Origin: Bacteriovoracales bacterium | GTDB taxonomy: Bacteria; Bdellovibrionota; Bacteriovoracia; Bacteriovoracales; Bacteriovoracaceae | NCBI GenBank assembly: GCA_026713835.1 | Contig: JAPONP010000059.1 | Span: 1 to 32,856, forward strand | DNA: 32,856 bases | Direction of reading: 5' to 3' | Shown here: one piece after another, positions 1-32,856 of the stretch | Layout: each line of letters begins with the position of its first letter | Numbering within the stretch: the stretch's first letter is position 1 | Program-made: the position numbers and the translations under genes | The notes under the pieces: model-generated | The model's database searches: none | Told to the model about the DNA's origin: nothing | Seen by the model: the letters and a program-made list of their open reading frames with translations, nothing else

Positions 1-135
1 AAGGCAAGGTAACTGTTCTCCACCCGGATAAGATTGGTAGGAGGCAACGAGGAGCGACCGAGGCGTGCTTCCTGCACGTCGCAGGGAAGCGACGAGGCAG
101 TCGACTGCCAAGATTGCCGGGGGGTGAGCAGTTAC
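1..135 (+). repeat. GTAACT-bounded palindromic element, copy A (left end cut by the window edge)
   Basis: This is the longest of three related copies; the others are at 5686-5781 and 23542-23657. It starts inside the shared left flank (AAGGCAAGGTAACTG) and ends at AGTTAC, 130-135. The outer arms around 9-38 and 101-135 are imperfect inverted repeats: GTAACTG, then a C-rich stretch, then CCCGG. Relative to the 23542 copy it carries 53 extra bases at 47-99, bounded by direct GAGGCA repeats (41-46 and 94-99). The extra part can form its own hairpin, with arms at about 66-74 and 82-90. No protein is encoded. It lies just upstream of the thiolase, where it could act as a terminator or RNA-processing site for whatever lies to the left. 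That function is inferred. Confidence 0.75.
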
Positions 136-214
136 GATTTTTCTTGACCTCCTTCGCCCCCCGTTGCATCCTGGGAAACATTATTTACCTCAAAAGCGAC
201 AGTGGGGCCTCATC

Positions 215-1540
215 ATGGAAATGAAACCTGTCTATCTAGTGGATGGAAGAAGAACTCCTCAGGCCAAGGCCGGCACGGTCTTGAGCGATGTGGAGCTTCC
301 CTTTCTCGGAACTTCTCTTTTAAAACTCTTAAAGGATGCCCACGGCATCCCGACCGACCGGGTGGATGAGGTCATCATCGGAAACCTGGGGGCCAAGGCC
401 AAGTACAGCAATGTCTCGAGAATCGTCGCTTTGGAGAGCGGGCTCACCAAACGCACCAGCGCCTATACGGTCAACCGCAACTGCGCCTCGGCCATGGAGG
501 CCATGGCCCAAGGTTTTCTCAAGTTGGCCTTCGGCCAGGCCCAGGTGATCTTTGCGGGAGGGATCGAATCCATGTCCGGGATGCCCCTCCTCTATGGGCC
601 CGAGATGACGGATCTCTTCGTGGGTCTTATGAAGGCCAAAACCCTTTCGGCCAGATGGCAGGTGATCAAGCGCTTTCGCCCCCGCCATTTAAAACCCGTC
701 ATCGCCGTGGAACAAGGGCTGACGGACCCCTTCTGCGGTCTCAATATGGGACAGACGGCTGAACTCTTGGCCCGAGAATTTGGCATCACCCGAAAGGAGC
801 AGGACGAATTTGCCAATAGGTCCCACAAGTTGGCCGTGGCGGCCAGGGAGGAAGGGCGCTTTGGGGATGAGATCGTCCCCGTCATCGGCGGAAAGAAACT
901 CGATCGACTCATCGAAGAGGATTTTGGGCCCAGAAAGGATTCCTCTGCGGAAGGCCTTGGGAAAATGCGCCCCTTCTTCGATCGCAAATCCGGCACGGTC
1001 ACCATCGGAAACGCTTGTCCCATCACCGACGGGGGGGCCCTTTGGCTCATGTGTTCCGAGAAAGCCGTGGAGACCTACGGGCTCAAGCCCATGGCCAAAA
1101 TGTTGGGCTTTCACTTCGCCGGAGTGGAGCCGGAGCGCATGGGGATTGGCCCCGTACCGGCCATGGGCCACGTCCTCAAAAAATGCAATATGAGTCTGGA
1201 TCAGATGGATCTCATCGAAATCAACTAGGCCTTTGCGGCCCAGGTTCTAAGCGTCCTCCACGTGGCCCGGGACCGGGAGCTTTGCCGACGCTTTGGTGCC
1301 GACGACGCCTTGGGGGATATCCCCATGGAAAAACTCAACGTCAACGGAGGAGGCATCGCCTTGGGACACCCCGTAGGGGCCAGTGGGGCCCGCATCGTGG
1401 TGACCTTGGCCCATGAGCTAAGAAGAAGGAAGGGGCGATACGGTCTGGCCTCTCTTTGCGTGGGAGGGGGCCAGGGCGGGGCCCTCATCATCGAAAATAT
1501 GGAAACGAAAGAACCTGCACAAAAGGAGACGACCTCGTGA
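215..1540 (+). pseudogene. fadI: FadI-type acetyl-CoA acyltransferase (thiolase) interrupted by one in-frame TAG
   Basis: Enzymes of this family perform the last step of fatty-acid beta-oxidation, cleaving 3-ketoacyl-CoA to acetyl-CoA and a shortened acyl-CoA. Read through the stop, the frame gives about 441 residues, close to FadI. The nucleophilic cysteine is at residue 90 (NRNCASAM), the histidine at 385 ([10 protein letters not shown]) and the second cysteine at 415 (CVGGGQGG). The only break is TAG at 1226-1228, codon 338, where the conserved NEAFA motif would have GAG for Glu. Both sides are in the same frame and well conserved, so the lesion is recent, a sequencing error, or read through. 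ATG at 215 fits the family N-terminus better than the upstream TTG at 164. The 3' end overlaps fadJ by four bases (GTGA). Without readthrough a 337-residue fragment lacking the catalytic His and second Cys is made. Confidence 0.88.
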
Positions 1541-3663
1541 ACCTAAGCTCTTTGAGCTTTGAGATCAAAAGGGGCGTGGCCCACGTGGGCTTTGGGAAAG
1601 ACCCTAAGACCTCCATGCCGATTTTGGATAGACGGACTCTCGAAGAATTGGAAAAGGTGGTGGATCGTGTGGAAGAGGATCGTCAAAAACTAAAAGGCCT
1701 TCTTCTTTTTAGCCACAATTCCAGGGCCTTTTTGGCCGGGGCGGATATCTCCCTTATCGGTTCCATGAAAAGCGAATCCGATGCGGCCCACGGGGCCGAA
1801 AGGGGCCAGGCCCTTTTCAACCGCATCGAAGATCTCCCCTTCCCCACCGCGGTCTGTATTCACGGGATTTGCTTGGGCGGAGGCTGTGAACTCGCCTTGT
1901 CCTGCCAAAAGATCTATCTTTCCGACGACCCCGCCACCCGTATTGGACTGCCGGAGGTTCAACTGGGCCTTATTCCGGGCTTTGGGGGAACCTACCGTAT
2001 GCCAAAGAGGGTGGGGCTTTTGAGTGCCTTAGATCTCATTCTCACGGGAAAAAAGATCGACGCCAAAAAGGCCAAGAGGATTTCCCTGGCCGACGAAACC
2101 TACCCCAAAGAAAAACTCGTGGAGATGGCCTTGGCCACTATGGGAAAAAGGCCCAAGAAAAAAACCTTCGGGCAAATCTCTTCTCGATGGGCCAAGGGTA
2201 ATTTTTTCTCCAAAAAGATCATCTTCTCCAAGGCCCGGGAAAATGTCCTCAAAAAAACCAAAGGGCACTACCAGGCCCCCCTTAAAATTTTAGACGTGAT
2301 GGAGGACGGGCAGGGCAAGGGGCGAAGTTCGTATCTTGCGAGCGAGGCCATGGCCTTCGGGGAGTTATGCCTTGGAAACCAGGGGCAAAATCTCCTCCAT
2401 ATCTTCTCCCTTATGGACGGGGCCAAAAAATACAAAGGGCCGAAACCTAAGGGCCCGGTTCCCTCCCTTTCCCAAGGGGGAGTGCTCGGGGCCGGCACCA
2501 TGGGTGGAGGACTCGCCTGGCTTTTTGCCCAAAACGGCCAAAGCCCCCTCTTAAAAGATGTGAGTACCAAAGCTTTGGAGCTTGGGCTCGCCCAATCGGG
2601 AAGCAATTTTTACGGGGCCCTCAAGAGAAAAAAAATATCAAGGAGTCGGTACCAAAAACTTCAACGCTCCATTACCCCCACCCTCTCCTACGAGGGCTTC
2701 AAGTCCGTGGATCTTCTCATCGAAGCCGTCCCGGAAGATATGGGGATTAAAAAGCGCATCCTCGCCGAAGCGGAAGGTTTTGTGGGAGAAAAGACCATCA
2801 TCACCTCCAATACCTCATCTTTAAGCATTACGGAAATGGCCAAGGCCCTCAAAAGACCCGAACACTTTGCAGGGCTTCACTTTTTTAACCCCGTTCACAG
2901 GATGCCCCTGGTGGAGATCGTGACCCACGAAGCCTTGGCCCACGAAACCTTGGAGGCCCTCTACCATTGGGTTTTGGCCGTGAAAAAGACCCCGATTATC
3001 GTCAAAGACGGGCCCGGTTTTTTGGTCAACCGCATCCTCCTTCCCTATATGAGCGAGCCCATCCACATGATGGAAGCAGGTATCCCACCGGAAGCCATCG
3101 AAAAGGCCTGTCTCAACTTCGGTATGCCCATGGGCCCCTTTCGCCTTCTCGATGAAGTGGGCCTTGACGTAGGCGCCAAGGTCTCCCATATCCTCCACAA
3201 GGCCTTGGGCCCTCGCATGGCCGTCTCCTCTCTCATGGATGAAGTCGTGGCCTCCGGCGCCCTGGGACGAAAGAGCGCCAAGGGTTTTTACCACTACGAT
3301 GAACGGGGCAAGCAGGGAGAATGGAACCGAGAAGTAGATGCCTTTTTCCCCTCCAAAAAATCCTCATCTTCTCCGGACGAGACCACTCTCCAAATGATGA
3401 TCTTTCTTCCCATGATAAACGAAGCGGCCTATATCCTCGAAGAGGGCATCGTCTCCGGTGCGAGAGAGGTGGACCTAGGCCTTATCTTTGGCATAGGCTT
3501 TCCTCCCTTCAGGGGAGGACTCCTCCGTTATGCGGATTACGAAGGACTCGAACGCATCACCAAGGCCATGGAGGGTTTTTCCACCGAGATCGATCCCTAT
3601 CGCTACACCCCTTGCCCCTATCTCAAAAAACTAGTGGATGAAAAGAGGTCCTTTTATTCGTGA
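1537..3663 (+). CDS. fadJ: Multifunctional beta-oxidation protein: enoyl-CoA hydratase / 3-hydroxyacyl-CoA dehydrogenase (FadJ/FadB alpha-subunit type)
   Basis: The protein has 708 residues, the usual FadJ length. Residues 1-190 form the crotonase domain, with the oxyanion-loop stretch FLAGADI and the two catalytic glutamates at about 118 (GGGCELA) and 140 ([12 protein letters not shown]). From about 315 a Rossmann dehydrogenase domain begins with [11 protein letters not shown]; the SNTSS and [10 protein letters not shown] motifs and the C-terminal 3-hydroxyacyl-CoA dehydrogenase folds follow. It would hydrate enoyl-CoA and oxidise the hydroxyacyl-CoA with NAD+, handing product to the thiolase encoded just upstream. 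The start is GTG at 1537: an AGGAG at 1524-1528 sits nine bases upstream, and the GTGA overlap with the thiolase stop implies translational coupling. It is intact although its partner gene carries a stop codon. Family assignment is firm; the choice between FadB and FadJ is not. Confidence 0.95.
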
Positions 3664-4829
3664 CCGTCTTTTCCCCCTTCGTCCGCTATAGCTTTCGCTA
3701 TCTCTTTTTGGCCCCCTCGGGGAAAAAACTTTTACTCTTGGCCCTCGTGGGACTTTTTCTCTCCTCCTTTTCCCTCCTCGTCCTTCAGGCCACCATGGGC
3801 GGGCTTCAACACAACCTCAAAAAGCGCTCCAAAAATGCGGTAGGACACGGGGAGTTCGTCCTTTTCGATCAATCGGATTCCTTTTCCCAAAAAATTGCAA
3901 ACGCCCTGTCGCAAGAGGGCCTTTTACCCCTTCGAGAATACGAGATCGAGCTTTTGGTCAGACGCAAGGCCTACCTCTCCCCCCTGATCGTTCACGGGGT
4001 GGAGGATTCCCCGAAGCCCCCTTCCTTCTTGGAGGGGCTTTCTGCGGGAGGCATCCTTATGGGAGCGGATGCGGCCCATAAACTCAAAGCAAGGCCTGGA
4101 GACGGGCTTCAATTCATCTCCCCCATCCACCTGGATCCCGTCTTGGGAGGAATCCCCAGGAGTGTTTCGGATCGTATCGCAAGGCTTGCGGTAACGGAGG
4201 TTCCCGAACTCGACCTCTTCCATGCCTGGGTCAGGGACTCCAAGATCCACAACCTCATCCAAGAGGTTCGCTATAACAAGATTCGCCACTACTTGGGCCC
4301 TTCGACAAAGGCCCGGAAGTTGGCCCAAAAGTACCCGAAAAAACTCCTCTATTTTTCCTGGGAAGAGATCCACCAAAGCCTCGTCTGGGCCTTAAATCTT
4401 GAAAACACCGTGATGCTCGCCCTCTTTATCGCCATGGCCCTCTTGGTTTCCATCTCCATCAGTAGCGGTCTATTCATCTTTTACCAAAAGATTCACCGAG
4501 AGATGATCGGCTTTTGGATCATGGGGGCCGGTGAAAGACAACTCATCAAATCCTGCCGTCTCTTCATCCATCTTTTGGCCCTCTCGACCTGCGCTTTGGC
4601 CATGATCTTTGCCCTTCTCTTTTTGGAGTCCATGGATTATTGGTCACCTCTTCTCATGCCCGATATCTTTGTGGATCAAAAAATTCCCGTCCGAGTGACG
4701 TTCCCCCACCTCTTGCTCTCCTTTCTCATTCCCTACGGGGTCGCCGTCCTCTTTTCCCACCTCTCCCTCGCAAGCTTTAAACGAAGACATCGCCACCACC
4801 TCACCCACCTGCGCTCCTTCGGGCAATAA
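3660..4829 (+). CDS. FtsX/LolC-type ABC transporter permease (MacB-like topology)
   Basis: The 389-residue membrane protein has one hydrophobic helix near residues 23-46, then a periplasmic domain of roughly 200 residues, then three more helices near 250-278, 300-322 and 345-367. This is the topology of the LolC/LolE/FtsX permease family, and the N-terminus ending in FLSSFSLLVLQATMGG resembles LolC/E proteins. Those proteins work with a LolD-like ATPase to release lipoproteins from the inner membrane. No such ATPase is encoded next to it, so substrate and partner are unknown. It starts at GTG 3660, sharing GTGA with the fadJ stop, and is therefore the third cistron of the beta-oxidation operon. 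A functional link to lipid metabolism is only suggested by position. The stop at 4827-4829 is followed at once by non-coding repeats. Confidence 0.78.
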   Translation: MTVFSPFVRYSFRYLFLAPSGKKLLLLALVGLFLSSFSLLVLQATMGGLQHNLKKRSKNAVGHGEFVLFDQSDSFSQKIANALSQEGLLPLREYEIELLVRRKAYLSPLIVHGVEDSPKPPSFLEGLSAGGILMGADAAHKLKARPGDGLQFISPIHLDPVLGGIPRSVSDRIARLAVTEVPELDLFHAWVRDSKIHNLIQEVRYNKIRHYLGPSTKARKLAQKYPKKLLYFSWEEIHQSLVWALNLENTVMLALFIAMALLVSISISSGLFIFYQKIHREMIGFWIMGAGERQLIKSCRLFIHLLALSTCALAMIFALLFLESMDYWSPLLMPDIFVDQKIPVRVTFPHLLLSFLIPYGVAVLFSHLSLASFKRRHRHHLTHLRSFGQ

Positions 4830-4838
4830 GAGCGTATA

Positions 4839-4859
4839 TGTAAAAATGACAGGGTTTGG
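4839..4859 (+). repeat. 21-bp dispersed motif, copy 1
   Basis: This 21-bp sequence, with core AAAAATGACAGGG, is found exactly, on the opposite strand, at 12703-12723. In both places it lies upstream of a gene for an exported protein and reads in the same direction as that gene. Here it is followed about 10 bp later by TTGATT (4870-4875), a possible -35 box, and then by the palindromic element at 4894. It may be a regulator-binding site or the relic of a repeat; the sequence does not say which. Confidence 0.5.
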
Positions 4860-4893
4860 CCCAAGGTTTTTGATTATGGGTCAAATCGTGCTT

Positions 4894-5071
4894 AGAGCCT
4901 ATCCCAAAACCACCTTCGTTATGAAAGCGAGCGAAATTGTGCCCGGCAAGGATGAAAGCAAAAAATGTCTGAAGGCGTGCTTGTGGCACGTTGAGGGCAT
5001 TTTTTGCTTAAAGACGAAGCCCGGCACAATTGCAGCCGGTTGCAATAGAAGGTGGTTTTGGGATAGGCTCT
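4894..5071. repeat. 178-bp palindromic (MITE-like) element with 24-bp perfect terminal inverted repeats
   Basis: The terminal arms 4894-4917 and 5048-5071 are exact reverse complements over 24 bases, beginning AGAGCCTATCCCAAAACC. Inner parts also pair: AATTGTGCC with GGCACAATT, and AGCAAAAAATG with CATTTTTTGCT, closing on a small CGTGC/GCACG hairpin near 4978-4990. The whole element can fold into one long imperfect hairpin. It has no coding capacity that looks real; an open frame across it (4846-5124) is an accident of the repeat. The ends resemble those of IS5-type elements in style, but no transposase is present and that link is a guess. Similar single arms occur at 5668 and 19327, each directly after a TAA stop codon. 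Confidence 0.8.
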
Positions 5072-5120
5072 TATATGGATGGGGGCAAAGATGTCACCTC
5101 AAAACAAAAAGGAATCCGCC

Positions 5121-5669
5121 ATGACTATCAAATCATTTTTCTCTTTTTCCACGGCTATCCTATTCGGGGCCCTTCTCACCGTCGGTGCCGATGCCAATGA
5201 AGAGGAAAGAAACCGCACCCACGAAGACAATCATTTTTACGATATCGAGAGGGTCATTTGTGACGGCAAAGAGATCCCAACTCCCCAAAATCGCCCCACT
5301 CTTTTTTACAATCCCCTCGTTTCCATTTTGGGGATTGGAAAAAGCCTTGAGGCTCTTGAAGGTGAAAGGCCTTGTCATGTCACGGATTTTTACACCTTTT
5401 TGCCCACCAAAGTCGATTTTTTAGAAAATCCCAAAAAGAGGATCATCATCACCTTTATCCCGGTACACAAGATTGCCCGCCGAAACTCCTGTGAAGAAGA
5501 GGTTTTGGATTTTAACGGCCCTTCATTTCAAGAAGGGACTCTCTATCTCGATGATGAAAATGACAAAATAACATTCAAAGGATTCAACGGGATGAACTCC
5601 TGTGGGGTTTTGGTGTACGAGATGTCCCTTAGGGATAAAGGTTTAGAGGGCAAGCTCTCTCCGGAATAA
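5121..5669 (+). CDS. Exported protein of unknown function, four cysteines
   Basis: The protein has 182 residues. It begins with MTIKSFFSFSTAILFGALL, a typical signal peptide with likely cleavage after GADA, near residue 21. The mature part is acidic at first (NEEERN) and contains four cysteines, in ICDGK, RPCHV, NSCEEE and NSCGVL, enough for two disulfide bonds in the periplasm or outside the cell. I do not recognise a family. ATG at 5121 is chosen because AAGGA (5109-5113) lies eight bases upstream and the signal peptide starts there; the frame stays open back to 5079 inside the preceding sequence. Its upstream region is occupied by the 178-bp palindromic element. It faces the minus-strand gene ending at 5783, with a GTAACT element between them. 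Confidence 0.72.
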   Translation: MTIKSFFSFSTAILFGALLTVGADANEEERNRTHEDNHFYDIERVICDGKEIPTPQNRPTLFYNPLVSILGIGKSLEALEGERPCHVTDFYTFLPTKVDFLENPKKRIIITFIPVHKIARRNSCEEEVLDFNGPSFQEGTLYLDDENDKITFKGFNGMNSCGVLVYEMSLRDKGLEGKLSPE

Positions 5670-5685
5670 GAGCCTGTCCTAAAAG

Positions 5686-5781
5686 GTAACTACTCGCACC
5701 TCTAGCAAAAACTGTAATAAAGGCAAGGTAACTGCCACGGAAGCGCGAGAGCGGTGACGCGCCAAATGGGTGAGCAGTTAC
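5686..5781 (+). repeat. GTAACT-bounded palindromic element, copy B
   Basis: This 96-bp copy runs from GTAACT (5686) to AGTTAC (5776-5781). Its first 49 bases (5686-5734) are identical to the reverse complement of 23609-23657. The middle is shorter and different from the other copies, with internal pairing between GGAAGCGCGA and neighbouring GC-rich bases. It fills nearly the whole gap between two convergent genes, ending two bases before the last codon of the minus-strand one. That position suits a bidirectional terminator or a REP-like mRNA-stabilising hairpin. There is no T-run typical of an intrinsic terminator. Confidence 0.78.
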
Positions 5782-5782
5782 C

Positions 5783-6415
5783 CTAAAAGTGGCAAACATC
5801 GTGGAATGAAACCTTCTTCCCGAAAAGAAGGTGACGTTCCCAATGTTTTTTCTCCATGCGCACGACCTCATCACCGATCAGAGTTATATTGAGATAGTAG
5901 GTCGAGTTATATTCCGCAAAGGCGGCATCCTCATCCAGGGGGCGAAGCTCAATAACTCTCTCGTCTCCATCCACATGAACCGTGAGCCATTCTATGTCGG
6001 AGATGGGGTCTTTTTCCGTGGCCGGTCTTCCAAAATGGATATCCAGGCTAAAGGACTCGGGAGAGGTCAAGACCATTTCCAAGATCGGGTCCGTAACTTC
6101 CAATTTTCCGATGGAAGCGGAAGCCGAACTGCTACGAGAAGACTCTTCAAACCAGAGATTAAACAAAGCGGCCTTCCTTTCATCGGCCCAGTCGGTGGTC
6201 CCCCAACTGTCTCTCAAAACCGTCAAGGCACATTCGCCTCCATATTCTTCGGAAGCGGAGCTTATCCAAGAGTGAACTTCCGTAGGATTATCTCCCGGGC
6301 GTTTATTCAAATCCGTCATGGCCAAGATGTCTTCGTAGAGACCCCAAGACTCGGCAGAAGCGATCCCACCCCATGAGAGGGAAAAAAGAAGGATAAAATG
6401 GAATAGAGAACTCAT
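5783..6415 (-). CDS. Exported protein of unknown function
   Basis: The product has 210 residues. The N-terminus MSSLFHFILLFSLSWGGIASA is a signal peptide with a clear AxA cleavage site, so the protein is exported, probably to the periplasm. The mature part is acidic and has a cysteine in GGECALTVL and one near the C-terminus in HDVCHF, possibly disulfide-bonded. No known domain was recognised. Two in-frame ATGs exist, at 6427 and 6415. The second is preferred because TGAGG lies six bases before it, and that SD overlaps the first ATG. It is a single gene, convergent with the gene ending at 5669. Codon choice is less GC-biased than in the metabolic operons, as in the other exported proteins here. 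Confidence 0.7.
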   Translation of the reverse strand: MSSLFHFILLFSLSWGGIASAESWGLYEDILAMTDLNKRPGDNPTEVHSWISSASEEYGGECALTVLRDSWGTTDWADERKAALFNLWFEESSRSSSASASIGKLEVTDPILEMVLTSPESFSLDIHFGRPATEKDPISDIEWLTVHVDGDERVIELRPLDEDAAFAEYNSTYYLNITLIGDEVVRMEKKHWERHLLFGKKVSFHDVCHF

Positions 6416-6599
6416 GATAAACCTCATTTTTTTTGAGTTATAAACCTATAGAGAAAGCCACCCTATCCTTATGGGGAGGGGGAGATCAAGACAGTCGGTA
6501 AAAATTATAGGATTTGAGAATAAAGTGTTGAGTTTTTTCTTAAATCCGAATAATAGTCATCTCACCATTGCATTGAAACCACGAACAAAGGAACCCGTC

Positions 6600-7481
6600 A
6601 TGATCAAAAAAATTGTCTTCCCTCTTTTGACCCTCCCCCTTCTTTGGACTTTGAGCTCATGCCAGCAAAAAATCTCATTGGGGGCCCATATTTTCATCGA
6701 AGGTGAACTGAGCCGACAAGACGATCTGGCCAACGGAGTCGGCATCCTTTGCGCCGATATCCACTATATGGAATACAGGGGAAAAAGTTCCAAGCTCAAG
6801 ACCCGTTCATCCTCATGTGAAAAGATCACCATTTACGATAATAAAATCGAAGAAACCCTGATCTTTAACGTCCAAGGCGTTGCGGATTCCTATGCCGTCA
6901 AAAAAGTCGATAATATCACCCTTCAATATGAAGGCGATCGCCATTTTTACAACTACGGCGGAGACATTCGTAAATTTTCCAATGACGGGGATTCCGAATT
7001 TTATTTGGCCTTGGATTTTAGGCCCATCTCGGTTCAGCCCTTAGAGGTTTCAGGTTATAGAGTTTCCTATGAAAACCCCATCGTCCGATGTGTAACCGCC
7101 CTTACGGATGCCGGGCACTACAATGACAATTCGAGAAACTTTTGCAAAGATCATTATGACAAAGACACCGTCGATTGCGTGGTCTCCCTCACGAAGGCCG
7201 GCCACTACGCTCAAGAGAGTAGAAAGTATTGTACCTCCATCCCCCAAAACAAAGTCCCCGTCGTCAAGGAGCGAAAACGGCTCAAACGTCGTCGTCCCGT
7301 TGCTCACCCCTGCCGCCGTGCCATTTATGAACCCCTCCCCGAAGAAAGACGTCGCCATCATCGTGTCGAAACCGATGGCAACGGCCAAACTTCCATCGAG
7401 GTTGAGGTTGAAGTCGAGGTGGAGTTAAACGACGATTGTCCCGAAGATGAAGACAATGAGGATCTGCCGGAAAACCCCTAG
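6600..7481 (+). CDS. Lipoprotein with paired VxCVxxLTxAGHY motifs and a basic-then-acidic tail
   Basis: The 293-residue product starts with a lipoprotein signal: MIKKIV, a hydrophobic core, and lipobox LSSC with Cys21. ATG 6600 is supported by AAAGGA about eight bases upstream. Residues 22-190 resemble no domain I know. Then come two copies of a short motif, VRCVTALTDAGHYNDNSRNFC and, 15 residues on, a second reading VDCVVSLTKAGHYAQESRKYC, each with a Cys pair about 18 apart. The third section is very basic (KERKRLKRRRP) and the end very acidic, with EVEVEVEVE encoded by a GARGTN hexamer repeat at about 7397-7425. The Cys-repeat style is, from memory, frequent in predicted Bdellovibrio envelope proteins; that link is not proven here. 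Its stop is two bases from the convergent AAA ATPase stop. Confidence 0.75.
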   Translation: MIKKIVFPLLTLPLLWTLSSCQQKISLGAHIFIEGELSRQDDLANGVGILCADIHYMEYRGKSSKLKTRSSSCEKITIYDNKIEETLIFNVQGVADSYAVKKVDNITLQYEGDRHFYNYGGDIRKFSNDGDSEFYLALDFRPISVQPLEVSGYRVSYENPIVRCVTALTDAGHYNDNSRNFCKDHYDKDTVDCVVSLTKAGHYAQESRKYCTSIPQNKVPVVKERKRLKRRRPVAHPCRRAIYEPLPEERRRHHRVETDGNGQTSIEVEVEVEVELNDDCPEDEDNEDLPENP

Positions 7482-7483
7482 AG

Positions 7484-8593
7484 CTAAATATAGTCCTCCA
7501 AAAATGTTCTCCATCCCAAGGCCTTAATCCCCTCTTTGGTGATAAACTCATTATCTGATTTGAGATGCACTTGAACACACTCCGTCTCGGGGAATTTTTT
7601 TTGAAAATACTTGAGAGCAGGAGATATCTCTTTGAACACCAATTTACATTCGACGGCCCGGACGACCTTCCCATCATGAGTCACGACAAAATCGACTTCT
7701 CTTTTATCGGTATCGCGAAAATAATGAAGATCGATATTTTCTCCATAGTGATCCTGTTGAAAGTGGGCCCATTTCATCAGGTGCCCGGCGATAAGATTTT
7801 CAAATCTCGCTCCCCTATCGGCAACCTCGGCCCAATTGAAATGATAATGCTTTTGCTCTTTTTTCACCGCTCGCAATTGATTGGATTGATAGGGTGAAAT
7901 GCGATAGATAAAATACATCCGCTCAAAGATATCGAGCCATTTGGCCACAGTTTTATGGGCCACCTGCAAATCTTCTCTCAGGGAATTCAAAGAGAGGGGA
8001 GCGGAAACCAATCGGGGAAGACGTAGCAAGAGTTGCTCCATTTTGGAGAGGTTTTGAGAGAGTTCCAAAACGGAGATATCATCGTAAATGATCCGACTGT
8101 GGTATTCTCGCCGCCACCTCTTTGCGTGTTGTTCCTGCCCCGAAAGGAAGGGTTCGGGAAAGCCGCCTAAATTCAACAAATCTTGAATATCCCCGGAACT
8201 TTTAAGTTGTAATTCTTTAACCGTAAAGGGGTGAAGCCGATAGTAATGGTAGCGTCCTTGGAGAGAATCTCCGGAATGTCGGTAATAGTCTAGGCGAGCA
8301 CTGCCGGTGGCCAATATCTTTTTTTCATTTTTATACTTGTCATAAAGCCCTTTGAGATAATTGCGCCATTGATGAAATTTATGAATTTCGTCATAAACGA
8401 TAAAATCTTCTGCGGGAAAAAACTCATTGAGAATAAATTTTCTATCGGAGGAAATATCCCAATTGAGATAGCGATGTCCCGGGGGGGCCAAATCCATGGC
8501 GAAAGTGGTTTTGCCGACCTGGCGAGGTCCGCCGATAAACACCATCTTATTTTCCAAGTCCTTTTGGACGAATTCTTTAAGGAAACGCTCCAT
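7484..8593 (-). CDS. AAA (AAA_14) ATPase with C-terminal DUF4143 nuclease-like domain
   Basis: The 369-residue protein has a Walker A motif GGPRQVGKTT at 21-30, a Walker B-like VYDEIHK at 67-73 and a sensor-like ATGSARLD near 96-103. The C-terminal half is the DUF4143 region, ending in REVDFVV...AVECK, the D...ExK arrangement of PD-(D/E)XK folds. The family is common in accessory genomes of bacteria and archaea, often as single genes; its role is unknown, with defence or toxin-like functions proposed. The gene is clearly more AT-rich than its neighbours and nearly free of the GGCC-rich codon pairs, which fits horizontal transfer. It has its own promoter, with a -10 box only eight bases from the ATG. 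It ends two bases from the lipoprotein stop, with no terminator between. Confidence 0.88.
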   Translation of the reverse strand: MERFLKEFVQKDLENKMVFIGGPRQVGKTTFAMDLAPPGHRYLNWDISSDRKFILNEFFPAEDFIVYDEIHKFHQWRNYLKGLYDKYKNEKKILATGSARLDYYRHSGDSLQGRYHYYRLHPFTVKELQLKSSGDIQDLLNLGGFPEPFLSGQEQHAKRWRREYHSRIIYDDISVLELSQNLSKMEQLLLRLPRLVSAPLSLNSLREDLQVAHKTVAKWLDIFERMYFIYRISPYQSNQLRAVKKEQKHYHFNWAEVADRGARFENLIAGHLMKWAHFQQDHYGENIDLHYFRDTDKREVDFVVTHDGKVVRAVECKLVFKEISPALKYFQKKFPETECVQVHLKSDNEFITKEGIKALGWRTFLEDYI

Positions 8594-8601
8594 ACCCCCC
8601 T

Positions 8602-8630
8602 ATAATATGAGTATTTTAGACAAAAGGCAA
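8602..8630 (-). promoter_or_regulatory. Sigma70-type promoter of the AAA/DUF4143 gene
   Basis: On the minus strand TTGCCT (8625-8630) is followed after exactly 17 bases by TATTAT (8602-8607), matching the -35 and -10 consensus at 4/6 and 5/6. The ATG begins only nine bases after the -10 box, so transcription should start at or beside the start codon and the mRNA may be leaderless. An AGGGGGG run lies between them but is too close to the ATG to work as a normal SD. Direct repeats at 8607-8622 and 8639-8654 flank the -35 box. Confidence 0.55.
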
Positions 8631-8654
8631 AGAAAGTCATGAGTATTTTGGACA
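8607..8654. repeat. Direct repeat pair, 32-bp period, around a promoter
   Basis: ATGAGTATTTTAGACA at 8607-8622 recurs as ATGAGTATTTTGGACA at 8639-8654, 15 of 16 bases alike. The 32-bp spacing is close to three helical turns, so one protein dimer or two cooperating ones could bind the same DNA face. The first repeat overlaps the promoter spacer and the last -10 base, and the -35 box lies between the two. This is the arrangement of a repressor operator, although the regulator is not identified. Confidence 0.5.
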
Positions 8655-8677
8655 TCTGTCAAAAAAACTCATCTCTT

Positions 8678-9685
8678 TTAGACTCTTTTGGGGTCGCTCG
8701 CCCTTTCAAAATAATCCACCTCGTAAGCCGCGCTGTCGTCGAGTCCCTTTCTCTTTTTATCATAGCGTTCCGTGGTGCTGGTTTGACGATGGCCCGCAAA
8801 ATCGGCCACGTCCCGAATGGGCCTTTTTTGGGTGTCCAGAAGATGGCTGATGACCGTGGCCCTACAGGAATGGGCGCCGACCCTCTTGGTGATCCCAAGG
8901 CCCGCAGCATAGCGCTTCACGATGCGGTAGATGGTGGACCCGTCACAAGGGCGTAGGTTTTTTCCCTTGCGATCGGTTTGGATGAGAAAATCCCCTCCCT
9001 CAAGAGTTCTTCCCGTTAGACTCGAAAGCCTTTTTCCGTAGGCCTCGATCTCTTCCATCACGGCTTCGCTCAAGGGAACGAGGCGTTTTTTCCCCCCTTT
9101 GCCGTGGATGAGAAGGGCCGTGTGGCCCCGTTCTTTAACGATATCTTCCATCTTGATTTGGGCCAGCTCGGCCCGACGAGGCCCCAAGTAAAAGAGAAGG
9201 ACGAGGACGAGGCGGTGGGTATTGCCGGAGAAGGTCTCCACATCGGGAGCGTCGATCATGGAGCGGACCTCATCGTCGTCAAAGGCCACGGTGGGAGAGA
9301 GGGTTTGAACCTTGGGGAGTTTCACGGCCTGGAGGGGGTCGTGGTCGATGAGTTTTTGCCCCAAGGCCCATTTGACGAAGGAGCGGACCGCCACCATCCT
9401 GCGTCCCACGGTGGCCGGGGCCAGGCCTTGTTCCATCATCCAGTCCCGGTAGAGGGACAAGTGGTAGGAGCGTATCTCGGAGGGATGAGAGAGCTTTTCT
9501 CCCCCCATGGCCAAAAAGCCGGAAAAGGTCGCCAAATCCCTCAGGTAGGAGAGCCTGGTTCTTTCGGAGATAAAATTTCCCAAAAATTCCCGAAAAAAGT
9601 TTTGGATGTGCTTTCCCTGCGCCTTGGCCTGTTCAAATCGCTTGGGCCACTTCGGACAAGACACCTTCCTTGGCAAATGCTTCAT
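8678..9685 (-). CDS. Xer-type tyrosine recombinase (phage integrase family)
   Basis: The 335-residue enzyme has an N-terminal SAM-like core-binding domain (about 25-115) and a C-terminal catalytic domain. All catalytic residues are visible: Arg170 in LGPRRAEL, Lys in HGKGGKKR near 196-200, His272-x-x-Arg275 in AHSCRAT, His299 in FAGHRQ and the nucleophile Tyr308 in TERYDKK. Length and layout match XerC/XerD, which resolve chromosome dimers at dif with FtsK, slightly extended at the N-terminus. No flanking attachment sites or phage genes are seen, so a housekeeping role is more likely than a mobile-element integrase, but a second Xer would be needed for a classical pair. A perfect TATAAT lies six bases before the ATG. 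Only 26 bases separate this start from the divergent gene at 9712. Confidence 0.9.
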   Translation of the reverse strand: MKHLPRKVSCPKWPKRFEQAKAQGKHIQNFFREFLGNFISERTRLSYLRDLATFSGFLAMGGEKLSHPSEIRSYHLSLYRDWMMEQGLAPATVGRRMVAVRSFVKWALGQKLIDHDPLQAVKLPKVQTLSPTVAFDDDEVRSMIDAPDVETFSGNTHRLVLVLLFYLGPRRAELAQIKMEDIVKERGHTALLIHGKGGKKRLVPLSEAVMEEIEAYGKRLSSLTGRTLEGGDFLIQTDRKGKNLRPCDGSTIYRIVKRYAAGLGITKRVGAHSCRATVISHLLDTQKRPIRDVADFAGHRQTSTTERYDKKRKGLDDSAAYEVDYFERASDPKRV

Positions 9686-9691
9686 AACTCC

Positions 9692-9697
9692 ATTATA
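9692..9697 (-). promoter_or_regulatory. -10 box (TATAAT) directly before the recombinase start
   Basis: On the minus strand TATAAT is followed by GGAGTT and then the ATG at 9685. Start of transcription seven or so bases after the box would fall on the ATG, giving a leaderless mRNA. GGAG is also present but only two bases from the ATG. No good -35 box was found; the place for it lies inside the divergent coding region. Confidence 0.35.
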
Positions 9698-9711
9698 GAA
9701 AAGGAATGGAT

Positions 9712-10662
9712 ATGGGAATCATCGGGGCCGGAATTGCCGGGGAAGTGGCGGCGTTTTTTCTCCTCAAGGACGCTCATCGGGTCTGCCTCTACGACCCGGG
9801 GGAAAGAAGGGCCCAGGCCTCTTGGAACAGTAGCGGGGTGGTGGGAAGTTTTGGCGCAAGGGCCGGGTTCGGGGCCCACGGGAATCTTTTGAGCGAGGCC
9901 TTGCCCTGCGCCTTGGCCTTTTACGAGGGTTTTGACCACTCCTCCATTCTCAAGACCCCTCTCCACACCCACGGATCTCCCCAAGACGAGAAATTTTTGC
10001 GCCGATTCTCCCATCTTAGGCCCTCTTCTTTTTCTTTTCCGGGGCTCCAAAGTTTTTGGGAAACCGGGCTTCTCGTGGATATGAGGGCCTTTATGGGAGA
10101 GATCAAGTGCCGTAACTCCCTCTCCCCCCTTTGTACGAGAGTCAAGGAATACATCACCTCTTGGGAGCAAGTGGATGATCGCCACGACGCCGTCCTCTAC
10201 GCCCCGGGGGCCCTCCGGCATCTTATGGCCCTGGACGATCTCGCAAGTCGGCCCAGACAGGGGAGTTTACTGGTGTGGGAGGGGGATTTTTTTAGGCAGA
10301 GCTTCCACCACGATTTTTACGGTCTTGGGAGTATAAGCTATAGGAAAGAGCACGGAAAGCTCATGGTGGGGGCCCAAAATGGGGCCGGCATGACCTCTCT
10401 CGGGCACCTTGGGAAAGCTTTGGATCTTTACGACAGGCTCGCCCCTCTTTGTCCCGAAGGCCCTCTTCCCCCCTTTGCCAAGGCCAAAATGATCTCGGGG
10501 GTTCGAGAGCTTGGGGTGGGGAGGAGGGCGGCCTTAAACGATTTGGGCCGTGGGCTCTATTCCATGAGTGGGCTCTACAAAAACGGTCTTACCTTGGCCC
10601 CTTTTTTGGCCAAAAAACTTGTGGACTCCATCAACATCAAAAGGAAAGGCCAAGGCCCATGA
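9712..10662 (+). CDS. FAD-dependent oxidoreductase of the DAO (glycine/D-amino-acid oxidase) type
   Basis: The 316-residue protein begins with the dinucleotide-binding motif MGIIGAGIAGEVAAF, followed by an acidic strand end (VCLYDPGE) and a conserved-looking ASWNSSGVVGSF. The C-terminus, GLYSMSGLYKNGLTLAPFLAKKL, matches the end of DAO-fold enzymes, which close the FAD site there. Members oxidise amino acids or sarcosine, or act in tRNA modification like MnmC; the substrate here cannot be named. ATG 9712 is preferred over ATG 9706 because AAGGA (9701-9705) is then six bases upstream. The usual GxxPxTPDxxPxIG segment near the end is poorly kept (GVRELGVGRRAALNDLG), so activity may differ. Its last 26 bases overlap the convergent gene starting at 11446. 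Confidence 0.78.
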   Translation: MGIIGAGIAGEVAAFFLLKDAHRVCLYDPGERRAQASWNSSGVVGSFGARAGFGAHGNLLSEALPCALAFYEGFDHSSILKTPLHTHGSPQDEKFLRRFSHLRPSSFSFPGLQSFWETGLLVDMRAFMGEIKCRNSLSPLCTRVKEYITSWEQVDDRHDAVLYAPGALRHLMALDDLASRPRQGSLLVWEGDFFRQSFHHDFYGLGSISYRKEHGKLMVGAQNGAGMTSLGHLGKALDLYDRLAPLCPEGPLPPFAKAKMISGVRELGVGRRAALNDLGRGLYSMSGLYKNGLTLAPFLAKKLVDSINIKRKGQGP

Positions 10663-11446
10663 GAACGGAGGACTGGGTGCCGTCTTCAATCTGAGAAGCC
10701 AGTTGGTCCAAAAGAATCTGGTCGTTCACGTAGGAAAAGCTTCCCGTTGGAACGAGAAAACTTCTGGCCTCCTCGTTTCCTCCAAAGTTTTTCCCAAATT
10801 GTCCCTGAACGATGATCCTCATGCTATCCCCAAAGGGAATAAAGAGCCCCAAAAGGGCGGAGATATTCATAAAAAAGCCGCTATAGCTTTCGTCTCCGTA
10901 ATTGGAATAACCGGAGGAGGAATCACCGGACCTCGCACTTTCCTCCACATCCCCGTCAAACTCCAAGGCCAAGCGATTGAAGCCAAAGGCCGCTCCCACA
11001 AAAAAGCGGAGATTTCTCTTCGGGGCCGGAAAATGCCTGAGTCTCAAATCCACGGAGATAAAATGTCCCTCGATCTCCCTTTCCCTATAGGTTGTGCCGT
11101 AGGCCCCTCTATAGTCCGAGCGACTGAATCCGAAGGGACTTTTCTTAAAGGAAACCGCCGTATGGCCAAGGCCTAGGGATATATGGGTTTTGGGTGAAGA
11201 CTTGGTGGCAAATTCCAAGAAAAAGGAAACGTCCTCCGAGGAATCCGTCTCCACGTCCCAATTGTCTTTGGAAAGGGAAACGTCCGTTCCTCCCCCCAAA
11301 AAATAGAGTCCCGTCATTTTTTTGACTTTTTTTGGAGAAGGCGGCCCTAGCTCCCAGGCCCCCGCCTCAAAGTCGTCCTGGGCCAAGGAGGGCCCTGAAA
11401 GCCATGAAAAGATCAAAAGAACAGATAAAGGAATCGCAAATCGCAC
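10637..11446 (-). CDS. Outer-membrane beta-barrel protein (paralogue of the next minus-strand gene)
   Basis: The 269-residue product starts at GTG 11446, with a strong GGGAGGGG about nine bases upstream. MRFAIPLSVLLIFSWLSGPSLA is a signal peptide cleaved before QDDFE. The mature protein shows alternating hydrophobic and polar strands (FISVDLRLRHF, RFFVGAAFGF, SVLMGLGLSF) and ends in phenylalanine, as outer-membrane barrels recognised by BAM do. Its last 130 residues resemble the neighbour at 11605-12627: YVNDQILLDQLASQIEDGTQ here matches YINEQMVLEDLSSQIEGGSQ there, so the two arose by duplication. Its function is unknown. It lies after the neighbour's terminator and so probably has its own promoter. 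The 3' end overlaps the oxidoreductase gene on the other strand. Confidence 0.78.
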   Translation of the reverse strand: MRFAIPLSVLLIFSWLSGPSLAQDDFEAGAWELGPPSPKKVKKMTGLYFLGGGTDVSLSKDNWDVETDSSEDVSFFLEFATKSSPKTHISLGLGHTAVSFKKSPFGFSRSDYRGAYGTTYREREIEGHFISVDLRLRHFPAPKRNLRFFVGAAFGFNRLALEFDGDVEESARSGDSSSGYSNYGDESYSGFFMNISALLGLFIPFGDSMRIIVQGQFGKNFGGNEEARSFLVPTGSFSYVNDQILLDQLASQIEDGTQSSVLMGLGLSF

Positions 11447-11516
11447 CGGGACACCCCTCCCTGGGAATGATTAGAGCCTTCCCCTTATGACTTTAACACA
11501 AATGGGGGGGCGTTAC

Positions 11517-11549
11517 AAAAAAAAGGCCTTCTCTTTCGAGAAGGCCTTT
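11517..11549 (-). terminator. Intrinsic terminator of the 11605-12627 gene
   Basis: AAAGGCCTTCTC (11522-11533) and GAGAAGGCCTTT (11538-11549) form a perfect 12-bp stem with loop TTTC. Read on the minus strand it is followed by a run of eight T (11524-11517). It stops transcription of the outer-membrane protein gene before the paralogue downstream. The A-run on the left could also allow weaker termination in the plus direction. Confidence 0.9.
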
Positions 11550-11604
11550 CCACGATACCAACCTTTGAACGAATCAAAGGGGAGACCAGTACCTTAAAAA
11601 CTTA

Positions 11605-12627
11605 TTAAAAAGCCAATCTCATTCCCAAAAAGACGTTCACCTGGGACCCGCCCTCTATTTGGGAAGAGAGATCTTCCAGAACCATTTGCTCATTTATGTA
11701 GTGATGACCGAAGGCCATTTGACGAAAATCTCCATGATCCTTATTTCGACCAAAGTTTTGAGCGAACTCTCCGTGGGCCATAAGGCCAAAGGTTTTGGAA
11801 AAATCCATCTTGAGCCCAACCCCTATGCCGGCACTCATAAAAGAAGAACTCCACGTCTCGTTCCCGTACCGATCGTAGAGGGAATAAGAGTTGTAGGGAA
11901 GCCATCCGTAGGGATTTCGGCCTCGATCATAGTCCAAATTGAGACGGGAAAAACCCATAAATCCACTGACGAAAGGATGAACCTTACCCTTGCGCTTCAT
12001 GAGATAAAAACGCCCTCTCAAATCCGCAGACAATATGTCTCCGCTTATACCCCTCTCCGAATAACCGAAGGAAAGGCGATCGAAGCTGTAGGGGTTTTCA
12101 TCAAAGCTCAAAGCGTTGTAGCCCAAGGCCACACCGATATCGACCCTTGGAGAAAGCTCGCCGGAAACCTCTAGGCGAAAAGAGCCGTTGCTCGAATGCC
12201 TGCGATTGGAAAAGCCCGAGCTATTCGAGACGCTAAGGTCACTCTGCCCGGCCCATATATAGAGGGATATCTCTTCGAGTCCCTCATCTTTTGCGACGGG
12301 GGCCTTTTTGACCGAGGCGGCTTGCTGGGGTCTGTCGTTAAGACCCTTGCCGGTAAACATATTTTCGAGACGTCGGCCCATCTGTTCTTCTTGCTTGAGC
12401 CGCATGTTTTCGACGGTGTCGTCCACCTTGTTATTGATTCTCTTCTTCAGGTCTTTGATCCTCTCTCGCGTTCGATCTGCTGCCGTAGGCGCAGGTTTCG
12501 GCCTATTGTAAAGACCATCTACATCCACTTGCTCGGAATCAAAGACCTCGAAATCCTCTTGGGCCAAAAGCCCCCCTCCATTAAAGGAAAGGGCCAAGGC
12601 CACAAAAAAAGCTGTTGCTTTTAACAT
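11605..12627 (-). CDS. Outer-membrane beta-barrel protein with an N-terminal coiled-coil extension
   Basis: The 340-residue protein has a signal peptide (MLKATAFFVALALSFNGGGLLA) cleaved before QEDFEV. Residues about 45-95 are charged and helical (RTRERIKDLKKRINNKVDD...EEQMGRRLENMF) and likely form a short coiled coil in the periplasm. From about 120 to the end the sequence is barrel-like, rich in Tyr, Ser and Gly, and ends in AF. Compared with the paralogue at 10637-11446 the extra piece is this coiled coil, so one copy gained or lost a periplasmic arm. AAAGGAGGA (minus strand, 12631-12640) gives a strong SD, and a promoter lies at 12666-12693. Function is unknown; structural, porin-like or cell-wall-binding roles are possible. 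Confidence 0.8.
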   Translation of the reverse strand: MLKATAFFVALALSFNGGGLLAQEDFEVFDSEQVDVDGLYNRPKPAPTAADRTRERIKDLKKRINNKVDDTVENMRLKQEEQMGRRLENMFTGKGLNDRPQQAASVKKAPVAKDEGLEEISLYIWAGQSDLSVSNSSGFSNRRHSSNGSFRLEVSGELSPRVDIGVALGYNALSFDENPYSFDRLSFGYSERGISGDILSADLRGRFYLMKRKGKVHPFVSGFMGFSRLNLDYDRGRNPYGWLPYNSYSLYDRYGNETWSSSFMSAGIGVGLKMDFSKTFGLMAHGEFAQNFGRNKDHGDFRQMAFGHHYINEQMVLEDLSSQIEGGSQVNVFLGMRLAF

Positions 12628-12665
12628 GACATCCTCCTTTGCTAAGGTCAGTTATCGCTAAAGCC

Positions 12666-12693
12666 ATTCTACCCCCGTTGAAACACTGCGCAA
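12666..12693 (-). promoter_or_regulatory. Sigma70-type promoter of the coiled-coil outer-membrane protein gene
   Basis: On the minus strand TTGCGC (12688-12693) and TAGAAT (12666-12671) are 16 bases apart and match the consensus at 4/6 and 5/6. They predict a leader of about 30 bases holding the SD. The 21-bp motif at 12703-12723 starts nine bases upstream of the -35 box, the usual place for an activator site. Confidence 0.5.
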
Positions 12694-12702
12694 TAGGAAT
12701 CC

Positions 12703-12729
12703 CCAAACCCTGTCATTTTTACACGGTTT
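12703..12729 (-). repeat. 21-bp dispersed motif, copy 2, within a small palindrome
   Basis: Positions 12703-12723 are the exact reverse complement of 4839-4859. Here the motif is also part of an inverted repeat, CCAAACC at 12703-12709 and GGTTTGG at 12725-12731, which the other copy lacks. It sits just upstream of the promoter at 12666-12693, reading toward that gene. A binding site is possible but not shown. Confidence 0.5.
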
Positions 12730-12844
12730 GGCCCGGAATTCCCGGCAAAAAATCCGTAACCTATTGAAATTGCTAACTATTTTTAAAGACCTCCTCCCCC
12801 TCTTTTTTGACACCGCCCCCTCCCCCGAGGCACAATGCGAATAT

Positions 12845-13990
12845 ATGGCCCCTCCCCTCCACCTCCTCCTCATCCGCTTTTCCTCCATAGGGGATATCCC
12901 CCTACATCTATGCGTTGCGGCCAATATCAAGGAGCGCTGGGGAAACCGGGTCCACCTCTCCCTTCTCACCTCCTCCCTCTGTGCCCCCCTGATGGAAGGG
13001 GCCCCCTTTATCGACGATATCCACGGCTTTCCCAAAAAGGCCCCTCCGAAGGCCCTCCTTCGTTTCATTCGCTCCATCCACCAAAAGAAAAAGATCGATT
13101 TTCTCCTCGACCTTCACGGCTCCCTTCGCTCCCTTTTGGTTCGCCTCTACTTTTGGAAAATCCCCGGACTTTGTCTCGATAAGAGAAGTTTTGAGCGCCA
13201 TCTTCTCATTTTTGCCAAACTCGATCTTCTCTCCTTTCAATACCGCTCCCCCTCCAAAGGAAGTTCATCCAAAGGAAGTTCAAAGGAAAGAAAGAGGGGG
13301 GAGGGGGAGCCCGTCGTGGAAAGAATCCCCAAAGACTTCGCCCCGGTCTTTCGCTACCGCCCGGAAGAGAGGGAGGGAAAATGGCCCAAAACCTTTTGCG
13401 CAAAGACCTTTGAAAAGTCCTCCTTTTTACGACCTTCCTCCCTGCGCTCCCCCTATATCCTGGTCGCCGTTTCCGCCTCCCAGGCCCAAAAGAGATGGCC
13501 CCTCTCCTCCTACGAGAGATTTTTGGCCCAAGCCTTGGTGGACGAGGACTTCCAAGGGCTCCAATTCGTCATCACTGCAGGGCCCGTGGATGACTTTTGC
13601 TCAAGGTTTTTTGAATTGGAAAAAAGACACCCGAAACGCCTCCTCAACCTCCAGGGGAAAACCTCCCTTACGGAAAGCGTCCACTTGGCCAAAGAGGCCC
13701 ATTTTTGTCTTGGAAACGACACGGGAATCCTCCATCTGGCCGAATCCGTGGGCACCCCGGTTTTGGCCATCTTTGGGCCCACGGGCCAGGCCCAAGGACT
13801 CTACCCCCACCTTCCGGAAAGCGACACCCTCTCCCTTTCCCTTTGGTGTCGCCCCTGCAACACCAGCACCAAGGGGCGTTGCATCCGCTCGGAACGCTTT
13901 TGCCTGACCCGCATCTCCCCGGAGATGGTCCGGGACAAACTCAAAACCCTCCTCAGGGCCCTTCCCCAAAACCGGATCGTCTTGCCGTGA
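12845..13990 (+). CDS. Glycosyltransferase family 9 (ADP-heptose:LPS heptosyltransferase type)
   Basis: From ATG 12845 the product has 381 residues. It starts with the GT9 signature LLLIRFSSIGDIPLHL, the donor half carries VSASQAQKRWPLSSYERF, and GNDTGILHLAESVGTPVLAIFGPTG is the family's most typical segment. GT9 enzymes add heptose to the inner core of lipopolysaccharide at the cytoplasmic face of the inner membrane. A serine-, lysine- and glycine-rich insert with the repeated stretch KGSSSKGSS lies between the two domains, near residues 135-150. The frame is open back to 12728, but the extra residues do not look like the family and no good SD is seen for either start. The stop overlaps the waaA start (GTGA). 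Whether it is WaaC-, WaaF- or WaaQ-like cannot be told. Confidence 0.87.
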   Translation: MAPPLHLLLIRFSSIGDIPLHLCVAANIKERWGNRVHLSLLTSSLCAPLMEGAPFIDDIHGFPKKAPPKALLRFIRSIHQKKKIDFLLDLHGSLRSLLVRLYFWKIPGLCLDKRSFERHLLIFAKLDLLSFQYRSPSKGSSSKGSSKERKRGEGEPVVERIPKDFAPVFRYRPEEREGKWPKTFCAKTFEKSSFLRPSSLRSPYILVAVSASQAQKRWPLSSYERFLAQALVDEDFQGLQFVITAGPVDDFCSRFFELEKRHPKRLLNLQGKTSLTESVHLAKEAHFCLGNDTGILHLAESVGTPVLAIFGPTGQAQGLYPHLPESDTLSLSLWCRPCNTSTKGRCIRSERFCLTRISPEMVRDKLKTLLRALPQNRIVLP

Positions 13991-15294
13991 GGGCCTTTTT
14001 GGGGATGGTCTGCCGGGTTCTTTGGCCCCTCTCAGCCGCCATCCTGCGCCCCTTTTTTCAAAAAAGGCTCGCCTTTGAGAGAAAAAACCGCCCGGCCCCC
14101 CTCCCGACCTTTCCCGACAAAAGGGCCCATATCGCCTTTGAGGTTTCCAGCGAAGGGGAATTGGAACAAATACGCTTTCTCCTAGAAGACATCCTCCGGG
14201 AAGGCAAGATCGTGGAACTCATCTATTGTTCCGAAAGCGTGGAAAAAAACGTGGATCACCTTCTCCAAACATTTCCTAAAGCCTTGAGGGTCTTTCGCCT
14301 TCCCCTCCTCACCTCCTCCCCCCTGACCGACCCCAAGTCCTCTGCCCTGCACTTTCTCACGGCCCCGATCCTCGTCCTGTGTCGATACGACTTCTTTCCG
14401 GAACTCTTGCTCTATGGTCTCACCAAGGCCCGTCTCTTCGTGCTCCTTTCCGGCGCTCTTTCCCCAAGGGCCCGGGGAATGGGGGCCCTTTTCTACCGCC
14501 CTCTCTTTCGCCTCTTCGATCTCATCGTCCCGGTCTCCCCCCAAGAAGGGGAGCGCTTTAAGGCCCTTCTTGGAAGCCCCGTCTCCCGGGCCTTAGACCT
14601 AAGGGCCCTTAGAATCCGAAGCCGCCTTCAAAAGGCCCATACAACCTTCCGGGCCAAAGGGATGGAGAGGTATTTGGATTTTATCGAATCGTGGCCCGGG
14701 GAAAATCGGCTTCTTTTGGGGCAATTTTATGCCCACGAGTTTGACATCATAAAAGACCCCGCCCTTTGGCAGGCCTTGTCCGAGGGAAAGATCCTTCTTT
14801 GTCTTTGCCTCCACTCCTCCTCCCAAAAGGAAAGGGACGAGACCGTTCGGAAGGCCTTGGCCTTTTCCGATTCCTTTCCCTCTTTGCCCCCTCTTCAAAT
14901 CATTGGAGAAAAAGAGCTTCAAGGAGGTGAATTTTCCCCCTTTCACCTCCTTGATCTTAGAGGCGTTTTGTGCGAACTCTACTCCCTTTTTCCCGTAAGC
15001 TATATCGGAGGAGGATTTGGCAAGTCCATCCATTCGGTTTTAGAGCCGTTCTTGGCCGACTCCCACGTCATCTGCGGCCCCAAAGTCCATCGCTCCAGCG
15101 AATACGAGTTCATCCACACCCAATACCCCAAGGCCTTGACGACCCTTTCCCGAAAGGAAGATTTTTTGGGGGCCTTTCGCAAGGCCTTGGACAAAAAACA
15201 CACATTTTTGGGCCTAGGTCCCCGGTTCATGACTATAATGGAAGAACGATACGAAAAACTCAGGAGAGAGCTTCTCTATGACCCTTCTCGATAA
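13987..15294 (+). CDS. waaA: 3-deoxy-D-manno-octulosonic acid (Kdo) transferase
   Basis: The 435-residue product matches WaaA/KdtA in length. A hydrophobic N-terminal anchor (MRAFLGMVCRVLWPLSAAI) precedes a GT-B fold. The acceptor-side stretch FEVSSEGELEQIRFLL corresponds to the family's SxGE region with the general-base glutamate. VLCRYDFFPELLLYG stands where other WaaA proteins have KTDLWPN-like sequence. The donor-side YIGGGFGKSIHSVLEPFLA matches FVGGS...HNPLEPA of WaaA. The enzyme transfers Kdo from CMP-Kdo to lipid A precursor. Residues in these motifs deviate from the E. coli type, so the lineage is distant. GTG 13987 overlaps the preceding stop as GTGA; the longer open frame from 13705 is only a shadow of the GT9 gene. 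The next gene starts 17 bases before this stop. Confidence 0.87.
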   Translation: MRAFLGMVCRVLWPLSAAILRPFFQKRLAFERKNRPAPLPTFPDKRAHIAFEVSSEGELEQIRFLLEDILREGKIVELIYCSESVEKNVDHLLQTFPKALRVFRLPLLTSSPLTDPKSSALHFLTAPILVLCRYDFFPELLLYGLTKARLFVLLSGALSPRARGMGALFYRPLFRLFDLIVPVSPQEGERFKALLGSPVSRALDLRALRIRSRLQKAHTTFRAKGMERYLDFIESWPGENRLLLGQFYAHEFDIIKDPALWQALSEGKILLCLCLHSSSQKERDETVRKALAFSDSFPSLPPLQIIGEKELQGGEFSPFHLLDLRGVLCELYSLFPVSYIGGGFGKSIHSVLEPFLADSHVICGPKVHRSSEYEFIHTQYPKALTTLSRKEDFLGAFRKALDKKHTFLGLGPRFMTIMEERYEKLRRELLYDPSR

Positions 15295-16924
15295 GAGTTT
15301 TGGACAAATCCTGGTGGGCCGCCACCACCTCTCCTTTATCGCAGGCCTTGGCCTTCTCCACCGAAAGGAGTCCGTCCTCCTCATCGATGATGAGAGGGCC
15401 AGGCCCGGGCCCCTCTGGGGGCAATTTCTCTCCCCCCTCGATGTCCGCTACCTGGAGCTTTGGGGCATCGCCACCAACATCGACGAACTCAAAGGTCTCG
15501 CCCACTATATCGAGGGGGTTCCCCTGAAATTCTATATGGGGGACAAACTCATCTATCTGCCGGGAAGGCCCTTTGATAACGTCAGAGAGCTTTTGAGGTG
15601 GTTTCCCGATGTCTTCTCCGAGGCGGAGAATATCGTCGGCGGGAGTGGGGAGGAGTTTGACCGAGATTTTGAGCGAGGGAGCGAACGACTCGCAGAAGTG
15701 AGCTTTCGCATGAGGACGACCCAAACCCTTCGCCCCCACTTTTTTGAGGAAATGGATTGGCCCCTTTTTGAGGATCTTTCCAAAAAGGCCTTTGAAAGCT
15801 ATCAAAATCTTCTCACCACAAGGCCCTCCCACCCCTTTATCCAGTTCATCAATTTGGGAAAGTCCCTCTACCATCGGGAGATTCTTCTCGAAATCGATGA
15901 ATTTGAAATGGGCCATCTCCTCCTCTCCTTCTTGGGCCCTCTCTACCGACTGGACTCCAAGACCTTTGAGCAAGACTTGTGTTCCCGCTTTCTCGAAAGG
16001 GGGGGCCTTTGCAAAAAGGCCCATATCAACCACTGGCAAATCCACGAAAATGAACTGGCCCATATCGAACTCGATAGCTTTGAGGGGGTTCTCCCCGTCC
16101 ACCACTGTCACCTCATGGGCCCCCTATGCCCCCAGTTTCCCTTCGACAGTGAGGTTGAATCCGAAAAGTATCGATCGGCCTTCTATAGGATTCGTGGACC
16201 GGGGTGCTTCGATTTGATCCCAAAGGAGCGAATCCTCTACTCCGGGTTCGATCACTTGGGAAGCGATATCCCCCTCATCGACTTCTATGCCCCCTCGCCG
16301 GATCTTCTCTACGCCTTTGTGGCCTATCGCCATCGCCACAAATCAAAATACAATTTCTATCAAAAATATCTCAGATCCTTTTTGGATCAGGCCCTCGAAC
16401 AAGTCCCCATTCGCCAAATCCCCCAAAGGGATCTGAAGATCGAGGTGGAGGAAGGGGAGAGTTTTTGGATACACCGAAACGAAATGAGCTTTGAAAAAAA
16501 TTGCCAAACGCGAAAAAAGCGATTGGATCTCATGGAGACCCCCCGTGGGCCCGGACAAACCAAAATCCGGCGCTTGGATCATTGGGGGCCTTCCCGATGC
16601 TATAGCATCGGAATCTTTAGCTACCTTTTGGAACTCAAGGAGCATTTGACTCACGTCCCCGGGCCGATATCCCCATCCCCCAAAAATCCGGGCCCTCAAG
16701 GCCCCGTGGGCAGCCCGGGCCAAACCACCGTGGAATATCTCCTCCTCATCGGGGTTTTGAGCGTCATCTTCTTTTCCCTTCTCCCCCTCATGAAAAATCG
16801 GCTCGTAGGGGATGGAAATTGCAGGGGTCAGGACTCCCAAACGATTTTTTGCCGCATCATTTCCTCCATGGGGCTTGAGGGGGGGGCCCGGGGAACCTAT
16901 CGCACTTTTACCCTCAAACGCTAA
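15278..16924 (+). CDS. Rossmann-like protein of unknown function with a C-terminal type IV prepilin-like segment
   Basis: The 548-residue frame starts at ATG 15278 inside the waaA end. Residues 8-45 (GQILVGRHHLSFIAGLGLL...SVLLIDDERA) look like a degenerate FAD/NAD-binding beta-alpha-beta unit of an amine-oxidase-like fold; the region up to about 455, ending RCYSIGIFSYLLEL, behaves as one domain. A Pro/Gly-rich linker follows (465-480). Then comes PGQTTVEYLLLIGVLSVIFF, with G481, Q482, E486 and a hydrophobic helix, the class III/type IV prepilin pattern (cleavage after Gly, Glu at +5). It ends with two cysteines and a basic tail. An internal TTG at 16646 with AAGGAG three bases upstream, or GTG at 16706, could also start a small separate pilin-like protein. 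I do not know this fusion from any named family. Confidence 0.72.
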   Translation: MTLLDKSFGQILVGRHHLSFIAGLGLLHRKESVLLIDDERARPGPLWGQFLSPLDVRYLELWGIATNIDELKGLAHYIEGVPLKFYMGDKLIYLPGRPFDNVRELLRWFPDVFSEAENIVGGSGEEFDRDFERGSERLAEVSFRMRTTQTLRPHFFEEMDWPLFEDLSKKAFESYQNLLTTRPSHPFIQFINLGKSLYHREILLEIDEFEMGHLLLSFLGPLYRLDSKTFEQDLCSRFLERGGLCKKAHINHWQIHENELAHIELDSFEGVLPVHHCHLMGPLCPQFPFDSEVESEKYRSAFYRIRGPGCFDLIPKERILYSGFDHLGSDIPLIDFYAPSPDLLYAFVAYRHRHKSKYNFYQKYLRSFLDQALEQVPIRQIPQRDLKIEVEEGESFWIHRNEMSFEKNCQTRKKRLDLMETPRGPGQTKIRRLDHWGPSRCYSIGIFSYLLELKEHLTHVPGPISPSPKNPGPQGPVGSPGQTTVEYLLLIGVLSVIFFSLLPLMKNRLVGDGNCRGQDSQTIFCRIISSMGLEGGARGTYRTFTLKR

Positions 16925-17041
16925 AAATCCCATTATTTTTTTTCATATAACGCCATTCAATACTTGCAAAGTCTTACAAACTCGTCCATGATGGGGGCGG
17001 TTTTACCTATTATTTTAATCACTCTCAATGGAGGAAACTTT

Positions 17042-17869
17042 ATGAAGTTTTTATCTCTCGCCACCATTTGCACTATGATCTTGTCCGTCCATCCGGTTCG
17101 GGCGGCCCTTAGTTCCACGGGATTTTTGAGCTCCCTTAAAGAATCCCCCCTCGACCTGACCTACGGGGCCATGGGGATCACCAGTAGGGACAGATCAAAT
17201 TCCAAGATCGACGGGATGTACCTCTATCACGATTTTTATCTGAGCTATAAGCTCACGGATCGGGATACCCTTCGAATGATGCCCGAAATCATCACCCCCT
17301 ATGGAGATTCGGCCCGAATGGACGGCAATTCCACCGGCTATAGTGGAACAGAATTTTACTACAAGAGATCGGCCCTCATGAATCAGGATGCCCACGGTGT
17401 GGATCTCATGTTTCAGCAACGCTACTTCATGAACAAAGACGACACCAAAACCCGAGGGACCGCCTCCACTCGCTTCTACATCAATCGAAAGATGAGCAAC
17501 AGCTTTTCTCTGGACGGTATCGTTCGCTACGATATGTTCAATAACTCCTCCGACTGGACTCCCGGAGACGATAAGACAAAAAATCGCAAGGAGCGACGTC
17601 TTCGCCTCTATGTTTCCCCCACTTGGACTTTGAGCGATAAACTCTCCACGGCTTTGAGCTTCGTTTATTCCAATGCACAAAATGAAGACAAAACCCAAGG
17701 GGAAGACCTTCAACTCGTGCCCCAGGTTTCCTATAAATTGGGGGATCAATCCTTAGGGATGGCCGCCTACGTTCCGGCCACAAAAGGCGGAGACGGTAAA
17801 TCCGGCCTCGTCGAAGACATTGCGGATCAAATCACCTACGAACTCTCCTACACCCTGTCCGTTTTCTAA
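17042..17869 (+). CDS. Predicted outer-membrane protein of unknown function
   Basis: The 275-residue product begins MKFLSLATICTMILSVHPVRA, a signal peptide cleaved before ALSSTG. The rest shows repeated amphipathic strand patterns (LYHDFYLSYKL, STRFYINRKM, RRLRLYVSPTW, LSTALSFVYS) and ends ITYELSYTLSVF with terminal phenylalanine, all usual in outer-membrane barrels. GGAGG (17030-17034) seven bases upstream supports ATG 17042. The gene stands alone between the LPS operon and a strong terminator at 17911. No family name can be given. Codon use is less GC3-rich than in the metabolic genes, as for the other exported proteins in the window. Confidence 0.75.
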   Translation: MKFLSLATICTMILSVHPVRAALSSTGFLSSLKESPLDLTYGAMGITSRDRSNSKIDGMYLYHDFYLSYKLTDRDTLRMMPEIITPYGDSARMDGNSTGYSGTEFYYKRSALMNQDAHGVDLMFQQRYFMNKDDTKTRGTASTRFYINRKMSNSFSLDGIVRYDMFNNSSDWTPGDDKTKNRKERRLRLYVSPTWTLSDKLSTALSFVYSNAQNEDKTQGEDLQLVPQVSYKLGDQSLGMAAYVPATKGGDGKSGLVEDIADQITYELSYTLSVF

Positions 17870-17910
17870 TCCGCAAATTCAAAAAAATCTAAAGAAATTA
17901 AAGAAATAAA

Positions 17911-17942
17911 GAAAAGGCCCCATTTTGGGGCCTTTTCTTTTT
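17911..17942 (+). terminator. Intrinsic terminator after the 17042-17869 gene
   Basis: GAAAAGGCCCC (17911-17921) and GGGGCCTTTTC (17927-17937) make an 11-bp perfect stem with a five-base loop, followed by TTTTT (17938-17942). It lies 42 bases after the stop codon. Confidence 0.9.
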
Positions 17943-17998
17943 ATCCCTCGCCCAAGAGAAACCGACTCAAAGGCCCGGTCACACTCCTTTCACATTAA

Positions 17999-18017
17999 GG
18001 TTTTGGAGAGCAAAACC
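17999..18017. promoter_or_regulatory. Small inverted repeat upstream of the GYF-domain gene
   Basis: GGTTTTG (17999-18005) and CAAAACC (18011-18017) are exact inverted repeats with a five-base gap GAGAG, ending 57 bases before the start at 18075. It may be an operator or an mRNA hairpin. No T-run follows, so it is not a terminator. Function is unproven. Confidence 0.35.
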
Positions 18018-18074
18018 CGATAAAAGGACATATTCACGGCAAAGAAAAAGGCCAAAGGAGGGCCTCTTTAAGAG

Positions 18075-19328
18075 ATGAGTCCACGAGCTAAAAAGACGGG
18101 CGACCAAGACGACCTCCACACCCTTTCGGAGGAAGAGCTCGGTGAGCTAGGGCTTGAAAGACATGAGATCTGGTATCTCATGGTCAATGAAATCCCCTGT
18201 GGCCCTTATTCCTTGGACAATCTCAAAAGTTTTTTGGAAAACCACAAAGACTTCGACCACCAAACCCAGGCTTCCAGCGGAGATAAGCAAAAATGGGCCC
18301 CTCTCTCCAAGTACCCCTTCTTCGATAGAAGGTCCTTGGGGAATCCGGATTCTCCCCTTGGAACCCAAACGGAGGAGGCCCCTCTCAAGCTTTTGATCGA
18401 CGGTCGCCCCCAAGGTCCCTACGAACAAAAAGAGATTCTGAAAAAACTTGAAAGTAAAGAGATTTTACCGACCAATCTCGTCAGTGCTGATGGAGGAAAA
18501 TCCTGGTTCCCCCTCTACAGGCATCCCCGTTTTGATCGAAGGAATCGTCCGGGTCACGGGGAATTGCCGGATAGACCAAACCAAGAGAGTTCCGAAAAGA
18601 GGGACCAAGGCCAACTCCATGGAACCTCAAACCCCCATCTTACGGCCCAAAGCGATCAAAAAAACTCTCAAAAAGAATTTCTTCAGCTCCTCAGTTTAGC
18701 GTCCAATCAAAATCCTCTCCCCCAACAGGATAAACACGTTGAACAATTGGATGAGGCCATCGAAAGCACAAAAAAAATGCCCCTAGAATCCATCGCCACC
18801 ATGGGCGTCGCCTCTATCGCCCTCATCGCCCTCATCTTCATGGCAAGTCCGAAGACCCAAAAAGACGCCCCCGCTCCCAAGGTCGTCACCGAGGCCCGCC
18901 CCTCACCAAAACCCACAAGGCCCACGAAACCCGCACCTTTGCCCAGAGAGCGCAAGATCTCATCCCCACCGATCAAATCCGCCAAAAAAGTGGCCCCCCC
19001 AAAGAGACCCCCTTCTCCTCAAAGTGACCCCATAGAAAAAATGCCCTCCATCATCCCCCATTCCCCAAGTGGCCCCAAGCCATCTCCAGCAAGCGTCAAA
19101 AAGGAAAATGAGACCATTTTGGAAGAAAGAGAAGACGCTTACGACGAGAAAGAGGAGAACATCGAAAAGGAAGACCAAGAGAAAAGGGAAGACTATCCCG
19201 AAGGCCAAGAGGGGGAAAACCGGGAAAGCTTGGAAAAAGACGTGGAACTGGACCCTATCGAAGGGGAAGAGTTTGAGGTGGAAGAGGAGATTCGATCGGA
19301 AGGTCTCCCCCCGCTCGGAAAAAACTAA
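18075..19328 (+). CDS. Membrane protein with two GYF_2-type domains, one TM helix and a TonB-like proline/lysine-rich, acidic C-terminus
   Basis: The 417-residue protein has two GYF_2 (DUF4339-like) modules: residues 33-86 (WYLMVNEIPCGPYSLDNL...WAPLSKYPFFDRR) and 104-156 (LKLLIDGRPQGPYEQKEI...WFPLYRHPRFDRR). Each has the GPY core and the late Trp, and both end in P.FDRR. A Gln/Ser-rich linker leads to one hydrophobic helix at 238-258. After that comes a Pro/Lys/Arg-rich stretch (about 262-330), then a strongly Glu-rich tail. The shape suggests a cytoplasmic N-terminus binding proline-rich peptides and a periplasmic arm spanning toward the outer membrane, as in TonB; this is inference. AAAGGAGGG lies 12 bases before ATG 18075, rather far. 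No partner genes adjoin it. Confidence 0.8.
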   Translation: MSPRAKKTGDQDDLHTLSEEELGELGLERHEIWYLMVNEIPCGPYSLDNLKSFLENHKDFDHQTQASSGDKQKWAPLSKYPFFDRRSLGNPDSPLGTQTEEAPLKLLIDGRPQGPYEQKEILKKLESKEILPTNLVSADGGKSWFPLYRHPRFDRRNRPGHGELPDRPNQESSEKRDQGQLHGTSNPHLTAQSDQKNSQKEFLQLLSLASNQNPLPQQDKHVEQLDEAIESTKKMPLESIATMGVASIALIALIFMASPKTQKDAPAPKVVTEARPSPKPTRPTKPAPLPRERKISSPPIKSAKKVAPPKRPPSPQSDPIEKMPSIIPHSPSGPKPSPASVKKENETILEEREDAYDEKEENIEKEDQEKREDYPEGQEGENRESLEKDVELDPIEGEEFEVEEEIRSEGLPPLGKN

Positions 19329-19347
19329 GAGCCTACCCTAAACCCAC
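19327..19347 (+). repeat. Solitary arm related to the 178-bp palindromic element
   Basis: AAGAGCCTACCCTAAACCCA begins in the TAA stop of the GYF-domain gene and resembles the terminal arm at 4894-4917 (AGAGCCTATCCCAAAACCAC). A similar piece, AAGAGCCTGTCCTAAAAGG, follows the stop at 5667-5669. No second arm is present, so these may be relics of excised or decayed elements. Confidence 0.4.
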
Positions 19348-19395
19348 CCTATAATCCCGTTGGCGATTCCCCCCTTCATGCTATAAACTCCGGGC

Positions 19396-20070
19396 ATGGA
19401 AAAGGCCCCTCCCCTCACACCCTTCACCCCTGCCCCGGCCCATCCCACATCCTTATTTGTGAGCTTTGAGGGGGTCGAGGGGGCCGGAAAGAGTACCCAA
19501 AGCGAAAAACTCAAGAGGGCCATGGAGGAAGCGGGCATGGAGGTTTCCGTCTTTCGGGAACCCGGGGGGACTCCTTTTGGAGAGGGGCTCAGGGCCTCTA
19601 TCCTCAAATGCACAAACGACCTTTCCCCCTTGGCCGAGGCCTATCTCTTTGCCTCCTCTAGGGCCCAATTGCTCCACCAAGAGATTCTTCCCCGCCTCCA
19701 AAGGCCCAAGCAAATGGTCATCGTGGATCGCTATTACGATTCCTCCGTGGCCTATCAGGGCCTTGGGCAAGGCCTTGGCCCCCATCTCATCGCCCATATT
19801 CACGGGAGACCTCCCCTCCACTCCATGCCCCATTTGACCTTTTATTTGGACACCCCCTTGGAGTTGGGGCTTTCCCGCATGGAAGAGCGGGGACAGATCA
19901 AGGATTATTTTGAGTCTCGGGAAAAGACCTTTTTTGAAAAGATCGTTTGTGGCTTCGATTGGTGCGCTCGCCACTACCCCGAACGCATCGTCAAAATACA
20001 AGGGGATCGCGAGATTCAAGACGTAGGCCAAGAGATTCAAAGGCTTTGCCGGGATCGACTCCATGGATAA
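19396..20070 (+). CDS. tmk: Thymidylate kinase
   Basis: The 224-residue enzyme phosphorylates dTMP to dTDP with ATP for DNA synthesis. FEGVEGAGKSTQ is the P-loop, REPGGTPFGEGLR the dTMP-binding DR/EPGG motif, and VDRYYDSSVAYQG the DRY motif; the LID segment is around SREKTFFEK. The first 18 residues (MEKAPPLTPFTPAPAHPT) are extra compared with most Tmk proteins; GTG at 19459 is an alternative start right before the P-loop strand. Neither start has a clear SD. A TATAAA at 19382-19387 lies eight bases before the ATG, so a leaderless mRNA is possible. The order tmk, holB, ricT is widespread in bacteria and supports the assignments of all three. Confidence 0.94.
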   Translation: MEKAPPLTPFTPAPAHPTSLFVSFEGVEGAGKSTQSEKLKRAMEEAGMEVSVFREPGGTPFGEGLRASILKCTNDLSPLAEAYLFASSRAQLLHQEILPRLQRPKQMVIVDRYYDSSVAYQGLGQGLGPHLIAHIHGRPPLHSMPHLTFYLDTPLELGLSRMEERGQIKDYFESREKTFFEKIVCGFDWCARHYPERIVKIQGDREIQDVGQEIQRLCRDRLHG

Positions 20071-20386
20071 TCTTTCAACGACCCCCATCTTTTTTCATAA
20101 ACGATCGGTCCCCCTCGGGGCCTTTGAATGGCCCGGGCCCGCCTCGTTGCCAACCCCAATTTCTTCCTCAAAAACGACGCGATGTCCCGTGGACACCTCA
20201 TCGCCGAATTCAGCGTTCCCAGGGCTTGCAATTCTCCCGCCCCCTTATGGGCCTTTTAGGGGCCCCGGGGGCGTGGTCGAGTCGTTCAAAAGAAACGGTG
20301 CTCCGTGGACACCCTGTCCCGTCTTGTCCACGCCGCCTCGCGCCATCAACATTCAAGTCAACGCTCAAAAAGAGAGGGGTCATTGA
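20063..20386 (+). other. Unclear stretch between tmk and holB: possible small frameshifted gene
   Basis: An open frame of 107 codons (20063-20386) overlaps the tmk stop by eight bases and ends just before holB, as an operon gene would. Its product, however, is very rich in Pro and Ser and its codon choice is not that of the neighbours. The frame beginning at ATG 20128 shows neighbour-like codons (MARARLVANPNFFLKND, then SRGHLIAEFSVP) but stops at 20258-20260; the same frame stays GC3-rich afterwards (VDTLSRLVHAASRHQ). One or two frameshifts plus a stop in a former small gene would explain this. It could equally be an untranslated spacer. GTGGACACC occurs twice within it (about 20188 and 20306). 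I do not recognise any family. Confidence 0.3.
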
Positions 20387-20389
20387 AAG

Positions 20390-21166
20390 ATGGATAATGA
20401 AAGCCTGGCCTTCTCCCTATTGCGCAAGGCTCAAGAAAAAGGCCTTCCCCCGTTTTGCCTCATAGAGGGCCATCCCCATCTCCCACCCGAAGAGCTCGAC
20501 CGATGGATGGATCGACTTCTCCAGGGACTTTCCCCGGATTCCGTTTGCGCCCGGGACACCTTGACCTTGGAAGGGGATAAACCCTACACGACGGCCCAGA
20601 TCGACTCCATCGTTCGAGAGTTTGAGTTTCAAAGTTTTACGGGAAGGCCTCGCTATTTTGTGATAAGGGATGCGGGGCTCTGTGGGCCCATCGTCTTCAA
20701 CAAACTCTTAAAGACTTTGGAGGCCCCTCCCGAAAACTCATCCATCTTTCTTCTCAATCCAAAGGGGGCCCCCATCCTTCCCACGGTCAAAAGCCGGGCC
20801 GTGACCTTTCGTCTGCGCTCCTCTCAAAAAACACCCGTCCCGGGCCCCCAAACCTCTTTCCCCCACTTTCTTAGAGAGCGGGATGAGGACTTGGCCCATC
20901 TCTGGAACGAAGACCTCTCTTTGGTGGAGTTTTGCCGCCGGATTGGGCAAGACGGGAAGGCCCCTCTTTTTTTTCGCCGGGCCCTGGGGTGGTGTCGAGG
21001 GCATCTGAAAACATTTGAAGAGTGCCGGGATTTTGAGCGCATCGTTCGATTTTTAGAGGAACAGGAAAGCTTAAACGGCCCCGTCCAAACCCGTTTGGCC
21101 CTCCTCATCCCCTTCATTTACAGGCTTTCCCAAAAAGAAGGCCACGAGCAACGTGCCGTCCATTGA
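20390..21166 (+). CDS. holB: DNA polymerase III delta'-type clamp-loader subunit (HolB-like)
   Basis: The product has 258 residues. The segment FNKLLKTLEAPPENSSIFLLN, followed by ILPTVKSRAVTFRL, is the conserved core of delta' and gamma/tau clamp-loader AAA+ proteins. Before it, YTTAQIDSIVREFEFQSFTGRPRYFVIRDAG corresponds to the usual IRxL...P..G..KV.II..A region. The N-terminal nucleotide site lacks a proper Walker A (LIEGHPHLPPEELDR), as expected because delta' does not bind ATP. The protein helps load the sliding clamp at the replication fork. It is shorter than the E. coli protein (334), lacking part of the C-terminal collar. Its place between tmk and ricT is the classical one. ATG 20390 has only a weak SD. 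Confidence 0.85.
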   Translation: MDNESLAFSLLRKAQEKGLPPFCLIEGHPHLPPEELDRWMDRLLQGLSPDSVCARDTLTLEGDKPYTTAQIDSIVREFEFQSFTGRPRYFVIRDAGLCGPIVFNKLLKTLEAPPENSSIFLLNPKGAPILPTVKSRAVTFRLRSSQKTPVPGPQTSFPHFLRERDEDLAHLWNEDLSLVEFCRRIGQDGKAPLFFRRALGWCRGHLKTFEECRDFERIVRFLEEQESLNGPVQTRLALLIPFIYRLSQKEGHEQRAVH

Positions 21167-21199
21167 CTTCATAGGGCGATCAAGGCCCAATACAAATCT

Positions 21200-22405
21200 A
21201 TGGAAAGAACGGATACCCTTCGAGAGGAAACCTCCTCCACACCATCGGCACTAAGCGAGAGGGAAAAAAACCGGGGGCGTTACCGAGAGGGGCAAACCCT
21301 CCAATTTATCCGGGTTCGCTTCCCGGGCCATGCCCACTCCTACCCCTTCATTTTGGGCAAACGCTCCTTTTCCTACGGCCAAAAGGTCATGGCCTTGAGC
21401 GATCGGGGCATGACCGTGGGTTACGTCAACTCCTTCCCCTATGAGGCCCCCTACCAAAAAGAGTTGGAGCCCATCCGAACCATCTCAAGACCCGCCACCG
21501 ATGAAGATGAGAATACCGGCGGCTCTCAGGAAAGCAAAGAAAAGGAGATGGAGGAGCTTTGCAAAAAGCTCATCGAAAAACACCGACTCAATATGAATCT
21601 GACCCATGTAGAACTCATCGCCTACGGGAAAAAGGTCGTCTTCTACTTTACGGCCCCTCAAAGAGTGGATTTTAGGGCCCTCATTCGAGACCTCGTGGGC
21701 GAACTCAAGATGAAAATAGAACTTCGCCAAATCGGCCAACGGGAAAGGGCCGCGGCTTTGGGGGGACTAGGCCCTTGTGGTCTGTCCCTTTGTTGCTCGA
21801 CCTTTTTGAACCGTTACGGAAATATCTCCATCAAAATGGCCAAATTGCAAAATCTCTCTCTCGTTCCGGCCAAACTCAACGGCCTTTGCGGCCAACTCAA
21901 GTGCTGCCTTTCCTACGAGCAAAACGTTTACCGGGACAAACTCTCCCGCCTTCCCGAAAAAGACGAACTCATCGAAACCCTAAACGGGGATAGGGGCAAG
22001 GTCTTGCGCCATCACATCATCCCCGAGGAGTTCGATATGCTGACAGATCGGGGAGTGATTCGACGCTACCACGCCCTTCAATACGACCCTCAAAAACAAA
22101 ACCCCAAACCCTCTTGGGAGATGCCTCAAAACTTCGATCATATCTCCCAAGAGACTTCGACCGTCATTGGACCGCCGCCCCCTCCCCAAAAGGCCCCCGA
22201 AAAACCTTTGGCCCCCTCTCAAGATTCCCCCGAATCCAAACCCTCTCAAACGCCGGTCGATGAAGGCCGACCACCCTCCCCTCCCCCAAGGCCCCCTGCC
22301 GAAAAAAAGACCCCTTCCGAAAGGAAGGCCCCTTCCGATCTCAGTGCCAAGGCGAAAAAGAATAACCCCTTTAATAAGAAAAGACGAAAGAGAAAAAAGA
22401 GGTAA
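21200..22405 (+). CDS. ricT: PSP1-domain protein, RicT (YaaT) family, with a proline/lysine-rich tail
   Basis: The 401-residue protein carries the PSP1 C-terminal domain (about 60-290). RicT-type cysteines are present in two clusters: Cys193, 198 and 199 (GPCGLSLCCSTF) and Cys230, 235 and 236 (GLCGQLKCCLSY), plus Cys121. In Bacillus subtilis RicT forms a complex with RicA and RicF that binds Fe-S clusters and affects RNA maturation by RNase Y; in other bacteria the role is poorly known. Residues about 305-401 are low-complexity, Pro/Ser/Lys-rich and end in NPFNKKRRKRKKR, a likely RNA- or DNA-binding tail not found in the Bacillus protein. It is 33 bases after holB. The SD is weak. Confidence 0.9.
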   Translation: MERTDTLREETSSTPSALSEREKNRGRYREGQTLQFIRVRFPGHAHSYPFILGKRSFSYGQKVMALSDRGMTVGYVNSFPYEAPYQKELEPIRTISRPATDEDENTGGSQESKEKEMEELCKKLIEKHRLNMNLTHVELIAYGKKVVFYFTAPQRVDFRALIRDLVGELKMKIELRQIGQRERAAALGGLGPCGLSLCCSTFLNRYGNISIKMAKLQNLSLVPAKLNGLCGQLKCCLSYEQNVYRDKLSRLPEKDELIETLNGDRGKVLRHHIIPEEFDMLTDRGVIRRYHALQYDPQKQNPKPSWEMPQNFDHISQETSTVIGPPPPPQKAPEKPLAPSQDSPESKPSQTPVDEGRPPSPPPRPPAEKKTPSERKAPSDLSAKAKKNNPFNKKRRKRKKR

Positions 22406-22422
22406 GGACTCCTGCGACCTCC

Positions 22423-23529
22423 ATGATTATCTATTCCAAAACCATCTCGGCTTTTCTTTTGCGGGTCAAAAAAGAGGCCCGCATCATCATGCAAGAGGAG
22501 ATGAATCTCACCTTAAAAAGAAAACGGTTTTCCTTTGAGGGCCATAGCTATCCCCTCCACTTCGTCTGCTTTGAAGGACGCCCTCTGGGTTATTTTCACG
22601 GAGGACGGTTTGAAATAGGTCTTCATAAATCCCTCATCACAAGAGGCGACAACTCCTTTATCCGAAACCTCCTTCGCCACGAATTGGCCCATCTCATGTG
22701 CTTTCTTCGCATGGGAACCGAAGTGAACGATCACGGGAAAGAATTTAGGGATATCTGTCGATCCTATGGATGGACAAAGAGGGTGTGGAGTGCATCCGTG
22801 GACATGGAGTCCCAAGAGTTTGAACGGGAGGATCGAGGGAGAAAAAAAATCGTGGACCGGGTGAAAAAACTCTTGGCCTTGGCCCATAGTGATAATGTCC
22901 ACGAAGCCGAGTCGGCCACGGCCAAGGCCAATCAACTCCTTATCAACCATCACCTCGAATCAAAAAATCGACTGGATATCTGCGATAAAGATCGAGACGG
23001 AGACGATGACGATGAGGAGATTTGCGTACACAAAATCCTTTCGTTTCAAAGATCCACCGGCAAATACCAGGCCATCGCCGACATTTTACGCTTCTTTTAT
23101 GTCTATCCGGTCTTTAACCACGAAAAGGGTCGAGTGGTTTTGGAGGTCACGGGAACGAGAGAACACGTTTTGATCGCCGACTATGTGGCAGGGTTCCTCA
23201 ACCGAGAACTCGAAAGGCTCTACAAAGAAAGCTCTCTTACGGGAATTTCCCAAAAGACATCGTTTATGAGAGGGGTTTCGGAAGGTTATAAAAGCATCCA
23301 CGAGGCCCAAAAAATTCGCCTGAGCGAACGGGATCAAAAGGCCATCGCTCTTCTCCAAAACGATCTCGCCCAAAAGGCCAGGAGCGTTTACGGTCGTCTG
23401 AGCTTTGGACAAAGTCTGTGGAGGCCCAACGAAAAGGCCAAGGCCTACGGAAAAGACTGTGGGAAAAAACTCACCATCAGGCGGGGAATCGAAGGGGATG
23501 CCACCACCTCTCCTCTTCTTTTGGGATGA
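22423..23529 (+). CDS. SprT-like zinc metalloprotease-fold domain fused to DUF2786
   Basis: The product has 368 residues. HELAH at 86-90 gives two zinc-binding histidines and the catalytic Glu87, and His104 in NDHGKEFRD is the likely third ligand, as in SprT/Spartan proteins. Residues about 140-180 (KIVDRVKKLLALAHSDNVHEAESATAKANQLLINHHL) form a DUF2786 domain, and the following 150 residues match the C-terminal part that often accompanies it. Spartan proteases degrade DNA-protein crosslinks; SprT/DUF2786 fusions in bacteria are uncharacterised and often seen near phage or plasmid genes. AAGGA about 14 bases before ATG 22423 is a poor SD, so a start at a later Met (residue 23 or 27) is possible. 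It is 17 bases after ricT. The C-terminus TTSPLLLG lies just before the repeat at 23542. Confidence 0.83.
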   Translation: MIIYSKTISAFLLRVKKEARIIMQEEMNLTLKRKRFSFEGHSYPLHFVCFEGRPLGYFHGGRFEIGLHKSLITRGDNSFIRNLLRHELAHLMCFLRMGTEVNDHGKEFRDICRSYGWTKRVWSASVDMESQEFEREDRGRKKIVDRVKKLLALAHSDNVHEAESATAKANQLLINHHLESKNRLDICDKDRDGDDDDEEICVHKILSFQRSTGKYQAIADILRFFYVYPVFNHEKGRVVLEVTGTREHVLIADYVAGFLNRELERLYKESSLTGISQKTSFMRGVSEGYKSIHEAQKIRLSERDQKAIALLQNDLAQKARSVYGRLSFGQSLWRPNEKAKAYGKDCGKKLTIRRGIEGDATTSPLLLG

Positions 23530-23541
23530 GGTGACTTTTTA

Positions 23542-23657
23542 GTAACTGCTCACCCCCCGGCAATCTTGGCAGTCGACTGCCTCCTACCAATCTTATCCGG
23601 GTGGAGAACAGTTACCTTGCCTTTATTACAGTTTTTGCTAGAGGTGCGAGTAGTTAC
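23542..23657 (-). repeat. GTAACT-bounded palindromic element, copy C (complete)
   Basis: This 116-bp copy is in the opposite direction to copies A and B. It begins GTAACT and ends AGTTAC. Bases 23609-23657 equal the reverse complement of 5686-5734 over 49 positions. The rest equals copy A without its 53-bp middle; the joint is at GAGGCA/GTCGAC. The two arms next to the AGTCGACT centre pair imperfectly over about 30 bases. It lies exactly between convergent genes (stops at 23527-23529 and 23663-23665), like copy B. Confidence 0.85.
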
Positions 23658-23662
23658 ACTTT

Positions 23663-24244
23663 TTAAGCAAAGACCTTGGGTTGAAACTTTGAACTATTGG
23701 TGATACTCGCACTATTTCCGGTGGCCCGAATAACGAAGAGGCCCTTCTTTTCTGAATTTTTACCGGCCCCCTCATTGGCCTTGAGGTAGGCCACGGCCCC
23801 AAAAATTTTTCGATCCTTGTATTCCGGAAAGACCTTTTTAAAGTGTTGAAGCTTTTCAATAAAGTGATCAACATCCTTAACAGATAGGGTTGTTTTAACC
23901 TCAACGACGACGACTTCGCTACCGTTGATTGCAATAAGGTCATATTCGTATTCCTTACCATCAATTTCGTCGCTGGTGACTTGGGCCAGCCTGTTGACTT
24001 GAACACCTCTTTCCTGGAGAAGCTTAACCAAATCCCCCCGAACGAGACTTTCTATCAATTTGCCCCATTGCCCGGTAAAAAGGTTGTCGAGATAACGAAT
24101 ACGTTTTTTGTTCTCCTCAATTTGACGGTCGGTTTCCTTGGCCATTTCTTTGATTTGGCGGTCGGTTTCCTTCTGGGCCTCTCCCAACTGCCGGATAATC
24201 TCCCATGCGTCATCTAATGTCGCTTTTTTTACAGCTTTTGCCAT
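23663..24244 (-). CDS. DUF3782-like coiled-coil protein with a PD-(D/E)XK nuclease-type domain
   Basis: The 193-residue product starts at ATG 24244, with AAGGG eight bases before it; 23 further upstream residues in the open frame are not supported. Residues 25-50 are a short coiled coil built from an 11-residue repeat (KETDRQIKEMA, KETDRQIEENK), visible as a 33-bp DNA repeat near 24123-24175. The rest holds YEYDLIAINGSEVVVVEVKTT, with Asp102 and Glu115-x-Lys117, the restriction-endonuclease-fold pattern. Proteins like this are frequent in cyanobacteria and other genomes as mobile singletons with varying numbers of coiled-coil repeats; their role is not known. It is more AT-rich than its neighbours, as is the AAA gene at 7484, which suggests transfer. 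It is a single gene next to a GTAACT element. Confidence 0.82.
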   Translation of the reverse strand: MAKAVKKATLDDAWEIIRQLGEAQKETDRQIKEMAKETDRQIEENKKRIRYLDNLFTGQWGKLIESLVRGDLVKLLQERGVQVNRLAQVTSDEIDGKEYEYDLIAINGSEVVVVEVKTTLSVKDVDHFIEKLQHFKKVFPEYKDRKIFGAVAYLKANEGAGKNSEKKGLFVIRATGNSASITNSSKFQPKVFA

Positions 24245-24313
24245 AAATATACCCTTGATAAATTGTCTTGGAGTATAGCACAAAAAGGAAATGAGAGGTG
24301 GAAAAACGGACAA

Positions 24314-25294
24314 TCAAAGACGTTTTTTCGTGGAAGCCTCTCGAAGCCCTTGCAAGGCCTTTTCCACGGAATATCGAAAGAAGTCCTTTGGCAAATGCCG
24401 ATGCAACAAACTGCTATCGATAAGACAGGAATAGATAAGATAGTCGATGAGATAACCCGGCACCCGTAGCCTGGGCCATTGGAGGAGGCGAAGGGGCCAA
24501 GCGGCCAAAAAAAACGGAATGGGAAGCCCCTCATTGCCCATCGCCTTGAGGGCCTGCCTCAAACCTATCACTCCTCCCGGAGGGGCCACGTTGTAGATTC
24601 CCGTAGGCAAAAGTTCCGAGGCCCCGGCCACCACATTGGCCATATCGTGTTCATGGATAAACTGCATCATGGGGTTGAAGTCCATGGGATAGGGGGCCTT
24701 CGGGTGGGTCAAGTAACGAGAGATGGTGTTGCGAATGCTCGGGCCCACGATATTGCACGGGCGCAACACCACGGAGTCCATGGCGTTTTGATGGCGCCAC
24801 ATCCACTTGGCGACCACGTTGTCCATATCCACGACATGGCGCAAGTCGGGATATTTGAGCGAGGCCCTCAGGGGCATCTCCTCCGAGATAGAGGTAGGGT
24901 TGTCGGGCAAGGCCCCATAGACGTGAAAGGTGGAGAGGGTCACGGCTTTTTTCACACCGCTTTTTAAGGAAAGATCCAAGATACGCCGACTGCCGATCAC
25001 GGAAAATTCCAATTTGCGGGCCATATCCTTGGGTGTGTGCCCTTGGGAATGGGAAAAGCGGCCCAGGTTGAGCACCAAATCGAAGCGATGATCCCGAAAC
25101 AACCGCTCAAAGCTATTCCGACGATAGGGTATGCGTTCCATTTGCAACCGCTCGTTTGGCCCGAAACCCGGCGGCAGGGGGCGGGCATCGATCCCCCGTA
25201 TGGTGGCGTTCGGGTACTTTTCCAGGAGCAAGCCCACGGTTTTTTGGGCCAAGCTGCCGGAGATGCCGATGACGAGAATCGAGCGGGGGATCAC
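24314..25294 (-). CDS. NAD(P)-dependent epimerase/dehydratase-like (extended SDR) protein
   Basis: The 326-residue protein begins with a Rossmann motif, ILVIGISGSLAQKTV, with GIDARP ending the second strand. FDLVLNLGRFSH and TLSTFHVYGALP match the NxA and SSxxVYG regions of extended SDRs, and VVLRPCNIVGPS the substrate-side loop. The catalytic YxxxK is not seen; the nearest match is YPDLR, so activity may differ from classical epimerases. The start is GTG 25294, sharing GTGA with the acyltransferase stop upstream, so the two are co-translated. A comparable SDR and acyltransferase pair exists in mycobacteria (Rv0501/Rv0502, from memory), also of unclear function. A lipid or glycolipid substrate is a reasonable guess. 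Confidence 0.82.
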   Translation of the reverse strand: MIPRSILVIGISGSLAQKTVGLLLEKYPNATIRGIDARPLPPGFGPNERLQMERIPYRRNSFERLFRDHRFDLVLNLGRFSHSQGHTPKDMARKLEFSVIGSRRILDLSLKSGVKKAVTLSTFHVYGALPDNPTSISEEMPLRASLKYPDLRHVVDMDNVVAKWMWRHQNAMDSVVLRPCNIVGPSIRNTISRYLTHPKAPYPMDFNPMMQFIHEHDMANVVAGASELLPTGIYNVAPPGGVIGLRQALKAMGNEGLPIPFFLAAWPLRLLQWPRLRVPGYLIDYLIYSCLIDSSLLHRHLPKDFFRYSVEKALQGLREASTKKRL

Positions 25295-26196
25295 TTTCCC
25301 ACTCCAAAGTTTTTGAGAAAGGCCTTGGGATCGATAAACTTGCGCCTCTTTTTGAGCCCGGCCTTGAGCATACCGCCGATGGACCTTTTGACCTCAAGAA
25401 CGCAAGCGTCCATATCCCGATTGGGGGCATCCTCCCCCAGTTCTTCCGGAACGGGAATGGGGGGCCCTATATGGATATCGATGGGACTTGGCAGGGGAAC
25501 GGCCCCTAAGGGCCCAAGCCAGGGAAAAAGCGGTGTTATGGGAAGGGCGGGAAGCCCCAGCCGCTTAGCCGCCCCTTTGGCCTGATAGACGAAGGGGTAA
25601 AACTCCTCGGCCCCCACCACGGCGATGGGCAAAATCTCCTTTCGAGCGGCCAAGGCCATGCGGAAAAAGCCCCTCGTAAAAGGTTGCAATCGGTAGAACT
25701 CGGAAGTGCTCTTGGAAACACCCCGAACTCCTTCCGGAAAAACCAAAACCGACTGCCCCTCTTCCAAGAGCTTGATGCAGTTTTGGCGATCCCCCAACAC
25801 CCCCCCCAATCTAAGGGAGGCCTCGCCCACAAAGGGGAGTTTGATCATGAATCGCTCCATCATGGGGCGAACGATGCGGGGATGATCCACGTCGAGGGCC
25901 ATGGCCATGAAGATGAGAAGACCGTCGATGGCGATTTGCCCCGAGTGGTTGGAGACCAAGACGTAGGGTCTATCCTGCACATGGTGGGCCCCATAGACTC
26001 GAACCTTAAAGTACTGACGGTAGAGGGGGGCCAAAAGGCGCAGGGTCTTGAGGCAATAGGCCGGATCCAGCCCCCAGGGGTCGCAGGGTTTTCCGGCGAG
26101 ACCCAGCCGATCCAATTTCTCCCGGGCCCAGTTACCCTCCTTTTCCAAGGATTCCAAAAGTTTGCCGTAGAGCTGCCCTATCTTTTCCACCGCCAT
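25291..26196 (-). CDS. Lysophospholipid-type acyltransferase (LPLAT/PlsC superfamily)
   Basis: The protein has 301 residues. SNHSGQIAID holds the catalytic His with the family Asp slightly further away than in the standard HX4D, a spacing also seen in the MGAT/DGAT-like branch. FPEGVRGVSK is the glycerol-phosphate-binding motif III, and EILPIAVVGAEE the later ILPIxxxG strand. No strong TM helix is present, so membrane contact is probably peripheral. It should move an acyl chain from acyl-CoA or acyl-ACP to a lipid acceptor at the inner membrane. The next gene overlaps it by GTGA, so a two-gene lipid-modifying unit is likely. The acceptor is unknown. Confidence 0.88.
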   Translation of the reverse strand: MAVEKIGQLYGKLLESLEKEGNWAREKLDRLGLAGKPCDPWGLDPAYCLKTLRLLAPLYRQYFKVRVYGAHHVQDRPYVLVSNHSGQIAIDGLLIFMAMALDVDHPRIVRPMMERFMIKLPFVGEASLRLGGVLGDRQNCIKLLEEGQSVLVFPEGVRGVSKSTSEFYRLQPFTRGFFRMALAARKEILPIAVVGAEEFYPFVYQAKGAAKRLGLPALPITPLFPWLGPLGAVPLPSPIDIHIGPPIPVPEELGEDAPNRDMDACVLEVKRSIGGMLKAGLKKRRKFIDPKAFLKNFGVGK

Positions 26197-26266
26197 GCCC
26201 TCTGTTTACTACGACTAGACCTGTCAAGGCAAACCTTTAAAAGGCGATCAAGCCCCTCGGGCGGTT

Positions 26267-26998
26267 TCAGACCCTTCTTTGCCGAGGACCGTAAACCCAT
26301 TTGTGTTGCTGACCGATCACTCGAAAGCGGGAGCCGTGTTCCATATTGAGGGACATGATCTTGGTAAACCTTGCGGGATCAAAACGTTCGTGGGGACTGT
26401 AGGCCGGGGTGAGACACCACTCAAAACCAATCCCGCAATCGGCCCTCTCCAGTTCCTCGCGGGCCTTGAGGCAAGCGTGAAAGTCTCCCTCATCTTCCAC
26501 GACGGATTTGATTTGAAATTTTCCGAGATAGTGTTCCGAGAGTTCGAGAAGAAGGGGAACGGGGGTTCTCACCCCGGTGGAAGGAGTTTTGTAATCGAAA
26601 CTTATAAAATCCACCCGCCGAAAAATCTCCGGGACGATTCGGGTTCCCGAGGCCTCGAGGTTAACGGCATAACCCCTTTTGGCGAGTCGATGGATCAAGA
26701 CATCCAAGGCCTTGAGGTGGGCGGGATCGAGGGGGTCGCCTCCCGTTAGAGAGACCCAACGGATGTTTCCGTCTGCCAGCCCGTCCACTTCCCCTAAAAC
26801 CCGATCCATCTCCATTTCTTGCCCCTCTCCAAAATCCCAGGTTTCCTTGGAGTCGCAATTGCGGCAACCCACGCGACACCCCTGCAAGCGGATGAAGATT
26901 TGGGGGCGGCCCACGGCGATCCCTTCCCCTTCCGTGGCCCTGTAGATGCAGTTGACTCGAACCTTTGGGTCTTCCATATTCGGGGAACAAGGTAACAT
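26267..26998 (-). CDS. queE: 7-carboxy-7-deazaguanine synthase (radical SAM)
   Basis: The 243-residue protein has TEGEG (22-26) and the radical-SAM cluster motif C41-x3-C45-x2-C48 in LQGCRVGCRNCDSKETW, followed by SLTGGDPL, the GGE-like SAM-binding motif. These and the later NLEASGT and FISFDYKTP are QueE hallmarks. It converts 6-carboxytetrahydropterin to 7-carboxy-7-deazaguanine on the way to queuosine. Queuosine partner genes (queC, queD, queF) are not in the window. An alternative start is ATG 26977 (MEDPKVRVNCIY), which gives a more typical N-terminus; neither has a clear SD. It is divergent from the peptide transporter operon, with 134 bases between the starts. Confidence 0.9.
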   Translation of the reverse strand: MLPCSPNMEDPKVRVNCIYRATEGEGIAVGRPQIFIRLQGCRVGCRNCDSKETWDFGEGQEMEMDRVLGEVDGLADGNIRWVSLTGGDPLDPAHLKALDVLIHRLAKRGYAVNLEASGTRIVPEIFRRVDFISFDYKTPSTGVRTPVPLLLELSEHYLGKFQIKSVVEDEGDFHACLKAREELERADCGIGFEWCLTPAYSPHERFDPARFTKIMSLNMEHGSRFRVIGQQHKWVYGPRQRRV

Positions 26999-27057
26999 AA
27001 CGCACTAAACGTGCCAACTCCCTCAATCTATCGCCACCGAACCGGGACAGTTTGGAA

Positions 27058-27086
27058 TTGAATAAGTAGGCATTGAGGAGTAAGAT
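27058..27086 (+). promoter_or_regulatory. Possible promoter of the peptide-transport operon
   Basis: TTGAAT (27058-27063) and TAAGAT (27081-27086) are 17 bases apart and each match the sigma70 consensus at 4/6. The predicted leader is about 40 bases and includes the AGGA before ATG 27133. No operator-like repeat stands out. Confidence 0.4.
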
Positions 27087-27132
27087 GTCCCCAATTTTCT
27101 ACCAACCCCTACGTGAAAACAGGAAAACCACA

Positions 27133-28749
27133 ATGAACCCTAAGTCTATCGCCACAGCTTTCCTTCTCGCCCTTTCCCTTGCGGGCTGCCTTCCCTCCTC
27201 GGAAAAAAGGGGCAACGCCGTCATCTATTGCTCCGAGGGCTCCCCCAATAAACTGGGCCCCCAGGTGGTCAGCGACGGAACCAGCATCACGGCTTCGGCC
27301 AGAGCGGTTTTCGACCGCTTGGTGGAGTTTGAATTGGGCAAGACCACTATCGTTCCCGGCCTGGCCGAAAGATGGGAAATCAGTCCGAACGGGCTGGAGT
27401 ACACCTTTTATCTGAGAAAAAATGTTCCCTTTCACTCCAACGATCTTTTCACCCCCACCAGGCCCTTCAATGCGGACGACGTGGTCTATTCCATAGGGCG
27501 TATGGCCGACCCCAAACACCCCCTCCACCAAGTGGGCGGAGGTATCTACGAGTTCTACCAGGCCTTAGGCATGGACAAAAATATCAAAGAGGTTCAAAAA
27601 GTCGGGGATCATAAGGTCAAGATCGTCTTGAAGGGCCCTCATGCGGCCTTCCTCTCCCAGATGGCCACCCACCACATGAGCATCACCTCCAAGGAGTACG
27701 GGGAAAAATTGATCGCCCTGGGCAAGGCGGATCTCTTCGACATGAAACCCGTGGGCACGGGCCCTTTCGTTTTTCAAAAATACGTGAAGGATACCCTCAT
27801 CCGCTACAAATCCTTTAAGAAGCACTTCTCCAAGGCCCCGGCCTTCGATGAACTCATTTTCTCCATCACTCCGGACCCCAATGTTCGCTTTCAAAAGATC
27901 AAGACCGGAGAATGTCATATCGTGGCCGAACCCTCCCCGGCCGATCTCGCGGCCATGGAGACCCATAAGGAAATCGAAGTCATCCGCAAAAGCGGTCTCA
28001 ACGTGGGTTATCTGGCCATGAATACGGGCAAGACACCCTTTCAAGACAAAAGGATTCGGAAGGCCGTCAACATGGCCTTGAACAAAAAATCCTATATCAA
28101 GGCCATCTACTTCGATCGGGCCACCGTGGCCAAAAATCCCATCCCTCCGACCCTTTGGAGCTACCATGAGGGGATCAAAGACTACGCCTACGATCCCGAG
28201 CGTGCAAAAAAACTTCTCAAAGAGGCCGGGTATCCCAACGGTTTTGACACGGATATTTGGGTCTTACCCGTCTCTCGCCCCTACAACCCGGACGGAAAAA
28301 AGATGGGAGAGATGATGCAGGCCGATCTCAAAAAAGTGGGCATCAGAGCCGAGATCGTCTCCTACGATTGGGGAACCTATTTGGACAAATCGAGAAAAGA
28401 TGAACACTCCATGCTCCAACTCGGTTGGTCGGCCGATTATGCGGACCCGGAAAATTTCCTCAGCGTTCTTCTGAGTTGCGCTTCCGTCAAATCGGGAACC
28501 AACACGGCCAAATGGTGTCACGGGCCCTTCGATGAGGCCGTTCAAAAGGCCAAGGTCTTGAACTCCCAAAAGGAAAGGGAGGCCCTCTACAAAAAGGCCC
28601 AAGAAATTTTTAAAGAGGAGGCCCCTTGGGTGACCTTGGCCAATGCCACTATTTATAGGGCCGTCCGAAAAAATATCGGCGGATACGTCATCGACCCTCT
28701 CGGGGGAGATCATTTTTACAGCGTCGTCATCAAAGGGAAGACCCCCTAG
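27133..28749 (+). CDS. dppA: Peptide ABC transporter substrate-binding lipoprotein (SBP_bac_5, DppA/OppA type)
   Basis: The 538-residue product has a lipoprotein signal (MNPKSIATAFLLALSLAGC, Cys19). The family signature is clear: an early VFDRLVEFE, LAERWEISPNGLEYTFYLRKNVPFH, FNADDVVYSIGRM, VGTGPFVFQKY and IRKAVNMALNKKSYI. Such proteins bind di- or oligopeptides outside the inner membrane and deliver them to the DppBC pore; some members bind haem, nickel chelates or sugars, so the ligand is open. AGGA about nine bases upstream supports ATG 27133; the longer frame from 27073 adds no signal peptide. Two permease and two ATPase genes follow at once. Confidence 0.93.
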   Translation: MNPKSIATAFLLALSLAGCLPSSEKRGNAVIYCSEGSPNKLGPQVVSDGTSITASARAVFDRLVEFELGKTTIVPGLAERWEISPNGLEYTFYLRKNVPFHSNDLFTPTRPFNADDVVYSIGRMADPKHPLHQVGGGIYEFYQALGMDKNIKEVQKVGDHKVKIVLKGPHAAFLSQMATHHMSITSKEYGEKLIALGKADLFDMKPVGTGPFVFQKYVKDTLIRYKSFKKHFSKAPAFDELIFSITPDPNVRFQKIKTGECHIVAEPSPADLAAMETHKEIEVIRKSGLNVGYLAMNTGKTPFQDKRIRKAVNMALNKKSYIKAIYFDRATVAKNPIPPTLWSYHEGIKDYAYDPERAKKLLKEAGYPNGFDTDIWVLPVSRPYNPDGKKMGEMMQADLKKVGIRAEIVSYDWGTYLDKSRKDEHSMLQLGWSADYADPENFLSVLLSCASVKSGTNTAKWCHGPFDEAVQKAKVLNSQKEREALYKKAQEIFKEEAPWVTLANATIYRAVRKNIGGYVIDPLGGDHFYSVVIKGKTP

Positions 28750-28780
28750 CGGTTGCGATCTGTAAGCGGAGTCTGTAACT

Positions 28781-29791
28781 TTGGGCGGCTTTTTTCTCAG
28801 ACAACTGTCCACGGCCATTCCCACCCTCATGGGGGTTTCCCTCCTGGCCTTTGCCCTGGTTCGCCTCGTTCCCGGAGACCCGGTTCTTCTCATGCTGGGA
28901 GAGAGGGGAGGGAGTGAAGAGCAGTATGCCCAAATGGAAAAAAAGCTGGGGCTTCACCTGCCCCTCTACCGACAATATCTGGGCTTCATCGGCAATGCGG
29001 CCACGGGGGATTTGGGCAAGTCCACCCTGACCCAAAGGCCCGTGACGGAGGAGTTTTTCTCCCGCTTCCCGGCCACCTTGGAACTCGGTCTTTGTGCCAT
29101 CCTCTTCGCCGTTTTTATCGGCATCCCGGCCGGAGTGGTGGCGGCCATGAAACACCATAGCGCCTTCGACTACACCATCATGGGTCTTTCTCTCGTGGGC
29201 CATTCCATGCCCATCTTTTGGTGGGCCTTGATCCTCATCATCGCCTTTTCCGTGAATCTCGGTCTCACCCCCGTCTCGGGGCGAATCCACATCCTCTACG
29301 ATATCCCCTCCGTGAGCGGTCTTTTCCTGGTGGATACCCTCCTTCAAGGAAATATCGAAGCCTTCTTCAGTGCCCTTCGCCACCTCCTCCTCCCCACCGT
29401 GGTCATCGGCACCATTCCCTTGGCCGTGGTCGCTCGCATGACGAGATCCAGTATGCTGGAGGTTCTTCATAAAGATTACGTCCGAACGGCCCGGGCCAAG
29501 GGACTCGAGGAAAGAAATGTCCTCATCTTCCACGCCCTCAGAAATGCCTTGATCCCCCTCATCACGGTCATAGGCCTTCAGTTTGGCAGCATCATCACCG
29601 GGGCCATCCTCACCGAGACCATCTTTTCCTGGCCCGGGATCGGAAAGTGGATGGTCCATAGTGTTGAGCAAAGGGATTACCCGGTCATTCAGGGTGGGGT
29701 TCTCATCATCGCCTCCATGGTGATCTTTATCAATATGGCCGTGGATGCCATCTACGCCTTGGTCAATCCCCAGATGAAAAGGTCTCGCTGA
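28781..29791 (+). CDS. dppB: Peptide ABC transporter permease, DppB type
   Basis: The 336-residue membrane protein opens as DppB/OppB proteins do (FFLRQLSTAIPTLMGVSLLAFALVRLVPGDP). It has six predicted helices and carries the ATPase-contact loop near YVRTARAKGLEERNVLIFHALRNALIPL. TTG at 28781 is the likely start: GGAG at 28768-28771 lies nine bases upstream and the whole conserved N-terminus begins there, whereas the first in-frame ATG would cut it off. Its stop TGA shares one base with the ATG of dppC (TGATG). It forms half of the transmembrane channel with the dppC product. Confidence 0.93.
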   Translation: MGGFFLRQLSTAIPTLMGVSLLAFALVRLVPGDPVLLMLGERGGSEEQYAQMEKKLGLHLPLYRQYLGFIGNAATGDLGKSTLTQRPVTEEFFSRFPATLELGLCAILFAVFIGIPAGVVAAMKHHSAFDYTIMGLSLVGHSMPIFWWALILIIAFSVNLGLTPVSGRIHILYDIPSVSGLFLVDTLLQGNIEAFFSALRHLLLPTVVIGTIPLAVVARMTRSSMLEVLHKDYVRTARAKGLEERNVLIFHALRNALIPLITVIGLQFGSIITGAILTETIFSWPGIGKWMVHSVEQRDYPVIQGGVLIIASMVIFINMAVDAIYALVNPQMKRSR

Positions 29792-30678
29792 TGGAACGAG
29801 ACAAGGCCCAAGAGGAGATTGAACACCCCTTTTTGGAATTTTGGCACTCCTTTAAACGGGGGCGGGGGGCCTGTATAGGATTGGCCGTCGTCATGATCTT
29901 CATCTTTCTTTCGCTTTTTGCTCCCCTCCTGGCCCCCCACGACCCCACGGAAATTTTTGAAGGCCAATTGCGCCTGCCCCCGGCCCCCTTCGCCGACGGA
30001 GTCGCCCGCTTTCCTCTGGGAACCGACAGTGTGGGGCGCGATCTGCTCTCCCGCCTCCTCTACGGGGCCAGGGTCTCCATGGGCATAGGCCTTTTGGTGG
30101 TTGTCTTCTCCGCCACCGTGGGAACCTTTTTAGGCCTTGTGGCCGGTCACTTTGGAAAGGGCATCGAAACCATCATCATGCGTCTTATGGACATCATCAT
30201 GGCCCTTCCAAGCGTCCTCTTGGCCATCGTGGTGGTCTCAATCCTTGGCCCGGGTCTTTTCAACGCCACCTTGGCCGTGAGCTTTATTTCCATCCCGGCC
30301 TTCACCCGCCTGGTGCGGGCCGGGGTTTTGGAGGAAAAGAAAAAGCAATACGTCCTGGCCTCCGCTTCCTTTGGGGCCGGGCCTTGGAGACAGATGTTTT
30401 CCAATATCCTCCCCAATTGTATGGCCCCTCTCATCGTTCAGGCTTCCCTGACCTTTAGCAACGGCATTCTGGATGCAGCGGCCCTGGGCTTTTTGGGCCT
30501 AGGGGCACGCCCCCCCACGGCGGAATGGGGAACCATGCTCGCCTCGGCCCGTATGTTTATGGAGACCTCCCCTTGGGGCACGGCCTTGCCGGGGCTTTGC
30601 ATTCTCGCCGTGGTCTTGGGCTTTAACCTCTTTGGGGACGGTTTGCGAGACGCCCTCGATCCGAGGCTCAAGCGATGA
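29791..30678 (+). CDS. dppC: Peptide ABC transporter permease, DppC type
   Basis: The 295-residue protein has the OppC-type N-terminal helix (GLAVVMIFIFLSLFAPLLAPHDP), the conserved FPLGTDSVGRDLLSRLLYGARVSMGIGL and the EAA loop YVLASASFGAGPWRQMFSNILPNCMAPLI, which docks on the ATPases. It pairs with DppB to form the channel. The N-terminal 15 residues are charged and cytoplasmic. It overlaps dppB by one base and dppD by four (ATGA). Confidence 0.93.
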   Translation: MERDKAQEEIEHPFLEFWHSFKRGRGACIGLAVVMIFIFLSLFAPLLAPHDPTEIFEGQLRLPPAPFADGVARFPLGTDSVGRDLLSRLLYGARVSMGIGLLVVVFSATVGTFLGLVAGHFGKGIETIIMRLMDIIMALPSVLLAIVVVSILGPGLFNATLAVSFISIPAFTRLVRAGVLEEKKKQYVLASASFGAGPWRQMFSNILPNCMAPLIVQASLTFSNGILDAAALGFLGLGARPPTAEWGTMLASARMFMETSPWGTALPGLCILAVVLGFNLFGDGLRDALDPRLKR

Positions 30679-31658
30679 AGAAGGCCCAAAAACTCTTGGA
30701 AGTCCAAGACCTTTGCGTGAGTTTTCCCACCCGAAAGGGTACGATCCACCCCGTACGCCACCTCTCCTTCGAGATGAAAGAGGGAGAAATTTTAGGGGTC
30801 GTAGGAGAGAGCGGCTGTGGGAAGAGCCTGGCCAACTTGGCCCTCATGGGGCTTTTGCCGGACAATGCCGACCTCAAGGCCCGCACTCTTCGCTTTAGGG
30901 GGCGCGACCTTTTGAGTCTTTCGAACACGGAAAGGAGGAAACTTAGGGGAAAGGAGATGGCCATGATCTTTCAAGACCCCATGGCCGCCCTCAATCCCTG
31001 CTTGACCATCGGACGACAAATCGACGAGGCCATCGCCGTTCATCTGGGAGGATCGAAAAAGGAACGCCGGGAAAGGGCCTTGGAACTTTTGGATCAAATG
31101 GGGCTTCCCGCTCCGGCCAAACGCCTCGGCAGCTACCCCCACGAACTTTCCGGAGGGATGTGCCAGCGGGTGATGATCGCCCAAGCCATCGCCTCAAGAC
31201 CCGGACTTCTCATCGCCGACGAACCCACCACGGCACTGGATGCCACCATTCAATCCCAAATTTTGGACCTTCTCTTGCGCCTTAGGGAGGAGAGAAAAAT
31301 GGGCATCCTCTTTGTGAGCCATGACATAGGGGTCGTGGCCAATATCAGCGACCGGGCCCAGGTCATGTATGCAGGAGAGGTCGTGGAGTCGGGAGTCACG
31401 GACGAGATCATTAAACTCCCCATCCATCCCTATACGGAGGCCTTGTTCAAAAGCCTGCCGGGCCATCAAAAGCAGCGCCAGTCCACCCTCTATAACCTCC
31501 CCGGCGTGGTCCCCAATCTCTTGAGCCGCCCTACGGGCTGCCAATTTCATCCCCGCTGCCCCCATGCAGGATCTTTGTGCGAAGAGCGAGACCCCGAGAG
31601 GGTCGAAGTCCTAGGCCTTTCCTATAAATGCCACTTGCCTCTAGGAGAATGGACGTGA
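30675..31658 (+). CDS. dppD: Peptide ABC transporter ATP-binding protein, DppD type
   Basis: The 327-residue ATPase has Walker A GESGCGKS (about 50-57), signature [12 protein letters not shown], Walker [13 protein letters not shown] and the switch His in FVSHDIGVV. The C-terminal [17 protein letters not shown] is the cysteine-containing oligopeptide-transporter C-terminal domain, known in some members to hold a [4Fe-4S] cluster. It powers peptide uptake with the dppF product. ATG 30675 overlaps the dppC stop. Confidence 0.95.
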
Positions 31659-32611
31659 ACGAGTCCCCCAAAACCTCCATCCTCAAGGCCCACGATCTCA
31701 AAAAGCACTACACCCTCAAGGCGATCTTTGGATCCGAGCAAAAGCTCAAGGCCTTAAACGGGGTCTCTTTTGCGCTTGGGGAAAGGCAAACCCTGGCCGT
31801 GGTGGGAGAGAGCGGTCACGGCAAAAGCACCCTGGCCCGCCAACTCATGGGGCTTGAAACCCCGGACAGTGGCTCCATCACCCTCCAAGGACGCCCCCTT
31901 TCCTCTTATTCGAAAAAGGAGTTGCAATCCCTCGTTCAGATGATCTTTCAAGACCCCTATAGCTCCCTCAACCCCAGGAAAAAGGCCTGGGAAATCGTGG
32001 CCGAACCGCTCAGGATCAACACCTCTTTGTCCGGAAAGCAATGCCTTACCAAGGCCCTCGAGGCCATGGAGATGGTGGGGCTCCACTCGGGGATGGGGCA
32101 TCGTTTCCCCCATATGTTTAGCGGCGGGCAACGCCAACGACTTGGCATCGCTCGCGCCTTGGTTCAAAGGCCTAAAGTTTTGATCTGTGATGAGCCGGTC
32201 TCGGCCCTGGATGTCAGCATCCAGGCCCAGGTCTTAAACCTTTTGGGACGCCTCAAAGAGGAGTTTTCCCTAAGCTATATCTTCATCTCCCACGACCTCC
32301 ATGTGGTGAGGCACCTGGCCGATCGGGTTGCCGTGATCTATCTTGGAAAGATCGTCGAGGAAGGGGACGCCGAGGAGGTTTTCGACTCCCCTCTCCACCC
32401 CTACACCGAGGCCTTGATTCGGTCGGCCCCCTCCTTCTATGAAAAATCCCGCTTCAAACCCATGAGAGGGTCTCCTCCCTCTCCCGTGAGTCCTCCACCG
32501 GGTTGCCCCTTTCATCCAAGATGCCCTCTGGCCGAAGCCAGATGCTCTAAGGAGGTGCCGGGCCTTGAGCTCAAGGGGTCGGATCGAAGGATTCGCTGTT
32601 TTTTGGTCTAG
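31655..32611 (+). CDS. dppF: Peptide ABC transporter ATP-binding protein, DppF type
   Basis: The 318-residue product starts at GTG 31655, sharing GTGA with the dppD stop; AGGAG at 31643-31647 is seven bases upstream, so the ATGs at 31628 and 31649 are less likely. Walker A reads GESGHGKST, with His in place of the usual Cys, a harmless position. The signature is FSGGQRQRLGIARAL, Walker B VLICDEPVSALDVS and the switch His in FISHDLHVV. The end, GCPFHPRCPLAEARCSKE, is the OppF-type cysteine domain. It is the last gene of the five-gene importer operon; no hairpin terminator was seen after it. Confidence 0.94.
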   Translation: MNESPKTSILKAHDLKKHYTLKAIFGSEQKLKALNGVSFALGERQTLAVVGESGHGKSTLARQLMGLETPDSGSITLQGRPLSSYSKKELQSLVQMIFQDPYSSLNPRKKAWEIVAEPLRINTSLSGKQCLTKALEAMEMVGLHSGMGHRFPHMFSGGQRQRLGIARALVQRPKVLICDEPVSALDVSIQAQVLNLLGRLKEEFSLSYIFISHDLHVVRHLADRVAVIYLGKIVEEGDAEEVFDSPLHPYTEALIRSAPSFYEKSRFKPMRGSPPSPVSPPPGCPFHPRCPLAEARCSKEVPGLELKGSDRRIRCFLV

Positions 32612-32649
32612 GGGAAAAGACAGAGGGGGTGTAAAAAGTACAGACTCGC

Positions 32650-32677
32650 TTGATTCAAATTTCAAATGACTTACACT
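32650..32677 (+). promoter_or_regulatory. Possible promoter of the partial secreted-protein gene
   Basis: TTGATT (32650-32655) and TACACT (32672-32677) are 16 bases apart, each 4/6 to consensus, in a clearly AT-rich intergenic stretch (32612-32714). The predicted leader is about 30 bases. The match is modest. Confidence 0.35.
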
Positions 32678-32714
32678 CATCCGAAATTAAACCATTATTA
32701 GGGAGATATGAAAG

Positions 32715-32856
32715 ATGAATGCAGCAATTATGACAGTGATCGGATTTTTGGCCTTTGGGTTCTTTAGTTTTTCGGCCCATGCATCCCCGGTGGAAGAAAT
32801 CACCTTTACGATTCCCTCTTCCTCTCCGGAATCCAGTGCCTGCGAATCCGCCGAAG
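32715..32856 (+). CDS. Secreted protein, N-terminal part only (runs off the window)
   Basis: ATG 32715 opens a frame that continues to the last base. MNAAIMTVIGFLAFGFFSFSAHA is a signal peptide with AHA cleavage; the visible mature part (SPVEEITFTIPSSSPESSACESAE) is Ser/Glu-rich with one Cys. GGGAG (32701-32705) about nine bases upstream gives a usable SD. The ATG at 32708 is in a frame that stops after about 19 codons. Only 47 residues are visible, so no function can be given. Confidence 0.6.
   Translation, partial: MNAAIMTVIGFLAFGFFSFSAHASPVEEITFTIPSSSPESSACESAE

Follow-up and report, generated by a model that had tools for sequence, protein, structure and literature searches.

The palindromic repeats in this stretch of Bacteriovoracales DNA are best explained as copies of a mobile, high-copy MITE of the IS66 family with ISBst12-like ends, and we put the probability of this explanation, taken as a whole, at about 88%. 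The element has a testable property that is unreported in the literature searched, namely that its tips would double as stop codons. Surviving copies sit mostly at the 3' ends of genes, often with the stop codon within the duplicated 8 bp, as the statistics of their sites show.

The window is the whole stretch analysed, 32,856 nucleotides, and makes up the entire contig C59 of a 2.34-Mb draft genome (G000) in 235 contigs. It contains seven tip-like matches; in 100 shuffles there were 1.1 on average and never more than 4. The true tips of the family are GTAACTRCTCGCACC...GGTGAGCAGTTAC; read inward, the right tip is GTAACTGCTCACC and the left tip GTAACTRCTCGCACC. The first-pass annotation described three copies with GTAACT/AGTTAC ends. 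This is correct for copies B and C, which also share the 49-bp identical block that it reported; copy A is not bounded by GTAACT. Its motif at base 9 is the internal repeat, and the contig start has cut off the true left end, which in the 169-bp type lies 34 bp beyond that motif. The GAGGCA-bounded 53-bp module seen in copy A and missing from copy C holds up. That reading missed the perfect 8-bp target duplications of copies B (CCTAAAAG) and C (ACTTTTTA), each of which includes the stop codon of the adjoining minus-strand ORF (Table 1).

Table 1. Element copies, their parts and their target duplications in the window (contig C59).
Positions	Strand	Feature	Match or label
1..135	+	Copy A: final 135 bp of a 169-bp-type element, truncated by the contig start	C59:26-135 matched
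47..99	+	53-bp module including the second GAGGCA (first GAGGCA at 41-46); deleted in 116-bp copies	arms I2, I3
126..135	-	Right tip of copy A, GTAACTGCTC inward	
5678..5685	.	Left 8-bp target duplication of copy B, CCTAAAAG	
5686..5781	+	Copy B: complete element, 96 bp	
5782..5789	.	Right 8-bp target duplication of copy B, CCTAAAAG; contains the TAG stop (5783-5785) of minus-strand ORF 5783-6427 (d=3)	
23534..23541	.	8-bp target duplication of copy C, ACTTTTTA	
23542..23657	-	Copy C: complete element, 116 bp; left end at 23657	
23658..23665	.	Other target duplication of copy C, ACTTTTTA; contains the TAA stop (23663-23665) of minus-strand ORF 23663-24313 (d=-1)	

Three further observations concern the window itself. 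In the thiolase ORF 164-1228, the match to Thiolase_C (123 positions) ends after position 48, and an overlapping ORF in another frame (1015-1416) comes next, perhaps through a frameshift. A perfect 24-bp inverted repeat, AGAGCCTATCCCAAAACCACCTTC, lies at 4894-4917 and 5048-5071, 130 nt apart; similar words (GGTTTTGGGATAGGC) adjoin several element copies elsewhere in the genome and may belong to another repeat family. The ORF beside copy C (23663-24313, minus strand) has a weak, above-cut-off match to the Holliday junction resolvase Hjc (PF01870, 1e-6).

The element is short (89-187 bp), has no coding capacity and carries an IS66-type tip (GTAA...), compared with an intact IS66 element of a relative and with ISDge4, both described below. 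Its terminal inverted repeats, GTAACTGCTCGCACC and GTAACTGCTCACCCC, match at 13 of 15 bases. In the 169-bp consensus, a 42-bp left block leads into an inner palindrome that opens with a second GTAACTG and closes at the right tip. This palindrome forms a hairpin (z -2.7 and -2.5 against shuffles), although that of copy B is no better than its own shuffles (z -1.2). A diverged copy at G000:C209:14019-14146 starts at the inner GTAACTG, between near-identical 8-mers (AAAAGTGG/GAAAGTGG). From this single copy we infer an order of events: the original form may have been a compact element with two ends, to which the left block and its second tip were added later. No Rfam family matched in the window, and when the complete copies B and C were scanned for promoters and terminators, nothing rose above shuffles.

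The middles of the copies had been read as swapped modules. In the 116-bp type, the 53 bp between the GAGGCA repeats are missing in 10/10 copies, and the four copies of 89 bp have lost a further 27 bp, between AAGATTG repeats. The size classes of the main subfamily are thus nested deletions between short direct repeats, as by replication slippage, and swapping of the middles is not supported. The middle of copy B, previously called unrelated, equals that of the 187-bp type (G000:C16) minus 91 bp between ACTGCCA repeats, with three mismatches; it stems from a second, related subfamily through the same sort of deletion.

As the first-pass annotation had expected from three copies, the number in the genome is high. 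Across the 2.34 Mb, the left tip motif occurs 88 times and the right one 87 times, with no match to the reversed-pattern control of either; a looser tip pattern gives 183 matches against 4 in its control. Pairing the matches to the strict patterns gives 36 complete copies. A census of fetched stretches with looser ends found 41 complete copies (22 of 169 bp, 10 of 116, 4 of 89, 2 of 109, and one each of 90, 96 and 187), together with 47 left and 42 right halves at contig ends, which amounts to about 90 near-identical copies. One 169-bp element thereby breaks up the assembly, with 89 half copies at the contig ends of the 235-contig draft.

These copies carry their own target duplications. In an initial set of 34 complete copies, the 8-bp flanks are identical in 27 and agree at 7 or more of 8 bases in 30, against a match in none of 1122 mismatched flank pairs; no other repeat length of at least 5 recurs, bar one 9-mer. 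In the census, the duplication is exact in 31 of 41 complete copies, matches at 7 or more bases in 35, and is missing from 6. Two of the copies without it, C16 and C177:1075, share their right flanks with the left flanks of half copies at C216 and C200; this looks like the joining of two copies, whether through recombination or during assembly. Among the half copies, 21 pairs rejoin via an identical 8-mer, whereas a one-base register shift gives none and a reverse-complement control gives 2 (1974 pairings); the duplications therefore allow contigs to be rejoined, that is, scaffolding across a MITE. A/T runs are over-represented within the duplication, and a preference for stop trinucleotides there was tested and is absent. 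A second genome behaves in the same way. The Oligoflexia bacterium isolate nN3bin31 (G019, JADGAN010000019.1; a Bdellovibrionota MAG of the same family and another genus) has its own 106-bp MITE with GTAACTGCTCACACC tips, of which there are 112, and 28 of its 39 complete copies have an exact 8-bp duplication (mismatched pairs 0/1482).

Where the copies sit relative to genes was one of the checks proposed earlier, and the answer is that they concentrate at stop codons. Genes were called by a simple script that scores codons rather than by a standard gene finder. We reconstructed the empty sites and analysed 54 of the 56 duplication-confirmed sites (flanks of at least 250 nt), leaving out the 6 duplication-less complete copies and the 47 unpaired halves. 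A stop codon lies within 8 nt of 24 of the 54 sites, against 1.2% of all control positions. In nN3bin31, where site and phase analyses used 30 of the 39 complete copies (duplication match of at least 7/8), 9 of 28 sites are near a stop, against 6.9% of 479. The unpaired halves, outside the 54-site set, agree: a gene stop falls within 12 nt of the tip in 13 of 47 flanks, where 0.40 are expected. An IS-element survey places IS66 among the families over-represented between convergent genes (PMC9208149).

It is slightly better than an even bet that this concentration reflects survival alone, with other insertions purged, the 3' ends left as the safe remainder and the stop itself untargeted. Only 3 of the 54 sites fall deep inside a gene, where 78% of all control positions are found, and the excess in the half copies fades smoothly over about 40 nt (16, 6, 7 and 3 flanks per 13-nt bin), both of which fit such purging. 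Against it, the 17-nt zone around the stop holds half of the non-coding sites (18/36) but only 5.3% of 1423 target-matched, equally AT-rich positions, and start codons have no such excess (1/54 and 0/30 sites).

The reading phase of the insertions bears on the same question. In the closing phase (G-TAA), TA and the tip's G give TAG, or a codon ends in the tip's G and TAA follows. Insertions 5-17 nt before a gene end have this phase in 12/12 cases in the window's genome and 4/4 in nN3bin31; that is, 16/16 insertions in the last 17 nt, in two genera, share one phase. The target-weighted expectation is 33% (282 gene ends) and 32% (59), respectively, and some of these control gene ends may themselves be element-closed. 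Over the last 45 nt, 17 of 20 are in closing phase, and the three exceptions (19, 31 and 37 nt) read into or through the element. Among all ORFs running into tips, the closing phase holds for 13/20 at confirmed sites of the window's genome and 4/5 in nN3bin31. The pattern is post hoc, as it was first noticed in the window's genome within 8 nt, and longer distances and nN3bin31 were examined later. The unpaired halves did not confirm it: an ORF runs into the tip in 5 of 47 flanks, with closing phase in 1/5. Half copies give no distance to the original stop; thus, these may be mid-gene hits.

Considering that a transposase cannot read frame, the phase bias is likely to stem from selection, a point that also speaks for survival alone. 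We tentatively propose, at less than even odds, that the invariant GTAA tip of IS66-type elements is a portable stop, and that this is a reason for its conservation. The tip's G-TAA would serve as the stop codon, insertion in the last codons would be harmless in one phase only (TA/G or NNG TAA), and selection would then leave the bias observed. As landing in or just before a stop re-forms one, such elements could settle at the ends of genes almost without harm to the host's protein, and may even favour these sites. If the tip really is a stop codon, the conservation of IS66 ends may partly reflect host tolerance and not transposase binding alone. The family illustrates how a non-autonomous element can multiply to about 90 copies within 2.3 Mb while disrupting few genes. 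Searches of open-licence PMC papers turned up neither a MITE family derived from IS66 nor a role of IS66 tips as stop codons, and the MITE review PMC10969869 leaves IS66 unmentioned. By eye, we also noted a 40-odd-bp element with GTAACTGCCCACACC/GGTGCGAGCAGTTAC ends at an ORF end in a third genus (genome G287, L150:1475-1516), where the TAA of the element tip seems to serve as the ORF's stop.

A search for a transposase with the same ends, also proposed earlier, succeeded in the relative and not at home. The window's own 235-contig draft yielded no intact IS66 transposase, only PF03050 fragments at the contig ends of C231 and C104 with no such tips nearby; thus, the partner has to be inferred, and an IS66 transposase presumably moved the MITE copies. 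Another genus of the family does carry intact IS66 elements; one of them, in nN3bin31 (L162:1371-2937, 1567 bp), has near-identical tips, GTAACTACTCACCCCC, a duplication, AGGATAAC, and a single 481-aa transposase (PF03050 4.6e-38, NF033517 6.2e-69). In the same genome, L166 (G019:C72) is an IS66 relic with GTAACTGCTCACTCCC tips and the 106-bp MITE inserted inside, and a supposed 2.7-kb element with both tips at G019:C45 was rejected as two separate MITEs flanking unrelated genes. The Deinococcus element ISDge4, of the ISBst12 group of IS66, is reported to have been caught moving; its tips, GTGACTACTCAGCA/GTAACTGCTCAGCA, are nearly the same, and it has an 8-bp repeat (PMC12898284). The 8-bp target duplication is described as an IS66 feature (PMC11946415, PMC12898284). 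The missing intact partner would allow a MITE of some other 8-bp-duplicating DDE family whose tips became IS66-like through convergence; this is improbable, since about 11 tip bases are identical to those of the full-length IS66 element of the same bacterial family, and likewise to ISDge4. Among genomes of the phylum, the tip pattern matches 5 of 290, in number only the window's genome and nN3bin31, and the whole-element pattern matches 2 of 368, the same two. None of 58 other genomes from the family or phylum matches the 116-bp copy, and a 20-base block of the left end had no exact match in the named genomes and viral contigs scanned.

REP/BIME-type palindromes spread by a RAYT (HUH, Y1) transposase, which the first-pass annotation had offered beside MITEs, are very unlikely. 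Short extragenic palindromic units near gene ends with a strong hairpin (z -2.7 and -2.5) are what this would look like, but copy B reaches only -1.2, and the fixed GTAAC tips recur on an IS66 element in a related genus. Such 8-bp target duplications are characteristic of DDE transposases, not of REP/RAYT elements. Given the exact duplications in 31 of 41 complete copies (27/34 against 0/1122 in the first set), the REP/BIME part of that suggestion is unsupported, and the MITE part stands. A local duplication, which the lack of further copies would have implied, or an assembly artefact is hardly credible: contig ends do cut many copies (47 left and 42 right halves) and the C16 and C177 copies look joined, but the copies stand in unrelated flanks and have duplications of their own.

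Among known systems, the MITE of the window is closest to the ISBst12 group of IS66 (ISDge4 and the nN3bin31 element at L162:1371-2937), with which it shares GTAACT(A/G)CTC tips and the 8-bp target duplication. It differs from these elements in size (89-187 bp against about 1.5 kb), in having no gene where the nN3bin31 element has one transposase gene, and in an additional GTAACT repeat, 42 bp in from its left tip; no internal similarity was found. The 106-bp MITE of nN3bin31 is alike in its GTAACTGCTCAC tips, 8-bp duplications, and stop-codon position and phase, and unlike in its other middle, its two symmetric ends and the absence of the left extension. MITECca01 of Cardinium cOegib is likewise described as IS-derived, intergenic and the most abundant mobile element of its genome, although it derives from IS982 and has an intact parent IS in the same genome (PMC9769881). 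REP/BIME elements are similarly palindromic, extragenic and of high copy number; the MITE of the window is set apart from them by its target duplications and IS66-type tips.

Follow-up and report, generated by a model that had tools for sequence, protein, structure and literature searches.

The window analysed here, 32,856 nucleotides of contig JAPONP010000059.1 from the Bacteriovoracales bacterium assembly GCA_026713835.1 (a draft genome of 2.34 Mb in 235 contigs), carries a lipopolysaccharide core gene, waaA, followed by a single long reading frame in which a large predicted domain is joined to a small pilin-like one. The features at this locus are:

11605-12627, minus strand: homologue of an outer-membrane-type protein, C (BLASTP against Halobacteriovorax marinus C, E 8e-28, 26% identity)
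12728-13990, plus strand: GT9 heptosyltransferase gene upstream of waaA (Pfam Glyco_transf_9, E 8.5e-24)
14005-15294, plus strand: waaA (Kdo transferase), 429 aa from its likely start (Pfam Glycos_transf_N, E 2.5e-6)
15278-16924, plus strand: fused A-B gene, 548 aa, an uninterrupted reading frame
15278-16645, plus strand: part A, residues 1-456, predicted flavoprotein-fold domain of a class-specific unnamed family (profile built without the window, AlphaFold2, Foldseek)
16646-16717, plus strand: Pro/Gly-rich linker, residues 457-480 (24 residues)
16718-16720, plus strand: Gly481 (Gly-1), the expected prepilin peptidase site (this Gly is invariant in the B alignment)
16721-16921, plus strand: part B, residues 482-548, Flp-type pilin (profile built without the window, alignment, Pfam, AlphaFold2)

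The fused reading frame and its surroundings

The fused gene lies directly behind waaA, whose stop ends at 15294, and, as the original prediction had stated, overlaps it; the overlap is 17 bases. Against a family A profile from which the window was left out, residues 4-456 scored E 2.1e-91; a family B profile built in the same manner from 20 relatives matched residues 481-548 (E 1e-18). Judged by these homologies, the ORF is two proteins in one frame, related to the separate families A and B. The predicted C-terminal prepilin signature was likewise borne out: the processing signature SPG^QTTVEYLLLIGVLSVIFF lies near the C-terminus of the 548-aa ORF, with Gly-1 at residue 481, Glu at +5, Tyr at +6, a hydrophobic helix (residues 483-509), a Cys pair and a basic-aromatic end, and 67 residues follow the putative cut. 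As read from the sequence, the pilin processing site is complete, yet in this large protein it lies at the opposite end from the usual one.

AlphaFold2 modeled the window protein with a mean pLDDT of 83, predicting a domain of high confidence through about residue 459, disorder at residues 464-484 (pLDDT <50) and the long helix at 483-509. The linker region occupies the position at which relatives have the stop of A and the start of B. Its only in-frame internal start codons are TTG 16646 and GTG 16706, and a TGA is present in the +1 frame at 16647-16649, where the end of A is expected. The junction was also checked for a TATAAT-like box, an ATG and a basic leader of B, and none of these was present.

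Elsewhere in the locus, C lies directly behind B in many relatives; in the window its homologue is upstream and inverted. An outer-membrane-type gene that resembles it by eye adjoins it (10637-11446, minus strand), and a frame that by eye looks like a tyrosine recombinase (8678-9685, minus strand) is found near the rearranged part. Thiolase, fatty-acid oxidation and permease-like genes at 164-4829 resemble, again by eye, those that follow C in H. marinus (L086, 9073-13381), so the locus appears syntenic but rearranged in between.

Relationships of parts A and B

The B motif, GQxxxEY followed by a hydrophobic helix, is that of Flp (type IVb) pilins, and its G, Q, E and Y columns are invariant in the B alignment, window included. 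Part B of the window keeps Gly-1, Gln+1, Glu+5, Tyr+6, the Cys pair and a C-terminal YRTFTLKR; the Cys pair and an aromatic-basic C-terminus (e.g., RYFTIRR) are common to most aligned members. Since the profile match extends past the helix over the Cys pair and YRTFTLKR, the fallback offered by the original prediction, that the helix is just a transmembrane anchor, is disfavored. When 21 B members were scanned against Pfam (E up to 0.1), 17 matched Class_IIIsignal and 12 matched Flp_Fap.

Flp pilins outside the Tad locus have been reported in Bdellovibrio and in H. marinus SJ, which has three (Avidan et al. 2017, PMC5430801), and the non-Tad flp4 of B. bacteriovorus is required for predation and does not respond to FliA (PMC5430801). 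B resembles these pilins in its GxxxxEY motif and hydrophobic stretch, its small size, its location away from the Tad locus and its occurrence in the same predator group. In contrast, they are free prepilins with a short leader, whereas the window pilin forms the C-terminal end of a 548-aa chain. In H. marinus SJ, B probably corresponds to one of the three non-Tad flp genes. A link of B to A and waaA is absent from the main text of that paper.

Prepilins are inserted so that the leader, of 6-26 residues, remains inside the cell, and cleavage takes place at the cytoplasmic face (PMC4471445). The window protein shares with type IV prepilins and class III signal peptides the Gly-1, Glu+5, hydrophobic helix and cytoplasm-facing site; it differs from them in having 481 residues, including a folded domain, in place of the short leader, which in B of relatives measures about 5-26 residues. 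At least one Lys or Arg occurs in the ten residues before Gly-1 in 49 of 52 compared sequences; the window protein has none there and carries Lys/Arg after the pilin helix, giving poor positive-inside signals. The missing charge before the helix would count mildly against normal insertion. A genome search for prepilin peptidases, as the original prediction had proposed, found two Peptidase_A24 genes above the Pfam cut-off, at C67 and C16, together with several traffic ATPases. Other Flp-like genes lie at C16 and C15, the former adjoining a prepilin peptidase gene.

For part A, the proposed amine-oxidase-like flavoprotein held at the level of the fold, which Foldseek places with FAD-dependent oxidoreductases, but not at the level of sequence. 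Pfam and NCBIfam scans of A (the window protein and 19 members) matched neither a Pfam flavin family nor any NCBIfam model, and the A profile retrieved nothing reliable from PDB sequences (best E 0.4). At the position of the second Gly of GxGxxG, 40 sequences have a residue: 39 of them carry N, S, H or T, and one has Gly. G14, D38, R107, G437 and G445 are near-invariant in the alignment. The model of H. marinus A reached a mean pLDDT of 91. Phytoene desaturase CrtI (4dgk) was the first Foldseek match of the window model (E 3.7e-11), with Rab GDP-dissociation inhibitor (Rab-GDI) third, and Rab-GDI filled matches 1-9 of the H. marinus model, followed by CrtI and amine oxidases that scored almost equally (4dgk, E 2.9e-11). 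TM-scores of the A models against flavoprotein folds were about 0.35-0.5, which places the kinship at fold level.

With CrtI and amine-oxidase-type flavoenzymes, A shares the predicted fold and an acidic residue ending the second strand. Unlike them, it has no Pfam match and a replaced second Gly in GxGxxG. Rab-GDI uses a flavoprotein fold to hold a membrane-anchored partner. Although nine Rab-GDI entries lead the PDB fold comparison for H. marinus A, their identity to A is about 10-13%, the TM-scores are below 0.5 and A has no GTPase partner, and the similarity in the models may be one of shared fold only. Overall, we weakly favor a role as pseudo-enzyme or chaperone over that of a classic flavoenzyme, and A is predicted to be cytoplasmic. 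Two A genes, in L005 (G009:C19, 1480-2841) and L017 (G023:C11), each contain one in-frame stop with B intact downstream; they are either pseudogenes or sequence errors.

Distribution of the A-B pair in the class Bacteriovoracia

The comparison set comprised 129 genomes of the class Bacteriovoracia, all of one family. A was present in 116 of them (44 of 48 genera), as a rule in single copy. In a sample of the phylum no convincing occurrence of A was found outside the class; weak matches beyond it were mostly mere short stretches, and those of family f17 were remote relatives, one of which follows a waaA gene. B was the next same-strand gene after A in 109 of the 116 A-bearing genomes, usually just behind waaA, with a median of 44 bases between the two profile matches. 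In the seven others the two were on different contigs or B was not among the matches listed, and some of these drafts are broken at contig ends. A gene with the waaA motif ended approximately at the start of A in 34 of the 38 loci with enough flank.

Whether relatives encode the pilin part separately had been posed as a check, and they do: A and B are separate genes, side by side, in the other 108 genomes with adjacent pairs. They share a reading frame in 33 of the 109 pairs, about the one third expected by chance, and among the pairs listed only the window has them in one open frame, so the search for homologues with the same fusion yielded none. As the stop between A and B is missing only in the window, the fusion is lineage-specific and not a system in itself, contrary to the earlier suggestion of a new one. 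A 526-aa open frame at B in G105 was considered as a second fusion and rejected: B starts there from an ATG with a box of its own, and A is in another frame. Scanning named genomes with the window protein as query brought up no relative; a Halobacteriovorax-type protein as query matched a single one, H. marinus, which places the window organism among Bdellovibrio-like predators.

Some loci depart from this arrangement. In G126 and G129, where the search missed A, waaA and B flank a gene whose product resembles A remotely or marginally. In a small genome of 1.6 Mb (G089:C15; L092, 1210-2050) all that stands between them is a 197-codon frame retaining a weak trace of A, while B itself is intact, indicating that B can be kept where A is incomplete. 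Outside the class, in a different family of the phylum (L111, G187:C12, 246-3430), waaA is followed after about 480 bases by a 470-codon flavoprotein-like gene with remote similarity to A, and no pilin gene was seen beside it; the waaA-A link may therefore be older than the A-B link. Adjacency is accordingly no proof of interaction, as both the retained B beside an A fragment in G089 and the remote A-like gene near waaA without B make clear. Taken as a whole, the distribution points to A-B as a class-wide pair in a predatory clade, a more general finding than the fusion and a partnership so far unstudied. From this conserved gene order, A and B probably act together across the class.

The two genes may still be transcribed apart. 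A TATAAT-like box (at least 5 of 6 matches to TATAAT, with the second A and last T fixed) ended 6-8 bases before the B start codon in 26 of 48 relatives, and exactly 6 bases before it in 20; several of the relatives belong to a single genus, and a rule was used to assign the start codons. Shuffled sequences gave such a box in 3 cases on average and 8 at most. It stood 5-8 bases before 6 of 227 other long ORFs of the same loci, a background set that includes possible non-genes. This geometry suggests a leaderless promoter of B. With such a promoter-like box of its own, co-expression of B with lipopolysaccharide core synthesis, part of the original prediction, becomes doubtful for the relatives. 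Boxed relatives include L007, L034, L036, L042, L047, L049, L054 and L091, the box lying inside or just behind the A gene. Among titles and abstracts, no direct match was found for leaderless genes in Bdellovibrio or for C-terminal prepilin signals.

Origin and possible function of the fusion

The original prediction was half right: the ORF is a genuine fusion, and it belongs to a single lineage. The main reason for regarding it as genuine is that box, ATG and basic leader are all gone at the junction, which argues against a simple indel artefact. We give an even chance to the fuller reading, that neighboring A and a dedicated non-Tad Flp-type pilin B were joined in this lineage, that the two probably cooperate, and that cleavage after Gly481 is possible. 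Two further ideas were discarded: that the C-terminal piece is a sorting tag, given its homology to entire pilin genes, and that the gene is a frameshifted pseudogene, given that both halves are intact.

The alternative to be taken most seriously, although we consider it unlikely, is a neutral fusion, in which A works alone and a lost stop merely appended the next gene, the helix serving as an anchor or being tolerated without prepilin processing. The restriction to one lineage, the missing leader-like charge before the helix, and the contrast between a single-copy, widespread A and a B that is dispensable as a separate gene in the window organism all speak for it. On the other hand, the conserved residues of B outside the helix are intact despite the lost promoter, start and leader, and the fusion thus does not look brand new. 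Free pilin might instead be made, besides or in place of the fusion, by internal initiation at GTG 16706 or TTG 16646. Both codons are in frame, AAGG stands 4 bases before GTG 16706, a few relatives start B with GTG or TTG, and in some of them A and B overlap by a few bases, as in translational coupling. However, GTG 16706 would give a 5-residue leader without a basic residue, and the promoter-like box before it is absent, which makes this route improbable.

More improbable still is a sequence or assembly error masking a normal stop between two ordinary genes. The draft is in 235 contigs, and because a +1-frame TGA stands where A would be expected to end, one miscounted base could mask a stop; moreover, the genome that contains the window is the sole one of its genus in the comparison set. 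The outcome named at the outset as refuting a new system, separate genes in relatives plus an indel here, was accordingly found in its first half, the indel not being demonstrable. Yet A stays in frame with its relatives through residue 456, waaA upstream is of normal length, and an indel would have spared the ATG, basic leader and promoter box of B.

Under the preferred reading of a genuine fusion with a possibly cleaved pilin, loss of the stop of A and of the promoter, start and basic leader of B would have turned A plus the 24-residue linker into the pilin "leader". A would sit in the cytoplasm, a single helix would span the inner membrane and about 40 residues would reach into the periplasm, as is normal for prepilins. 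Since the prepilin leader stays inside the cell and is removed at the cytoplasmic side of the membrane, a large domain there, ahead of Gly481, would in principle be compatible with processing. A prepilin peptidase, its active site facing the cytoplasm, could then cut after Gly481, freeing A and a normal 67-residue pilin in a 1:1 ratio, and in uncut molecules A would stay tethered at the membrane next to the pilin. The most likely role of A would be to bind, chaperone or modify its pilin. Counting against this reading are the 481 residues before the cut, compared with known leaders of 6-26 (PMC4471445).

A bolder form of the proposal, which we regard as quite unlikely, would make A either a GDI-like chaperone lacking flavin or an enzyme that modifies pilin, in both cases serving one non-Tad pilin and occurring in a single predatory class; in the window organism the two would form a single chain split by prepilin peptidase, with a folded 480-residue protein as leader. 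To our knowledge, neither such a partner for a type IVb pilin nor such a long folded leader has been known before.

Across a class related to Bdellovibrio, one non-Tad pilin thus has a constant neighbor of unassigned role, and their fusion in one lineage is a classic hint that A and B act together. The A-B pair offers a concrete gene pair for study in a cultured predator, and the window fusion a natural test of the leader length that a prepilin peptidase tolerates.
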